Of a DNA stretch of 64,000 nt, positions 1 through 64,000 are shown piece by piece. The stretch is taken from the NCBI RefSeq assembly GCF_000155735.2, contig NC_020908.1, positions 4,773,501 through 4,837,500 of the forward strand, written 5' to 3'. Every line of letters begins with the position of its first letter. Positions within the stretch are counted from its first letter, which is position 1. This DNA is from Octadecabacter arcticus 238 (lineage in GTDB: Bacteria > Pseudomonadota > Alphaproteobacteria > Rhodobacterales > Rhodobacteraceae). The notes beneath the pieces were generated by a model. That model was not told the origin of the DNA, searched no databases, and saw nothing but the letters and a program-made list of their open reading frames with translations. A program made the translations under genes and the position numbers.

Positions 1-674
1 TTGGATGGGGTTGGATCGCCTGATGGGTGGTTGTGTACTAGAATCAGCGACGAGGCGTTGAGTTCCAGCGCGCGTTTCACGACCTCACGTGGGTAGACGG
101 GGACGTGATCGACCGTGCCGTTGCCTTGCGCCTCATCCGCGATGAGGACGTTTTTGCGATCAAGGAATAGAACGCGGAATTGTTCCGTGTCGCGGTGCGC
201 CATAACCGTATGGCAGTAATCCAGCACCGCATCCCATGAACTGATGACGTGGCGCTGCATCACTTTCGCACGGGCCATACGGTGGGTCACAGTCTCCATG
301 ACCTTTAGTTCAAGCGCGACTGCCGTTCCTACCCCGTGGACTCGTTCCAGACGTGCGATAGGGGCCGAGAGGACCCCGTTAAGATCGCCAAACGTTTCAA
401 TCAACAGCCGCGCGAGTGGTTTGACATCCTGTCGCGGGATAGCGCGAAACAGTGTGAGTTCGAGGATTTCATAATCTGGCATGGCAGCCGCCCCACCGGT
501 AAGAAAGCGGTGGCGCAGTCGTTTGTGATGATCGGCAAGATATGACGGTTGTTTGCCAGATTTACTGGTCGGCAGCGCAGGGACATTGTCGACTTCATCG
601 CGATCAAGCGTGATCGGGGTCGCAGTATCGAGCGATAGAAGCGGGGCTTCGGCAAAGGCGGAGGCATGTTTCAT
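1..674 (-). CDS. radC: RadC family JAMM-type protein (3' part outside window)
   Basis: Only the first ~224 residues are present; the frame stays open to the left edge. The N-terminal half (about residues 45–115) is the helical UPF0758 part, with [19 protein letters not shown] and [11 protein letters not shown]. The second half is the RadC MPN+/JAMM domain, with [12 protein letters not shown] and, at the edge, the signature [11 protein letters not shown] whose histidines are metal ligands in this family. The start ATG follows a good AAGGTGG ribosome site. It lies 51 bases downstream of dnaJ on the same strand, so co-transcription is possible. The family was named for DNA repair, but its real role is unsettled. 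Confidence 0.93.
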
Positions 675-725
675 GCCCCCACCTTGCTCTGATTCTATTA
701 CCGCATGGTTAACAACGCGCGAGTC

Positions 726-1871
726 TTACCCCTTCATCGACTCCCAAAAAGACTTCACCGATTTGAAGAAGCTAGAGCTTTGCGGGTTGTTGTCGCTCGC
801 CAAGTCTTCGAATTCGCGCAGCAGCTCTTTTTGCTTACTTGTTAGGTTTACAGGGGTTTCGACAGCCATTTCGATGAACATGTCACCTGGCCCACCGCCG
901 CGCAGGGCCGGCATACCTTTGGCGCGCAGACGCATTTGGCGACCTGATTGTGACCCCGCAGGAATTTTCACACGGGAACGGCCACCGTCGATTGTGGGGA
1001 CCTCAATATCGCCGCCAAGCGCCGCTGTCGCCATAGAGACTGGCACGCGACAGAACAGATTATTGACTTCGCGTTCAAACAGGTCGTGGTCGCGTACTTC
1101 GATGAAGATATAAAGATCACCTGTTGGACCGCCGCGCATGCCAGCTTCGCCTTCGCCTGCAAGACGGATTCTTGTGCCGGTTTCGACACCTGCAGGGATG
1201 TTAACGGAAAGCGATTTTTCTTTTTCGACGCGGCCCGCCCCATGACATTCATGACATGGGTTTTTGATCGTCTGACCCATGCCATTACAGGTCGGACAGG
1301 TTCGTTCGACGGTAAAGAAACCTTGTTGCGCCCGCACTTTGCCCATGCCGGAACACGTGGGGCATGTCTGGGGTTCAGATCCGCCCTCCGCACCCGTGCC
1401 TTTGCACGATCCGCATCCAACTGCCGTTGGGACGGTGACCGTTTTTTGCAGGCCAGCGAAGGCCTCTTCTAAGGTAATACGCAAATTGTAGCGCAAGTCA
1501 TTGCCACGCGACGCGCGTGATTGGCGGCCAGCGCCGCGCGCGCCGCCCACGTTGCCAAATAGGTCGTCAAAAATATCGGAGAACGCAGACCCAAAGTCGC
1601 CTTGACCGCCCGCGCCGGGCCGTCCGCCGCCACCGCCCATTCCGCCTTCAAATGCAGCGTGACCATACCTGTCATACGCTGCCTTTTTGTCGGCATTTTT
1701 CAGGACTTCGTAGGCCTCGCCAGCTTCTTTGAACTGACCCTCTGCGTCTGGTTTGTCTGTATTTCGGTCAGGGTGAAGTTCTTTCGCCTTTTGGCGATAG
1801 CCCTTTTTGATCTCATCGGCGCTTGCGCCCTTTGAGAGACCCAGAATCTCATAGTAATCGCGTTTTGACAT
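726..1871 (-). CDS. dnaJ: Chaperone DnaJ (Hsp40)
   Basis: Co-chaperone that delivers unfolded clients to DnaK and stimulates its ATPase in the cytoplasm. The 381-residue product has the full type I layout: a J domain with HPD at residues 33–35, a Gly/Phe-rich linker (about 70–130), four zinc-binding CxxCxGxG repeats ([32 protein letters not shown], about 150–212), then the client-binding C-terminal domains. Length is normal for the family. An AAGGGGAA ribosome site sits just before the ATG. It follows dnaK by 70 bases on the same strand, the usual order, with a strong hairpin between them. Confidence 0.98.
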
Positions 1872-1897
1872 GACCAGATTCCCCTTTTGGGAAGGAC

Positions 1898-1925
1898 AGG
1901 ACCGGCCCTATCGTGGGCCGGTCCT
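1898..1925. promoter_or_regulatory. Perfect 11-bp hairpin between dnaK and dnaJ
   Basis: The arm AGGACCGGCCC is repeated inverted after a 6-base loop (TATCGT), 16 bases after the dnaK stop. No T-run follows on either side, so it is not a classic intrinsic terminator. It more likely stabilises or partly attenuates the dnaK message relative to dnaJ (inference). Confidence 0.7.
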
Positions 1926-1941
1926 GAAATTTCACCAAAGC

Positions 1942-3843
1942 TTAGGCGCGCTTGTCGCCGTCGAGGTCTTCGAAGTCTGCATCGACGATATCTTCGTCGG
2001 CTGCTGATACGTCGGGCTCAACTTCGCCAGCGTCTTGCTGTGCGGTCTTGTAGATCGCCTCGCCCAGTTTCATCGCCGATTCGGTCACGTTCTGGATGCC
2101 GGACTTGATCTTGCCCGCGTCTTCGTTTTCCAGATCGTCCTTCAAAGCCGCGATGGACAGTTCAATCGCCTCAATTGTGGTTGGATCAACTTTGTCCGCA
2201 TGCTCTTCCATCGATTTTTCGGTCGAATGGATCAGGCTTTCCGCTTGGTTCCTGGCTTCGACAAGTTCCTTGCGATCTTTGTCGGCCTCGGCATTTTCTT
2301 CCGCGTCGCGTACCATTTGTTCGATGTCTTCATCGGACAAACCACCAGAAGCTTGGATCGTGATCGTCTGCTCCTTGCCGGTCCCTTTGTCGGATGCGCC
2401 TACCGACACAATGCCGTTGGCATCGATGTCGAAGGTTACTTCGATTTGGGGCATGCCGCGCGGTGCGGGTGGGATGCTTTCGAGGTTGAACTGACCAAGC
2501 ATTTTGTTGTCGGCGGCCATTTCGCGTTCACCTTGGAACACACGGATCGTCACTGCGTTCTGGTTGTCTTCGGCTGTCGAAAAAACCTGGCTCTTTTTCG
2601 TTGGGATCGTAGTGTTGCGGTCGATCAAGCGTGTGAAGACACCGCCAAGGGTTTCGATTCCCAAGGACAATGGTGTGACATCCAGCAGAACCACGTCTTT
2701 GACGTCGCCCTGAAGAACACCAGCCTGAATAGCGGCACCCATGGCGACAACTTCGTCAGGGTTCACACCTTTATGTGGTTCCTTGCCGAAGAACTTGGTC
2801 ACTTCTTCGATGACTTTTGGCATGCGTGTCATACCGCCAACGAGGACGACTTCGTCGATGTCTTTGGTCGTAAGGCCCGCGTCTTTCAACGCAGCAGCGC
2901 ATGGTTTCATCGAAGCTTTGATCAAATCGCCAACAAGGCTTTCCAGCTTTGCACGGGTCAGTTTCATGACCATGTGCAGTGGGGAGCCATCTTTGCCCAT
3001 CGAGATGAACGGCTGGTTGATTTCTGTCTGACTGGCAGAGGACAATTCGATCTTTGCCTTTTCTGCAGCTTCCTTGAGGCGCTGAAGCGCCATCTTGTCT
3101 TTCTTCAGATCAACGCCGTTGGACTTTTTGAATTCGTCGGCAAGGTAGTTAACGATGCGCATGTCGAAGTCTTCACCGCCGAGGAATGTATCGCCGTTGG
3201 TGGATTTTACTTCGAAAAGACCGTCGTCGATTTCCAGAATCGTCACGTCGAACGTACCGCCACCAAGGTCATAAACCGCAATGGTTTGGGTCTCTTTTTT
3301 GTCGAGACCATAGGCGAGTGCCGCTGCCGTTGGCTCGTTGATGATACGAAGAACTTCGAGGCCCGCAATTTTGCCTGCGTCTTTGGTGGCCTGACGCTGG
3401 GCGTCGTTAAAGTAGGCAGGAACCGTGATGACGGCCTGCGTGACTTCTTCGCCGAGATAGCTTTCAGCCGTTTCTTTCATCTTCTGCAGAATGACGGCAG
3501 AGATCTGAGCGGGGGAGTATTTCTCACCACGGGCTTCGATCCATGCATCGCCATTGCCGCCGTCGATGACGTTGAACGGCAGGTTCTTTTTGTCTTTCGC
3601 AAGATGCTTGTCGTCATTGCGGCGACCAACAAGACGCTTAACACCAAAAATGGTGTTTTCTGGGTTTGTGACGGCTTGACGTTTCGCGGGTTGACCCACG
3701 AGGCGTTCGTCGTCTGTGAATGCGACAATAGATGGTGTCGTGCGCGCGCCTTCTGCGTTTTCTATAACGCGGGGCTGCGAGCCGTCCATGATAGCTACAC
3801 AAGAGTTGGTGGTTCCGAGGTCGATGCCAATTACTTTAGCCAT
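1942..3843 (-). CDS. dnaK: Chaperone DnaK (Hsp70)
   Basis: ATP-driven Hsp70 chaperone of the cytoplasm, partner of DnaJ and GrpE. The start chosen is the ATG giving [17 protein letters not shown]: it begins the conserved Hsp70 phosphate-1 motif and is preceded by an AAAGGGA ribosome site. An in-frame extension upstream would run into the promoter. The 633-residue product has phosphate-2 ([12 protein letters not shown]), the adenosine motif ([13 protein letters not shown]), the interdomain linker ([11 protein letters not shown]), the substrate-binding domain and an acidic tail ending [13 protein letters not shown]. Transcribed toward dnaJ and radC; divergent from alkB. Confidence 0.98.
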
Positions 3844-3946
3844 GTTCAAATCCCTTTCGAGGCGATGTGAGGCGGCGCGGACCCGTTCCGGCACCCGTGC
3901 CAATGGTTGTGTTGTCGAACGGGGAGCCCCCATTCGGATCGCAGTG

Positions 3947-3975
3947 TATATAGGTGTGGCAAATAGGGGCTGCAA
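3947..3975 (-). promoter_or_regulatory. Probable dnaK promoter
   Basis: On the minus strand TTGCAG (-35) and TATATA (-10) are separated by exactly 17 bases, about 100 bases upstream of the dnaK start. The bases around the -10 (CCTATATA) also resemble the alphaproteobacterial RpoH-type -10, so heat-shock control is plausible but not proven. It ends only 18 bases from the alkB start on the other strand. Confidence 0.55.
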
Positions 3976-3993
3976 CCTATGTCACAGTAGGTA

Positions 3994-4629
3994 ATGCGCA
4001 AAAATGGTGAACAGATGATTATAGGGCGTCCAACAGTGGACTTACGTGGGGTTCAAGTCTGGCAAGGACTGCTTAATCGGCCTGCACAAGAAGCAATGGT
4101 CAGTGATATTCGGGGGATTGTTGCCTCAGCGCCACTGTTTTCGCCAATGACACCTTATGGCAAGCCAATGTTGGTGCAAATGACCAGCGCGGGGCGGTTT
4201 GGCTGGTTTTCTGACCGATCAGGCTATCGATATTCGGAAGTTCATCCGAATGGTGCGCCATGGCCCGCGATTCCGGCGTCAATTCTGGATGTTTGGGGAC
4301 ATGTGTCCGCATCTGCGCGTGCGCCGGAGTGTTGTTTGGTGAACCTCTATCGCGAGGCGGCAAAGATGGGGATGCATCAGGACCGTGATGAGACTGAGTT
4401 TGATGAGCCTGTTGTGTCTGTGTCCTTGGGCGACGACGGGTTGTTTCGTATCGGCAACACAACGCGCGGTGGCAAGACAGAATCAATTTGGTTAAAGTCA
4501 GGCGATGTGGTGGTGATGGGTGGCGACGCGCGGCTGGTCTACCATGGAATCGACAAAACGCGGGCAGGGTCATCAACTTTGCTGTCAGGTGGTGGGCGGA
4601 TCAATCTGACATTACGAGTGGTGACGTAG
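3994..4629 (+). CDS. alkB: AlkB-type DNA dioxygenase
   Basis: Fe(II)/2-oxoglutarate dioxygenase that removes methyl groups from alkylated bases (1-methyladenine, 3-methylcytosine) by oxidation. The iron ligands are visible: HQD at about residues 128–130 (MGMHQDRDE) and the distal His in RLVYHGIDK. The 2-oxoglutarate arginine lies in GGRINLTLRV. PWPAIP and VVSVSLGDDGLFRIGN match E. coli AlkB closely, and 211 residues is close to its 216. A second in-frame ATG seven codons in (MIIGRPTV) is an equally good start; neither has a strong ribosome site. Divergent from dnaK with a very short shared upstream region. Confidence 0.9.
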   Translation: MRKNGEQMIIGRPTVDLRGVQVWQGLLNRPAQEAMVSDIRGIVASAPLFSPMTPYGKPMLVQMTSAGRFGWFSDRSGYRYSEVHPNGAPWPAIPASILDVWGHVSASARAPECCLVNLYREAAKMGMHQDRDETEFDEPVVSVSLGDDGLFRIGNTTRGGKTESIWLKSGDVVVMGGDARLVYHGIDKTRAGSSTLLSGGGRINLTLRVVT

Positions 4630-4711
4630 GCGCCATTTTTTAATTTTTGCTGTCAGCCCAAAGGTGCCGCAATTCTTGAAAACGGCCTTCACTTTGCTGG
4701 GTCCAACGTCA

Positions 4712-4795
4712 CTAACCAATGGCTAGCACCGGCAACGGAAAGCCAACCACGCCAAGACAGATGATGGCAATTGAAATCCCTAGCCCCTTAAACAT
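4712..4795 (-). CDS. Possible 27-residue membrane peptide
   Basis: A short frame encoding MFKGLGISIAIICLGVV and a hydrophobic remainder, i.e. one membrane-spanning stretch with almost no soluble part. The upstream GGAAAAAG is only a weak ribosome site. It could be a small membrane protein, a fragment of a lost signal peptide, or chance. The rest of the alkB–IS interval (about 4630–4988) holds a T-rich stretch just after alkB and no other convincing gene. Confidence 0.25.
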   Translation of the reverse strand: MFKGLGISIAIICLGVVGFPLPVLAIG

Positions 4796-4988
4796 ATTAC
4801 TTTTTCCAGTTGTAAACGTAATTGACGAGAAAAAATTATTTTGTGGAGGCGTCACAATCATCAACGCGACAGCCTGACACAGTCCCCAGCGGCAAGGTCC
4901 GGAATTGGTTAGCTGGTGGGGCGAGAGGCTGTTCGAGTCCAAGCCCGTCGGTTATCGATCCCTTCCTATCAGCGTCGCTGTTCCACAG

Positions 4989-6084
4989 CCGTGTTGCATG
5001 GATATGGCGAAGTCCGAGATTGCCCTTACCCATAATTCAGGTCATGCAACAGCCTCGTACTTGGCACGGCCGAGCCCGTTCATTTTGTTGAGAATGTTTG
5101 TCCCAATCCTGACTTCAGTTTTTTGGTTTGGAAAGTTCCGAGCTTTCAGTTTGGGGCTGATGACCATCTTCAAGCGGCCTATTTGTGCTTCGCCTCGGCT
5201 CCGGTGATTGTAGCCACTGCTAACTTGCCATGCCAGGCGCCCTTTGTCTCGAATCTCCGCGATGTGTTTATCTCGGGGCGTTGGATCACGGGCAGCATCG
5301 AGGCTGAGAACGGCCGTGATCGGAGGCGGGATTACAATCTCTATAGCTTCACCAAAACGGTCCACAAGCAGATCGCTGGTAGGATCGCCATCATAGGCGC
5401 CATCCGCCAAAAAGCGGCTAACAGGAGCCTCAATCTGGTCTAGAAGTTCGGGCAAAGCAGTTGGATCGCCCACGTCGTCTTTTGTCAAATCGGAGCAAAC
5501 GATATCTCCAGTTGTGAGATCCAGTCCAAGGTGGAGCTTGCGCCACGACTTACGTTTGGCCTTTGTTTTATGCTTGTTCTGCAACCATTCGCCTTCACCA
5601 AATATCTTCAGACCCGTACTATCCACAACTAATTCGATTGGGCCAGCCCTTTGGGCTTTAGATTTTTCTGGCATGCTGAGCCCCGCACCTCTCCGCGAGA
5701 GGGTCGAGAAATCCGGAACGGAAACATCCAGTCCCATAAGCCGCGCCAAACTACCGACCAATCCTTGCGTCTGCCGCAAAGGTTGTTTGAAAGCCATACC
5801 TAGCGTCAGGCATACTGATATGGCCATATCAGAGTATGTGGGTTGGCCGCCTGGCGTCTGACGTTTATCGGCAAGCCACTTATCTGCAACCTCAGGGCTC
5901 AACCAAATTGTCACATCACCGCGCTGACGCAGGCCTTCATTGTACACTCGCCAGTTGGTGACCTTCTGTCGTTTCTTTTCAAACTTGTGGCGGCGGGAAG
6001 CGTTGAATTTGTGCGGCATCATGAATATCCAAGTCGTTGGCAAGCTAGGTGTCTAGCAGACCCGCTGGGGTCCCTGCAACAACG
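4989..6084 (-). mobile_element. IS5 family element, IS903 group, copy 1
   Basis: About 1.1 kb, nearly identical to the copy at 37.1–38.2 kb. The ends carry imperfect inverted repeats: CCGTGTTGCATGG on the left, GGCGTTGTTGCAGGG read inward from the right. It abuts an IS256 remnant on the right, but its left neighbour is unrelated DNA. So the missing IS256 part was deleted rather than merely split. No target duplication is visible. Confidence 0.9.
5042..6019 (-). CDS. IS5/IS903-group transposase
   Basis: DDE transposase of copy 1, full length (325 residues from MPHKFNASRRHKF; upstream in-frame ATGs exist). The catalytic acidic residues sit in ELVVDSTGLK (D), FLADGAYDGD (D) and SRGEAQIGRLK (E). 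The opening VTNWRVYNEGLRQRGDVT matches the IS903 branch (KITNWPAYNNALRQRGD in IS903). Compared with the copy at 37 kb, only a few residues differ (for example MAFKQ/MVFKQ and DVSVP/DVPVP), so both copies look recent. No frame damage is seen. Confidence 0.93.
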   Translation of the reverse strand: MPHKFNASRRHKFEKKRQKVTNWRVYNEGLRQRGDVTIWLSPEVADKWLADKRQTPGGQPTYSDMAISVCLTLGMAFKQPLRQTQGLVGSLARLMGLDVSVPDFSTLSRRGAGLSMPEKSKAQRAGPIELVVDSTGLKIFGEGEWLQNKHKTKAKRKSWRKLHLGLDLTTGDIVCSDLTKDDVGDPTALPELLDQIEAPVSRFLADGAYDGDPTSDLLVDRFGEAIEIVIPPPITAVLSLDAARDPTPRDKHIAEIRDKGRLAWQVSSGYNHRSRGEAQIGRLKMVISPKLKARNFPNQKTEVRIGTNILNKMNGLGRAKYEAVA

Positions 6085-6813
6085 CCCCATGGCACCGTCC
6101 CCGATGGCCAGTTTGGGCGCATTCATGCCTCGGCTTTTGAGGTTAAGCAGAACCTCGCGCCAGCTCTGCGTGGACTCGCGCACCCCATCCTCAATTGCCA
6201 GAAATCGCTTCTTGCCACGGGCAGTTACCCCAATAATAACAAGGGCACAGAGCTTGTCATCCTCGCCCCGAAGGCCGCTGTGAACGCCGTCGGCCCAGAT
6301 ATAGACGATGGGCTCGTCATCTAACTCAGCGCCTTTCCAAGCCTCGTATTCATTGGCCCAATCGCGTTTTAAACGCGAAACCGTATTAGCCGACAAGCCA
6401 ACGGCATCTGGGCCCAGAAGAACCTTGAGGGCGGGAGCCATCTCGCCGCTGGAGATCCCTTTGAGGTAAAGCCATGGCAAGGCCGCTTCCAGCGTCTTCG
6501 TGCGGCGCACATAGGGCGGCACCAGGGCAGACCGGAATGTCACCGGTGTGCCGTCCTTGGACCGAACCTTTGGAATGCGCACGCTCACAGGGCCAATGCC
6601 CGTTTGAAACGGGCGGGCCGGATGATGTCCATTACGCACGACTGCCGCGTGACCGGCATCGGTGCGTAAGCCGGTAAATTGCGCCAAATAACTGACAAGC
6701 TCAGCCTCAACTGCTGTCGCGATCAATTGTTGTGCTCCCGTTTTCAGCAACTCCGTCAACGCGTCCGTCATCTCGTCTCGACGCGCAAAATCAACAATGT
6801 TAGTAGTTCCCAT
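6085..6813 (-). pseudogene. IS256-type (Mutator) transposase, 5' fragment
   Basis: Encodes MGTTNIVDFARRDEMTD through about residue 243, identical in kind to the 415-residue transposase at 8711–9958. It breaks at LAIGDGAMG, where IS5 sequence begins and the frame soon stops. The first catalytic Asp region (YIWADGVHSGL) is kept; the rest of the catalytic core and C-terminus are lost, so it cannot work. Confidence 0.93.
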
Positions 6814-6916
6814 GGTGGTGTATCTCCTTTGGTTGGGCTGCTGTCTTCCAACAACAATTCAACCAGATACGCCGCCAACCTTCAAACCACTCAAACACCA
6901 GATTCAGTCATAGCTC
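6085..6916 (-). mobile_element. IS256 remnant, copy 1 (right-hand 60%)
   Basis: The right 832 bases match the intact IS256 at 8608–9994, ending in the same terminal repeat (GAGCTATGACTGAATCTGG read inward). The other ~555 bases are gone, replaced at the break by the IS5 element. Its right end cuts an IS200 left end. Confidence 0.92.
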
Positions 6917-7011
6917 CTTCGCGGGGTCTTAAAAATAAGAGGGAAGATTATAGTACATTACGCTAAAGCGGACCGGCTGGAAGCCGGTGGCTTTAATCCC
7001 GTTTGTGGAAA
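6917..7011 (-). mobile_element. IS200 left-end remnant
   Basis: 95 bases that match, on the minus strand, the left end of the IS200 elements at 49.8–52.5 kb. They include the small hairpin ACCGGCTTCCAGCCGGT and the start of the long stem before tnpA. The base before its left end is preceded by TTAC on the minus strand, the same target as the other copies. It is cut by the IS256 remnant, so tnpA is absent. Confidence 0.88.
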
Positions 7012-7215
7012 GTAAAGTTTCAGCAGATCTCTTGGATCATACCCTGGCCTCCCCGTGGCTTTGGGGAGAGCCCTATCAAAACCCGCAGCTGCAAGATTAA
7101 GGCTGTCCACAAAGGCCTCAATAAACCGAACCACGTTATCGGGCCCAACATAATCATCCACTCAGGCAGGCAACAAAAGAGTCTGGGAGCGGGAAGTTCC
7201 TTGGATATGTTTCAT
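7012..7215 (-). pseudogene. IS1182-type transposase, N-terminal fragment
   Basis: Reads MKHIQGTSRSQTLLLPA, then an in-frame TGA, then DDYVGPDNVVRFIEAFVD and TGRPGYDPRDLLKLY, where the IS200 end begins. This is the conserved opening of IS1182-family transposases (about 450+ residues when whole). It is dead twice: a stop near codon 18 and truncation after about 68 codons. The sequence between here and the TetR gene (7216–7368) has no recognisable gene. Confidence 0.8.
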
Positions 7216-7368
7216 CCAAAATCATACTATTTTCGCGCCCCAAAAGGAATCCTAATCAGTCAAAAATCGCTATGAGCGACGGGTTTTACGCAGTGAGGTT
7301 TTCCACACAGTCTGGGTCGTTTTTGAACGGCCTGTGCTAGCGCAGAGAAGTGCCACTTGAAAGCCACC

Positions 7369-7926
7369 TCAACTCTCCAGATAGGTGGCTTTAATTAGCT
7401 GATCTCGCAGTTGCGCTCTGCTAGATAATGGAACGCCGCTAAGATCAGAGAGCCAAACACCATCGGCTGCCAAACGTATGATTGCTAAATCCAGCCCGTC
7501 ATCAGTCTTTCGACCTGCTTTCAGCCATAGGCCGATCCACTTCGCCCACATGACTCGGAGCTTTGGATCACTGAGCATCAACACCGATAACGCCGACCAC
7601 AATCCTCCTCTAGCTCCGGGATCCATATCAAAGATCTCGATCACATACGCACGTGTAAAGGATCCATGCGGAGTTGGATCGGCGCGCATACTTTCGTAGA
7701 GGCTATTTTTGAGGTCATCCAGCAAATCTTGAAACACGGCTTCAATGAGTGCCTGCTTACTGGGGAAATGGTGCATGAGGCCCCCCTTGGTGACGCCGGC
7801 AGCATCCGCGACTGCTTGAACCGTAACTGCCGCCACGCCCCGTTCAACCGCAAGGCGTGCGGCTTGCTCCAGAAGGGCACGGCGCACGGCTTCGGGCTGC
7901 TTCTGTCGATGATAGGGATTGGCCAT
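7369..7926 (-). CDS. TetR family repressor of the adjacent SMR pump
   Basis: A 185-residue regulator from MANPYHRQKQPE. The DNA-binding helix-turn-helix lies at about residues 15–60 (VTVQAVADAAGVTKGGLMHHFPSKQ, conserved TetR pattern), followed by a helical ligand domain with GARGGLWSALSVLML. The ATG lies one base past the stop of the SMR gene, so the two are translationally coupled; a longer in-frame start five codons upstream would overlap that gene. It is co-transcribed with the pump from the operator-bearing promoter upstream, so it probably represses its own operon until a toxic cation binds. Confidence 0.88.
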   Translation of the reverse strand: MANPYHRQKQPEAVRRALLEQAARLAVERGVAAVTVQAVADAAGVTKGGLMHHFPSKQALIEAVFQDLLDDLKNSLYESMRADPTPHGSFTRAYVIEIFDMDPGARGGLWSALSVLMLSDPKLRVMWAKWIGLWLKAGRKTDDGLDLAIIRLAADGVWLSDLSGVPLSSRAQLRDQLIKATYLES

Positions 7927-7927
7927 G

Positions 7928-8272
7928 TCAGTGCGCCGCATTATTTGAGAGAAGGTTCATAACAAGCACACCGGAAATGATCAGCGCCATACCCAAAATC
8001 GCCCATCCATCCAGTGTGAAGCGAAACACGACGACGCTGATAATGCTCGTTAATATTATCCCCAGCCCGGCCCATATCGCATAGGCAATCCCAAGCGGGA
8101 TCGCCTTAAACGCCATCGAAAGTAAAAATAATGACGCTATGAAGCAAACCGCCATGCCAAGGGTGGGGATCGGCTTGGAAAACTGCTCCGACTTCTGAAG
8201 TAGGGCTGTGCCAGTAACCTCGCAGACAATGGCAGCTGCGAGTGAAGCGTAGGCGGCGAAAATGGGGTTCAT
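7928..8272 (-). CDS. Small multidrug resistance (SMR/EmrE-type) efflux protein
   Basis: 114 residues with four hydrophobic helices, normal for EmrE/QacE/SugE proteins: proton-driven dimeric exporters of quaternary ammonium and other lipophilic cations, or of guanidinium. The essential membrane Glu is at residue 18 in AAIVCEVTGTALLQKSE. Helix 3 carries GIAYAIWAGLG, the conserved W-containing stretch. The SugE guanidinium branch cannot be fully excluded, but the EmrE-like helix 3 fits multidrug type better. First gene of a two-gene operon with the TetR gene. Confidence 0.9.
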   Translation of the reverse strand: MNPIFAAYASLAAAIVCEVTGTALLQKSEQFSKPIPTLGMAVCFIASLFLLSMAFKAIPLGIAYAIWAGLGIILTSIISVVVFRFTLDGWAILGMALIISGVLVMNLLSNNAAH

Positions 8273-8302
8273 GATTTCGTCTTTATGGTTAGCGATTCCC
8301 GA

Positions 8303-8331
8303 TAGATACCGTATGGTCGGTTTCTTGTAAA
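8303..8331 (-). promoter_or_regulatory. Promoter and TetR operator of the SMR–TetR operon
   Basis: On the minus strand TTTACA (-35) and TATCTA (-10) are 17 bases apart, about 30 bases before the SMR start. The spacer and -10 edge contain ACCATACGGT at 8308–8317, an imperfect palindrome (8 of 10) of the usual TetR operator style. A bound repressor would sit between the two promoter boxes. Confidence 0.6.
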
Positions 8332-8607
8332 GAAGCGGAACGTGCCGTGTATAGGTTCAGGTCTTTTGAGACTCACGCGGCTTCAGCCTGAGTGATTCGA
8401 AGGTATTCCATCGGTGTCTTTCCTTTCAAGACGTGATGTGGCCTGAATGTGTTGCATTTATCGACAGCTTTTCGAAGTTCAAACCGCATGGCCCCTATGC
8501 TGTCAGCAATGAGATCACGACACGCATAGAATTCTTCGCGGAAGGTACGGTTGCCACGTTCGACACTACCGTTGTATTTCGGCCTTGCTGGGGCAGTACA
8601 ATAAGCG

Positions 8608-9994
8608 GAGCTATGACTGAATCTGGTGTTTGAGTGGTTTGAAGGTTGGCGGCGTATCTGGTTGAATTGTTGTTGGAAGACAGCAGCCCAACCAAAGGAG
8701 ATACACCACCATGGGAACTACTAACATTGTTGATTTTGCGCGTCGAGACGAGATGACGGACGCGTTGACGGAGTTGCTGAAAACGGGAGCACAACAATTG
8801 ATCGCGACAGCAGTTGAGGCTGAGCTTGTCAGTTATTTGGCGCAATTTACCGGCTTACGCACCGATGCCGGTCACGCGGCAGTCGTGCGTAATGGACATC
8901 ATCCGGCCCGCCCGTTTCAAACGGGCATTGGCCCTGTGAGCGTGCGCATTCCAAAGGTTCGGTCCAAGGACGGCACACTGGTGACATTCCGGTCTGCCCT
9001 GGTGCCGCCCTATGTGCGCCGCACGAAGACGCTGGAAGCGGCCTTGCCATGGCTTTACCTCAAAGGGATCTCCAGCGGCGAGATGGCTCCCGCCCTCAAG
9101 GTTCTTCTGGGCCCAGATGCCGTTGGCTTGTCGGCTAATACGGTTTCGCGTTTAAAACGCGATTGGGCCAATGAATACGAGGCTTGGAAAGGCGCTGAGT
9201 TAGATGACGAGCCCATCGTCTATATCTGGGCCGACGGCGTTCACAGCGGCCTTCGGGGCGAGGATGACAAGCTCTGTGCCCTTGTTATTATTGGGGTAAC
9301 TGCCCGTGGCAAGAAGCGATTTCTGGCAATTGAGGATGGGGTGCGCGAGTCCACGCAGAGCTGGCGCGAGGTTCTGCTTAACCTCAAAAGCCGAGGCATG
9401 AATGCGCCCAAACTGGCCATCGGGGACGGTGCCATGGGGTTTTGGGCGGCCATGGACGAAGTCTATCCTGAGACCCGCCATCAACGCTGTTGGCAACACA
9501 AAACGATGAACGTGCTCAATTGTTTACCCAAGCTGTCTCAGCCAAAAGCCAAGGCCGCGCTGCACGACATCTGGCAGGCCGAGACCAAAGTCGATGCAGA
9601 AAAGGCGTTCGATCTGTTCATCAAAACCTACGAACCCAAATATCCCAAGGCCACACTATGCCTGCAAAAAGATCGTGAGGAACTCATGGCATTCTTCGAC
9701 TTCCCGGCGCAGCATTGGCAAAGCATCCGCACTAGCAATCCAATTGAATCGGCCTTCGCGACGATCCGGCATCGTACCAAGCGTTCAAAGGGCTGCCTGT
9801 CACGCGATGGCATGCTGCACATGATGTTCAAACTGAGGCAATGTGCTGAGCAAAATTGGAGGAAGCTACGCGGCTTTGACTACCTCGCAAAAGTCATCAC
9901 AGGCGTCACGTTCAAAGACGGAATCGAAACCACAAACCCCGACCAGATCACCGCATGACCAACAATACTCAAACACCAGATTTGACAATAACTC
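8608..9994 (+). mobile_element. IS256 copy 2, complete, with 9-bp target duplication
   Basis: 1387 bases flanked by the direct repeat CAATAAGCG (8599–8607 and 9995–10003). The inverted ends start GAGCTATGACTGAATCTGG (left) and GAGTTATTGTCAAATCTGG (right, read inward), followed by the shared TGTTTGAGT. It sits inside the IS481-like gene. Confidence 0.97.
8711..9958 (+). CDS. IS256-type (Mutator) transposase, intact
   Basis: 415 residues, full length for the family. Catalytic Asp residues lie in YIWADGVHSGL and KLAIGDGAMGFWAAM, followed by the family signature around RHQRCWQHKTMNVLNCLP; the Glu lies in RTSNPIESAFATIRHRT. It differs from copies 1 and 3 by one clear substitution (KDGTLVTF versus KDGTPVTF). 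A GGAGATAC ribosome site precedes the ATG. It is the only copy of three in this window whose transposase is undamaged, so it could serve the others in trans. Confidence 0.97.
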   Translation: MGTTNIVDFARRDEMTDALTELLKTGAQQLIATAVEAELVSYLAQFTGLRTDAGHAAVVRNGHHPARPFQTGIGPVSVRIPKVRSKDGTLVTFRSALVPPYVRRTKTLEAALPWLYLKGISSGEMAPALKVLLGPDAVGLSANTVSRLKRDWANEYEAWKGAELDDEPIVYIWADGVHSGLRGEDDKLCALVIIGVTARGKKRFLAIEDGVRESTQSWREVLLNLKSRGMNAPKLAIGDGAMGFWAAMDEVYPETRHQRCWQHKTMNVLNCLPKLSQPKAKAALHDIWQAETKVDAEKAFDLFIKTYEPKYPKATLCLQKDREELMAFFDFPAQHWQSIRTSNPIESAFATIRHRTKRSKGCLSRDGMLHMMFKLRQCAEQNWRKLRGFDYLAKVITGVTFKDGIETTNPDQITA

Positions 9995-10868
9995 CAATAA
10001 GCGGGTTGCTCATCTGCTCACACGCCGTCTCAAAATCAGCCATAAACTCAGACCCGCCATCCACTTGAATTGAGAGTATCTTATAGGGGGCTATTTCAAC
10101 GAGCTCTTGCAAAAATCGTTTCGCAGAGCGTGCAGTGGCATTCGAATAAACTTGCGCGTGGATATGCTTGCTACACCTCTCCCAGGCTTGAAAGTGTTTG
10201 CACGTGACGCCGTTCTTCGTGGCAGTCATATGATCGATCTGCACACGCTCTCCAACCTCTATATCTTTGTAATCCTTATATTTCCATCCCTTGGCATGCC
10301 CCTTGGAAAAATTGCGCTTGCGCTTTTGGGGCGCAGACCTTGATCGTGTGATCAGACCTTTTTTCCTTAGAAAGCTCAAAATGCGCCCCACGGTGCTATC
10401 GCTCATGGTTTATTTTTTGTCGCGACGCAAGATTGCCCCTATCTTCTCCTTACCGTAGGTTTCATTGTCGCGGCGGGCCTCAAGCACCAATTTCTTTTCT
10501 GCCTCGCCCCACTGTGATTTGTTGCAGCGTTTTGGGGCCTTTGACGGCGGTATGATTGCCTGCGCCAGATCCTTCAAAATACGCTTGTGACGGTAGTATG
10601 TCGCGCGGGAGATGCCGACAAATTCAGCGCATTTAGTTAGGAAAACGCCTTCTGCGCGTAAGGCGTTCCAATGCCGAACCCTGTCTTCGTATTTGATACG
10701 ATATGCATCCAAACATTCTTGTGTTCGCGCCCATGCATAAAGTTTATAAACGTTCTTGTGCTGTCTTAGGATTTGCATATTGGCCTCGTGAGTTGGTTTT
10801 TTACAATACTCAGTCTCCGAGGCCGCCTAAATCTTGGCAACAAAAATCGGTCTCACATCTATCTGAAC

Positions 10869-11608
10869 TTATTCAGACCCGGTCACGAAAGAGGATTCGT
10901 CGCTGGCTAGATAGAGTATCATGTAGGCGATATCGTCCGGTTTGCCGAGGCGGCCGATGGGATGTTTGCTCAGGGTCTTTGCCCGTTCCTCTTCAAGACG
11001 CCCAAGACCGGCTAAATAATTTTCGGTCTGCGGCGTCCAGATATAGCCGGGATGGACCGAGTTGCAGCGAATATTGTACCCCTGTTCACCGCAATGCACG
11101 GCCACTGCTTTGGACATCGTGCGAACCGCCCCTTTGGCTGCTCAGTAGGCCAAAAGCTCGGATTCTCCGATGATGCCATCGATAGAAGACAGGTTGACAA
11201 TTGATCCGCCGCCATGACGTTTCATCAACGCCACACCATGTTTGCACCCCAGAAAAACACCGTCAGCGTTGACAGCCATGCAAGCGCGCCACTGGTCGAG
11301 ATTGGCGCTTTCGATGGTGCCAATGGGGGCGATGCCCGCGTTGTTGACCAGCACATCAAGCCGTCCTTCAGTATCACGGACCGAGGCCGCGATGGCATCC
11401 CAATCCTCCGGACGACTTACATCATGGTGCAGAGCTCGCGCGTTACCGCCAGCCTCTGTGATTAGGCGCACCGTTTCTTCGACATCGGAGATACTAATAT
11501 TGGAACAGATGATCGCCCCCCTTCGCGGGCAAAAAGCTGAGATGTTGCGCGCCCCAACCCCATACCAGCGCCGGTGATAAGTGCAATTTTCCCATTCAAT
11601 CTCTCCAT
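10869..11608 (-). pseudogene. Short-chain dehydrogenase/reductase, broken
   Basis: The last gene of the catabolic operon, now inactive. It starts MERLNGKIALITGAGMGLGR (TGxxxGxG cofactor motif) after a GAGAAGG ribosome site. The frame shifts in a run of six G's after FAREG and continues as AIICSNISISDVEE. A TGA then falls between the catalytic Tyr and Lys (AY-stop-AAKGAVRT, where C, TGC, is expected). The C-terminus ends early at FVTGSE, where the IS481-like element begins. NNAGIAPIG and NLSSIDGIIG are normal SDR motifs. Three separate lesions show relaxed selection, not a sequencing slip alone. Confidence 0.92.
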
Positions 11609-11668
11609 CTTGGTACCTTCTCATTTTTGGTTAGAGCATATTGCTCGGAACGTTTCGTTGATGTCACC

Positions 11669-12466
11669 TCACCAGAGGCTTCCTCCGGACACTTGGATAT
11701 TCTCCATTGTCAGTCCGCGAGCAGCATCGCTGCATAGAAATGTCACAAGGGCTGCAATCTCGTCGGGCTGGATGATGCGGCCCTGTGGGTTTTCGGCAGT
11801 GATGTCGGCCATCGCCTGTTCGATGCTGCGTCCTTTTCCCTCTCGGGCTACGATCTCTTTCACGTCATTACGCATCAGATCGGTTTCCACCCACGTCGGG
11901 CTGACCATGACACAGGTGACGCCACTCGCTGCCCCTTCCAGCGCAACGCACCGTGTCAGCCCCAGCAGGCCAGCTTTTGAGGCGCAATAGGCGGGATTGT
12001 CGGCCCAACCCACGCTGGCCGCAGTTGAGCCGATGTTGATCACACGACCAAAGCCATTGGCGATCATTTCTGGCAAAACCGCGCGGGTCATACGAAAGGC
12101 GCCCGTCAAATTGGTCTCAATGATAGAGTTCCAAAGCGTATCGCTATGGCCGCAAACCGGCTGCTCGTGGGTCATGCCTGCTGCGTTTACCACTATATCA
12201 ATGTCGCCAATGGTTCGCTTGATCGTCGAAATGAAGCCGTCGATGCTGGCATGATCCGTCACATCCAATCGGCAGGCGTGCACGGCTTGGCCCGACGCCC
12301 TGATCTGCTTTAACGCATCTTGATGGGCCGGATCATCGTTTCCCGTTACAGAGCGCGACCCGACCCCAACCGACGCTCCGGCCTGTGCAAGCGCGGTGGC
12401 TATGGCCAAGCCCATTCCTGAGAGACCGCCGGTTACAATTGCTGTTTTTCCCGAAAGATCATGCAT
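11669..12466 (-). CDS. Short-chain dehydrogenase/reductase
   Basis: NAD(P)-dependent SDR of 265 residues. The start MHDLSGKTAIVTGG is chosen because AAAGGAAC precedes it and the cofactor motif TGGLSGMG then falls at the usual place. Active-site Ser lies in NIGSTAASVG and Tyr/Lys in YCASK; NAAGMTHEQP is the NNAG-equivalent. The fold resembles 3-hydroxybutyrate dehydrogenase-like and 3-oxoacyl reductase-like SDRs, so the substrate cannot be read off. It lies 66 bases after the ferredoxin reductase in the same operon; a role in oxidising a hydroxyl of the imported compound is inferred. Confidence 0.9.
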   Translation of the reverse strand: MHDLSGKTAIVTGGLSGMGLAIATALAQAGASVGVGSRSVTGNDDPAHQDALKQIRASGQAVHACRLDVTDHASIDGFISTIKRTIGDIDIVVNAAGMTHEQPVCGHSDTLWNSIIETNLTGAFRMTRAVLPEMIANGFGRVINIGSTAASVGWADNPAYCASKAGLLGLTRCVALEGAASGVTCVMVSPTWVETDLMRNDVKEIVAREGKGRSIEQAMADITAENPQGRIIQPDEIAALVTFLCSDAARGLTMENIQVSGGSLW

Positions 12467-12532
12467 GTTTTGTTCCTTTGTATTTTGTTCAAGGCTTTGC
12501 TGTCGCGGCACTGACCCAAAATGTGATCCTCG

Positions 12533-13765
12533 TTAGCCGAGTAATTCTTTCAGATTAATCTCAATATTTCTGACCTTTTCAGGGTCGGGGGATATCCCTC
12601 CCTCGATGAGACGTTTGCCAACCATATATGCGCGCGGGTCATTCATTGCGTCGACCGCAATCAACTGGCCCTGTCGGTAATACCAAAAGGAAACCGCAGT
12701 CGGGCTGGTTTTACGCGTCACCACAATGTCGTGCCCGTTTGACAGGCCAGCGATCTGCAATTTCGTGTCATATTGATCAGACCAAAACCACGGTTTGGGC
12801 TGATAGGTCATGTCCTGCCCCATGATAACCTTTGCAATCAGCTGACCCTGATCGATGGCGTTGCCGACGCTTTCAAGGCGCATCTGTCCGTCAGGATGGG
12901 GAAATGACGCGCAGTCACCCGCGGCAAATATGTTTGGATCAGACGTACGACATTGCGCATCGACCTTAATCCCGTTTTCAATCTCTAGCCCTGCATCCTC
13001 TGCAAGCTTTTGATTGGGGCGCACCCCGATGCCGACAATGACGATATCAACACTGAGCTTCGTGCCATCCGACAGCTCAGCGCCCGTAATATGCTCTTGA
13101 GTTGCAATCAGTTTTTGCAACATCACGTCTTCGCGGATGTCGACTCCATGAACCTGATGCAGTTTTCGGAAAAAGTCAGATGTTTGAACAGAAGCCACGC
13201 GCTGCAGGATGCGTGCGGCGGCTTCGACCACCACGACAAGCATCCCAATGCCAGCCAGCACAGCCGCCGTTTCGAGTCCGATATAACCGCCACCGACGAC
13301 AAGCGCTTTGGCATCAGCCCTCACAGCTTTTGCAATCCTGTCAGCATCGGCCAGATCGCGCATGTAATGGACGTCGTCCAAATCTCCGCCGGACGTCTCA
13401 CCTAGCCGTATGGATCGCGCGCCAGTCGCCAGTATTAACTGGTCATATTCAAGCGTAGAACCATCCCCAAGGCGCACCTGTTTGGTCGAACGATCTATCG
13501 CCAAACAGTCTGTCCCAAGATGCAGATCAATGTTGTGATCGTCATAAAACGCAGCAGGCCGGAAAAACAGTCGCTCAAGGTCCATTTCACCAAGCAAGTA
13601 GGCCTTGGACAATGGCGGGCGTTGATAGGGCAACTGCGTTTCGCCGCTGATCAATGCAATCGGCCCCGACATCTCCAGCGCGCGCAACTGGGCGCAGACC
13701 TCAAAACCGGCCTGACCTGCACCGACCACAACCACGCGGTTGGTCATCTGATCAATCGTAGCCAT
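12533..13765 (-). CDS. FAD-dependent ferredoxin/rubredoxin reductase
   Basis: 410-residue flavoprotein of the BphA4/HcaD/rubredoxin reductase type: it passes electrons from NAD(P)H to a small iron–sulfur carrier. FAD motif VVVVGAGQAGFEV at the N-terminus, NAD motif KALVVGGGYIGLETA at about 155, second FAD motif NIFAAGDCASFP at about 283, then the reductase C-terminal domain. It has no fused 2Fe–2S domain. The ATG overlaps the aldehyde dehydrogenase gene by 22 bases and has AGGAAA before it, so translation is coupled. It probably powers the Rieske oxygenase of the same operon; the ferredoxin that should link them is not encoded here. Confidence 0.9.
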   Translation of the reverse strand: MATIDQMTNRVVVVGAGQAGFEVCAQLRALEMSGPIALISGETQLPYQRPPLSKAYLLGEMDLERLFFRPAAFYDDHNIDLHLGTDCLAIDRSTKQVRLGDGSTLEYDQLILATGARSIRLGETSGGDLDDVHYMRDLADADRIAKAVRADAKALVVGGGYIGLETAAVLAGIGMLVVVVEAAARILQRVASVQTSDFFRKLHQVHGVDIREDVMLQKLIATQEHITGAELSDGTKLSVDIVIVGIGVRPNQKLAEDAGLEIENGIKVDAQCRTSDPNIFAAGDCASFPHPDGQMRLESVGNAIDQGQLIAKVIMGQDMTYQPKPWFWSDQYDTKLQIAGLSNGHDIVVTRKTSPTAVSFWYYRQGQLIAVDAMNDPRAYMVGKRLIEGGISPDPEKVRNIEINLKELLG

Positions 13766-15180
13766 GTGTTTCCTGATACGGCTTTGACCTCAAGAAAGTC
13801 TTCCAACCCCCAGACTGATCCTTCACGACCGCTGCCCGATTGCTTAAACCCTCCGAACGGCATGTCAGCGCCAAGGTAGTCACCATTGATCGTCACCATG
13901 CCCGACCGCAGCCTGCGTGCGACGCGATCCGCGCGAGCGCTGTCTTGGGTCTGGATGTAATTGCCGAGGCCGTAAGGCGTATCATTGGCGATGGCGATGG
14001 CCTCTTCTTCTGTATCGAAGGGGATCATCACCAGAACCGGACCGAACACCTCCTGGCGTGCAATCTCCATCTGGTTGTTCACATCTGCAAACACTGTGGG
14101 TTTGGCGAAATATCCTTTGGCCAAGCCGTCGGGCCGTCCCAAGCCACCGGCGACAAGCCGTGCGCCCTCGCCGATGCCCGTTTCAATCAAACCCTGAACT
14201 TTCACCCAATGGTCTTTGCTGATCAGCGGCCCCATGTGATCGCCAGCCTCATGGCCTGAGCCAACTTTTTGATCCTGCGCCACTTGCGCCGCCGTTTTCA
14301 CAGCTTGATCATAGATCGACCGCTGCACCAACATCCGCGTGGGCGCGTCGCAAGACTGGCCCGCATTGCCGAAACAACCCAAAACCCCATCGGAGATGGC
14401 GTCAGCGGACGCATCTTCAAAAACGATATTTGCGCCTTTTCCGCCCAGTTCCAACGACACCCGTTTGATCGTTTCTGCAGCGGCTTTCGAAATCAGAATG
14501 CCCGCCCGTGTCGAGCCAGTGAAACTGACCATGTCGACGTCATTGTGCGCAGACAAATGTGCGCCCACCCCTGCCCCATCGCCATTGACGAGGTTGAAAA
14601 CTCCCGCCGGAAAGCCCGCCTCATCAATCAATTCAGCCAGCAACATGGACGACAGTGGCGCAAGTTCGGACGGTTTCAACACAACCGTACATCCCGCGGC
14701 AAGGGCCGGTGCGACCTTGAGAATGACTTGGTTCATCGGCCAGTTCCACGGTGTGATGAGTGCTGCAACACCGATGGCCTGATAGAGCAAGCGGTCTTTG
14801 CCGCGCTTTTGCTCGAACGCAAAGTCTTTGGCTGCGCGAATGGTTTCTTCCAGATGGCACGCACCCGCCTCGAATTGATCCGCTGCAGCAAAATCGACTG
14901 GTGCGCCCATCTCTTGCGACATGGCGCGAGCAAAGTCCGCACGGTGTGACAGATAGAATTCGTGAAGCTTTTCGAGCGGCGCTAATCGCGCCTCGACGGC
15001 CGCCTGTGACCACTCATCAAACGCGGTACGCGCTGCTGCCACTGCGCGGTCTGCGTCCTCGGTCGACCCGATTGAAATCGTTGCACTGACCTCTTCCGTT
15101 GATGGGTCAATCACGCCGAAATCATTTACGATAGATGCATCGATCCATGCACCGTTGATGTAGAACTGTCTCTGATCCAT
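13744..15180 (-). CDS. NAD(P)-dependent aldehyde dehydrogenase
   Basis: 478 residues from MDQRQFYINGAWIDAS. Oxidises an aldehyde to the acid. Catalytic Cys in NAGQSCDAPTRM, general-base Glu in VSLELGGKGANIVF, cofactor-binding GSTRAGILI, and FGPVLVMIPF and PFGGFKQSGSGREG all in order. The C-terminus ends VSGNTWLRLIR, slightly longer than most because the next gene starts inside it. In this operon the natural role is to finish what the GMC dehydrogenase, aldolase or oxygenase starts (betaine-aldehyde-like or semialdehyde substrate); the exact aldehyde is unknown. Confidence 0.93.
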   Translation of the reverse strand: MDQRQFYINGAWIDASIVNDFGVIDPSTEEVSATISIGSTEDADRAVAAARTAFDEWSQAAVEARLAPLEKLHEFYLSHRADFARAMSQEMGAPVDFAAADQFEAGACHLEETIRAAKDFAFEQKRGKDRLLYQAIGVAALITPWNWPMNQVILKVAPALAAGCTVVLKPSELAPLSSMLLAELIDEAGFPAGVFNLVNGDGAGVGAHLSAHNDVDMVSFTGSTRAGILISKAAAETIKRVSLELGGKGANIVFEDASADAISDGVLGCFGNAGQSCDAPTRMLVQRSIYDQAVKTAAQVAQDQKVGSGHEAGDHMGPLISKDHWVKVQGLIETGIGEGARLVAGGLGRPDGLAKGYFAKPTVFADVNNQMEIARQEVFGPVLVMIPFDTEEEAIAIANDTPYGLGNYIQTQDSARADRVARRLRSGMVTINGDYLGADMPFGGFKQSGSGREGSVWGLEDFLEVKAVSGNTWLRLIR

Positions 15181-15224
15181 ATCGTCTTTCTCGCCAGCCA
15201 CTTAGATGCGCGGGCTTTTAGCGC

Positions 15225-15989
15225 TTAGGTTTTATAGTCGGGTTCCCGAGCATCGAGGATCGCACGGACCTCGTTCATGTGGTCAATCGAAAGCTGACCA
15301 TAATTTGCCCATTGCTGGCTCGTTTCCTGCGCGATGCTATCAGAGACAATGCGCAAGGGGCGACCCGACGCAAAAGCAAGCATCACTGTCTCGCAGGACC
15401 GCTCGTAGTAGTACATGTCGTCCATCGCCTGCGCCACCGAGGGCGCGGCGATCAAGACGCCATGGTTGCCCATCATTAGGACAGACTTGTCACCCAATTG
15501 CGCGGCAAGACGGTCACCTTCATCTTCTGACAGACCCATGCCCTCGAACCCGTCATCAATGGCGACGCGGCCAAAAAACCGCATAGTGTTTTGATCAATC
15601 GGCGGCATAGAGCTGTCTTCAAGCGCCGCAAGCGCCGTCGCATAGCGCGGATGCAGGTGCATGATGCAGCGCGCGTGCGGCAACAACCGATGGATGCGGC
15701 TATGAATGAACCATGCTGTCGGATCGGGCGCATTTTCGCGCTGCATCGTTTCAGGATCATCGGCATCGATCAGTTGCAAATCCGAAGCGCAAATCCGAGA
15801 AAAATGTTTCCCCCGCGGATTTATGAGAAACTGCCGACCATCGGGCGAGACAGCAACGCTAAAGTGGTTTGCCACAGACTCGTGCATCCCAAGCCTTGCG
15901 AAATAGCGAAACGATGCGGCGAGGTCATAGCGCATCTCTTGCACGGTCTCAGCGTCTGGGAAATTTGGCACTGCCACAATCTTGTTCAT
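15225..15989 (-). CDS. Class II aldolase/adducin family protein
   Basis: 254 residues from MNKIVAVPNFPDAETV, the start supported by AAGGAAAGG eight bases upstream. The fold family includes zinc-dependent fuculose-phosphate aldolases and decarboxylases. Metal-binding His pair in RCIMHLHPRYATAL, third His region in MMGNHGVLIAAPS, and NHFSVAVSPDG plus FLINPRGKHFS near the N-terminus. This non-sugar-phosphate-like branch is common next to oxidative catabolic genes, where it may cleave or decarboxylate a hydroxy acid. Tight spacing (16 bases) after the GMC gene indicates one operon. Confidence 0.87.
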   Translation of the reverse strand: MNKIVAVPNFPDAETVQEMRYDLAASFRYFARLGMHESVANHFSVAVSPDGRQFLINPRGKHFSRICASDLQLIDADDPETMQRENAPDPTAWFIHSRIHRLLPHARCIMHLHPRYATALAALEDSSMPPIDQNTMRFFGRVAIDDGFEGMGLSEDEGDRLAAQLGDKSVLMMGNHGVLIAAPSVAQAMDDMYYYERSCETVMLAFASGRPLRIVSDSIAQETSQQWANYGQLSIDHMNEVRAILDAREPDYKT

Positions 15990-16005
15990 AATACTTGCCT
16001 TTCCT

Positions 16006-17634
16006 TCATACGACATGGGGTTGCGCGGCGCTGTTGCGTCCACGAATGATATCGGCTGCTTTCTCGGCGATCATAATTGCCGTGGCGTTTGTGTTTGCAC
16101 TGACGATTTCGGGCATGATCGAGGCATCGATCACGCGCAGTCCGTCAATTCCACGCACTTTGCATTCAGGATCGACCACCACGTCAGCCGCATCGGCATT
16201 GCCCATTTTGCAGGTTCCGACGGGGTGATAGCAGGTCTCAAGCGTTTCGATGATCCACGCGTCAATCGCGTCATCTTCCTGCACCTCTGGCCCGGGGAAA
16301 ATCTCTTTTCCCGTGAACTTGGACAGAGTTGGTTGCGCCAGAACCTCGCGCAAAATTTTGAAGCCCGCGCGCAGATCCGCAAGATCAGTCGGATCGGCCA
16401 GATAGTTAAAGGTTATCGCTGGTGCCTCGGCAGGATCCGCGCTGCGCACGCGCACATGTCCACGGCTGCGGGGCCGCATCAGATCGATATGCGCCTGAAA
16501 ACTGTGTTCATTGCGGATGTCCACTGTGCCTGGAATGACCGATAGGGGCATAAAGGTGAACTGAATGTCGGGGTGTTCGACCTCTGGGCGAGAGCGCACA
16601 AAACCGCCTGCTTCAAAGTGGTTTGTCGCCGCAGGGCCAGTGCCGCGCAGCATCCATTCAATCCCTGCAAGAATGTTTCTTGGCGCACGGGTGACGGGAA
16701 AAATGCTGACGGGTTCAAGACATTCATGCTGGATTACCAGATCGGGGTGATCGTTGAGGTTTTCACCAACACCAGACAGCTCGTGACGCTGTTTGATACC
16801 TGCGGCTTCTAGAACCGCAGCGGGGCCAATGCCCGACAATTGCAGCAAATGAGGAGAACCGATGGAGCCTGCGGAAAGGATGACCTCACGCGCGGCCATA
16901 GCATGAACCGAATTGCCAGCTTTCAGATAGCGCACGCCGCGCGCCTGTTTGCCGTCAAGGATGATTTCTTGCGCCAAAGCGCCTGTGATCACGGTCAGAT
17001 TTGTGCGGTCGCGGACTGGGTTCAGATAAGCCCGTGACGTGCTCCAACGTTTACCGCCAAAGGTGCTACGCTCGACGGGGCCAAAGCCCTCTTGCTCTGA
17101 TGCGTTGAAATCAGACAGCAAGGGATATCCGGCCTCGCCACCAGCAGACACGAACGCTGCGGCCAAGGATGATGTCTCCAGTTTGGGACGTGTGACGCAA
17201 ATCGGGCCGTCGTCACCGCGGAGGTCGTCGCTGGTGTCGGGCGCGGTTTCAGCCTTGCGAAAGTAGGGCAGAACGTCGTCATAGCTCCACCCTGTAGCAC
17301 CGCGTTGCGCCCAGCCATCATAGTCGCGCGGATGACCGCGTAACCAGACCATCCCGTTGATCGAGGACGACCCGCCAAGGACTTTACCGCGCGGATGGCC
17401 CAATTGGCGTCCGTTCAAATACGGTTCCGGCTCGGACGTAAACGCCCAGCTGTATTGCGTGCCCCAAACGACCCGCGGCATCCCCGCAGGCATCTTGAGC
17501 CAGATTGAGCGATCCTCTGGCCCTGCTTCTAAAAGCAGGACCGAGGTGTCCGCGTCTTCGCTTAGGCGACTGGCAAGCACACAGCCCGCAGAGCCGCCGC
17601 CGACGATGACGTAGTCCCAGATTTTATCGCTCAT
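16006..17634 (-). CDS. GMC oxidoreductase (choline dehydrogenase-like)
   Basis: FAD enzyme of the glucose–methanol–choline family, 542 residues from MSDKIWDYVIVGGGSAG, the FAD-binding start. Other marks: GKVLGGSSSINGMVWLRG (GMC signature 1), SAGSIGSPHLLQLSGIGP (signature 2), CYHPVGTCKMG with the active-site His and SANTNATAIMIAEKAAD at the end. It resembles BetA, so a choline-like alcohol is plausible, but many BetA-like proteins oxidise other alcohols. Its ATG overlaps the Rieske stop by four bases (ATGA). Confidence 0.92.
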   Translation of the reverse strand: MSDKIWDYVIVGGGSAGCVLASRLSEDADTSVLLLEAGPEDRSIWLKMPAGMPRVVWGTQYSWAFTSEPEPYLNGRQLGHPRGKVLGGSSSINGMVWLRGHPRDYDGWAQRGATGWSYDDVLPYFRKAETAPDTSDDLRGDDGPICVTRPKLETSSLAAAFVSAGGEAGYPLLSDFNASEQEGFGPVERSTFGGKRWSTSRAYLNPVRDRTNLTVITGALAQEIILDGKQARGVRYLKAGNSVHAMAAREVILSAGSIGSPHLLQLSGIGPAAVLEAAGIKQRHELSGVGENLNDHPDLVIQHECLEPVSIFPVTRAPRNILAGIEWMLRGTGPAATNHFEAGGFVRSRPEVEHPDIQFTFMPLSVIPGTVDIRNEHSFQAHIDLMRPRSRGHVRVRSADPAEAPAITFNYLADPTDLADLRAGFKILREVLAQPTLSKFTGKEIFPGPEVQEDDAIDAWIIETLETCYHPVGTCKMGNADAADVVVDPECKVRGIDGLRVIDASIMPEIVSANTNATAIMIAEKAADIIRGRNSAAQPHVV

Positions 17635-18788
17635 TCGCGGATCGCTTGGTAGCAAAGTTTGTGGAAGTTGAACACGAGGTGTTCGCTTTGGTTGGGTATG
17701 CTGTCGTCAATCAGGTAGCGCCCCGAGCCGAAGCCGATTGAATGCAGACCCTTCTGGTTGGTTTCATTCAGCACGATATCTTCTGGACCAAGATCTTTGT
17801 TCATCCATTCGATCGCGGCCTTGGTGACTTCAGGCATTTCGCGGCCTTTTGGCGCGTAATAGCTAAAGCGTAGCAGAGATTTTTCTGGCGTCAGCGGGAT
17901 CATGATGAAGACGCCAACCATATCGGTATAGGGGAACGAATAGAACGACGTGTTCGGCCAAAGCCCGATGTTGAAGAACGAATCTGTCTGCCACGTCGCA
18001 CCTTCCAACGGCAAACCGTAGGCATGGGTGACTTCCTTGTTGGGCGGGCCGATATAGGTCCAGTACTTGTCATAGGCCGTCAGCGTGTAGCCTTTGAAAT
18101 CGATCAACGCGGCGAGGTCCTTGTGAACTGGCCCGCTGAGATCAAAGTGATAGCCTTCGACGGCATTTTCCTGAATGACTTTCCAGTTGGCGTAGACGAT
18201 CACGTCAGTCTCTTCGACCAATTCAACGTCATCCATGTCAGGCATATATTTGCGCATGATCTCTTCTGCACCAGCCGCCATTTCGGCCACGGGTTGCGCA
18301 TCTTCATCGAGCGTGATGAACACCCAGCCTGCAAAAATCTCCATCCGTACTTTACGCAGGCTGTAATCTTCCTTGCTGAAGTTATCCAGATGCTCTGTGC
18401 GCGGTGCGGCGCGCAGGCCACCGTCAAGGTTGTAGCACCAAGAATGGTAAGGACAGCGCAATACGCCGCCGACTTTGCCGCGCCGCTCATTCATCAGGCG
18501 GTTACCACGGTGGCGACAAACATTGTGCCACGCATGAATGTTGCCGTCTTTTTCGTTCGTGACGACGACGCTTTGTTCAAAAATATCCTGAACGATAAAG
18601 CTGCCCGGTTCCTTGAATTCATTTACGTGGCCAACAAGATGCCAGCACTCCATAAAGATGCGCTCTTTTTCCTGTTCAAAGATGTCCGCATCATAGAAAA
18701 ACGGGGCAGGAATGGTTTGCCCGTTCACCGGATCGCTATAGTCCCACGTCAGGTCTTTATGGCTCTTAGGACTGTAATTCTTGCCCAT
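17631..18788 (-). CDS. Rieske non-heme iron oxygenase, alpha subunit
   Basis: 385 residues. The Rieske 2Fe–2S ligands are C91, H93, C112 and H115 (NVCRHRGN, LRCPYHSWCYN). The mononuclear iron site follows in IQENAVEGYHFDLSGPVH with H214 and H222. The bridging position is Glu (E211), not the Asp of ring-hydroxylating dioxygenases; Glu here is known from the carnitine oxygenase CntA and its relatives. That, the GATase/AraC regulator and the betaine-type importer point to a quaternary ammonium substrate, attacked by hydroxylation at an N-methyl or adjacent carbon. First gene of the leftward operon. Confidence 0.92.
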   Translation of the reverse strand: MGKNYSPKSHKDLTWDYSDPVNGQTIPAPFFYDADIFEQEKERIFMECWHLVGHVNEFKEPGSFIVQDIFEQSVVVTNEKDGNIHAWHNVCRHRGNRLMNERRGKVGGVLRCPYHSWCYNLDGGLRAAPRTEHLDNFSKEDYSLRKVRMEIFAGWVFITLDEDAQPVAEMAAGAEEIMRKYMPDMDDVELVEETDVIVYANWKVIQENAVEGYHFDLSGPVHKDLAALIDFKGYTLTAYDKYWTYIGPPNKEVTHAYGLPLEGATWQTDSFFNIGLWPNTSFYSFPYTDMVGVFIMIPLTPEKSLLRFSYYAPKGREMPEVTKAAIEWMNKDLGPEDIVLNETNQKGLHSIGFGSGRYLIDDSIPNQSEHLVFNFHKLCYQAIRE

Positions 18789-18887
18789 GTTGGTTCCCCT
18801 TAGCTACATCATCACATGTTGATTTCCATTGACTGTAGGTCCCGGTGCGGCACACCGTTTGACCAAAAACGCCAAACCGAAAAATTC

Positions 18888-18934
18888 GAGGATGTACTGA
18901 TTGGTAGTTTTATACTTGTTTTTTAGACATCCTC
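18888..18934. promoter_or_regulatory. Inverted repeat, candidate operator for both operons
   Basis: GAGGATGT and its inverse ACATCCTC, 31 bases apart, in the 236-base gap between the divergent Rieske operon and the GATase/AraC gene. No other long repeat stands out there, so it is the best candidate site for that regulator. TTGAGGATTTT near 18964 is a further partial half-site. Confidence 0.5.
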
Positions 18935-19024
18935 AAAAAGATTAGCTCCAACATCTAGATTGCATTGAGGATTTTGACTATAAGTACCAAAACTTGGCGC
19001 AATAGATCAAACTAAGGAATCGGC

Positions 19025-20035
19025 ATGATAGATCAGCCCCCTCTGCATCGTTACGGGGTACTGCTCGTACCTGGGTTCTCCAACCTTGCTGTTTCTCTGG
19101 TCACAGAGCCGCTCTTTATTGCCAACTGGCTGGCAGGAAAAACACTGTTTGGATGGACAACACTTTCTGCCGACGGGTTTGCCGTTTCCTCTAGCAGCGG
19201 AAATCTGTTCGCAGTCGATGCGCCGCTCTCAGGAAAGACGCGGGAGACTTTTGACACCGTGTTTGTTGTGGCCAGTTTTGAAGCACGCAATTCCGAGATG
19301 AATGCGCGGATCGTAGACTGGTTGCGCAAGGCCGCTCGTAATGGCGTCCGACTTGGCGGAATCGAGACAGGCAGCGAAATTTTGATGGATGCAGGATTAC
19401 TGCTCAGTGAAAGCATCCCCGCCCATTGGTACAATGCCAAAGGCAGCAATGAACGCCATCCCGATCTCAAGATCACCGAAACCTTGTTTGATGTTGCCGG
19501 TGGTCAGCCCCTTTCCGCAGGCGGGATGGCCACGGCAGACATGATGCTTGAGTTGATCGCGCAAACTGCCGGAGACTCGCTGGCGTCCGAGGTCGGAAGA
19601 CATCTGCTGCTTGACGCCCGCCGCCCCGGATCGCGTCCGCAACCTTCGGTTAAGGTCAGTATGCCTCCCGATGGAAACAGCCCACATCATGAAGATCCGG
19701 TGGCGCGCGCGCATACAATTATGGAACAAAGGATTGAAGATCCGCTCTCTTGCGTGGAGCTTGCCGATATGGTGGGCGTGTCGTTGCGGCATTTGCAGCG
19801 GCTCTTTCGGGCTCGGCTGGGCCGGGGAATGGAGGCGACATATCGCGAGTTGCGACTTGCCACAGCCCACCAACTTGTTCAGCAGACCAATATTTCTCTC
19901 ACAGAAATCGCCTTTGCGAGCGGTTTTTCGTCGCTGGAGGTTCTGTCACGTACATATCGCAGCCGGTTTGGCGTTCCTCCGAGCCGCGATCGTCAGCAGA
20001 CGCTCGACGCCACAGTCTGTCACAGCTTTAAATAG
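19025..20035 (+). CDS. GATase1-like AraC family activator (GbdR/CdhR type)
   Basis: 336 residues with two domains: a DJ-1/PfpI-like ligand domain (about 10–170: YGVLLVPGFSNLAVSLVTEP, GGIETGSEILMDAGLL, PLSAGGMATADMMLELI) and a C-terminal AraC pair of helix-turn-helices (about 225–325: SCVELADMVGVSLRHLQRLF, SLTEIAFASGFSSLEVLSR). This architecture is known from GbdR, CdhR and SouR, regulators of glycine betaine, carnitine and sarcosine catabolism. It is divergent from the Rieske operon and upstream of the importer, so it probably activates both when the substrate or a breakdown product binds. Confidence 0.93.
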   Translation: MIDQPPLHRYGVLLVPGFSNLAVSLVTEPLFIANWLAGKTLFGWTTLSADGFAVSSSSGNLFAVDAPLSGKTRETFDTVFVVASFEARNSEMNARIVDWLRKAARNGVRLGGIETGSEILMDAGLLLSESIPAHWYNAKGSNERHPDLKITETLFDVAGGQPLSAGGMATADMMLELIAQTAGDSLASEVGRHLLLDARRPGSRPQPSVKVSMPPDGNSPHHEDPVARAHTIMEQRIEDPLSCVELADMVGVSLRHLQRLFRARLGRGMEATYRELRLATAHQLVQQTNISLTEIAFASGFSSLEVLSRTYRSRFGVPPSRDRQQTLDATVCHSFK

Positions 20036-20063
20036 CCTCGCTTTGCCATCCTTCAGCTGGCTA

Positions 20064-20102
20064 GTTGACCAATTGCGCCGTTATTTGGCGCTGATCGTCA
20101 AC
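20064..20102. terminator. Weak hairpin after the AraC gene
   Basis: GTTGAC...GCGCC, a short loop, GGCGC...GTCAAC can fold into an imperfect stem about 30 bases after the regulator's stop. There is no T-run, so termination is uncertain. The rest of the 274-base gap up to the importer contains its presumed promoter but no clear boxes. Confidence 0.35.
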
Positions 20103-20309
20103 CGTGTTCATCTCGGTTCGCTAAAATCTCCGCTAAGTGCAAAGCATCGCCGTTGATGGCTATCTGGGTTATTGGAGCTGCTCTGACGAGCAGTCTATAC
20201 AGTTTGGAAATCTGTCTCAGAAAGGCGTCAAAAGATCCGTGTAAACGTTATAGCGTCGATGTGGCACTGAAATAGAAACGACCAAATAATCAACAATTCA
20301 GGGGATATC

Positions 20310-21281
20310 ATGTTATATATCAGAAAAATCAAAACGGCTTTGAGCCTTGGAACGGCCGTCATTGCGATGGCGGGTGCTGCGACAGCTGTTGAACTCGGCG
20401 CGACGGACGAGCCGATCAAGCTAGCCATCAATGAATGGACCGGCCAGCATATCTCGACACATATCGGAGGCGAGCTGCTGCGCGCCGCAGGATATGACGT
20501 CGAGTATATTACCGCCGGCAACTATCCACAGCACACAGCGCTTGCAGATGGTGATATTCACGCGACGCTGGAAGTCTGGATGAATAATGTCGGTGATATC
20601 TATCCCCAGATGAAAGAAGCAGGCCAGATCGTTGACATCGGCCCGCTGGGTCTGACCACGCGCGAAGGCTGGATGTACCCCAAACACATGGAAGAAACCT
20701 GCCCGGGCCTACCCAGTTGGGAGGCCTTGGTCGCCTGTCAGGCTGAAATGATAACGGCGGAAACTTTCCCGAAGGGCCGTATTCTGGGATATCCAGCCGA
20801 TTGGGGCACCCGCTCGGCAGATATCATTGAAAGCTTGGCGCTTGAATATAAGGCTGTGCCTGCGGGTTCTGAGGGAGCATTGGTTGCAGAGCTGCGCTCT
20901 TCAATTGCACAAAAAACGCCACTGGTGATGATGTTTTGGGCACCGCATTGGATATTTTCAGAAGTCGACGCGGGATGGGTAGATCTGCCCGCCTATGATC
21001 CGGCCTGTGATACAGATCCCACTTGGGGACCGAACCCTAATGCGACAGGCGACTGCGGCGTCGAGGCACCGGTGACCATGAAGGTCGCATGGTCCGGCTT
21101 CGAAGAGAAATGGCCTGCGGCATGGGAGATACTCTCGGCACTGCAGATTGATACGGCGCAACAGGAAGCGATGATGAAAGCGATTGATCAGGACGGCGAA
21201 GCGATTGAGGATGTCGTTGCCGCTTGGATCGATGAGAACAAGGACACCTGGACACCTTGGGTCGAAACGGCAACTCAATAA
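20310..21281 (+). CDS. Glycine betaine-type ABC transporter, substrate-binding protein
   Basis: Periplasmic OpuAC/ProX-family binding protein of 323 residues. A cleavable signal peptide is clear (basic MLYIRKIK, hydrophobic core, cut near ATAVELGA). After it come EWTGQHISTHIGGELL, EVWMNN, GYPADWGTRSADI and FWAPHWIF; the many Trp residues fit the aromatic cage that holds a quaternary ammonium head group. A cysteine-containing loop (CDTDPTWGPNPNATGDCG) is a feature of the longer ChoX-like relatives. Ribosome site AGGGGA. First gene of a three-gene importer operon. Confidence 0.92.
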   Translation: MLYIRKIKTALSLGTAVIAMAGAATAVELGATDEPIKLAINEWTGQHISTHIGGELLRAAGYDVEYITAGNYPQHTALADGDIHATLEVWMNNVGDIYPQMKEAGQIVDIGPLGLTTREGWMYPKHMEETCPGLPSWEALVACQAEMITAETFPKGRILGYPADWGTRSADIIESLALEYKAVPAGSEGALVAELRSSIAQKTPLVMMFWAPHWIFSEVDAGWVDLPAYDPACDTDPTWGPNPNATGDCGVEAPVTMKVAWSGFEEKWPAAWEILSALQIDTAQQEAMMKAIDQDGEAIEDVVAAWIDENKDTWTPWVETATQ

Positions 21282-21291
21282 TACGACCTCA

Positions 21292-21319
21292 GGACGCGGG
21301 CCGCAAATGGCCCGCGTCC
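21292..21319. promoter_or_regulatory. Perfect 11-bp hairpin between importer genes
   Basis: GGACGCGGGCC, loop GCAAAT, and the exact inverse, right after the binding-protein stop and just before the ATPase ribosome site. There is no T-run. In such operons a hairpin here protects the upstream message, so far more binding protein is made than ATPase or permease (inference from similar operons). Confidence 0.75.
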
Positions 21320-21335
21320 ACTACAGGAGCTCAAT

Positions 21336-22391
21336 ATGACAGTACCAACGACGCCAAAGCTTTCGGTGCGGAACCTCTGGAAAATTTACGGTCCAAACCC
21401 AAGGCGGATGGTCTCAGGTGAATTTCAAGCTATGACGCATAGCGAACGCCTGAAATTTCTACGAGACAAAGAACATTTTGTCGCCGCTGCAGATGTCAGT
21501 TTCGACGTCTATGAAGGCGAGACTTTCGTTATCATGGGGTTGTCCGGTTCCGGCAAATCCACGGTAATGCGCGCGATTGCGCGGCTCGACGAGCCGACAA
21601 GCGGGGAAATCTTCCTTGACGATATTGATCTAATGAAAGCGTCAAAAAAAGAATTGACTGAGATCCGCCGCCGCAAAATGGGGATGGTGTTCCAGAACTT
21701 CGGCCTGATGCCACATCTTGATGTTGTGCAAAACGTAGCTTTCCCTCTCAAAGCACAAGGCCAGCCCCGAGAAAGGCGCACGGCCCATGCCCGTAAGATG
21801 ACCGAGCTGGTTGGTTTGGCGGGCAAAGAAAAGTCCTATCCTCATCAGCTTTCGGGGGGGCAGCAGCAAAGGGTCGGGATCGCGAGATCTTTAGCTGCTG
21901 AGCCGGAGCTGTGGTTTCTGGACGAGCCGTTTTCGGCGCTCGATCCGCTGATCCGCGCGCAGATGCAGGATGAGTTCCTACGCCTGCAAAAACAACTGCT
22001 CAAGACGATTGTCTTTGTCACCCATGACTTTCTCGAAGCGCTCAAGCTTGCCGATAACATCTGCATCATGAAGGACGGCGAAATTGTCCAGATAGGAACG
22101 CCCGCCGAGATCGTGTTGCACCCGGCCAATGATTATGTGCGCGAATTCATCGGGGACGTGCCGCTCGCCAACGTGCTCTATACTGGCGACTTGATGAGCC
22201 CTGCATGGAAGGACGATGAGGTCCACCCAACAGTGGCCAGCGATGTTATTCTGACTGACGCGATCAAGCTTTTTGACGAGACCACCGAAACGGTCGATGT
22301 CATCGATAAGGACGGCAATATTCTGGGCTCATTGCACCCGCTGAATATCATCCGGTCCCTTTACCACGACGAGGTATTACCCACTCCATGA
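21336..22391 (+). CDS. Glycine betaine-type ABC transporter, ATP-binding protein
   Basis: 351 residues of the ProV/OpuAA type. Walker A GLSGSGKST (about 68), Q-loop MVFQNFGLMPHLDVVQNVAF, signature LSGGQQQRVGIARSL, Walker B LWFLDEPFSALDP and the switch His in VFVTHDF are all present. The family-specific insert before Walker A (HSERLKFLRDKEHFVAA) is there. After the ATPase, the tail (about 255–351) is only a partial CBS-like region, shorter than the two CBS domains that sense ionic strength in OpuA, so osmotic gating is doubtful; a catabolic importer fits better. Confidence 0.93.
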   Translation: MTVPTTPKLSVRNLWKIYGPNPRRMVSGEFQAMTHSERLKFLRDKEHFVAAADVSFDVYEGETFVIMGLSGSGKSTVMRAIARLDEPTSGEIFLDDIDLMKASKKELTEIRRRKMGMVFQNFGLMPHLDVVQNVAFPLKAQGQPRERRTAHARKMTELVGLAGKEKSYPHQLSGGQQQRVGIARSLAAEPELWFLDEPFSALDPLIRAQMQDEFLRLQKQLLKTIVFVTHDFLEALKLADNICIMKDGEIVQIGTPAEIVLHPANDYVREFIGDVPLANVLYTGDLMSPAWKDDEVHPTVASDVILTDAIKLFDETTETVDVIDKDGNILGSLHPLNIIRSLYHDEVLPTP

Positions 22392-24451
22392 CCCGTGTGT
22401 CCCAAAGTTTCTTCTCGTCTTGCGCCAAAGCTTGGCCTTGGCTCCTCATCCTAGGCCTCAGCGCATTTTTGATCACGCAAAGGGCAGCGTTTCCGCAGAT
22501 CATAGCTTACCCCGACGCTTGGACCCTGCCGATTGCCGATGTTATCAATATCGGCATGGACGCAATCGTGCTGCACCTAAGAGACGCGATGCGCGTCGTA
22601 AGCAGTGGGCTGAACGTGTTGTTCTCCTCCGTTCAAACCCTGTTGATTGGGGCACCTTGGCTGGTATCCATCAGCTTTTTTACGCTAATAGCCTGGCAAG
22701 GCGGCGGCCGCCGGCTGGCGGTGACCACTGCTGCATTATCGCTCTATATTCTGGCCTCCGGCTATTGGGTGCCCGCGATGAACACGCTTTCGCTTGTGCT
22801 CGTCGCCCTACCGCTTGCAGTTATGATAGGATTCGGTATCGGCTACACGGGTTTTCGGTCAAAGCGCGCGTGCCAGTTCATCCTGCCGATGCTTGATCTT
22901 ATGCAAACGATTCCGGCTTTCGCCTATCTCATTCCCATCCTGTTGCTGTTCGGGTTTGGACCGGTTGTGGGTCTGATCGCAAGCGTGGTCTTTGCTGTGC
23001 CGCCGATGGTACGCAATACTATGCTAGGCTTTGAACAAATCCCGCCTGCGATATCAGAAAGCGCGCTCATGTCTGGTTGCTCGCGCTTTCAGCAGTTCAG
23101 ATGGGCCGAATTTCCCTCGGCCCTGCCGCAGATGCTGATCGGCGTAAACCAGACGACGATGGCAACGCTTTCCATGGTGATCATTGCCGCAATCATTGGC
23201 GGATTCGAGGATATTGGATGGGAGGTTCTTTCGGCAATGCGCAAAGCGCAGTTCGGACAAAGCCTGCTTTCGGGGGCTGTCATTGTGGTGATGGCAATCT
23301 TGCTTGACCGGGTCACGGCGGCCTATGCCGCACGACAGCTTCCCAATGCCAGCCACGTCGGACTACCTTTCGGCAGATTTATTCTCGTGATGATCAGCGC
23401 GATAATCCTCCCCTTGCTTGCGGCGCAGGCGATACCCGTTCTTAACAATTGGCCCGCGGGATTGGTCCATTCGCCGGCACAGGCGATCAACGACGCAACC
23501 GACCGCTTTGTGCAGGCTTATGGCGGTATCATGGTGACGGTGAAGAACACGATGCAGTATTTCCTTTTACTGCCGGTAAAGCTCGGGTTCGAGCGGGCGA
23601 TCGTGCCTTTTACTTGGGGCATCACCTTTACCACGGGCATGAAGACAGCCTACTGGATCGTCATCTGTTTGGGTAGTGTTCTGGCTTTCGGGAAAGGCAT
23701 GTGGAAAAGTGGCGTAGCGATTCTGGTTTCGGCTGGTTTTTTATTCTTTGGTGCCACCGGCTTGCCTTGGGTGACCGTCTTTTTGCTGACGACGTTGCTG
23801 GCCTATCAGGTTGGTGGCCCTAGGCTCGCGCTGCTTCCCGCTGGTGCTATCGGGTTCTTGCTGATCACTGGCCTCTGGGAAATATCGATGATCTCGGTCT
23901 ATCTCTGCACTGTTGCCGTGTTTCTCTGTATTTTGCTGGGCGGGTTAATCGGAATTTGGGCAGCGACGTCGGACACTGTTTCGCGCATCATTCGGCCCAT
24001 CAACGACATCTTGCAAACTCTGCCGCAATTCGTGCTGTTGATTCCGGCTTTGATGCTGTTTCAAGTCGGTGATTTCACGGCGCTTCTGGCCATCATCGCC
24101 TATGCAATCGTGCCGATGATCCGCTACACTGAACAGGGGCTGCGGGCAGTTCCAAGCACTTTGGTTGACGCAGGGAAAGCGTGTGGATGCTCGGCTTGGC
24201 AATTGTTTTGGGACGTCCGTCTGCCGATATCCCTTCCGCAAATCCTGATCGGCATCAACCAAACGATCCTATACGTCTTAGGAATGTTGGTGATTGCGGC
24301 GTTGGTAGGCACAACGGGACTGGGGCAAGCGATCTATGTAGCCTTGAGCCAAGCGGACGCTGGTGCCGGCATTGTCGCGGGGTTTGGCATGGCCCTTATT
24401 GCTATGACCGCAGATAGAATTCTGCAGGGAGTAATTAATTTGCGCAACTGA
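22388..24451 (+). CDS. Fused ABC permease for betaine-type substrate
   Basis: 687 residues, twice the length of a ProW/OpuAB permease, because two permease domains are joined. Each has its own ATPase-contact (EAA-type) loop: SALMSGCSRFQQFRWAEFPS (about 218) and VDAGKACGCSAWQLFWDVRL (about 593), followed by the similar PQMLIGVNQT and PQILIGINQT. About twelve or more hydrophobic helices are visible. Its start overlaps the ATPase stop by four bases (ATGA), so the pair is coupled. The first half has an additional hydrophobic N-terminus. Confidence 0.92.
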   Translation: MTRVSQSFFSSCAKAWPWLLILGLSAFLITQRAAFPQIIAYPDAWTLPIADVINIGMDAIVLHLRDAMRVVSSGLNVLFSSVQTLLIGAPWLVSISFFTLIAWQGGGRRLAVTTAALSLYILASGYWVPAMNTLSLVLVALPLAVMIGFGIGYTGFRSKRACQFILPMLDLMQTIPAFAYLIPILLLFGFGPVVGLIASVVFAVPPMVRNTMLGFEQIPPAISESALMSGCSRFQQFRWAEFPSALPQMLIGVNQTTMATLSMVIIAAIIGGFEDIGWEVLSAMRKAQFGQSLLSGAVIVVMAILLDRVTAAYAARQLPNASHVGLPFGRFILVMISAIILPLLAAQAIPVLNNWPAGLVHSPAQAINDATDRFVQAYGGIMVTVKNTMQYFLLLPVKLGFERAIVPFTWGITFTTGMKTAYWIVICLGSVLAFGKGMWKSGVAILVSAGFLFFGATGLPWVTVFLLTTLLAYQVGGPRLALLPAGAIGFLLITGLWEISMISVYLCTVAVFLCILLGGLIGIWAATSDTVSRIIRPINDILQTLPQFVLLIPALMLFQVGDFTALLAIIAYAIVPMIRYTEQGLRAVPSTLVDAGKACGCSAWQLFWDVRLPISLPQILIGINQTILYVLGMLVIAALVGTTGLGQAIYVALSQADAGAGIVAGFGMALIAMTADRILQGVINLRN

Positions 24452-24633
24452 ACCGAAGGATAGAAATCTACTTGGTCGAGAGGGCGCACCCGTTGCCATG
24501 GCGTATTATGTAAGACTGGCACAACGGATTTCATGACGCCTCGTCAACATCGTTTAAGCCGAATACGGCGCTGTTACATAAGCGCCGATGTGGATGCCCC
24601 TGGGCTGAGTTGAGTATCGGTCGGTCTTGGAAC

Positions 24634-25423
24634 GGCATCGTCAAGTTGTCGGCGATCTTCGCAACGATAGCCGGGGCGCTAGATCTCAGGCAGCCTTAAG
24701 CTCGCGCGTGATGTCGTCCCAAATCCAATGAGCATCGGCTCTCGTCTGGCGATAGGCAGCTGCTGAAAGGGTGTGACGGCGCGGGCGGAAGACGGTTTTG
24801 ACCTGATCATGAACGGAAAGAAATCGCTGGGCTTGTCTCGGCGATTTGAACCTCCCCATGATCTTTTCTCGCCGTCGGGTCGGCCTGTGTGACCCTTCGG
24901 ATCGATTGTTGAAACCCTTATGGCTGCGATGCTCTATTCCCGGAGCAAGCTCCTTCAAGGCGGCGCCATAGCTTCGGAGTTTATCGGTGACGATCACCCG
25001 TGGCTCACCAAATGCCTTGAATAGTTTGCGGAAGAACCGAATGGCGGCCCGTTTATTGCGCCGAGACTGCACGAGGATGTCCAGCACATCGCCTTTGCTG
25101 TCGACAGCGCGCCACAGCCAATACTTCTTACCATTTATCGGAAGGACGACTTCGTCCAGGTGCCATTTGTCCGACACTTTAGGTCTATCTCGGCGGATCA
25201 CCTTGGCATATTGTAAACCGAATTTCGCAACCCAAGCGCGGATGGTCTCGTAGCTGACCACAACACCGCGTGCGGCTAACAGATCCTCAGCATCACGCAA
25301 ACTCATGGGAAATCGATGATAGGCCCAGGTGGGAAACGGTGGCCTGAAAAGGCACCAGATTGCTTGGGTTTGGTCATGCGCCCACGTACCGGCTTTCGAG
25401 ATATCCCGCAACTTGACGATGTC
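24634..25423 (-). mobile_element. IS6 family element (type a), damaged
   Basis: Inverted ends GGCATCGTCAAGTTG (left) and GACATCGTCAAGTTG (right, inward) bound about 790 bases. It is related to the intact element at 36112–36922. It truncates the ISNCY gene on its right. No 8-bp target duplication is visible. The 180 bases between the importer and this end hold no gene that I recognise. Confidence 0.88.
24686..25377 (-). pseudogene. IS6 family transposase, frameshifted near its start
   Basis: Starts MTKPKQSGAFSGHRFPP, then lacks about 22 bases relative to the intact relative at 36158–36871 (which reads PPEIISYAVWAYF here). The frame therefore shifts, and the remaining WAYHRFPMSLRDAEDLL through DITRELKAA lies in another frame. 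All DDE residues survive in the second part (HLDEVVLPI, VTDKLRSYG, NNRSEGSHRPTR), so only the N-terminal join is broken. Confidence 0.85.
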
Positions 25424-26378
25424 GTTGGCGTTCATAGGAGAACGCAAGTTGAGCCCCAACAAGCCGTTCGTCTTGGAGCGCGAACACATCTCGCAATCGA
25501 TCGGGCTCGATGTTCATCGGCCGATGCAAGTTGTCGGCACGGCGCGGGACCTTTGCGAACTTGGCGTTATAGCTCTCGGTGAAGCTGGGCAGAAACGCAT
25601 TAGCGGCGTCCATATCCGAGATGCCTGCAAGCCTGAGCTCTTTGACCAAACGGTCCTGTAATGTGCGATTGGCGCGCTCGACGCGGCCTTTGGCCTGAGA
25701 GCTGTTTGCACAGAGAATCTCGACGTTTAGCGCGTTTAAAGCCCGACCGAATTGCGTCATCCCGTGCCCGGATTTGGCGGACTGGTTGGCGACGCGGAAC
25801 ACCGTGTGCTTGTCAGAATAGAACGCAACCGGCCGGCCATGTGCTGCCAGATACAAATCGAGCGCCTCAAAGTAACTGAACGTGCTCTCAGACGTCACAA
25901 ACCTCAGCTGCATCAAAGTGCTGGTCGCATCATCGATGAAGACGAGCAGGGTGCATCGCGGACCACGATCCTCAAACCAATGGTGATCAGATCCATCGAT
26001 CTGGATCAGTTCGCCGAAGCATTCCCGACGCAAACGAGGCTGATGGAACGTGCGGCGCTGTTTGCGGCTCAACCAGATCCCAGCGTCCTGCATCCACTTG
26101 CGCAGCGTCTCACGCGAAACCTTCAGGCCATGATCTTCTGCCAGCTTCTCAGCCGCAAACGTCGGGCCAAAGTCGATGTAGTTCTCGCGGACCAGTGTCA
26201 CCGCAAACTCACTCACCGCAGGGTCGATCCGGTTGTTCGATCTTCGGCCGCGCGCTTTGTGGCGGATCGCAGCGGGACCATCGGTCTGGAAATCCTTCAG
26301 CAATCGATGCACGTGTCGTCGGCTCAGTCCCAGCACGTTCGCCGCGGTCACCCCTCCGTGCCAATAAGCGTGAGACAA
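25424..26378 (-). pseudogene. ISNCY-type transposase, both ends lost
   Basis: About 318 codons of a DDE/rve transposase: helix-turn-helix NVLGLSRRHVHRLLKDFQ, catalytic Asp in QIDGSDHHWFEDRG, second Asp in FYSDKHTVF, Glu in KGRVERANRTL. The DHHWFEDRGPRCTLLVFIDD stretch is typical of ISNCY elements. The C-terminus runs into the IS6 end (VGAQLAFSYERQR is the last native part) and the N-terminus is cut by an IS3 end near 26371–26378. Confidence 0.85.
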
Positions 26379-26423
26379 TTGACTGGCTAAAGTTTACACT
26401 TGAGGGCGTAGGAGAACGAACCC

Positions 26424-26769
26424 ATGGTTATGCCTTCACAATCACCACTTTCGCCAGATGCTGGATCTGGAGCCGTTTTGGCCCCGACGTCGCCTCCCCG
26501 CGTTGTTAATGCGCCGTTGGCTCCCACAGCGGAACTGACGAGCATCCCGAAGCGACGCAACTTCACAGCCAAATACAAACTGCGCATTCTGGATGAGACG
26601 GACCAAGTGGCAGACACTGGCGGGGTTTCCGCCATTCTACGGCGGGAGGGGCTTTATTCCTCTGCACTGACCGATTGGCGCCGTGCGCGGGCGGCCGGCA
26701 CATTGGGTGCATTGCAGTCAATGCGCCGTGGCCCACAAAAGGCACCTGCCAATCCATTGCAAGCTGAGC
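26424..26769 (+). pseudogene. IS3 family OrfA, 3' end lost
   Basis: Opens [16 protein letters not shown] after an AGGAG ribosome site and contains the IS3 OrfA helix-turn-helix: [48 protein letters not shown]. It stops being IS3 at NPLQAE, where the IS6 type-b end (GGTTCTGTCGC) begins. OrfB is absent, so the element cannot transpose. Confidence 0.85.
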
Positions 26770-27426
26770 GGTTCTGTCGCAAATTTTGTTGGAGTTTGAG
26801 TGTGAGCATAGCCTGGACATAATTATGCTGCAAGCTCCGCAAACTGCTGAAACGCGGTGAGGCCGTTGGCATGGATCTGCCCCTTTCGGATCATGTGCGC
26901 GGTCTCGATCCCAGCCAAGGTCGCCTCGGCAGAATGGAAGGCCTTGAAGCCAAGCATCGGGGCCCTGATCCGCTTTACGAAGCGATGGTCCTGTTCAATG
27001 ATGTTGTTGAGGTATTTGACCTGCAGGATCTTGATGGTGTTGCCTGAGCCCGTGAACTTCAGGATCACATTGATGCTTTGCAGACCCGCCAGATTGGCGC
27101 CGCTCTTGTCGATGACGACACGGTCAGGCACGCCATTCGTGCCAATCGCGCGCTTGAAAAACCGACGGGCCGCAGCCTTGTCGCGACGCTCAGACAGCAT
27201 GAAATCAAGGGTTTTTCCTGTGTTGTCGACCGCCCAGTAATAGTAGGTCCATTTGCCTTTAACCTTGATGTAGGTTTCGTCCATGCGCCAAGATTTGGCG
27301 GTTGGCTTCTTGCGGGACTGCGCTTGTACCGCCATCAGCGGCCCAAACTTAACCACCCAACGGTTCAAGGTTGCATGGTCAACTTCAGCCAACAAATGAA
27401 AGATCGCAAAAGTTTGCGACAGAACC
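26770..27426 (-). mobile_element. IS6 family element (type b) with internal deletion
   Basis: Both ends are intact (GGTTCTGTCGCAAA inward from each side), but the element is 657 bases against 827 in the complete copy at 55757–56583. The missing 170 bases lie between two GGCTGA copies in the complete element, so it is a simple direct-repeat deletion that removed the transposase start. It sits between two unrelated IS3 fragments. Confidence 0.9.
26823..27395 (-). pseudogene. IS6 family transposase, N-terminus deleted
   Basis: Keeps EVDHATLNRWVVKFGPLMAV to the natural end FQQFAELAA, including DDE residues in WRMDETYIKVKG, VIDKSGANLAG and NNIIEQDHRFVKR. The first ~45 residues with the DNA-binding part (FKGAHYPESVILYAVYFYV in the full copy) are gone. 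It is near-identical to the intact protein at 55844–56530 elsewhere. Confidence 0.9.
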
Positions 27427-27456
27427 CTTTACCCCAGTCCGTGAAAGGGGCACCAA

Positions 27457-27753
27457 ATGGGACAACATCGACGCAATTATACAGACGATTATAAGGCAGC
27501 TGCAGTTGAGCGGTTATATGAGCCTGGTGCGACGCAAGGCAGCGTTGCCAAGGAGCTTGGGATCACTGGGACGCAGCTGAAGACGTGGCGCTTGGAAATT
27601 GAGGCGTTTGGCTCAGTTGAAGCCAAACGGCGTCAGCAGGCGGATGCGGCTGAATTGCTCCGCCTTCGCAAAGACAACAAGCGGCTTGCTGAGGAAGTGG
27701 AGATTTTGCACAAAGCATCCGCTTTTTTCGCGGCGCGGCTGGTGAAACCATGA
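27457..27753 (+). CDS. IS3 family OrfA (element otherwise truncated)
   Basis: 98 residues, the usual OrfA size: RRNYTDDYKAAAVERLYEPG, a helix-turn-helix (GSVAKELGITGTQLKTWRLE), then the leucine-zipper-like tail ELLRLRKDNKRLAEEVEILH used for multimerisation. GAAAGGGGC precedes the ATG. The stop overlaps the OrfB start as ATGA. OrfA alone cannot catalyse transposition; it binds the ends and can inhibit. The upstream end is cut by IS6 type b and OrfB is cut by Tn3. Confidence 0.85.
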   Translation: MGQHRRNYTDDYKAAAVERLYEPGATQGSVAKELGITGTQLKTWRLEIEAFGSVEAKRRQQADAAELLRLRKDNKRLAEEVEILHKASAFFAARLVKP

Positions 27754-27882
27754 CGAACAAGCGTGCTTTCGTCACCGCCCATAAAGCTCAATACGCGGTT
27801 TCAATATTATGCCGTCTTCTAGAGATATCCCGGGGCTGGTTCTACGGGTTCCCAGCCAGTCAGCCTGCACGTGATCAGCGTC
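27750..27882 (+). pseudogene. IS3 family OrfB, N-terminal fragment
   Basis: Encodes MTNKRAFVTAHKAQYAVSIL and ISRGWFYGFPASQPARDQRR, the start of an IS3 OrfB. About 44 codons remain, then the left end of the Tn3-family transposon begins. The DDE domain is entirely absent. Confidence 0.85.
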
Positions 27883-27918
27883 GGGTTCATCTGCATAAAG
27901 GTACCAAACCCACCATAG
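27883..27918. repeat. Left terminal inverted repeat of the Tn3 family element
   Basis: Pairs with 31747–31782 in inverted orientation with about five mismatches in the first 36 bases; the block GCATAAAGGTACCAAA is identical in both. Confidence 0.88.
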
Positions 27919-27925
27919 GATTTAG

Positions 27926-28528
27926 CTATGTGTGAGGCGCGTCTGAGTGGTCATATCGCAGCTGCTTGATGCGATCTGTGGGGAAATATTTGTAGAATGC
28001 AGTCCGGCCAATTTTGAGCTGGTCAATGACATCGCCGATGAATGGGTAGTTTTCGATATCCTTAAGCATGGCTTCAGCGTGTTTGATGTTTTGCTCGTTC
28101 ATAGCTTTTGGCCTGCCACCTCGGCGTCCGCGTTTTGCGGCGGCTTTGAGACCGGCGCGGGTGTTTTCAACAATCAACTCACGTTGAAACTCGTCGAAGG
28201 CTGCTGTCATGTGGAAAAATAACCTCCCCTCTGAAGTGCTGGTGTCGATGTTCTGGGTCAGGACTTTAAGGGCGATGCCGCGCTCAGCGATGTCAGAGGC
28301 TGTTTTGATCACTTGCGTGAGAGACCGCGCCAGTCGGGAGAGTTTCCAGACGGCGAGCGTGTCCCCCTCGCGTAGATAATCAAGGGCCGCTTTGAGCTGG
28401 GGGCGGTCGCGATGGGAACCGGATGCTTTCTCGACGAAGATCCTCTCGCAGCCGATATTGCGTAGCGCATCCATCTGAAGTGCGGGGTTCTGATCCATGG
28501 TGGAGACGCGGGCGTAACCGATAAGCAT
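27926..28528 (-). CDS. tnpR: Serine recombinase / Tn3 resolvase
   Basis: 200 residues, normal for resolvases. Catalytic Ser in MLIGYARVSTMDQNP, arginines in WKLSRLARSLTQ, the E-helix region RGIALKVLTQNIDTSTSEGR, and a C-terminal helix-turn-helix DVIDQLKIGRTAFYKYFP. It resolves transposon cointegrates at a res site that should lie in the 155 bases before it. Its frame is intact while tnpA is not, so the protein may still act on other res sites. Confidence 0.93.
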   Translation of the reverse strand: MLIGYARVSTMDQNPALQMDALRNIGCERIFVEKASGSHRDRPQLKAALDYLREGDTLAVWKLSRLARSLTQVIKTASDIAERGIALKVLTQNIDTSTSEGRLFFHMTAAFDEFQRELIVENTRAGLKAAAKRGRRGGRPKAMNEQNIKHAEAMLKDIENYPFIGDVIDQLKIGRTAFYKYFPTDRIKQLRYDHSDAPHT

Positions 28529-28689
28529 GTTTTTTGTTCACAAATCCTGTTTCCAGCATCATAAACGAACCTGTGATTCCGAACAAGGTAAACGGCCTGA
28601 TATTCTTGGGTAATGAGACCCTGTCGGACATTGGCCGCACCTGTTCGTTAAACGACGGTTTTCAGAACACATAATTTATCGGAGTGCCC
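28529..28689. promoter_or_regulatory. Probable res site between tnpR and tnpA
   Basis: The divergent gap holds related inverted blocks: AAACGAACCTGT at about 28562, GAACAAGGTAAACG near 28583 and ACCTGTTCGTTAAACG near 28639. These suit the paired half-sites of a res region overlapping both promoters. Exact subsite borders cannot be set by eye. Confidence 0.55.
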
Positions 28690-31600
28690 ATGGCCAGAAT
28701 GCGTATCTTGACTGCAAGCGAACAAGAGGCGTTCGATAAGCCACCGCTGTTTGATCACAACGAACGGAAACGATTTCTTGACCTGCCAAAGGGTTTGATG
28801 GATATCGCCGCTGGCTTGCGTACGCCCAACAGTCAGATCGGGTTTTTGCTGATGTGCGGATATTTCAAGGCAACCAAGCGATTTTACCAGCCACAGGATT
28901 TTCATGAGCGCGACATCTCTTTTGCAGCACGCCAGCTCAATCTGGCAGAAGAAGCCTTTCAAGCAACACATTACACAGAAACGACCCGGCTACGGCATCA
29001 ACGCCACGTCCTCGAATTCTACGGCTTTGCGCCCTATGATGAGAGTGCCAAGAGCTCCTTGGCCAATGAGATAGCGACGATGGCGCGCATGCATCTGAAG
29101 CCTCGGCTGATCTTTGATCGTTGCATGGATTTTCTTGTTCAGCACCGGATTGCAGTTCCAAGATCCCGCAGCCTGACAGACAGAATTCGCGCTGGTCTGC
29201 ATGACCGTAAGGTTGAATTGATCGGGCTGATGGATGATCAACTCAGCGATAACAGCCGTCATCTGCTAGATGATTTGTTTGCCGCACCCGAAGATAAAAA
29301 CCGCTACCGGCTGACCCTTCTCAAAAAGCTGTCACAATCAACCAGACCGACCAAGATCAAGGAAGCGGTTGCGGACTTTGAGATATTGTCAGACCTTCAT
29401 CATCAGTTGGCCAGTATTCTGGCAAAGCTTGATCTTGGTGTCGCGGGCATTCGGTATTTTGCAGGCAGTGTTTTGAAATCTCGCATGTTCCAGCTTCAAC
29501 AACGGCGTCAAGCTGACCGTTATATTCATGCCACCGCCTTTGTGACCCATCAGTTTTACCGCAGCCAAGACAATATGATCGACCTCTGGCTCAGCGTCAT
29601 GGCGAGCTTCAAATCTACGGCGGCTAGGGAATATCAAGAAACGCTGATGCAAGGACGCAAAGAGCAACAACGCCAGATCGAGATTGTTGTCGATGGTTTA
29701 GAGGTCTCTGTCTTCGGCGTCATGCGCGGCATCCGTGGTGTCATGGAAGCGGCCAATCTGTCGGACACAGAGAAAGTCGCGGCCATTGGGAAACTCCTGG
29801 ATCAGAGCAAAACCACGGATTTTGACCAACTCAAGGATGAGCTGACAAAGACAGCCAAAAATGGCAGCTGGTATGGCGTTCTGGAAGCGCGTTCCGTGAA
29901 GCTTCAAAATCGCCTCAGTCCTGTGCTGCGGGCACTGAACTTCATGCAGGGCAAGCGTGTTTCTGCGCTTCTAGAAGCGATTGATCATTTCAAGGCAGAT
30001 GGGGATTTATTCGCTACCCACGCACCGCTGGGCTTTCTCGATTCTGATCAAAAAGCGGATCTTATCCGAGCCGATGGGACGTTCCGGGTGTCACTATACA
30101 AGGTTTTTCTATTTCAGGCCGTCACAACGGTCATCAAATCCGGTGATCTGAACGTAGACCAGTCCTACAAATACCGGCCCATGGACGCCTATCTGATCGA
30201 GAAGGAACGTTGGAACAAAGATAAAGTCCTTCTCCTGGAGCGGGCGGGTCTTTCAGAATTTGCTGAACCCGAGCCCGTCCTCGCCAAGCTGAATTCCACG
30301 CTATCCGCCCAATATCAGGCAACCAACAACCACGCGGCTACCAACCCGCACCTGAAGCTTCGCAAAGACAGAACGTTCCATATTGCTACGCCAGCGCTCG
30401 ATGCAAGTGAGGCCGATCCGTTGGGAGATTTGTTTCCCCAGCGACACGACGTACCGCTCGCTCAGGTTTTGGAAACCGTCAATAATCATTGCCGCATGCT
30501 AGCTGCGTTTGATCATTGGCAGTAGACCCATGTCCGCCAAACTGCGTCCCATCCGGCCTTGCTGGCCGGGATCATGGGGTTGGGCTGCGGGATCGGCGTA
30601 CGCAAGATGGCGCGGATTTCATCACGCGTCACCGAAAGCGAATTGGATCACACCGTCAACTGGCGCTTCTCTCTGGACAACATTCGGGCCGCCAATGATG
30701 CCGTAGTCAAAGCGATGGGAAAGATCGAACTCCCAAATCTTTACCGTCAAACGCAAGACCAGTTGCATACCGCCAGTGATGGCTAAAAGTTTGAGGTGCG
30801 GGGAGAAAGTTTGCACGCTGGCCGCTCGTTCAAATACTTTGGACAGGGTCAGGGTGTCAGCGCCTATACCTTTGTCGATGAGCGTAATTTTCTGTGGCAT
30901 TCACTTATGATCAGCGCCGCTGACCGCGAAAGCGCCTATGTCATCGACGGGCTGATGCACAACGACGTCGTCAAAAGCGATATCCACTCGACTGACACAC
31001 ACGGTTACACCGAAGCTGTTTTTGGCCTGACCCATCTGCTGGGATGTTCTTTTGCCCTACGCATCAAGGGCATCAGCAAACAGACCCTCTATATTTTCAA
31101 ACCGAAAAACCAGGCAGACGAAGGCTGGGCCGTACGGCCTGACAAAACAATCAATGAAAGTGTGATCCGGGAAAATTGGGACGACCTGTTGCGCCTGGTC
31201 GTTACCATCAAGCTTAAGGAAAATACCGCATCCGATATTTTCCGTCGCCTCAATTCCTATTCACGGCAACATGCGCTGTACCAAACGCTGAAAGCTTTCG
31301 GCCAGATTATCAAATCTCTATTCATCCTGCGCTACATCGACGACCTCGCCCTGCGCCAAGCCATCGAAAAACAGCTTAACAAGGTCGAATTGGTTAACCG
31401 CTTTACCCGCGCCGTGGCCGTTGGCAATCCACGTGAGTTTTCCCAAGCAGAAAAGGAAGAACAGGAGATCGCGGAAGCCTGCAATCGCCTGATCAAAAGC
31501 AGCATCATCTGCTGGAACTATCTGTATCTGGCCCACCAAGTCGAAAAAGCGCCAGACACAGAGACCAAACAAAACCTGATCCGCCTAATCGCAGCCCGCT

Positions 31601-31704
31601 CTCCCATGTCATGGGCCCATATCAACATGCTGGGTGAATATGATTTCTCAGAAGAAAAACTCCGAGACACACTCGGAATACTGCCCCTGAAAAAGGTGGC
31701 TTAA
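28690..31704 (+). pseudogene. tnpA: Tn3 family transposase with two in-frame stops
   Basis: One continuous frame of about 1005 codons, the full Tn3 TnpA length, interrupted by TAG at 30523 (FDHWQ-stop-THVRQ) and TAA at 30784 (TASDG-stop-KFEVRGESL). The second is certainly a change of Gln: SDGQKFEV is a conserved catalytic motif. The remainder carries GIMGLGCGIGVRKMARI, DTHGYTEAVFGLTHLLG and NLIRLIAARSPMSWAHINMLG, all normal. Start chosen at MARMRILTASEQEAF after GGAG. No frameshift exists, so either two nonsense mutations or stop suppression. Confidence 0.9.
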
Positions 31705-31734
31705 AATACCAACCAAAACAGGAGGATCAAATCA

Positions 31735-31833
31735 ATGCAAGAAATTCTGTGGTGGATTTGGTACCTTTATGCTGACGAACCCAAGGTCTTGGACCGGGCG
31801 CGCCATGCGCTCACCCGCTCGCAGTCGCAATAA
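31735..31833 (+). CDS. Possible 32-residue ORF across the Tn3 right end
   Basis: A very good ribosome site (GGAGG, nine bases before the ATG) leads into MQEILWWIWYLYADEPKVLD; most of it is encoded by the terminal repeat itself and continues into flanking DNA. It might be a chance frame. The strong site could also drive translation of host sequence next to the insertion. No homologue recognised. Confidence 0.3.
   Translation: MQEILWWIWYLYADEPKVLDRARHALTRSQSQ
31747..31782. repeat. Right terminal inverted repeat of the Tn3 family element
   Basis: Inverted partner of 27883–27918; ends in GACGAACCC on the plus strand. Confidence 0.88.
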
Positions 31834-32085
31834 CCACAACACATCGCCGGCCTCATCAGTTTCAGCGAAAAACTTCATGGAGTTTTTCATGTCTCAGCCT
31901 AATCAGTTGCCACAATACTGTTACGCAGCCGTTACACCCTACGCAATAACTGAAAATTTGCAAGAATTGCGAAAGCGGAACAGATTGCCAGACAGCAATC
32001 CGTTGCAGGGCCGTGTCGCACCAATGTCATCATCTTCACCGATAGTGTCGATCAAAAGTCACCACCTATATTAGTAGAGGTTGCC

Positions 32086-32250
32086 ATGCCGACGATCGAC
32101 TTCGAAGACGCAATAGCTGAACTGCTGCATCAGATATACTCTGCCGCCCACAAGGGCCAAGATTTTGCCACGGCGCGGTCGCGCAGCGCGATCGTCCCAA
32201 CAAAGCGGCCACCACTCCGGTTAGTTACAGGGGCATTGTCAAGTTGTTGA
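32086..32250 (+). CDS. Small hypothetical ORF, probably a gene remnant
   Basis: 54 codons beginning MPTIDFEDAIAELLHQIYSA after an AGAGG site. The first ~35 residues look like real helical protein; the end runs into GGCATTGTCAAGTTG (32232–32246), which matches the IS6 type-a terminal repeat. So the gene was probably cut there by an IS6 end left behind. Nothing else convincing lies between the Tn3 end and the LysR gene. Confidence 0.35.
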   Translation: MPTIDFEDAIAELLHQIYSAAHKGQDFATARSRSAIVPTKRPPLRLVTGALSSC

Positions 32251-32396
32251 CCATAATGCTGGTTGGTCGTAGCGCATACCGATGATCAGCCAGAGGTCCC
32301 AACTGCGCCTCAAAGGCCACCATTTCCCACGTTCTGTTATTTCCTACGCGGTTTGGGGTACTCTCGTAACAAATACCAACATGTGAGCGGTAACAG

Positions 32397-33326
32397 ATGC
32401 AGCAAGGATATCCGATTGACTGGGACAAGTTACGAATCTTTCACGCGGTCGCTGACGCAGGGTCGCTGACCGCTGCGGGTGACAAGCTACACTTGTCGCA
32501 ATCTGCAGTGTCACGCCAAATTCGCGCGCTCGAAGAAGCACTGTCGACGATCCTGTTTCACCGGCACGCCCGTGGTTTGATCCTGACCGAACAGGGCGAA
32601 CTGCTGTTTGATGCAACCAAATCCATGTCGCGCCGCCTAGATGCCGCCAGTGCACGAATTAAAGATTCCGCCGAAGAAGTCTTTGGCGAACTGAAGGTCA
32701 CCACCACCACAGGCTTTGGCACCCTCTGGCTCGCGCCGCGTCTGCCTGCACTCTATGAAAAATATCCGGACCTGAACATCGACCTGATGCTGGAAGAACG
32801 CGTGCTCGACCTGCCAATGCGCGAAGCCGACGTGGCAATTCGCATGAAAGAACCCTCACAGGCCGATCTGGTTCGCAAAAAGCTGATGACAGTGCGCATG
32901 CGGCTTTATGCGTCGCAGGCATACCTCGACAAAGTGGGTGGTTTCGATGAAATCGAGGACATCGGCCGTCATCGGCTCATTTGTCAAAGCCCCAGCGCGT
33001 TTCAGGTGGCGGCGGGGGCGACGCTGGTTGGGCATCTGCTCAGCTATGACAAACCGAGTCTTTTGCATGTGAACAATTACTTTGGTGTGCTTCAGGCGGT
33101 ACTGTCCGACCTCGGTATTGGCGTTTTGCCCGATTATCTGACCGAAGACTTTCCCACACTGGTGCGCGTTCTGCCTGAGGTTGAAAGCGGTGCAGTCCCT
33201 GTTTACCTTGCCTACCCCGAAGAACTGCGGCAATCCAAACGGATCATGGCGTTCCGCGATTTTGTTCAGGATGAGATTATTACCCATCGCCGCCGTATTC
33301 GTGATGGCGCCGCCGCGATCGCTTAA
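32397..33326 (+). CDS. LysR family transcriptional regulator
   Basis: 309 residues. N-terminal helix-turn-helix at about 8–66 (KLRIFHAVADAGSLTAAGDK, LSQSAVSRQIRALEEAL), long linker helix, then a periplasmic-binding-like effector domain from about 95 (ELKVTTTTGFGTLWLAPRLP). Order and spacing are typical of the GcvA-like branch with the short ALYEKYPDLNIDLMLEERVLDLPMR region. No divergent target gene survives nearby, because the upstream side is mobile DNA; its target is therefore unknown. Confidence 0.93.
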   Translation: MQQGYPIDWDKLRIFHAVADAGSLTAAGDKLHLSQSAVSRQIRALEEALSTILFHRHARGLILTEQGELLFDATKSMSRRLDAASARIKDSAEEVFGELKVTTTTGFGTLWLAPRLPALYEKYPDLNIDLMLEERVLDLPMREADVAIRMKEPSQADLVRKKLMTVRMRLYASQAYLDKVGGFDEIEDIGRHRLICQSPSAFQVAAGATLVGHLLSYDKPSLLHVNNYFGVLQAVLSDLGIGVLPDYLTEDFPTLVRVLPEVESGAVPVYLAYPEELRQSKRIMAFRDFVQDEIITHRRRIRDGAAAIA

Positions 33327-33483
33327 ATGCATCTCATCACATCGCTCAGGGCCGTGACCTATGTGCCAAACGCATGGCGGGGATGCGTCCAAGATAGCCG
33401 TTAGTGCTTGTTCACTTCAACTCTGCCTCATAAGTATACAGCATAAAGCGGTTTTGTCGCTTTATATCTCCCTGTTGGACTTC

Positions 33484-33511
33484 GCCGGGCCTTTGTGCCC
33501 GGCATTTCTTT
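33484..33511 (+). terminator. Intrinsic terminator downstream of the LysR gene
   Basis: GCCGGGC, six-base loop CTTTGT, GCCCGGC, then a T-rich tail (ATTTCTTT). About 160 bases after the LysR stop. Confidence 0.75.
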
Positions 33512-33602
33512 GTCTAACGTCTTGTTCGTGTACGACTTGATGGAGAGCACCCCAAAGCCTTAAATAACGAAGGGCGTGGGTCTTGCCCGCGTCCCGATGA
33601 CA

Positions 33603-33760
33603 TCAAGCGGGTGCGCCGCGGTCCTCAAGTAGGAGGATATCCTCTTTGATGACCAGCTTACGCTTCTTCATATCTTTGATTTCGAGATCATCGCTGCCGG
33701 GGCGCTTTTGCTCGCGGGTGATGCATGCTTTTCTTTCAAAGCGTTCAAGTTGCCTGCCAT
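33603..33760 (-). pseudogene. YdcH/DUF465-type small protein, frameshifted
   Basis: A strong CCAGGAGGATAT site precedes MAGNLNALKEKHA, the usual opening of these ~55-residue helical proteins. After that the expected ITREQKRPGSDDLEIKDMKK and RKLVIKEDILLLEDRG lie in another frame. A small deletion around the join explains both. The wild-type function is unknown. Recognition is by the overall helical KKRKLxIKE pattern, so the family name is a good guess only. Confidence 0.6.
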
Positions 33761-33833
33761 CTGATATCCTCCTGGTTTCAAGTCTTACTATTAAGAGATA
33801 TGCATGATGCGAAGTTCAGCAAGGCTCGGGATC

Positions 33834-34274
33834 AGATTGGACCGTCTTGCGCGTCGCGTGCAAAGTCAGACCCTCGCCCCTGAGCGAAAGGGTGGAAAAA
33901 TCCGGCACCGCGATCGCAACTCCCAGCAATCCCGCCTCCGATCACGGCCGTACTCAGCCTCGGTGCTGCCCATAATCCAACGCGCCGAGATAAACACATC
34001 GCGGAGATTCGAGACAAGGGACGCCTGGCATGGCAAGTTAGCAGCGGCTACAATCACCTGAGCCGAGGCGAAGCACCAATGAGCCGCTGGAAGATGGTCA
34101 TAGGCCCCAAACTTAAAACTCGGAACTTTCCAAACCAAAAAACTGAAGCCAGGATTGGGACAAACATTCTCAACAAAATGAACGGGCTCGGCCGTGCCAA
34201 GTACGAGGCTGTTGCATGACCTGAATTATGGGTAAGGGCAATCTCGGACTTCGCCATATCCATGCAACACGGCT
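33834..34274. mobile_element. IS5 debris in two orientations
   Basis: Left piece (about 33834–33912) reads VPDFSTLSLRGEGL on the minus strand, an internal IS5 transposase segment. Right piece (33927–34274) is the 3' third of an IS903-group element in plus orientation, ending in the same terminal sequence (GCAACACGGC) as the complete copies. The two cannot belong to one unrearranged element. The right end stops one or two bases from the gdhA stop codon. Confidence 0.8.
33927..34219 (+). pseudogene. IS5/IS903-group transposase, C-terminal fragment
   Basis: From RDKHIAEIRDKGRLAWQVSS to the natural end GRAKYEAVA, with the catalytic Glu in SRGEAPMSRWKMV. It is close to, but distinct from, the intact copies (EAQIGRLKMV there), and an upstream stop interrupts it. 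No start, no D residues: inactive. Confidence 0.85.
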
Positions 34275-34275
34275 A

Positions 34276-35718
34276 TTAAAGTCCCTTGGCTTGGTAACTC
34301 GACGCTACACGCCCGATTGACACCAAATAGGCTGCGGTACGAAGATCGTGTACGTCATCACGGCTGTGCCACATTTCGCGCATCGCCTGATATGCTGTGC
34401 GCATCGTATCATCTAGACCAGAGCGAACCAGTTCCAGTTCCCCCGCGCCGCGTAGATACTTGGTTTTGAAGTTCGGCGTCATAGACCATTGGTCGCCCAG
34501 ATGTTCTGACAATCTCTGAAGTTCATCTACGATCAATTCATGGCGCGATTCTTCTTGGCGGCGTTGCATGCGACCAAAGCGGATATGGCTAAGGTTTTTG
34601 ACCCATTCAAAATAGGACACAGTCACACCGCCGGCATTGGCAAACATGTCGGGGATGATCACGGTCCCCTTATCGCGCAGAACCTCGTCGGCACCGGCAG
34701 TAACCGGACCGTTCGCAGCTTCGATAATAAGCGGCGCTTTGATTTTGGCGGCATTGCCGAGGTTGATGACCCCTTCCAAGGCCGCCGGAATCAAGATGTC
34801 GCAATCTTGCTCGAGGATAGACGCGCCGTTTTCGACGTAGGTGCCCGTTGGGTAGCCTTTGACGCCACCGTGCTTGGCGATCCACGCGTGTACGGCTTCA
34901 ACGTCCAGACCGTTTTCATCGCTGAGCGCACCGTCATGTTCGATAATACCCGTAATAATGCAGCCGTCTTCAGCGCTGAGGAACGATGCCGCGTGATAGC
35001 CCACGTTACCAAGACCCTGCACGACAACACGTTTACCATCCAGCTTGCCGGACAGCCCTGCGATTTTGATGTCTTCTGGATGGCGAAAGAATTCCTGCAA
35101 GGCATATTGAACGCCGCGTCCCGTCGCCTCAACGCGGCCTTGGATACCGCCAGCGTGGGCAGGTTTACCGGTGACACAGGCCGCCCCGTTGATGTCGGTG
35201 GTGTTCATGCGTTTGTATTGGTCCGCGATCCACGCCATCTCACGCTCGCCGGTGCCCATGTCAGGGGCGGGCACGTTTTGGCTCGGATTGATCAGGTCGC
35301 GCTTGATCAGCTCGTAGGCGAAACGACGGGTGATGCGTTCCATTTCATCAACGTCCCAAGCCCGCGGATCAATACAAAGCCCACCTTTGGATCCGCCAAA
35401 CGGCGTTTCAACGAGCGCGCATTTATAAGTCATCAGCGCGGCCAGCGCCTCAACCTCGTTTTGGTTCACGCCGAGCGAGAAGCGAATGCCGCCCTTAACC
35501 GGTTCCATGTGTTCGGAATGCACCGAGCGGTAACCCGTGAACGTTTCGATTTTTCCCCGCAGCCGAACGCCGAACCGAACCGTATAGGTCGCGTTACAAA
35601 CGCGGATTTTCTCCTCAAGGCCGGGCGGAAGATCCATCAAAGCGACAGCGCGGTTGAACATGATGTCCACGCTTTCGCGGAAGGACGGCTCTTGTAAGCC
35701 TGTGGTTGTATTGCTCAT
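34276..35718 (-). CDS. NAD(P)-dependent glutamate dehydrogenase
   Basis: 480 residues from MSNTTTGLQEPSFRESV. Catalyses glutamate + NAD(P)+ to 2-oxoglutarate + ammonia. The substrate pocket is visible in MEPVKGGIRFSLGV and TYKCALVETPFGGSKGG (catalytic and binding Lys), proton-transfer Asp in PAPDMGTGEREMAW, and the Rossmann motif VVVQGLGNVGYHAA. The family covers Glu/Leu/Phe/Val dehydrogenases; these motifs fit glutamate. The stop lies against IS5 debris, so the natural downstream region and terminator have been lost, although GRVASSYQAKGL looks like a natural C-terminus. Confidence 0.92.
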   Translation of the reverse strand: MSNTTTGLQEPSFRESVDIMFNRAVALMDLPPGLEEKIRVCNATYTVRFGVRLRGKIETFTGYRSVHSEHMEPVKGGIRFSLGVNQNEVEALAALMTYKCALVETPFGGSKGGLCIDPRAWDVDEMERITRRFAYELIKRDLINPSQNVPAPDMGTGEREMAWIADQYKRMNTTDINGAACVTGKPAHAGGIQGRVEATGRGVQYALQEFFRHPEDIKIAGLSGKLDGKRVVVQGLGNVGYHAASFLSAEDGCIITGIIEHDGALSDENGLDVEAVHAWIAKHGGVKGYPTGTYVENGASILEQDCDILIPAALEGVINLGNAAKIKAPLIIEAANGPVTAGADEVLRDKGTVIIPDMFANAGGVTVSYFEWVKNLSHIRFGRMQRRQEESRHELIVDELQRLSEHLGDQWSMTPNFKTKYLRGAGELELVRSGLDDTMRTAYQAMREMWHSRDDVHDLRTAAYLVSIGRVASSYQAKGL

Positions 35719-35842
35719 GGATGGTCCTTTCACAGCTTAACCCTGCTCCGCCTAGCCTGCGCAGCTTACTAGGAAGCTAACCATGATTCGAAGCCCTTGT
35801 ATCTAATTGATTAATAGTTGGGCAGTTAAAGAACATTCGACC

Positions 35843-36111
35843 GGCGTTGTTGCATGGAGCATGAAGAGTTCGGAACGCGCCCTACCCGAGACGGAACTCA
35901 TGCGGTGCGTTGGAAATTGGGGCGGCCAAGTTCGGTCATCCGGTTAAGGATCCGGACGCCAATCTTGGCCTCTGTTTTCTGATTTCCAAAGTTGCGGGCC
36001 TGGAGCTTGGGCCCGACGACGACCTTCCAACGGCCGATCTGAGTCTCAATACGGCTGCGCTGATTGTAGCCGGATGACTTCTGCCAAGCCATTCACCCAT
36101 GGGATATTCAC
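35843..36111 (-). mobile_element. Second type of IS5 element, remnant
   Basis: Begins with GGCGTTGTTGCATGGAGC, an IS5-type end, and holds only the last ~65 codons of a transposase before the IS6 element at 36112 cuts it. The sequence differs clearly from the copies at 5 and 37 kb. The 124 bases between gdhA and this end should contain the gdhA promoter. Confidence 0.8.
35898..36092 (-). pseudogene. IS5 family transposase, C-terminal fragment
   Basis: MAWQKSSGYNQRSRIETQIG then RWKVVVGPKLQARNFGNQKT to the end; the Glu in SRIETQIG is the third catalytic residue. The fragment has no DD part. Confidence 0.85.
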
Positions 36112-36922
36112 GGTATCGTCAAGTTGACGGGGGGCTTTCTCAATCGTACGAAACCATATGACAAAAGCCAAACAATCCGGGGCCTTTAAGGGCCATCGGT
36201 CCCCACCTGAAATTATTTCCTACGCTGTATGGGCATACTTTCGTTTTTTGATGAGCTTTCGCGATGTTGAGGACCTTTTGTACAAGCGCGGTGTGATCGT
36301 CAGTTATGAAACAATCAGGTCATGGGTTGGAAAATTTGGCCACCAATATGCCAAAGTCATACGCCGTGACCGGCCTGCACCATCGGATAAGTGGCATCTC
36401 GACGAGGTAGTGATCACAATCCGTGGCCAAAAGTATTGGCTTTGGCGCGCTGTTGATAGCAAGGGTGACGTGCTGGATATTCTTGTACAGTCACGCCGCA
36501 ATACAAAGGCAGCAGACCGTTTTTTTCGCAAATTGTTCAAGCAATACGGTCAACCGCGCGTCCTTGTTACCGACAAACTGGGAAGTTATGGTGCGGCCCT
36601 CCGGAAACTGGCGCCTGGTATCGACCATCGTGCCCACAAAGGATTGAATAATCGAGCGGAAGTTTCGCACAGGCCCACCCGGCGACGAGAGAAGATAATG
36701 GGGAGGTTCAAATCACCCCGCCAAGCGCAACGATTTCTGTCCGTACATGATCAGGTCCAAACAATCTTTCGCCCTCGCCGCCACAAACTATCCGCCCCTG
36801 CCTATCGGCAATCTCGCTCAGATACTCACAGCATATGGGACGACATCACGTGTGAGCTAAAGGCAGGGTAAAACAGACCGGTGACCCCCATTGCGGCTTG
36901 GAGGCAATAACTTGACGATACC
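36112..36922 (+). mobile_element. IS6 family element (type a), complete
   Basis: 811 bases between GGTATCGTCAAGTTG (left) and GGTATCGTCAAGTTATTG (right, inward). It is the intact relative of the damaged element at 24634. It separates IS5 debris from a repC scrap. No 8-bp duplication is seen, as expected if it arose by cointegration or adjacent deletion. Confidence 0.92.
36158..36871 (+). CDS. IS6 family transposase, intact
   Basis: 237 residues, normal length. Starts MTKAKQSGAFKGHRSPPEII; DDE residues in KWHLDEVVITIRG (D), VLVTDKLGSYG (D) and NNRAEVSHRPTRRRE (E). IS6-type transposases act replicatively and join replicons, which fits the plasmid scrap right after it. Confidence 0.95.
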   Translation: MTKAKQSGAFKGHRSPPEIISYAVWAYFRFLMSFRDVEDLLYKRGVIVSYETIRSWVGKFGHQYAKVIRRDRPAPSDKWHLDEVVITIRGQKYWLWRAVDSKGDVLDILVQSRRNTKAADRFFRKLFKQYGQPRVLVTDKLGSYGAALRKLAPGIDHRAHKGLNNRAEVSHRPTRRREKIMGRFKSPRQAQRFLSVHDQVQTIFRPRRHKLSAPAYRQSRSDTHSIWDDITCELKAG

Positions 36923-37070
36923 CTCGCAGATATCCGCCGGGTGAGGCTATTTCGCCATCGCTGAACTTCTCAAAAATAAGCGCCATGGTTGCAGCGGCAG
37001 CCTGTGGTCCTAATAGTTCTTGCGCGACAGCCCAAGCGTGTTCCGAAACTCCGACCATGGGCCGAACCAG
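36923..37070 (-). pseudogene. RepC plasmid replication initiator, C-terminal scrap
   Basis: On the minus strand the 148 bases read LVRPMVGVSEHAWAVAQELL, then GPQAAAATMALIFEKF and EIASPGGYLR. The SPGGYLR motif and the preceding LRPM...W pattern are the hallmark of the RepC C-terminus in alphaproteobacterial RepABC plasmids. Both sides are cut by IS elements (IS5 upstream, IS6 downstream). No repA, repB or centromere-like repeat is visible, so it cannot function. Confidence 0.8.
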
Positions 37071-38167
37071 CCGTGTTGCATGGATATGGCGAAGTCCGAG
37101 ATTGCCCTTACCCATAATTCAGGTCATGCAACAGCCTCGTACTTGGCACGGCCGAGCCCGTTCATTTTGTTGAGAATGTTTGTCCCAATCCTGACTTCAG
37201 TTTTTTGGTTTGGAAAGTTCCGAGCTTTCAGTTTGGGGCTGATGACCATCTTCAAGCGGCCTATTTGTGCTTCGCCTCGGCTCCGGTGATTGTAGCCACT
37301 GCTAACTTGCCATGCCAGGCGCCCTTTGTCTCGAATCTCCGCGATGTGTTTATCTCGGGGCGTTGGATCACGGGCAGCATCGAGGCTGAGAACGGCCGTG
37401 ATCGGAGGCGGGATTACAATCTCTATAGCTTCACCAAAACGGTCCACAAGCAGATCGCTGGTAGGATCGCCATCATAGGCGCCATCCGCCAAAAAGCGGC
37501 TAACAGGAGCCTCAATCTGGTCTAGAAGTTCGGGCAAAGCAGTTGGATCGCCCACGTCGTCTTTTGTCAAATCGGAGCAAACGATATCTCCAGTTGTGAG
37601 ATCCAGTCCAAGGTGGAGCTTGCGCCACGACTTACGTTTGGCCTTTGTTTTATGCTTGTTCTGCAACCATTCGCCTTCACCAAATATCTTCAGACCCGTA
37701 CTATCCACAACTAATTCGATTGGGCCAGCCCTTTGGGCTTTAGATTTTTCTGGCATGCTGAGCCCCGCACCTCTCCGCGAGAGGGTCGAGAAATCCGGAA
37801 CGGGAACATCCAGCCCCATAAGCCGCGCCAAACTGCCGACCAATCCTTGCGTCTGCCGCAAAGGTTGTTTGAAAACCATACCCAGCGTCAGGCATACTGA
37901 TATGGCCATATCAGAATATGTGGGTTGGCCGCCTGGCGTCTGACGTTTATCGGCAAGCCACTTATCTGCAACCTCAGGGCTCAACCAAATTGTCACATCA
38001 CCACGCTGACGCAGGCCTTCATTGTACACTCGCCAGTTGGTGACCTTCTGTCGCTTCTTTTCAAACTTGTGGCGGCGAGAAGCGTTGAATTTGTGCGGCA
38101 TCATTAATATCCAAGTCGTTGGCAAGCTGGCTGTCTAGCAGACCCGCTGGGGTCCCCTGCAACAACG
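37071..38167 (-). mobile_element. IS5 family element, IS903 group, copy 2
   Basis: About 1.1 kb, almost identical to copy 1 at 4989–6084, with the same ends (CCGTGTTGCATGG; GGCGTTGTTGCAGGG inward). It lies between the repC scrap and a fragment-rich gap. No target duplication is seen. Confidence 0.92.
37124..38101 (-). CDS. IS5/IS903-group transposase
   Basis: Intact 325-residue DDE transposase from MPHKFNASRRHKF, with D, D and E in VVDSTGLK, ADGAYDGD and GEAQIGRLK. It differs from copy 1 at only about three residues. Longer in-frame starts up to eight codons upstream exist but lack a ribosome site. Confidence 0.93.
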   Translation of the reverse strand: MPHKFNASRRHKFEKKRQKVTNWRVYNEGLRQRGDVTIWLSPEVADKWLADKRQTPGGQPTYSDMAISVCLTLGMVFKQPLRQTQGLVGSLARLMGLDVPVPDFSTLSRRGAGLSMPEKSKAQRAGPIELVVDSTGLKIFGEGEWLQNKHKTKAKRKSWRKLHLGLDLTTGDIVCSDLTKDDVGDPTALPELLDQIEAPVSRFLADGAYDGDPTSDLLVDRFGEAIEIVIPPPITAVLSLDAARDPTPRDKHIAEIRDKGRLAWQVSSGYNHRSRGEAQIGRLKMVISPKLKARNFPNQKTEVRIGTNILNKMNGLGRAKYEAVA

Positions 38168-38263
38168 CCCACTGCCGCCGTCAGCTGCGTTTGTACATCG
38201 GAAAAACTGGGTCGCAGCCCAGAGCGTCCGCTTTCTTCATGCTGCCCAATTTAGTTTGCACTT

Positions 38264-38283
38264 GCAGCGAAGGTCCGGTTTCC
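38264..38283. repeat. Dispersed intergenic repeat, copy 1
   Basis: GCAGCGAAGGTCCGGTTTCC, identical to 62003–62022 and related to 49592–49620 and to GCAGCGAACGGCGGC near 56883. It lies in a 416-base gap (38168–38583) with no full gene. Confidence 0.6.
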
Positions 38284-38430
38284 GCCCTTCATGTAGAAAT
38301 GTGCATGGCGCAGCATCTGTCACTATTGGCCCTTTGAAGAAGCCGCTCCGCGGCACTGGCGCTTTTGGCTGATGGCATGACCAGCCCGTAACGGTGCGCA
38401 TTTGGCGATCTGTTCAATCAGGAGGTTCCC

Positions 38431-38487
38431 ATGACAGAGGTGAAGATGAGCCGCTTGATCATATGCAGCGTTGATGCTTACGTTTAA
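38431..38487 (+). pseudogene. Gene start remnant with strong ribosome site
   Basis: AGGAGG five bases before MTEVKMSRLIICSVDAYV, then a stop. Such openings are seen in IS-associated tyrosine recombinases, but 18 codons are too few to be sure. Probably a cut gene. Confidence 0.3.
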
Positions 38488-38583
38488 TCCTAATGCAATC
38501 ATTGGGGTATGACCGATCCGATCCCTAGCTCAACTATTGGCAGTTGTTGCTAAAACTGAGCATTTCGGTCCAAATGAAGTTGA

Positions 38584-40773
38584 ATGAAACAATCAGCCGA
38601 AAATTCAAAGCAGGAAGTTCTCGCCGGTCTGGTTGAGCGCGTAACTTTCCACAGCCTTGAAAGTGGCTTTTGCGTACTGCGCCTGAAGGCTCGTGGACAC
38701 CGGGACCTGGTCACAACCATAGGGCACGCAGCAATGATTTCGGCTGGGGAATGGGTTACGGCGTCCGGTGATTGGATAAATGACCGCGATCACGGCCTAC
38801 AGTTCAAGGCCCGGTTCCTCAGGACATCCGCACCATCATCACTGGAGGGGATCGAGAAGTATCTTGGCTCCGGCATGATCCGCGGCATCGGCCCAGTCTA
38901 CGCCAAGCGCTTGGTCAAGAAATTCGGCAAGGACGTGTTTGATCTGATCGAGGCCGAACCCGAGCGGCTACGGGAGGTCGAGGGTATCGGGCCGAAGCGA
39001 GCCGACAAGATTACCTCGGCCTGGGCTGATCAGAAGGTTATCCGCGAGATAATGGTCTTTCTGCATGAGCATAGCGTTGGAACCGCTCGGGCCGTGCGCA
39101 TCTTTAAAACCTACGGTACAGACGCGGTACAGGTTATGAGTGAGAACCCTTACCAATTGGCGCGTGACATTCGTGGCATCGGGTTCCGGACGGCGGACAT
39201 GATAGCCGAAAAGCTTGGGATCGAGAAAACTGCCATGATCCGGGTGCGGTCAGGCATTTCCTATGCCCTCGCCGAGGCCATGGGAAACGGGCATTGTGGC
39301 TTGCCGCGAAAAGAACTGATCCCATTGGCGATCAAGCTACTCGATGTTCCAGATGGCCTGATCCATACTGCGATTGAATTTGAAATATCCGATGGCACGG
39401 TCACGGCTGACACGGTTTCTGATACGCCTTGTGTGTTTTTGAGCGGATTGTATCACGCGGAGAAGGGCATCGCAGGTCGGTTCCGTGCTTTGATGCCAGG
39501 TTCTTTGCCTTGGCCAAAAATAGATGCCGATAAGGCGCTGCCTTGGGTAGAAAAGAAAACTGGTCTGACCCTCGCTGACAGTCAGGTTGAGGCCATTCGG
39601 CTTGCGCTTTGCTCAAAGGTCATGGTGATCACTGGTGGCCCTGGTGTCGGCAAAACCACCATCGTTAATTCGATCCTGCAAATCCTGGCTGCCAAGTCAG
39701 TGACGCTGTTGCTGTGCGCCCCAACCGGGCGGGCGGCGAAACGGATGAAAGAAGCAACCGGGATGGAGGCCAAAACCATCCATCGCCTTTTGGAGATCGA
39801 CCCCAATTCCTTTGGTTTCAAACGAAACGAAGAAAACCCACTCGAATGCGATCTTCTCGTGATTGACGAAAGCTCAATGGTTGATGTCTCGTTGATGCAG
39901 TCCCTGCTCAGGGCTGTTCCAGATCACGCTGCTGTCCTGATCGTCGGTGACATTGATCAGTTGCCCTCAGTCGGTCCGGGGCAAGTGCTGGCTGATATTA
40001 TTGGATCGAATGCTATTCCAATCGTGCGCCTGACAGAGGTGTTCCGACAAGCCGCCAAAAGCAGGATTATTACCAATGCCCACTTGATCAACAAGGGCAA
40101 GACACCGGACCTCAGCACGCCAGACGGCGAAACGGATTTCTACTTCGTACCCGCCGAGGACCCTGAGCAAGCCGTGAGCCGCATCATCACCCTCGTACAG
40201 TCGCGCATTCCCCGACGATTTGGCCTTGATCCCATTCGTGACATCCAAGTTCTATGCCCAATGAACCGAGGCGGTGTCGGTGCGCGTTCACTCAACATCG
40301 AACTCCAAGCTGCCTTGAACACCCCAGGAGAAAACAAGGTTGAGCGCTTCGGCTCGACCTTCGCGCCAGGTGACAAGGTCATGCAAATCGAGAACGACTA
40401 TGACAAAGAAGTCTACAATGGGGACATCGGTTATGTTGAAGCCGTTGATATCAACGAAGGCGAACTAACTGCCAGTTTTGATGGCCGAGCGGTGAGTTAT
40501 CTGTTCGGTGAGCTCGATACACTGGTGCTCGCTTATGCCGCGACGATTCACAAAAGCCAGGGCTCTGAATACCCTGCCGTCGTTATCCCTGTGCTGACTC
40601 AGCATTACGTCATGCTGCAACGTAACCTGCTCTACACAGGAATTACTCGCGGTAAACGGCTGGTGGTACTCGTCGGCCAGCGCAAGGCCGTGGCCATCGC
40701 CGTAAAGAACGTATCGGGTCGGAAGCGCTGGTCAAAGCTGGACGAATGGCTGGTAGAGGGCGAAGGCACATGA
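38584..40773 (+). CDS. recD2: RecD2-type ATP-dependent DNA helicase
   Basis: 729 residues, superfamily 1B 5'-to-3' helicase, not part of a RecBCD complex. The N-terminus is the RecD2-specific region with helix-hairpin-helix repeats (GSGMIRGIGPVYAKRLVKKF, EVEGIGPKRADKI, IRGIGFRTADMIAEKLG). Helicase motifs follow: Walker A ITGGPGVGKTT at about 346, APTGRAAKRM, motif II VIDESSMVD, motif III VGDIDQLPSVGPG, motif V ATIHKSQGSEY and VI LYTGITRGK. RecD2/YrrC proteins act in replication-fork and mismatch or crosslink repair. It is followed by topB, but 524 bases away. Confidence 0.93.
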   Translation: MKQSAENSKQEVLAGLVERVTFHSLESGFCVLRLKARGHRDLVTTIGHAAMISAGEWVTASGDWINDRDHGLQFKARFLRTSAPSSLEGIEKYLGSGMIRGIGPVYAKRLVKKFGKDVFDLIEAEPERLREVEGIGPKRADKITSAWADQKVIREIMVFLHEHSVGTARAVRIFKTYGTDAVQVMSENPYQLARDIRGIGFRTADMIAEKLGIEKTAMIRVRSGISYALAEAMGNGHCGLPRKELIPLAIKLLDVPDGLIHTAIEFEISDGTVTADTVSDTPCVFLSGLYHAEKGIAGRFRALMPGSLPWPKIDADKALPWVEKKTGLTLADSQVEAIRLALCSKVMVITGGPGVGKTTIVNSILQILAAKSVTLLLCAPTGRAAKRMKEATGMEAKTIHRLLEIDPNSFGFKRNEENPLECDLLVIDESSMVDVSLMQSLLRAVPDHAAVLIVGDIDQLPSVGPGQVLADIIGSNAIPIVRLTEVFRQAAKSRIITNAHLINKGKTPDLSTPDGETDFYFVPAEDPEQAVSRIITLVQSRIPRRFGLDPIRDIQVLCPMNRGGVGARSLNIELQAALNTPGENKVERFGSTFAPGDKVMQIENDYDKEVYNGDIGYVEAVDINEGELTASFDGRAVSYLFGELDTLVLAYAATIHKSQGSEYPAVVIPVLTQHYVMLQRNLLYTGITRGKRLVVLVGQRKAVAIAVKNVSGRKRWSKLDEWLVEGEGT

Positions 40774-40797
40774 CCGGATAATTCCACCTAAAATTAG

Positions 40798-41016
40798 TGC
40801 TTTGTCTATCGTGGCATCATCAACCTGTACAAGATTACCGCCCCGCGTGGAAAACCCTACAGCCATATTCTTGATCGCGGCACGTTACCAAGTTCCGATA
40901 CGCGTAGAATGAGCGCCGAACTTATTCGAGAACTCCTCAATCGTCCTTCCTTCTTTGAAGCGTCACAACGTGAGGCAGTTAATAAATGTGTTCCGTCTTT
41001 GTTCCTGTTGGTGTAA
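40798..41016 (+). pseudogene. Unidentified open fragment without a start
   Basis: About 72 codons beginning FVYRGIINLYKITAPRGKPY, SHILDRGTLPSSDTRRM and SAELIRELLNRPSFFE; the frame opens straight after a TAG and has no early ATG (first at about codon 37). The composition looks like genuine protein. I do not recognise the family. It may be the inside of a gene whose ends were lost, lying between recD2 and topB. Confidence 0.35.
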
Positions 41017-41297
41017 ATACCATAAAGAATTTGTGACCGGCACGCGTTTCGCGTCGCCGAATGGGCAAGGCCTCGCGTTTGAGAAAAAGAGTTGTCAAAA
41101 TGATGAACACTGCAATGCGCTATGCGTCCGGTACTGACGGTGCAGAGTGCAAGTTTAGTAGCTCCGTTTTGGCAGGGGAGGATTGCCTTCACGTGGGTCA
41201 TCGAAACATGGCGCTGCCCCTCTTGGCCAAAAAATGGGGAGCTCATGTTTTAGGTAGCTTCCTGCTTTTGAGAGCCCCTTCGGGGCAATCCTGAGAA

Positions 41298-43424
41298 ATG
41301 GGCGGCTCTCTTATTATTGCAGAAAAACCGTCACAGGCACGCAATCTACGTGAAGCGCTGGGAAACCGCTATGGCAAGGTATTATCTGCAAGTGGACATA
41401 TATTTAGACTAGCGGAACCTGCTGAGGTCAACGCAGCTTGGAAAAAATGGTCTTATGAGGTGTTACGCCCTGAAGCTGGATTTTACCCACTGCGCCCGGA
41501 TAACAGCCATGGCAAAGATAAGTTGATTGCAGAAATAAAGGCGGCCTTAAAGGAAGCTGACCGGGTGATTATTGCAACCGACTGTGACCGTGAAGGTCAG
41601 GCCATCGGTGAAAACATCCTGCGCTACTTCAAATTCAAGGGTGAGGTCCTGCGGGCGATGTTTTCTGCGGAAGATCCCGTCTCACTGCGACAGTCTTTTG
41701 AGGCTTTGAAACCCAATGAACACTATAGGCCACTTTACGCTGCTGCTATGGCGCGCGCGCAAAGTGACCAGATTGCCAACCTGACGGCGACACGGGCGGT
41801 TACGATCGCCTTAAAGCCTCATGGGATGAAGGGGGCGATCGGCATCGGCAGAGTCAAAACCCCAACCATGGGGATTGTTTGTGCACGAGAGCGCGAAATT
41901 CAAGGTTTTGAGGCAAGACCCTATTTTGATCTTTGGGTTGATGTCAGTGACGGCCAAGATGTCTTGCGGCTCAAGCATTTCCCGGCTCACGAGGCACGGG
42001 TTTTTGATGGGGATTTGGCGCAAAAGATCACGGCATCTTTTGATCCTTGGAAAGGCCCGCTGAAGGTTACTTTTGAGAAAAAGAAGCAACCACCACCGCG
42101 CCTGATGGATCTACCGCTATTGCAGCAGCGCGCAGCACGCTGGGGTTGGTCTGCACAAAAGACGCTTAATGTGGCTCAGAGCCTATATGAAACCCACAAG
42201 ATCACGACATATCCCAGAGCAGAGACAAAGTATTTGCCAGAAGTCGAAAAGCAAAATGCGCAAGCGATGCTGGACGGTTTGCGTGATCTTCCCTTTGTCA
42301 AAGTTGCCTACGCAACACCAACCTATCGCATGGGAAAACGGGGCTGCTTCTCAGACGAAGGCCTAGCTGGTGCGTCGCACCACGCAATCATACCCAACTT
42401 TAAAACCCGCGATAAATGGGCTCGTGTTCTCAGCGCTTTATCCGCTGATGAACGCCGTCTTTTTGAACTGATTGCACTGAGCTATACCGCTGCCATTGGG
42501 CCGGATCGACTTTATGATCGCACTGAAATCTCCTCAATGGCTGGGCAGCGCAAGTTCGCCGCGAGTGGTATCGTCGAGCAGCAGCCCGGCTGGCGAGAAG
42601 CTCTCGGTGCTGATCCGGATGCAAGTAAGAAAAGCAGTGCCGAAATAGCAGCTGTCCTCCCACCATGGAAGGATCGCCAGGTGGTCGATGCCGTAAAATC
42701 TGGCGTTGACAAAAAGACAACCAAACCGCCAGCTCGTTTCAATGAAGGCACCTTGATAAAAGCAATGCAGGAAGCTTGGAAATATGCCCATGACCCCAAG
42801 ACAGCAGAGCGCCTTAAAGGTGCCGCCGGGATCGGGACGCCAGCGACGCGCGCCTCGATTCTAGAGGGGTTAAAAACCCAGAACCTGTTTGAGGTCATTG
42901 ATAAGCATCTCGCTCCAAGCACCCCTGCAATGGCAATTTATGACGTTCTCCTCAAAGAAGCGCCGGAAATTCTTGATCCAGCAGCGACGGCTGAAATGGA
43001 GCTGGCCCTTGATGGTATTCTGAAGGGCGAGCAGAATCCGCGCACCGTGGTTGATACCATTGTTGCCCGCGCCGCCGCGTTGGCGGCGAAGATGGAACAG
43101 CGCGGCCAGTCAGGCACTAAGCTCGATATTGATTTTACCGCCAAACCCAGCCCCAAGATGCTTCAAGCCGCGCGCTCCAAAGCGAAGCGAACGGGGGTGC
43201 GTCTGCCAAAACGTGCTACCACTGATCGAACCGTTTGTTCTGAGTTCTTAGGCCCACAATTGGAAGGAAACAGTCCAAGTGCCGCCCAACTTTCTTTTGC
43301 GCGCAAAATTGCTAGTGACGCAAATATCGATCTGCCAGAAGCCATCCTTGGGGATCGCGCAGCACTTTCTGCCTTTATCAAAAAGAACAAAAGCAAGCCG
43401 TCAAAGGGGGGGAGTGAAAAATGA
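41298..43424 (+). CDS. topB: DNA topoisomerase III (type IA)
   Basis: 708 residues. Toprim domain SLIIAEKPSQARNLREALG at the start and IATDCDREGQAIGENILR (DxD metal site). Catalytic Tyr at about 304 in KITTYPRAETKYLPEVEK. GIGRVKTPTMGIVCAREREI and AAGIGTPATRASILEGLK are type IA motifs. The C-terminus lacks zinc fingers and ends in a small domain (SAAQLSFARKIASDANIDLP) seen on plasmid or island-encoded TopB proteins. It relaxes or decatenates single-stranded regions and, with a RecQ-like or SNF2 motor, can unlink recombination intermediates. Its start is ATGGGCGGCTCTC, with no strong ribosome site. Confidence 0.94.
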   Translation: MGGSLIIAEKPSQARNLREALGNRYGKVLSASGHIFRLAEPAEVNAAWKKWSYEVLRPEAGFYPLRPDNSHGKDKLIAEIKAALKEADRVIIATDCDREGQAIGENILRYFKFKGEVLRAMFSAEDPVSLRQSFEALKPNEHYRPLYAAAMARAQSDQIANLTATRAVTIALKPHGMKGAIGIGRVKTPTMGIVCAREREIQGFEARPYFDLWVDVSDGQDVLRLKHFPAHEARVFDGDLAQKITASFDPWKGPLKVTFEKKKQPPPRLMDLPLLQQRAARWGWSAQKTLNVAQSLYETHKITTYPRAETKYLPEVEKQNAQAMLDGLRDLPFVKVAYATPTYRMGKRGCFSDEGLAGASHHAIIPNFKTRDKWARVLSALSADERRLFELIALSYTAAIGPDRLYDRTEISSMAGQRKFAASGIVEQQPGWREALGADPDASKKSSAEIAAVLPPWKDRQVVDAVKSGVDKKTTKPPARFNEGTLIKAMQEAWKYAHDPKTAERLKGAAGIGTPATRASILEGLKTQNLFEVIDKHLAPSTPAMAIYDVLLKEAPEILDPAATAEMELALDGILKGEQNPRTVVDTIVARAAALAAKMEQRGQSGTKLDIDFTAKPSPKMLQAARSKAKRTGVRLPKRATTDRTVCSEFLGPQLEGNSPSAAQLSFARKIASDANIDLPEAILGDRAALSAFIKKNKSKPSKGGSEK

Positions 43425-43718
43425 TGGTCGGGCCAGTTGAGCATCCGCGGCACCGGACAGTGACTGCACTAAGATCAAGTCAGCCTTCTTTGTCATTTTC
43501 GGCCCAAAGCCGCTGCTCGCCGGACATGACGTATGCTGCGATGCGGCCAGTCGAACCGGTCATTGGTGAGGAGCGCAGCAATTCACTCGTTGCAATGACA
43601 TCAGTGGGGGCAAACCTGCCTCAGGAAACTCGCTCGACTATACTATCTGCGACATTGGAGGCGCGAAAGAGAAGTGCCACAAACAGACGCTCGTCTAAAT
43701 CAAGAACTTGTTCAACGA

Positions 43719-44072
43719 TCATGATGTGTTCTCCGAGTTGTAGGGGTTGCCATGTTCAGGATAGGCATTGTGGTTGCTGAACAACAGCACTTCCATCTGG
43801 TCGATTTTCCACCAAATATCGGTTGGTGTTTTGTGGTGTTGAAGCTCCAGGTAATCGCGTAACCCGTTAACGACACCCGCAACATCGCGATGCAACCAAT
43901 AATGCTCACTCATTGCAGCTGAATAGTCAAATACAGCTTGCCAAAATCTATTGAATTTGGTGACTGAAAAATGGGGCTTGCCTAAGCAGTCATCGAGTTC
44001 GCCATAGGCATCCATGACACGATCAACCAAAGCCTTGAGCTTTGCTTCTTCCAGTTCATCTTCTCGAGGCAT
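43719..44072 (-). CDS. Hypothetical protein
   Basis: 117 residues from MPREDELEEAKLKALVDRVM, start supported by AAGGGAAC. Mostly helical with an acidic–basic beginning and an aromatic middle (KFNRFWQAVFDYSAAMSEHY, DIWWKIDQMEVLLFS). No signal peptide or membrane segment. I do not recognise the family. It is divergent from the UPF0158 gene with about 97 bases between, so the two may share a regulatory region. The 295 bases between topB and its 3' end hold no convincing gene. Confidence 0.65.
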   Translation of the reverse strand: MPREDELEEAKLKALVDRVMDAYGELDDCLGKPHFSVTKFNRFWQAVFDYSAAMSEHYWLHRDVAGVVNGLRDYLELQHHKTPTDIWWKIDQMEVLLFSNHNAYPEHGNPYNSENTS

Positions 44073-44169
44073 TGATGTTCCCTTTTCTCTTGCTGTAAAC
44101 AACAATTTCGAGGAGCATACTGTTTTAGTGATCAAGTATCTATTGGTGCACAAAATAGGGCGGAACACC

Positions 44170-44634
44170 ATGGCATTACCTGTGAAGCTACGTGCAGTTG
44201 TTGATCAAATCGAAATGACCGGCGACGAAATGACTGCCTATATCAATCGCAAGACCGGCGATCTCATTACTCTTACTGATGAAGACCTCTCCTATGCTGA
44301 AGATGGTGACAACGACCGCCTTATTCCGGATTGGCAGAGGGAAACAGTCGATCAGGTTAAGCAAGTGCTGGCAAACGACGAATATATTGCGTTGCCAGAC
44401 AGCTTCGAGATCCATGAATACAAGATCATGGAACACTTTTGCTACACGATTGAGGATGAGCGAGTACAGAACATCCTGCTACAGGCGATCAGCGGCAAGG
44501 GCGCGTTCCGCCATTTCAAGAATAAGGTATATGAGGAAGGGATTAACAAGAACTGGCGTCGGTTCCGGGATAGTGCTTTTAAGCAGATCGCAGTGGGTTT
44601 TTTGGAAAACCAAGGAATAGCTTTCACAGACTAA
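44170..44634 (+). CDS. UPF0158 family protein
   Basis: 154 residues from MALPVKLRAVVDQIEMTGDE. The family pattern is clear: YINRKTGDLITLTDEDLSYA, RLIPDWQRETVDQVKQVL, YIALPDSFEIHEYKIMEHF, GAFRHFKNKVYE and NWRRFRDSAFKQIAVGFLE. Function of UPF0158 proteins is unknown; they are small, acidic and soluble, and are often found next to toxin–antitoxin or defence genes. Only 21 bases separate it from the SWIM–SNF2 gene, so the two are probably one operon. Confidence 0.85.
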   Translation: MALPVKLRAVVDQIEMTGDEMTAYINRKTGDLITLTDEDLSYAEDGDNDRLIPDWQRETVDQVKQVLANDEYIALPDSFEIHEYKIMEHFCYTIEDERVQNILLQAISGKGAFRHFKNKVYEEGINKNWRRFRDSAFKQIAVGFLENQGIAFTD

Positions 44635-44655
44635 TAATAGCAAAGCTGGGTGGGG

Positions 44656-46061
44656 ATGATGGCCAATATTAAATTCGGCAATACATGGTGGGGAAGCATG
44701 TGGCTGGATGCGCTGATTGATACCGACTACTCCAACCGGTTACCGCGTGGCAAGCGTTACGCCCGCAATGGTTCTGTCAAAAGTGTTAAGATATCTGGCG
44801 TGACGGTTTCGGCGGATGTCCAGGGCTCGCGATCACGACCTTACAAGGTGAGGATTTCGCTACCAAAATTCACCATGAAGGACAAAAAAGCCATTGTCGA
44901 TGCGGTGATTGACAATCCGCTTATCCTCTCACAACTATTAGCACGCCGGCTGTCACCTGCCTTGTATGAGGTATTTGAAGACAAAAATATTCCACTGTTT
45001 CCCGATAAATGGGACGATATTTCCGCCAATTGCTCATGCCCAGACTGGGCTTCGTGCTGCAAGCATATCGCAGCGGTGATCTATCTGATCGCCAATGAGG
45101 TCGACAAAAACCCGTTCCTTTTGTTCGAATTGCATGATTTTGGAATTTTTACGGAACTAGCCCAAAGGGGTTTTTCTATCGAGGAGCATTCGAGCGTTAC
45201 CATTGCTTCATCCAAGCAACTGATGTTGAAAAGGATACCACCAAAAACACAACCTCTGAGCCGGAAGAAACGCGATGAACTGCTTGATAATGTCGATTTT
45301 TCAACAATTCCGTTAGTGCGCGATGAACTGTTATTGCTGCTTGGGGACCAGCCACTTTTCTATCCTTACAAGCCCTTTAAACCCATTTTGGAAAAGGCGC
45401 TAAGGAGCTTTTCCCTACAAGCAAAAAGAGAAATGCGTGATTTCAGGGCGGGGCTGGGTGATGAGAATGCAACCGGGGTTTTCACCGGTGCGGAGATATT
45501 GATTTCAAACGATCTTAATTTGACCGGTCTTGAGGTCATCGGTACTGAGGAAAGCTACTCTGTCGGTAATGGTTGTGATAATTTCGATCTACTTGAAATG
45601 CTATTCACCATCCCCCGCAAGCAAATTCATTCACACCACCACCGCGTCATCTCACTCTCGCTGCTGGTTCATTTCGCCCTCAAACTGCTTGAACAAGGGG
45701 CCGTACTGCCAGAGATTTTGAGTGTTCCCAAAGGCCATCGCATACGTTGGGTGCCAGCGCTTATCAGCCCACAGGTGGCGCTGATTTTTGATTGTATATG
45801 CGCTTTGTCACCCGATGATTTGGTGACAAAGCCAAATTTTGACAAAGTGGAGCAGGTCAAAACCGTGCTTTCTGAAATATTGAGCAACTATGTAAAGAAG
45901 TTTGCGCTCTCACTTTCAGGCGTTCCCAGCGATGAGATAACCACAGTGTTCTTTGATGGCCATGTGATGACAAAACCGCAAAAATTCGAGCAACAAGAAG
46001 TAGCAGAAAATATCGCCTTGTGGTTATCGAGCTTTCATATTGCAGGCAAAAACTATGTGCC
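44656..46061 (+). pseudogene. SWIM–SNF2 helicase, N-terminal half (split by IS1595)
   Basis: About 469 native residues from MMANIKFGNTWWGSMWLDAL. A SWIM zinc finger (CxC...CxH) lies at about residues 125–138: NCSCPDWASCCKHIAAVIYL. It is followed by the helical, SNF2-associated region (about 180–469). The frame then enters an IS1595 element at YVP and stops about 31 residues later at 46155; that tail (RLIPFSPVAPHV...) is IS-encoded. Joined at the 9-bp duplication CTATGTGCC, the frame continues into the second half as KNYVPLVKVDEIESGF, giving a protein of about 1169 residues. The separate product may still be stable. Confidence 0.85.
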
Positions 46062-47263
46062 AAGGCTTATCCCTTTTAGTCCGGTTGCCCCACATGTTGA
46101 CGCGGCGCAGAATCTTGCCCTTGTGGCTTTAGAGGCGGATCGGATCAGTTTGTAACGTCTGGTGGGTTTATAGGGCGTGGCTTTTGCCGTGAACGAGGCC
46201 CTTCAGGCGCGCTGTTCAACAAAATCACGATATGTCGCTGGCCCGAGACCAACACCGATCCCCAGCAGCGTGTCGAAGGCGCTTCGCATGTGTCGCCGTC
46301 GGTTCCAGCGGAACACGAATTCGTCGAGATAGCGTTGTAGATGGCACTTTCTGAGGCCGTGGAAGACGCCTTTTGCCCACGTTTTTAGGTTGGAGAACAC
46401 GCGGTGGACCCAGTGGAGTATGTCGTGTGCCTTCTTGCCGCTGACGACCTTTGCCTCATGCGTGTTTGCAGGAGGATTTTCGTAACCGAGCCAGCCATCC
46501 GTGATGATGTGAGCGCCAGGCTCTACAGCCTGACCAATGAACCCGTGCAGCGTCTTTGACGCGCCGTCGGGAATGTGTTTCATCCTGATACGGCGCGGAT
46601 GTCCGTCACTTGATAACTCGACGGCACAGACGACAAACATCTTTCCGACGGGGCTGCGCCCACCCTTTGGCCGGTTCTCGGGATCATGCCGGGACCGGAA
46701 CGGCATCTCTGTTTCATCGATTTCGACAAGGTCTTTCAGGGGGTTGCGGTCAGGGTTGACCATCGACCGCCGCAGCTTTTGCAAGAGGAGGTCGCCGAGA
46801 AGCGCCATCGGTCCGAGCGACGATGGCGACCCGTCTTGTAGCTGCCAAGGCCAAGTTGCGCCTGAAGTTGCAGCGCTGACATGCCGTTGGAATGGCTGGT
46901 GATGATGTGCGCGGCAAGAAACCAAATTCGCAACGGCAAATGGCTGCTGTGCATTACCGTGCCAGCCGTCACGGATGTCTGCCGTGCGCAACCGGCACAT
47001 TCCCAAGTCGCGCGATTTCGCTTTAACGGCCAGCCCTTGCAGGTGCCACAGGAAGGACAGACGAAGCCCTCAGGCCAACGATGTTCCACCAGATAATGCG
47101 AACACGCTTCCTCATCAGAAAACCTGGCGTCGAACGCGGGGCGGGACATGGGTTTGTCGTTTTTCCATCTGGCTGGCATGGGAAGAACAATACCAGAACA
47201 TTCTAGATTGGCAAGCCGCTTCGCACTACATCAGGTGCCGCCGGAGCAAAGGGGATAAGCCTT
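46062..47263 (-). mobile_element. IS1595 family element with inverted ends and 9-bp duplication
   Basis: 1202 bases. Ends AAGGCTTATCCC on the left and the same inward from the right (similarity extends about 30 bases). Flanked by direct copies of CTATGTGCC (46053–46061, 47264–47272). Sits inside the SWIM–SNF2 gene. Confidence 0.92.
46203..47179 (-). pseudogene. IS1595 transposase, frameshifted
   Basis: The N-terminal part has the zinc ribbon (CPSCGTCKGWPLKRNRATWE then CAGCARQTS) and SYKT; the frame then changes near 46810, in a stretch with about 40 extra bases relative to the expected SYKTAWLLLQKLRR. The second part has the DDE-like core: VEIDETEMPFRSRHD, HIITDGWLGYE and a C-terminal FRWNRRRH. 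The element cannot move itself. Confidence 0.85.
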
Positions 47264-49376
47264 CTATGTGCCTTTGGTCAAGGTCGATGAAATCGAAAGC
47301 GGTTTTTCCATGGAGATTATGGTCGAAAACCGTGCGGAAGACCTCAAAGCACCGGTACGGTTAAAAAATGTCCTCACCCTAAAAAAGTACGCCGCCGCCA
47401 AATATGACATACTAAAAGATGTCACTTTGCTGGCCGACTATTTCCCCGAAATCTCCGATTTTCTCGCTTCCGGCGGTGAGAAAAACCCCAAATTTACACC
47501 TGCAGGTTTTGAAGAGGTGTTGTTTCGCCATCTACCAACCTTAAAACTGCTCAATATTCCCATCCTGCTACCCAAAGGGCTCAACTATCTGGTTCGTCCG
47601 CATATGAGCGCCAGAGTGAGCAAATCAGCCAGTGAGAGCACAAAAACCTATCTGTCACTTGACGATATGCTGTCGTTTCAATGGCACATAGCACTGGGCG
47701 ATAAGATGATGTCACGAGAGGAATTTGAAAAACTGGTGCACGGGCTATCGGGTATCGTCAAAATCAAGGACCAGTACGTCTATATCGACCAGAGGGAGAT
47801 CGCCAAAATCCTCAAAAATCTTGAGAGCGAGCCGAGCCTTTCTTCAAACGAAGCGTTCAAGGCGGTGCTGTCCGGGGAATACAAAGGCAAGACACTGGAG
47901 CTTGATGATGAGATCAAGGCAATGATCAAGCAGATGATGAATGCTGACATGCTGCCCGTGCCCGATGGCTTGCAGGCCACCTTGCGCGACTATCAACATC
48001 GCGGCTTTGAATGGCTGTCGCGTAATGCCCGGCTTGGTTTTGGCTCGCTGATCGCCGACGACATGGGACTTGGCAAGACCATCCAGATCATCGCGCTGTT
48101 GTTGCAGATGCTTGAAGAAGGCCGCCTAGACAAAATACCTGCGCTGGTTGTTGTGCCGACCGCATTGCTTACCAACTGGCGGCGTGAGGTCGATAAATTT
48201 GCTCCCAACTTGCAAGTTCACACCTATCACGGTATGGACCGCAAGTTTGAACTCAAGGGCGTGCATGTTTTTTTAACCACCTATGGTCTCTTGCGACGCG
48301 ACAGCGAGAAATTTGCCAAATTCAAATGGGCAGCGGCGATAATCGACGAGGCGCAGGCGATAAAAAACCACGGCACCGCCCAGACCAAGGCGGTGAAGGA
48401 GATCAATTCCAACCTTCGCATCGCCATGACCGGCACCCCGGTCGAAAACAGACTGACCGAATATTGGAGCATTTTCGATTTTTTGAATAAGGGCTACCTG
48501 AAAGGTGTTAAGGCGTTCAAAGATGAGTTCGCCATGCCTATTGAGGTCGACCGCAACCAGCAGCAATTGGCATTGTTTCGCAAGATTACTGCCCCCTTTA
48601 TTCTGCGGCGCATGAAAACCGACAAGTCTATCATCCAGGATCTGCCTGACAAAATCGAGATCGACCAATATTGCCAGCTTGAGCGGGAGCAGGCAGCACT
48701 TTACCAGACCACCATGAACCAGATCATGGAAAAGATCGAAGAGGCTGATAATATAGAGCGCCGTGGGCTAGTATTGAAATTGATCACGGCTCTAAAGCAA
48801 ATCTGCAATCACCCCTCGCATTTCCTCAAGCACAAGACATTGGATGCTGAAAAATCCGGCAAAACGGCGATGCTTATGGAGCTGATTGACAATATAGCCG
48901 CCAATGAAGAAAAGCTACTGATTTTTACCCAATACACCCAGATGGGAAATTTGCTTCAAAAACTGATAACGGAGAAATTTGGACTTGAGCCCTTGTTTTT
49001 GCATGGTGGGTTGACGCGACAAAGCCGCGATGAGATCGTCGATGACTTCCAGACCAAACCTTATGTAAAAACCTTGATATTGTCACTCAAAGCAGGCGGC
49101 ACTGGGCTCAATTTGACGGCGGCGCAAAATGTCGTGCATTTTGATCTGTGGTGGAACCCGGCTGTCGAGGCGCAGGCCACTGACCGCGCTTACCGCATTG
49201 GTCAGACCAGCAATGTCATGGTCCACCGCCTGATCACCCGAGGTACATTTGAGGAGAAAATCAACACTATGCTCAAAGACAAGCGTGAATTGGCCGACAT
49301 GGCAATATCAAAGGGCGAAAAATGGATCGGCGAGTACACCAACAAAGACTTGCGCGAAATTTTTTCTTTAGAGTGA
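47264..49376 (+). pseudogene. SWIM–SNF2 helicase, C-terminal half (motor)
   Basis: About 703 residues. The first ~230 belong to the SNF2-associated region (VKVDEIESGFSMEIMVENRA). The SNF2 motor follows: Q/I region SLIADDMGLGKTIQIIALL (Walker A), VVVPTALLTNW, motif II IIDEAQAIKN, MTGTPVENRLTEYWSIFDFL, then the helicase C domain with LIFTQYTQMG, LFLHGGLTRQSRDE, LSLKAGGTGLNLTAA and DRAYRIGQTSNVMVHRL. SNF2 motors translocate on double-stranded DNA. A GTG at 47268 is the only possible internal start and has no ribosome site, so expression of the motor is doubtful. Confidence 0.85.
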
Positions 49377-49588
49377 AATATGTGGATTACTGCATAAATT
49401 GGCTTGATATCTGAAAGTCAGCAATATGATATTGCCGCTTTAGATCAAAAATCTCCGTGCATTTTGCCCGTCGCCATCCCAATAATGGCCAGCCTGCGTG
49501 AGGCAGCAACGGGCTCGAATCTGGCTTGCGAAAATGCAGAGAATTACCCCGTTTCGAGGTCGGCTTCCAACGTCACGGACCGGCTGTC

Positions 49589-49620
49589 TCGCACTTGCAG
49601 CGAATGTCAGCAATCCGCCC
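49589..49620. repeat. Dispersed intergenic repeat, diverged copy
   Basis: CACTTGCAGCGAATGTCAGC then AATCCGCCC, a close relative of the repeat at 38261–38288. It lies in the 327-base gap between the helicase and the small broken gene, which holds no other gene. Confidence 0.45.
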
Positions 49621-49836
49621 TTGGTGTCGAATGACACAAACGGCCCATAGCTACTGGCGCAGGTGGAACAAACGCGTATTGACGCAATTATCGTTTCTCA
49701 CCGCTACAGCGCAATAAATCGTGCATATGCTTCATCGCCAAGTAAGGTTTTTAACTGGCGATTTTCCACGTTTTACTTTCCACAAACGGGATTAAAGCCA
49801 CCGGCTTCCAGCCGGTCCGCTTTAGCGTAATGTACT

Positions 49837-49905
49837 ATAATCTTCCCTCTCATTTTTAAGACCCCGCAAAGCAGTAAGGGTCTTAAAAATGAGAGGGAAG
49901 ATTAT
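49837..49905 (+). promoter_or_regulatory. 28-bp perfect stem covering the tnpA ribosome site
   Basis: The block from ATAATCTTCCCTCTC to AAGACCC (49837–49864) is exactly inverted at 49878–49905 with a 13-base loop. The right arm contains the ribosome site (GAGGGAAG) and the first two bases of the tnpA ATG. As an RNA hairpin it would block translation; such control is known for IS200. The same stem recurs in elements C and D. Confidence 0.9.
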
Positions 49906-50323
49906 GATCTATTCCACAGGAAGCCATACCAAATTTTATCACCGATTTCACGTCGTCTGGACAACAAAATACCGATACAAAGTTATGCGCGGTGAGATGC
50001 GTGAGCGTATCCGTGAAATCATTATCCAAACATGCCAAGAACTTGGCGTGCATATTGAGAAGGGCGTATTGTCGACCGATCACGTCCACATGTTCATATC
50101 GGTCCCGCCTCAGATAGCATTGTCAAAGGTGATGATGCGGATCAAGGGACGCTCGTCTTATAAGATACAGCGCGAGTTTCCCGAACTGCGCAAACGGTAC
50201 TGGGGCCAGCGGTTTTGGGCTCGCGGATTTTTCTCAACAACCAGCGGCAATGTCACTGACGCTGTCATACTTCAGTATCTTGAATTACATTCAAAAAGGG
50301 AACCTACCGGCGTCAGCCGGTAG
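49904..50323 (+). CDS. tnpA: IS200 transposase (HUH Y1), element A
   Basis: 139 residues from MIYSTGSHTKFYHRFHVVWT, the start placed at the edge of the regulatory stem. A single-strand DNA transposase: HUH motif in STDHVHMFISVPP, one catalytic Tyr in NVTDAVILQYLELH. No accessory tnpB. Intact; it differs from element D by a few residues (HIEKGVL/HIETGVL, IIQTCQ/IIQLCQ). Confidence 0.95.
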   Translation: MIYSTGSHTKFYHRFHVVWTTKYRYKVMRGEMRERIREIIIQTCQELGVHIEKGVLSTDHVHMFISVPPQIALSKVMMRIKGRSSYKIQREFPELRKRYWGQRFWARGFFSTTSGNVTDAVILQYLELHSKREPTGVSR

Positions 50324-50705
50324 TCGTTCAGTTTCCACAAACGGGATTAAAGCCACCGGCTTCCAGCCGGTCCGCTTTAGCGTAATTTACTTTCCACAAA
50401 CGGGATTAAAGCCACCGGCTTCCAGCCGGTCCGCTTTAGCGTAATGTACTATAATCTTCCCTCTCATTTTTAAGACCCCGCGAAGCAGTAAGGGTCTTAA
50501 AAATGAGAGGGAAGATTATGATCTATTCCACAGGAAGCCATACCAAATTTTATCACCGGTTTCACGTCGTCTGGACAACAAAATACCGATACAAAGTTAT
50601 GCGCGGTGAGATGCGTGAGCGTATCCGTGAAATCATTATCCAAACATGCCAAGAACTTGGCGTGCATATTGAGAAGGGCGTATTGTCGACCGATCACGTC
50701 CACAT

Positions 50706-51791
50706 CTTAGGCTCAAGTTTCAAATGCAACACTCAGAGCCCTTTGGGCATAGGATGTTGTGATGGACATACGAAGCAAGCACCTCAGCAGCGAGGACCGT
50801 GGCGTGATATTAGCCGAGCATAATAGGGGCAGCAGTCAGCGGTTGATCGGCCAGCTTTTGCATCGCCCGGCGAGCACGATCTGCCGTGAGCTGGCGCGAG
50901 GTCGGCAGGAAGACGGCAGCTATTGCCCGCAAGCGGCGCGGCAGGCCTATGATGCCCGGCGTGCGCGCTGCCGCCGCGAGCGCAAGCTTGTGGAGGGGAG
51001 CGATCTTTATCGTTTCGTTCATGGCAAGCTCGTACATCTGCACTGGTCGCCTGAGCAGATTGCGCAGAGACTGCGTCTCATGAAGCCTGATGATCCATCC
51101 GCCCATGTGAGCCATGAGACCATCTATGCCGCGATTTACGCGCAGCCACGTGGTGGGCTGAAGGCGGCGATGATCGAGGCGTTGCGTCAAGCGAAGCCTA
51201 AGCGTGGGCTCAAGCGCAGGACAGCGGCGGGCAGTGCTATGGTCCCGGAATCATTGCGCATTATCAACCGCCCTGAAGAGATCGAAGCGCGACTGGTACC
51301 AGGCCATTGGGAGGGCGACCTCATCAAGGGCGCATTCAATCGCTCGTCAGTGGGGACCTTGGTCGAGCGCAAGACACGCTTTGTCATTCTTTGCAAAATG
51401 GACGGCAATGGGGCCGAGGCCGCGCTCGACAGCTTCACCCGCCAGATGAGACGACTACCCGCTGCTTTGCGCAAGAGCATGACCTACGACCGCGGCTCCG
51501 AAATGGCCTGCCACCCCGAACTCGCCAGACGGTTGAAGATCGATATCTGGTTCTGCGATCCGCATGCGCCTTGGCAGCGTGGCAGCAACGAGAACACCAA
51601 CGGACTGCTGCGTCAGTACATGCCCAAAGGAACTGACCTGAACGGTGCAAGCCAAACATGGCTCAACGACGTTGCAAACCTGATGAACAACCGTCCGAGA
51701 AAAACTCTCGGTTGGAGAACACCCGCTGAAGCCATGGCCGACGAAATCGCGGCCTTCAAATCAACCGTTGCACTTGATGTTTGAATCCAAG
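50706..51791 (+). mobile_element. IS30 family element, 1086 bp
   Basis: Inverted ends CTTAGGCTCAAGTTTCAAAT (left) and CTTGGATTCAAACATCAAGT (right, inward), both followed by GCAAC. Flanked by the 3-base duplication CAT (50703–50705, 51792–51794). Confidence 0.95.
50759..51784 (+). CDS. IS30 family transposase
   Basis: 341 residues. N-terminal helix-turn-helix pair (LSSEDRGVILAEHNRG, QRLIGQLLHRPASTICRELA), then the DDE domain: VPGHWEGDLIKG (D), SMTYDRGSEMACH (D), HAPWQRGSNENTNGLLRQYM (E), and RKTLGWRTPAEAM near the end, all signature IS30. A start one codon later is equally possible. Intact. Confidence 0.96.
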   Translation: MMDIRSKHLSSEDRGVILAEHNRGSSQRLIGQLLHRPASTICRELARGRQEDGSYCPQAARQAYDARRARCRRERKLVEGSDLYRFVHGKLVHLHWSPEQIAQRLRLMKPDDPSAHVSHETIYAAIYAQPRGGLKAAMIEALRQAKPKRGLKRRTAAGSAMVPESLRIINRPEEIEARLVPGHWEGDLIKGAFNRSSVGTLVERKTRFVILCKMDGNGAEAALDSFTRQMRRLPAALRKSMTYDRGSEMACHPELARRLKIDIWFCDPHAPWQRGSNENTNGLLRQYMPKGTDLNGASQTWLNDVANLMNNRPRKTLGWRTPAEAMADEIAAFKSTVALDV

Positions 51792-52102
51792 CATGTTCAT
51801 ATCGGTCCCGCCTCAGATAGCATTGTCAAAGGTGATGATGCGGATCAAGGGACGCTCGTCTTATAAGATACAGCGCGAGTTTCCCGAACTGCGCAAACGG
51901 TACTGGGGCCAGCGGTTTTGGGCTCGCGGATTTTTCTCAACAACTAGCGGCAATGTCACTGACGCTGTCATACTTCAGTATCTTGAATTACATTCAAAAA
52001 GGGAACCTACCGGCGTCAGCCGGTAGTCGTTCAGTATAATCTTCCCTCTCATTTTTAAGACCCCGCGAAGCGGTAAGGGTCTTAAAAATGAGAGGGAAGA
52101 TT

Positions 52103-52522
52103 ATGATCTATTCCACAGGAAGCCATACCAAATTTTATCACCGATTTCACGTCGTCTGGACAACAAAATACCGATACAAAGTTATGCGCGGTGAAATGCG
52201 TGAGCGTATCTGTGAAATAATTATCCAATTATGCCAAGAACTTGGCGTGCATATTGAGACGGGCGTATTGTCGACCGATCACGTCCACATGTTCATATCG
52301 GTCCCGCCTCAGATAGCTTTGTCAAAGGTGATGATGCGGATCAAGGGACGCTCGTCTTATAAGATACAGCGCGAGTTTCCCGAACTGCGCAAACGGTACT
52401 GGGGCCAGCGGTTTTGGGCTCGCGGATTTTTCTCAACAACTAGCGGCAATGTCACTGACGCTGTCATACTTCAGTATCTTGAATTACATTCAAAAAGGGA
52501 ACCTACCGGCGTCAGCCGGTAG
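52103..52522 (+). CDS. tnpA: IS200 transposase (HUH Y1), element D
   Basis: 139 residues, intact, with HUH in STDHVHMFIS and the Tyr in AVILQYLELH. Preceded by the same 28-bp stem (loop CGCGAAGCGGTAA here). The coding part is whole, although its left end is separated by element C. Transposase from A or D could act on any of the ends in trans. Confidence 0.94.
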   Translation: MIYSTGSHTKFYHRFHVVWTTKYRYKVMRGEMRERICEIIIQLCQELGVHIETGVLSTDHVHMFISVPPQIALSKVMMRIKGRSSYKIQREFPELRKRYWGQRFWARGFFSTTSGNVTDAVILQYLELHSKREPTGVSR

Positions 52523-52604
52523 TCGTTCAGTTACGTCTAAGCCTGTCTAACGCACTGTTCAGTTTTAAAATGCGCTTTTCATCAGCTGTCATGCGGCTTG
52601 CCAT

Positions 52605-52909
52605 CAATTACTCCGAGTTTTTAATACTGTAGCCGGTTTTGGAAATGCACCCGAGTACAAAAGTAACTGTTAACATACACAATGTGGGTCCGCGAAGCGA
52701 CCGTGCTTCAGGTCACTTCCGGCCCCTTGCTGCCGTTCACCCGACTCCGGTCATGCTGCGGTGCTGACCGTCAGAGCGGCCATTCACTGTGAGCGCAAGA
52801 TCAATCACTGGCGGATACACGAAATTCTGACTACGCAGCCTTGAGTTGTACGACCGCCAAGCAAGGCTTCGCGGTAACCAAGGCCTTGTACTGTTAAAGG
52901 CTGCAGAGA
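52605..52909. other. Gap without a recognised gene
   Basis: About 305 bases between the small interrupted gene and the third IS256. I see no convincing frame or repeat apart from the target duplication CTGCAGAGA at 52901–52909. The upstream part should hold the promoter of the small gene. Confidence 0.6.
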
Positions 52910-54296
52910 GAGTTATTGTCAAATCTGGTGTTTGAGTATTGTTGGTCATGCGGTGATCTGGTCGGGGTTTGTGGTTTCGATTCCGTCTTTGAACGTGACG
53001 CCTGTGATGACTTTTGCGAGGTAGTCAAAGCCGCGTAGCTTCCTCCAATTTTGCTCAGCACATTGCCCCAGTTTGAACATCATGTGCAGCATGCCATCGC
53101 GTGACAGGCAGCCCTTTGAACGCTTGGTACGATGCCGGATCGTCGCGAAGGCCGATTCAATTGGATTGCTAGTGCGGATGCTTTGCCAATGCTGCGCCGG
53201 GAAGTCGAAGAATGCCATGAGTTCCTCACGATCTTTTTGCAGGCATAGTGTGGCCTTGGGGTATTTGGGTTCGTAGGTTTTGATGAACAGATCGAACGCC
53301 TTTTCTGCATCGACTTTGGTCTCGGCCTGCCAGATGTCGTGCAGCGCGGCCTTGGCTTTTGGCTGAGACAGCTTGGGTAAACAATTGAGCACGTTCATCG
53401 TTTTGTGTTGCCAACAGCGTTGATGGCGGGTCTCAGGATAGACTTCGTCCATGGCCGCCCAAAACCCCATGGCACCGTCCCCGATGGTCAGTTTGGGCGC
53501 ATTCATGCCTCAGCTTTTGAGGTTAAGCAGAACCTCGCGCCAGCTCTGCGTGGACTCGCGCACCCCATCCTCAATTGCCAGAAATCGCTTCTTGCCACGG
53601 GCAGTTACCCCAATAATAACAAGGGCACAGAGCTTGTCATCCTCGCCCCGAAGGCCGCTGTGAACGCCGTCGGCCCAGATATAGACGATGGGCTCGTCAT
53701 CTAACTCAGCGCCTTTCCAAGCCTCGTATTCATTGGCCCAATCGCGTTTTAAACGCGAAACCGTATTAGCCGACAAGCCAACGGCATCTGGGCCCAGAAG
53801 AACCTTGAGGGCGGGAGCCATCTCGCCGCTGGAGATCCCTTTGAGGTAAAGCCATGGCAAGGCCGCTTCCAGCGTCTTCGTGCGGCGCACATAGGGCGGC
53901 ACCAGGGCAGACCGGAATGTCACCGGTGTGCCGTCCTTGGACCGAACCTTTGGAATGCGCACGCTCACAGGGCCAATGCCCGTTTGAAACGGGCGGGCCG
54001 GATGATGTCCATTACGCACGACTGCCGCGTGACCGGCATCGGTGCGTAAGCCGGTAAATTGCGCCAAATAACTGACAAGCTCAGCCTCAACTGCTGTCGC
54101 GATCAATTGTTGTGCTCCCGTTTTCAGCAACTCCGTCAACGCGTCCGTCATCTCGTCTCGACGCGCAAAATCAACAATGTTAGTAGTTCCCATGGTGGTG
54201 TATCTCCTTTGGTTGGGCTGCTGTCTTCCAACAACAATTCAACCAGATACGCCGCCAACCTTCAAACCACTCAAACACCAGATTCAGTCATAGCTC
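52910..54296 (-). mobile_element. IS256 copy 3, full length with 9-bp target duplication
   Basis: 1387 bases, the same length as copy 2, flanked by CTGCAGAGA (52901–52909, 54297–54305). Ends as in copy 2. Confidence 0.97.
52946..54193 (-). pseudogene. IS256 transposase with one nonsense mutation
   Basis: Nearly identical to the intact copy 2 protein, but CGA (Arg in NLKSRGMNAPKL) has become TGA at 53507–53509, splitting the frame into 227 and 186 residues. A second difference (LTIGDG for LAIGDG) follows. The stop comes before the second catalytic Asp, so no active protein is made. Element ends remain complete and could be moved by copy 2. Confidence 0.95.
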
Positions 54297-54411
54297 CTGC
54301 AGAGAAAGTAAACTCTCTTCGTAATTGCCGACATCTCGAACTAACCCATAGTTGCCCTTGCGGGTCCTCCCAGTTAATTGTTCCCGTAAACCAATATAGG
54401 GGGCTCAGCTT

Positions 54412-55413
54412 ATGCAAAGCAGGCTGCTTGGACGCGACGGACCAATGATCCACCCGATTGGATTCGGTGCTATGTCATTCTCTGATTTTTATGGGGTGAC
54501 TGACGAGCTCGAAAGCCACGTGATTTTGGACATGGCATTGGAAGCCGGCGTCACCCATATCGACACTTCCAACGTCTACGGAATGGGCCAATCTGAAACT
54601 GTCATCGGCAGCTATCTGAAGGCCAACCCGCAAGCGCGCGACCACTTTTCCATCGCGACCAAGGGCGGAATCACTCGGAACCCAAACGGTCCAGGCAATA
54701 TCTTCAACAATTCTCCTGAACATTTGCAAACCGAGCTCAACAATAGCTTGAAACGTTTGGGTGTTGAGGCTGTTGATCTTTATTACCTGCATCGCCGCGA
54801 CGCAAATGTTCCTATCGAAGAGGTAACCGAGACGCTTGCCGCACTCGTCAAATCCGGCAAAGCCAAAGCGATCGGTTTCTCCGAGATCGCACCTACCACG
54901 CTGCGCCGCGCCCATGCAGTACATCCAGTGGCTGCTGTGCAGTCCGAATACTCGCTTTCCACCCGGTCCCCCGAATTGGGTCTGTTGCAAACCTGCGCCG
55001 AACTTGGCGTTGCCGTGGTCGCTTTCTCGCCCGTAGGTCGCTCAATGCTGACCGATGCTCCAATTAGCATCGAGGCCGTGCAAGACCTCCCCTTCCTCAA
55101 AAACAATCCTCGCTTCATGACGCCCAATTACGACGCCAACCTCGCCGCCACAGCCTCGTTCCGGGCGCTGGCGGCTGACATGGGGCTATCGGCTGCTGGG
55201 TTGGCTATCGCATGGGTCCTTGCGCAGGGTGATCACGTCATCCCCATTCCGGGCACGCGTTCTGTTGCGCATTTCGCCGAACTATTACAAGCCGCCAATT
55301 GCGTTTTGACGCCTGACGACCTTCAAGCGATTGAAGCCACTCTACCGATCGGCTGGGCTCATGGTGACCGCTATTCTGTTTCCCAATGGATAGGGCCAGA
55401 GAAATATTGCTGA
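54412..55413 (+). CDS. Aldo/keto reductase
   Basis: 333 residues, an (alpha/beta)8 NADPH-dependent carbonyl reductase. Catalytic tetrad: Asp and Tyr in HIDTSNVYGMGQSE, Lys in FSIATKGGITRN, His in DLYYLHRRDANVP. FSPVGRSMLTDAP and IPIPGTRSVAHFAELLQA (cofactor phosphate loop) are normal for the family. It resembles the YajO/Tas-like AKR branch; substrate unknown. The promoter lies between the IS256 target site and the start, so IS256 inserted about 110 bases upstream may affect expression. Confidence 0.92.
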   Translation: MQSRLLGRDGPMIHPIGFGAMSFSDFYGVTDELESHVILDMALEAGVTHIDTSNVYGMGQSETVIGSYLKANPQARDHFSIATKGGITRNPNGPGNIFNNSPEHLQTELNNSLKRLGVEAVDLYYLHRRDANVPIEEVTETLAALVKSGKAKAIGFSEIAPTTLRRAHAVHPVAAVQSEYSLSTRSPELGLLQTCAELGVAVVAFSPVGRSMLTDAPISIEAVQDLPFLKNNPRFMTPNYDANLAATASFRALAADMGLSAAGLAIAWVLAQGDHVIPIPGTRSVAHFAELLQAANCVLTPDDLQAIEATLPIGWAHGDRYSVSQWIGPEKYC

Positions 55414-55756
55414 GTTCAAGTAACGGATCGCAGCATTTGCGTTCAGACTGCTGGTATTGAGCTAACTGCCGATTTTAGATGCGCCGACGCATCAGCCCAA
55501 GTGAAAGTCCAGACGTCGACACTCACGGCCCTTAGCTGAAATTCACGTCACCACTTCATGCTGCGGCGCAATTGCCTTAAAACGGCCATTGGCTTCCCAT
55601 CAGTAGCCGAATTTGTTCAAATAGAAGCGTTGCGGTCAAGTTCATTGAATCGGCCTGAATGTCGCATTTGAGAGTTCAGATCTCCAGCCAGGACGTTAAG
55701 ATGCTTTGATCGACTCCTTTGATTGGCCCGAAATGACATCTATAGCACCCTCCACT
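55414..55756. other. Gap without a recognised gene
   Basis: About 340 bases between the aldo/keto reductase and the IS6 element. I find no convincing reading frame, terminator or repeat. Confidence 0.6.
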
Positions 55757-56583
55757 GGTTCTGTCGCAAACTTTTGGGATCTTTCGTTTGTTGGCTGATT
55801 TTGCGACATGGTTCTCAAACAAGCAAGCAACAGGGTGTATCGGATGTCGGTTGATTTCAAGGGAGCCCATTATCCTGAGAGTGTAATCCTGTACGCGGTT
55901 TATTTCTATGTGCGATATGGAGTTTCCTATCGCGACCTGGAAGAAATCATGGAGGAGCGTGGGGCTGAAGTTGACCATGCAACCTTGAACCGTTGGGTGG
56001 TTAAGTTTGGGCCGCTGATGGCGGTACAAGCGCAGTCCCGCAAGAAGCCAACCGCCAAATCTTGGCGCATGGACGAAACCTACATCAAGGTTAAAGGCAA
56101 ATGGACCTACTATTACCGGGCGGTCGACAACACAGGAAAAACCCTTGATTTCATGCTGTCTGAGCGTCGCGACAAGGCTGCGGCCCGTCGGTTTTTCAAG
56201 CGCGCGATTGGCACGAATGGCGTGCCTGACCGTGTCGTCATCGACAAGAGCGGCGCCAATCTGGCGGGTCTGCAAAGCATCAATGTGATCCTGAAGTTCA
56301 CGGGCTCAGGCAACACCATCAAGATCCTGCAGGTCAAATACCTCAACAACATCATTGAACAGGACCATCGCTTCGTAAAGCGGATCACGGCCCCGATGCT
56401 TGGCTTCAAGGCCTTCCATTCTGCCGAGGCGACCTTGGCTGGGATCGAGACCGCGCACATGATCCGAAAAGGGCAGCTCCATGCCAACGGCCTCACCGCG
56501 TTTCAGCAGTTTGCGGAGCTCGCAGCATAATTATGTCCAGCCGATGTCAGCACTCAAACTCCAACAAAATTTGCGACAGAACC
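55757..56583 (+). mobile_element. IS6 family element (type b), complete
   Basis: 827 bases between GGTTCTGTCGCAAA ends. It is the intact parent form of the deleted copy at 26770–27426. No 8-bp target duplication (CCTCCACT left, CGTATAAG right). Confidence 0.92.
55844..56530 (+). CDS. IS6 family transposase, intact
   Basis: 228 residues from MSVDFKGAHYPESVILYAVY (an in-frame ATG 12 codons earlier is possible). DDE residues in WRMDETYIKVKGKW, VIDKSGANLAGLQ and NNIIEQDHRFVKRI. It is not close to the type-a IS6 transposases in this window, so two IS6 lineages are present. Confidence 0.95.
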   Translation: MSVDFKGAHYPESVILYAVYFYVRYGVSYRDLEEIMEERGAEVDHATLNRWVVKFGPLMAVQAQSRKKPTAKSWRMDETYIKVKGKWTYYYRAVDNTGKTLDFMLSERRDKAAARRFFKRAIGTNGVPDRVVIDKSGANLAGLQSINVILKFTGSGNTIKILQVKYLNNIIEQDHRFVKRITAPMLGFKAFHSAEATLAGIETAHMIRKGQLHANGLTAFQQFAELAA

Positions 56584-57166
56584 CGTATAAGGCCCCTCTT
56601 TTGTAATTCTTTCCGTGCCATTTATATGAGACGCCGTTTGTGCTTATTTCCGAGTGATCCCTGTCGCTCGCAAACCCGTCCGGTGAACGATCCTCTTACG
56701 GACGCCCAATCTCAAAAACGTTCACCAACCACCTGGATTTTGAACGGGGTTTGTGGCAGCGGAAAATGGGGCTGGGCGGGCGTTCTCCACAAGCGAGCGT
56801 TTTTGGAACAACTTTTCGGACCCACTAACGCCACTTATGTCGAGCGACACGACCGGCCCTAACCGGACCTTGATGCTTGGCGCAGCGAACGGCGGCTTCG
56901 AGCCCAGTGTGGAAGTACCGAATCCGTGCTGCGTGCGCACGCAGCACGGAAATCTACGACGCCGCTGCAAAACCATCGCTGCATAGCAGAGGGAAATGCG
57001 GCCATTCAAGCGGCCTGCAGTAAATCTAATATAATGCTCGCAACTGCAGAATCGAAAAATAGGCAGTCGAGAAATTTTTCCAAGCCCCGCCTTTCGATTG
57101 TGTCAGAGCGGGTTGAATTCAGACAATCCGTTCGCAGCCGTCGGCTTCAACAATCGAGACGCGGAA
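56584..57166. other. Non-coding gap with palindrome and repeat
   Basis: About 580 bases between the IS6 element and the 3' end of the RND permease gene. It contains a GCAGCGAACGGCGGC repeat relative (56883) and the palindrome listed separately; no gene recognised. Confidence 0.55.
56924..56949. repeat. 26-bp perfect palindrome
   Basis: CCGTGCTGCGTGC followed at once by its exact inverse, with no loop. It could be a dyad protein site or a bidirectional stem end; no T-run follows. Confidence 0.8.
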
Positions 57167-60100
57167 TTATTCAGCCGCGTTCAGCTTTGAGACGGTGGCT
57201 GTATCAACGGGGCGACCCGGCTGCTTTGGCGGCGCAGGATGATCCGCGAAGGCCGCGATAACTGTCACAAGACCTGTGCTGATGTAGAACTGCGCCATGA
57301 ACACCGCCGGGACCGTCAGCACGATGATGACTGTTCCAAACAACACACCGTAGCCAATCGAAACTGCGAGAGGGATCAAAAACTGCGCCTGCAATGAAGT
57401 TTCCATTATCAGCGGATAAACCCCGAGGAACGTTGTCAGCGAGGTTAGCAGAATGGGGCGAAAACGCTCCTTAGTGCCCTGCACCACTGCTTCTCGCACT
57501 TTCATACCGTCGGCAATATGCTCGTTATAGACATCAACCATCACAAGCGAGTTGTTGATCACAACACCCGCCAAACCGATGATCCCAAAGATCGACAGGA
57601 TCGTAAGTGGAATGCCCATGATGTAGTGCCCAGAAACCGCGCCAATCAGGCCAAGCGGAATCGCAACCATCACAACAATCGGCTGCACATAGGATCGGAA
57701 CACCAATGCCAAAAGCGCGTAGATAATAAACAAGGCAATCCCGAGCGCCTGCCCCAACGCCGATTGCGCATCGGATTGCTCGCGCTGCTCTCCGCCTGAA
57801 CTGATCAGCAAGTCGCTATATTTCTCTTGCAGTGGCGGAATTAGCTCAGCCTCGATGATCGCATTTACTTCGGAACTAGTGGCCACATTGATATCCAGAT
57901 CAGAAATGACTGTCGTTACCTGACGGCCATTACGACGGAAAATTTGCGTAGGCGATAGGCCTTCCTCGATATAGGCAACAACGCTGAGCGGAATTTGATC
58001 GCCCAACGGAGTTGTGATCCATGTTGACAAAAGGTCCGACAAACTATCGCGCTGGTCCGCAGGATACCGCACCATCACCGCGATGTTGTCTGCACCGCGC
58101 TGCACGGTGGTCGCCTCAACGCCGAAGAACCCCGCGCGAGTCTGGTTGGCAAGATCGGAGAGCGTCACATCGTAAAGTCGCGCCTCTTCACGCAAGGCCA
58201 AGCGATATTCAATCCGCCCAGCCGAGTTGTCGTCTTGTATAGCAAAGACTCCAGGAATTTCGCGCAAGCCCAGACGCAGCTCAGTCACAATCGGTGTGAT
58301 ATCTTGGCCATCGGGCAAAGACAGCTCAATTGAAATCGGGTCACCTGCACCGATGAGTTCCGCCGAGACACTGAGTTTGTTGACCGACGCAATTGCGCCG
58401 ATCTCTCGTCGCCAAGCGATCTCGTACGTTCCTGCGTCCCAGTCGCGCAGCGTCGGGTCGGTAAGCTGCACGACCACATTCGCCAACGTGGCGCCGCCCG
58501 CAGCGGATCCACCCTCAGGACCACCCTCGGCGACGCCTTGGCCGACAACGACATTCACACCGACAATTACATCAGGCGCATCGTTGGGAAGGTCCGCTTG
58601 GATATCAGCGCCCACTTTGATAGCTGACAAACGGACATGCTCTGCGACATTTTGGGTCATCTGGAAAGTCGTGCCGTCGTTCATTTCGATGCTAGCGGTG
58701 ACAAAATCACTATCGATTGACGGGAAAAAGTTGAATTTCACATAGCCGAAAGACAAAAGCCCAACAGTCATGATCATCATTGCGACCGACAGTGCGATTG
58801 GGATCAGAACAGCAAAGCCCTTGGTCGTGAACCGCAAAACAGCATCAAGTGGAACGCGAATGAACCATTGTAACACCGCATCAACGCCTGACCGGATGAC
58901 ATTCAACAAACGAAACACGATGTTCGGACGATAGCTTGGCGAGACGTCCAAGCGCGATAGGTTGCGTGGCAGGATTAGCAGTGCCTGCAAAAGAGATAGG
59001 CTAAGAACAACAATCACGACGATTGGGATATCGGTCAGGAACTTGCCCAAGGTGCTGGGTAGTTGTGTCAGCGGCCAGAAAGCGACGATTGTCGTGAGCG
59101 CCGAGAAGATCACAGGCACCGCAATTCGCTGCGTACCTTTCACAGCAGCTTGCATAGCAGGCAGCCCGCGTTCGCCGTTCTTATAAATATTTTCGCTGAC
59201 CACGATTGCATTATCAACCACAATACCAATCGCAAGAATAAAACCGAAAAGCGAGATCATATTGATCGACATGCCTAACGCACCCATGAAGATAAAGGTC
59301 GCAGCAAAGGAAACACCAATCCCCATCGCCGACCAAAATGCCAATCGAATATCAAGGAAAAGCGCGAGGCAAAGCACGACCAGCGCAAGACCGATGGCCG
59401 CGTTGTTCACCAACAGGTCGATTCGGTCCTGCAAATCCTTTGAGTCGTCCTTCCAGACCGTCGCGTTGATCCCATCCTCAAGTGACGGCCGATAGGTTGA
59501 GGCAAGATAGGCGCGTGCTTCTTCGACGATGCTTAGGACTTGTTCATCGCCAACCCTAAACACGTTGACTGAAACAGACTCTTCGCCGTTGAAGTTAGCA
59601 GCAAGATCCGCATCCTCAAACCCGTCGATTACCTTTGCGATGTCACGCAAGTAGACGCGTCCGCCCTGGTCTCCAGTCCGTACGATAATATTCTCGAAAT
59701 CGCTTTGGGTATAATTTCGACCCGTCGTGCGAATCGGAATTGCAACCGTGTCGGTGTCAATCGACCCACCCGGCAACTCAAGCGAGTTTTGGGCAATTAC
59801 ATTTGCCACCTCGGCCATAGTGATGCCGTAAGCCCGCAAATTATCCCGGTCGACCTCGATAGAGATTTCATATGCACGGATATTGCCAACTTCTACAAAC
59901 GAAATGCTGCTGAGACCAACAAGTGCATCTTTCAGTCGTTCAGCCTCTTCTTTCAAAACCCGCTCGGACGCATCGCCGTGGATCGCGATTTCCAGCACGC
60001 GAGTGCTGTTGCTGGCCTGCATAACGATGGGGTCATCCGCATCTTCAGGAAGCACTGTAATGCGATCAATCTCGGTCTTAATTTCGTCGAGCTTTTCTTG

Positions 60101-60406
60101 GATGTCTTCGCCGCGCAGAAACGACACAGTAACCCCACCACGCCCTTCGCTGATCGAAGCAGTAATGCTATCAATCCCGTCGATCCCCGACAGTTGATCC
60201 TCGATCGGACGGACGATGCTATCTTGAATTTCTAGCGGTGATGATCCGGGATAACTGACAGATACGCTGACAGTATCAAGCGTGAATTCTGGGAACGTCT
60301 TTTGAGGCATCTGGAGCGCCGTCAGCATACCTACCACAACGACAAAAACCATCGTCAGGTTCGCGGCCACCGGATGCTCTGCCATCCATTTGATTACTCC
60401 ATTCAC
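57167..60406 (-). CDS. RND efflux permease (AcrB/MdtC-type)
   Basis: 1079 residues, the length of HAE1-type tripartite efflux pumps. The N-terminal membrane helix (AANLTMVFVVVVGMLTALQ) is followed by the large periplasmic domain (SVSYPGSSPLEIQDSIVRPI), the second block of helices with the proton-relay region (GIVVDNAIVVSENIYKNGER), and a repeat of this order in the second half (LAGVVINNSLVMVDVYNEHI). Its ATG overlaps the adaptor stop by four bases. No TolC-like outer membrane gene is adjacent, so it probably uses one encoded elsewhere. Substrate unknown. Confidence 0.93.
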   Translation of the reverse strand: MNGVIKWMAEHPVAANLTMVFVVVVGMLTALQMPQKTFPEFTLDTVSVSVSYPGSSPLEIQDSIVRPIEDQLSGIDGIDSITASISEGRGGVTVSFLRGEDIQEKLDEIKTEIDRITVLPEDADDPIVMQASNSTRVLEIAIHGDASERVLKEEAERLKDALVGLSSISFVEVGNIRAYEISIEVDRDNLRAYGITMAEVANVIAQNSLELPGGSIDTDTVAIPIRTTGRNYTQSDFENIIVRTGDQGGRVYLRDIAKVIDGFEDADLAANFNGEESVSVNVFRVGDEQVLSIVEEARAYLASTYRPSLEDGINATVWKDDSKDLQDRIDLLVNNAAIGLALVVLCLALFLDIRLAFWSAMGIGVSFAATFIFMGALGMSINMISLFGFILAIGIVVDNAIVVSENIYKNGERGLPAMQAAVKGTQRIAVPVIFSALTTIVAFWPLTQLPSTLGKFLTDIPIVVIVVLSLSLLQALLILPRNLSRLDVSPSYRPNIVFRLLNVIRSGVDAVLQWFIRVPLDAVLRFTTKGFAVLIPIALSVAMMIMTVGLLSFGYVKFNFFPSIDSDFVTASIEMNDGTTFQMTQNVAEHVRLSAIKVGADIQADLPNDAPDVIVGVNVVVGQGVAEGGPEGGSAAGGATLANVVVQLTDPTLRDWDAGTYEIAWRREIGAIASVNKLSVSAELIGAGDPISIELSLPDGQDITPIVTELRLGLREIPGVFAIQDDNSAGRIEYRLALREEARLYDVTLSDLANQTRAGFFGVEATTVQRGADNIAVMVRYPADQRDSLSDLLSTWITTPLGDQIPLSVVAYIEEGLSPTQIFRRNGRQVTTVISDLDINVATSSEVNAIIEAELIPPLQEKYSDLLISSGGEQREQSDAQSALGQALGIALFIIYALLALVFRSYVQPIVVMVAIPLGLIGAVSGHYIMGIPLTILSIFGIIGLAGVVINNSLVMVDVYNEHIADGMKVREAVVQGTKERFRPILLTSLTTFLGVYPLIMETSLQAQFLIPLAVSIGYGVLFGTVIIVLTVPAVFMAQFYISTGLVTVIAAFADHPAPPKQPGRPVDTATVSKLNAAE

Positions 60407-61647
60407 GGCTGATCATCCTCCGCGACTACTGCGGTCTCGATACCACCCGCGACATCGCGCAGTTGCATTCCTGCCTGCGGCGTTGAAAGTGCTGTCGTGA
60501 TCAACCGCCCGCCTGCGGGCAGAACATCGGCTTGGACATATGAAGTCTCGCCATCAACATGGATCAATGTGGCCTCAACGATACCCAGCGTTCCACCTGT
60601 CGCGTCAGACGGCTCCAGGAACCACAACCGTTCTCCACCGCGTAGGGCTGTTGATGGAATAGCGTAGGTCGCCTCTGGCATTGGGCCTTCAATAACCACT
60701 TTGGCAAATGAGTTTATAAGTGCAGGCGGCGCGCCAGACGCCATAATACTGGTACCTGTGGCGCGTGCATCTGCAATGTCGGTCAATTCGACAGTGACAG
60801 TCAGCGTGCGCGTGCGCGCGTTCAACGTCGGAGAGACACGGCTCACTTGTGCATCCCACTCAAACGTCTGTCCGGCAAAACGCACTGACACTGTCGCACT
60901 CGGCGATCCACCTTCAAATAAGCCCGGGATCAAGGCCGCGTCAGCTCCGCGGATGGGCACATCAATTTCCATCCGGTCTTGGGTGAATATCTCTGCGATG
61001 GTTTGGCCGCCGTTGATGACAGTCCCGATTTCCACCTGCATCGACAGAACCGCTCCGTCGAATGGTGCGATGACCAATTTGCGGTCAAGGCCGACCTCGG
61101 CCACGCTTTGTGTGGCAATCAAACTGTTCAGGTTAGCCGACAGCTCTTCTTGTGTACTTTTCACCTGATCAAGCGCCGATTGGCTGGCAGACCCTCTAGC
61201 GAGCAATGTCTCGGTTCGTTCAAGTAAAATTCTATTTAGGTCCAACCGTGCAAGGGTGGCATTAATGTTCGCCTGCGTTTGCGTCAGTGTGGCGCGTTCG
61301 GCGCTGTCATCTAACCGTACCAGAATGTCGCCTTGCTGGAACGAACCACGGTTCGTGATCGCGGGATGCAACTCAATTACCTGTCCGCCCACTTGGCTGG
61401 CTAAATTAGCGATGCGAAAAGGTTGCATGAATCCTTGGCCACGAATAGGCAACGGCGTATTGAGAAGGGTCAAGTCAATGGTTTTAACAAGTGTGATTGG
61501 ACGTTCGATTATTGCTGGTTCAACAACTTCACGATTTTCACCAAGATACCGGAACCCGCTGATCCCACCAAAAATCACGGTCATAGCAACTGCTATCCAG
61601 AAGATTTCCCGTAGCCCAGTGCCTAGGTAGCCAAAAATTCTTTTCAT
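60403..61647 (-). CDS. RND periplasmic adaptor (membrane fusion protein)
   Basis: 414 residues. One N-terminal membrane helix (IFWIAVAMTVIFGGISG, about 14–31), then the lipoyl/hairpin region (QGDILVRLDDSAERATLTQT, LARLDLNRILLERTETLLAR), the beta-barrel (VIAPFDGAVLSMQVEIGTVI) and membrane-proximal domain. It bridges the RND permease and an outer-membrane channel. AGAGGGACAG precedes the ATG. First gene of a two-gene operon; the presumed promoter lies in the following interval. Confidence 0.92.
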   Translation of the reverse strand: MKRIFGYLGTGLREIFWIAVAMTVIFGGISGFRYLGENREVVEPAIIERPITLVKTIDLTLLNTPLPIRGQGFMQPFRIANLASQVGGQVIELHPAITNRGSFQQGDILVRLDDSAERATLTQTQANINATLARLDLNRILLERTETLLARGSASQSALDQVKSTQEELSANLNSLIATQSVAEVGLDRKLVIAPFDGAVLSMQVEIGTVINGGQTIAEIFTQDRMEIDVPIRGADAALIPGLFEGGSPSATVSVRFAGQTFEWDAQVSRVSPTLNARTRTLTVTVELTDIADARATGTSIMASGAPPALINSFAKVVIEGPMPEATYAIPSTALRGGERLWFLEPSDATGGTLGIVEATLIHVDGETSYVQADVLPAGGRLITTALSTPQAGMQLRDVAGGIETAVVAEDDQP

Positions 61648-62357
61648 TCTGTCCCTCTAGTCGCCGCATTCAATTTCGTAAACATCATTTCCGTCACGAA
61701 AGCTATACGGCTGCGCGACGCAATGGCACATGTGCCATTTGACCGCCTTACGTGGTTGACACCGATAAGTGCAGCGAGACTGACTGGATCACCGCTCGGA
61801 TTACTCCCCCCACAATTCGAATTTGCTAGCCAAACACAGAAGCGACTAGGTGTTCGAAATTCCAAGCACATTAAATGGCCGGTCTGGGGAAATCGCTGGG
61901 TTGTCGGAATCCACGTGCTGCACATGCACGCAATTTCTGCACTTGCATCCGCTGCGGCAGCAAAAGGCCGCTTTGTCCGCATTGAAGACCTTGGAGCATG
62001 GCGCAGCGAAGGTCCGGTTTCCTGAAGGTTTTTCGATGTGGGCCGCTGCGCGACGTTTGTTGCTGGATCGGTGTCGGCCCACGTTGACAAACCTCGGAAG
62101 GAGGAAGCTGCGGGGGCTTGGTTGGAGCTATGGGGAAAGCACTGATCGGCGGCTGACCGAACCTAATTTTCGTAGATACAGCAGAGGCCAGTGATGGCGC
62201 TCAAAACCATGCGCCGCGGTGATATCGGGGTCGTTGACGAGCTGCCTCGGCAGACTTTCTGTGTTTTGCCGTGCTTGGCACGAGACGACGCTTTCCCGGA
62301 ATGCTGCGCAGATCGGAGCCGATGTTGACCAATTTGACGGGCACTTCATCTTGCTGC
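61648..62357. other. Mostly non-coding interval before the IS91-type element
   Basis: 710 bases with no confident gene. It includes a copy of the dispersed repeat (62003–62022) and a 44-codon frame at 62194–62328 (MALKTMRRGDIGVVDELPRQ) that I do not recognise. The end nearest 62357 may carry the IS91-type terminal sequence. Confidence 0.5.
62003..62022. repeat. Dispersed intergenic repeat, copy 2
   Basis: GCAGCGAAGGTCCGGTTTCC, identical over 20 bases to 38264–38283. Confidence 0.6.
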
Positions 62358-63545
62358 CTACTCCTTTGGTGGGGCACGACATTGGGGTTTCTGACCACGG
62401 CGGAAGGTCTCAATAATGCGCATTGCTCCACCGCAGTCTGGACAAGGTTCTCGTAACGTTAACGGGATGATATCGGCGCTTGGCGGATCGTCGGGCTTTG
62501 CGATTTCTGCCCCGAGCAAGGTGCGGATCTTAGCGAGATTGACCTTGCGGGTTGCGCTGACCAGCAGGCCATAATGCCGGATGCGGTGGAAGCCGTCAGG
62601 CAGTGTATGGATCAGGAAACGGCGGATGAACTCGTCTGTGGCTAGGCGCATTGTAGTCTGTTGTTCGCCGGTCTTGATCCGGTAATTCTTCCAGCGGAAA
62701 GCGACCGTCTCAGCATCCGCGCTGATCAGGCGGCTGTTAGAAATCGCCACGCGGTGCGTATATCGGCTGAGATAGGCGAGCACCGCCTCGGGTCCTCCGA
62801 AGGGCGGTTTGGCATAGACCACCCATTCTGATTTGCGTAACGGAGCCAGCCATGTGGTGAAGGTGTCGGGGTTCGCCAGATTGGTGTGGTCACCAAAGAA
62901 GGTAAGTTTGCCCGCGCGATGTAAGGCCAGAAGCCCCTCAGTAAACAAGCGTCGGAACAGTCGAGACAGTACACGCACGTGCAGAAAGAACCCCGGCTTG
63001 CACGCGACCCACCTCTTGCCGTCTTTTGACAATCCGCCACCGGGAATGACCATGTGGATGTGTGGGTGATGTGTCAGCGCCGAGCCCCAAGTATGTAGAA
63101 CGCTGGTTAGACCGATGCGTGCGCCAAGTCGCTTGGGATCGGCGGCGATGGTCGTGACGGTCTGCGCAGATGCTTTGAATAAAAGTCCATAAATAGCTTT
63201 CTTATTCCAATATGCGATGCGGGCGATCTCAGCAGGCAGGGTGAAGACGACGTGGAAGTATTCCACTGGCAGCAGATCGTCGGCGCGTGCGGCCATCCAG
63301 TCGCACGCGGCAGGCCCCTGACATTTGGGACAGTGCCGGTTTTTGCAGGAGTTGTAGGCGATGTGCTGATGATTGCATTCGCTACATGCCGCCACATGCC
63401 CGCCGAGCGCCTCGGTTCGGCAAGCCTCAATCGCTGACATAACCTTGAGCTGAGCCAGGCTAACATGCCCCGCATTGGCCCACCGCCACGTGGGGCCATA
63501 GGAGCGGAAAATGTCAGCGATCTCCAGCTTGTGCCCGGTCTCCAA
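62358..63545 (-). CDS. IS91 family transposase
   Basis: 395 residues, rolling-circle HUH transposase. An N-terminal zinc-binding part (ACSECNHQHIAYNSCKNRHC), the HUH motif in THHPHIHMVIPGGG, and the Tyr region YLSRYTHRVAISNSRLI. The C-terminal zinc pair is partly seen (PCPDCGGAMRIIETFRR). The stop is followed by no obvious duplication, as expected for one-ended transfer. It lies nine bases after the tyrosine recombinase gene on the same strand, a pairing known for this IS91 branch. Confidence 0.92.
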   Translation of the reverse strand: METGHKLEIADIFRSYGPTWRWANAGHVSLAQLKVMSAIEACRTEALGGHVAACSECNHQHIAYNSCKNRHCPKCQGPAACDWMAARADDLLPVEYFHVVFTLPAEIARIAYWNKKAIYGLLFKASAQTVTTIAADPKRLGARIGLTSVLHTWGSALTHHPHIHMVIPGGGLSKDGKRWVACKPGFFLHVRVLSRLFRRLFTEGLLALHRAGKLTFFGDHTNLANPDTFTTWLAPLRKSEWVVYAKPPFGGPEAVLAYLSRYTHRVAISNSRLISADAETVAFRWKNYRIKTGEQQTTMRLATDEFIRRFLIHTLPDGFHRIRHYGLLVSATRKVNLAKIRTLLGAEIAKPDDPPSADIIPLTLREPCPDCGGAMRIIETFRRGQKPQCRAPPKE

Positions 63546-63554
63546 CCTCGGGTG

Positions 63555-64000
63555 CTACTCGAGCCCCCGTCGTAGCGTGCGATCTTGCAATTGCTTGAGC
63601 CCCTCGAACGGGCTGACCGTATTGCGGATCGTTTTGGCGGCAACGTGGGTGTAGCGGGCTGTCGTGCTCAGTTTTGAATGCCCAAGCAAAACCTGGATTA
63701 CGCGTACGTCCGTTCCAGCCTCCAGAAGGTGGGTCGCGAAGCTGTGCCGCAGAGTATGCAGCGTCGCAGGTTTGTTGATCCCAGCCATATGTTTGGCGGA
63801 TGTGAAGGCGCGGTTCAATTGGCGCGGGGACAACGGGTTGATCTTTGGTTTGCCGGGAAACAGCCACCCCTCAGGACGTGCCTCAAGCCAGTACTCACGC
63901 AGCAGGTCAAGCAGCCCCGGCGACAGCATGGCCTTGCGATCTTTACCATTCTTACCCTCATCTACATGGATCAGCATCCGGCCACTGTCGATGTCCACCA
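63555..64000 (-). CDS. Tyrosine recombinase, C-terminal part (runs off window)
   Basis: The frame is open to the right edge; about 148 C-terminal residues are here. The catalytic residues are visible: Lys region [30 protein letters not shown] (H-x-x-R), [16 protein letters not shown] (His and nucleophile Tyr). XerC/D-like. Paired with the IS91-type transposase downstream. The true start and DNA-binding N-terminus lie outside the window. Confidence 0.9.

Follow-up and report, generated by a model that had tools for sequence, protein, structure and literature searches.

A 64,000-nt window of the Octadecabacter arcticus 238 chromosome (NC_020908.1) contains three copies of a 555-bp IS200-type insertion sequence (IS), here designated A, C and D, together with a single IS30-family element (Table 1). 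The three IS200-type copies share one orientation; A is uninterrupted, C is nested inside D, and the IS30 element lies in turn within the tnpA gene of C. The first-pass annotation of this DNA had described three such copies related by exact arithmetic, and both its coordinates and its sums prove correct to the base. That reading had been staked on the two pieces of D joining as one element, and it stands, because the pieces do join (59 + 496 = 555 bases) and are collinear with the family consensus, from which they depart by 10 substitutions. The span of C (50391-52034) is likewise accounted for by 555 bases of IS200-type sequence, the 1086-bp IS30 element and a CAT duplication. Assignment of the inserted element to the IS30 family is based on its transposase profile, the short CAT target duplication and its related ends; the insertion into the tnpA of C that had been noted earlier is confirmed. 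As the IS200-type element recurs throughout the genome at approximately 97-100% identity, the nested pattern is far beyond what chance would produce.

Table 1. Features of the pile-up, with positions numbered from the first base of the window.
Feature	Position	Strand	Basis or remark
TTTAC target, D first user and A second	49772..49776	+	Paralogous empty site has TTTCC at the same place
Element A, uninterrupted 555-bp IS200-type IS	49777..50331	+	Sequence comparison
AAAG, proposed left guide, beside left-end hairpin (about 49800-49816)	49794..49797	+	IS608 analogy
Perfect 28-bp stem-loop, 5' of tnpA	49837..49905	+	Fold
tnpA of A, 144 codons from mechanical start; alternative start 49904 possible	49889..50323	+	Y1_Tnp PF01797 4.9e-39; NF033573 4.4e-41
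GAAC, proposed right guide, adjoining right-end hairpin 50304-50323	50300..50303	+	IS608 analogy
TCAG, right cleavage word	50328..50331	+	
Element D, left piece, 59 bases	50332..50390	+	
TTTAC within the left end of D, from G56T at 50387; target of C	50386..50390	+	
Element C, left piece, 315 bases including one CAT	50391..50705	+	
IS30-family element, 1086 bases	50706..51791	+	CAT duplication at 50703-50705 and 51792-51794
IS30 transposase open reading frame	50759..51784	+	NF033563 1.1e-89
Element C, right piece, 3-base duplication + 240 bases	51792..52034	+	
Element D, right piece, 496 bases	52035..52530	+	
tnpA of D, open reading frame	52088..52522	+	Translation and profile searches

Ends, copies and target of the IS200-type element

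The product of tnpA matches the profiles PF01797 and NF033573 well above their cut-offs, which identifies it as a Y1/HUH transposase of the IS200/IS605 family, and HVH followed downstream by a tyrosine is visible in its translation. At 555 bp the element leaves no space for tnpB, and it is a tnpA-only member of this family. Subterminal hairpins are found on the top strand at both ends (z -3.3 at the left, -5.2 at the right). By analogy with IS608, as described in PMC5934647, we propose that AAAG would serve as the guide for TTAC at the left end and GAAC as the guide for TCAG at the right end; when the DNA of the right end is folded on its own, GAAC is paired with GTTC.

Searches of the genome with three probes, corresponding to the whole element, its left end and its right end, revealed at least 46 copies or fragments, of which at least 44 are chromosomal and 2 reside on contig C3. 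In the published table for O. arcticus, transposable elements of all kinds account for 1175 genes and pseudogenes, of which 40 belong to IS200/IS605 (PMC3646047). Individual copies display additional changes. Judging from their substitutions, L029, L036 and L038 carry the 13-base loop (element bases 89-101) of the stem-loop preceding tnpA in reverse-complement form, and the same loop, as read by eye, is also flipped between L145 and L150 of another genome of the genus (G006). These flips probably represent recurrent inversion between the arms of the perfect 28-bp stem. In L030, the right end is broken after base 529 by an end resembling that of the IS30 element found in C. Four copies of the element are split at TAC words by what is probably another IS, whose ends resemble TCAGGTCAATTCAGGCGCGGGAGTA; the breaks fall after base 511 in L032 and L033 and before base 57 in L034 and L036. 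A different sequence, common to both, divides L035 and L038 at base 482.

TTTAC is found directly before 36 of the 39 left ends that were read, a set that includes C and omits D and L037b, each of which is preceded by the right end of another copy. The exceptions are TTTAT (L023), CTTAC (L029) and TTGAC (L132). The base directly after the right end is a T in 29 of the 30 copies readable at both ends and in 7 of 7 further right ends (36/37 overall), whereas across both strands of a 400-kb chromosomal sample this base follows just 46 of 413 TTTAC sites. The preferred target is therefore the six-base sequence TTTAC/T, in which the slash marks the point of insertion, and not TTAC alone. Thus, the TTAC-targeted insertion described in the first-pass annotation holds insofar as TTAC precedes the copies, but the counts on the left and right flanks reveal the word to have been incomplete. 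A 556-base element carrying a terminal T was also considered, and inspection by eye indicates that it fails at two tandem junctions described below, at the junction of C within D, and at a paralogous empty site. Because all of these fit an element of 555 bases, the T following the right end is assigned to the target, with the nested case removing the one-base ambiguity in the boundary and showing that the target comprises six bases. Insertion 3' of a fixed word without target duplication is seen at both the empty paralogue and the nested copy.

Reuse of one target and entry into a sister copy

The arrangement can be explained by ordinary peel-and-paste insertion of single-stranded DNA, with a chemistry presumed from that of IS608, in which the element would be inserted 3' of TTTAC/T on the lagging-strand template. 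The target word would be neither duplicated nor destroyed by such a reaction, and TTTAC would remain in the left flank. Since the element begins with T, TTTAC/T would be rebuilt at each left junction, and a resident copy would keep offering the site at its left edge. Same-site tandems would thus be expected, and a later copy using the same site must sit upstream of the earlier one. This is the placement observed for A, which lies directly upstream of D and would have inserted at the TTTAC site that D had used earlier, supporting the previous proposal that D is the older of the two and that A entered at the same TTTTAC. A second tandem, in which L006 lies directly upstream of L037b, is present on the minus strand at C1:4555673-4556703. 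The copy lying upstream is nearer to the consensus in each tandem, with 3 differences in A versus 10 in D, and none in L006 versus 9 in 476 in L037b. A literature search on tandem insertions of IS200/IS605 elements, which was narrow and left subscription journals mostly uncovered, returned no report of this case.

A tandem of this kind could also be produced by duplication, through slippage or unequal crossing-over, or by joint arrival of A and D as a dimeric circle, and the A/D junction (TTCAG/TTTCC) is indeed the sequence expected where the right and left ends of a circle are joined. However, 11 of 555 positions separate A from D (compared with 10 between C and D, and 3 between A and C), the two carry variants common to different sublineages, and they are not each other's nearest relatives among the copies examined. 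G92A and G97A, for instance, are held by A in common with L031, and A, C and D fall into separate sublineages. The second tandem likewise joins an undiverged copy upstream to a diverged copy downstream. The divergence of A from D and their separate sublineages therefore argue against duplication, and we regard such an origin as very improbable. Another explanation holds that resident left ends attract insertions, so that sister copies would constitute a preferred and targeted hot spot. Among the 44 chromosomal copies listed there are two tandems at shared sites and one case of a copy entered by another, which might be taken to favor this idea, and if TTTAC is treated as the sole target word, two or more same-site pairs would be suggestive of enrichment (P = 0.049). 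The signal vanishes when TTTAC/T is used, as 44 random insertions over the roughly 300 TTTACT sites on one chromosome strand are expected to yield about 3.2 same-site pairs (P for at least two = 0.82). Two tandems therefore require no special attraction, and landing beside an IS is likely to be better tolerated than landing in a gene. We consider a true preference for sister copies decidedly unlikely; the first-pass annotation was fair in calling the locus direct evidence of repeated insertion, including into a sister copy, but special targeting of such copies is not needed to explain it.

The site at which C entered D is distinctive among the copies of the element. Bases 55-59 of the left end read TGTAC in 40 of the 41 covering left ends examined (37/38 and 3/3), whereas D carries TTTAC as a result of a substitution, G56T (window position 50387), that is absent from every other copy examined. 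Among 49 pieces of the element, TTTAC on either strand is present only in the left piece of D, where it coincides exactly with the left junction of C. As D continues with a T, G56T created a complete TTTAC/T out of TGTAC/T, and C would then have landed at this new site, with IS30 later breaking its tnpA. The earlier claim that C inserted into the left end of D after TTAC is thus supported, with the qualification that the site owes its existence to a substitution found in D alone. The sequence gives no direct view of whether the mutation or the insertion came first, and C might instead have entered D at an ordinary TGTAC that was altered afterward. However, TGTAC is absent from all 39 left flanks, and it would be a coincidence for a chance mutation to recreate the exact target word afterward, making this sequence of events extremely improbable. 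We infer that G56T preceded the insertion of C. The identity of C to L003, L008, L012 and L016 is consistent with its recent arrival.

As D lost G56 and was struck exactly there, it is conceivable that this G is kept because it protects the family from self-insertion, given that TGTAC/T at bases 55-60 is one mutation away from the element's own target; we view this speculation as unlikely. The absence of TTTAC from the consensus element was rejected as a signal, as only about 0.06 TTTACT words are expected in 555 bases when both strands are counted.

In our assessment, the pile-up very probably reflects ordinary insertion of three tnpA-only IS200/IS605 copies at TTTAC/T, with A reusing the site of D, C entering at the G56T substitution, and IS30 entering C afterward. 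What can be read is that D preceded both A and C, and that C preceded IS30. The sequence of D, A, C and IS30 proposed at first pass is therefore sound in these three steps, but the placement of A before C is not readable, and these two copies may have arrived in either order. To the initial description, the present analysis adds the six-base target, the target-making substitution in D, the second tandem, and this correction regarding A and C. Three small jumping-gene copies lying on and inside one another make a tidy and exceptionally readable record of a known mechanism, in which the target outlasts each insertion and copies of an IS can therefore stack upon one another.

Orientation and empty sites

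The orientation of the element is consistent with replichore in 42 of the 44 chromosomal copies listed (binomial 1.1e-10), such that its top strand corresponds to the lagging-strand template. Agreement remains at 39 of 41 listed copies when tandem and nested partners are omitted, and at 37 of 39, by subtraction, when L039 and L040 are omitted as well. The latter two copies share a common right flank with L027 (98-100% identity over 60 bases) and have different left flanks, and the three may therefore derive from one insertion rather than from independent events; the right-hand piece of a single insertion seems to have been carried elsewhere. For these counts the origin was placed at mnmG (4.709 Mb) and the terminus at a dif-like site (G000 C1:2058678; 2.0587 Mb), a word located near the switch of both element orientation and GC skew. 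The dnaA gene, at the beginning of C1, stands apart from the skew switch. In 20-kb samples taken away from the switch regions, the stretch running from 5.04 Mb through 0 to 1.94 Mb has positive GC skew in 7 of 9 cases, and that from 2.18 to 4.72 Mb has negative skew in 10 of 11; across the window and as far as 4.97 Mb, values are mixed or close to zero. The skew thus broadly agrees with the chosen markers, though it is noisy. Of the two exceptional copies, one (4780414, minus strand; window 6914-7011, minus strand) is a 98-base left-end fragment that follows CTTTAC and is truncated by what is probably another IS, and the second (2077245, plus strand) lies 19 kb beyond the dif-like site. Insertion into the lagging-strand template has been reported for IS608 and ISDra2 (PMC5371812, PMC6006769). 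The shared direction of A, C and D follows from this replication-linked bias, whose strength gives the element value as an illustration of replication-coupled transposition in nature.

A paralogous locus of the same genome (C1:5149834-5150198) has the two flanks of the pile-up joined with no element between them, at 83% identity on the left and 94% on the right. This locus has TTTTCC in place of the TTTTAC of the window, a single mismatch, and small gaps occur further left; it therefore supports a precise join but does not represent the exact pre-insertion allele. The left flank has matches in 12 of 60 relatives, none extending beyond about 125 bases, and no empty site was found among them, while the right flank matches none of 18 other genomes of the genus. 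In a metagenome-assembled genome of the Rhodobacteraceae (L059), the upstream gene is held in common and the match stops at 49516, short of the site. Among the genomes searched, with one genome per species, there is no strain carrying D alone or A with D. The comparison with related strains suggested at first pass was thus answered in part, by an empty paralogue within the same genome rather than by the right flank in other members of the genus.

Comparison with known systems

Members of the IS200 group carry a single Y1 transposase gene with a strong stem-loop ahead of tnpA, and both features are present in the element described here, although IS200 proper is longer than 555 bp. The element resembles IS608 (ISHp608) of Helicobacter pylori, according to the accounts cited, in its insertion 3' of a TTAC that is kept in the left flank, its subterminal hairpins and the letters of its proposed left guide, AAAG (PMC5934647), and in its use of the lagging-strand template (PMC5371812, PMC6006769). 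It differs from IS608 in having no tnpB between its ends and in its longer target, TTTAC/T. The right cleavage word and guide also differ, being TCAG with a proposed GAAC in our element and TCAA with GAAT in IS608, as does the +1 base, which is T at 36 of 37 right ends here and C in about 70% of cases for IS608 (PMC5934647). A five-base target with a strong +1 preference is found in ISDra2 of Deinococcus radiodurans, for which TTGAT/G at about 90% is cited in PMC5934647; the letters of the two targets are different.

Closer relatives are found in G006, where 10 loci (7 on the minus strand and 3 on the plus strand) match at 70-76% DNA identity and have similar ends. The pattern can be seen in their left ends at 3 of 10 loci, and in one of these the guide is unclear. 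In contrast to the element in O. arcticus, the right ends of these relatives are mostly TTCAC with a proposed guide of GATG or GAGG. This right-end pattern can be read at 7 of 10 loci, of which 6 combine GATG or GAGG with TCAC and one (L149) combines GATG with TCAA, against pairing. Thus, the last base of the putative guide and the last base of the cleavage word tend to co-vary in the sequences compared, the predicted pair being C:G in the element described here, G:C in G006 and T:A in IS608.
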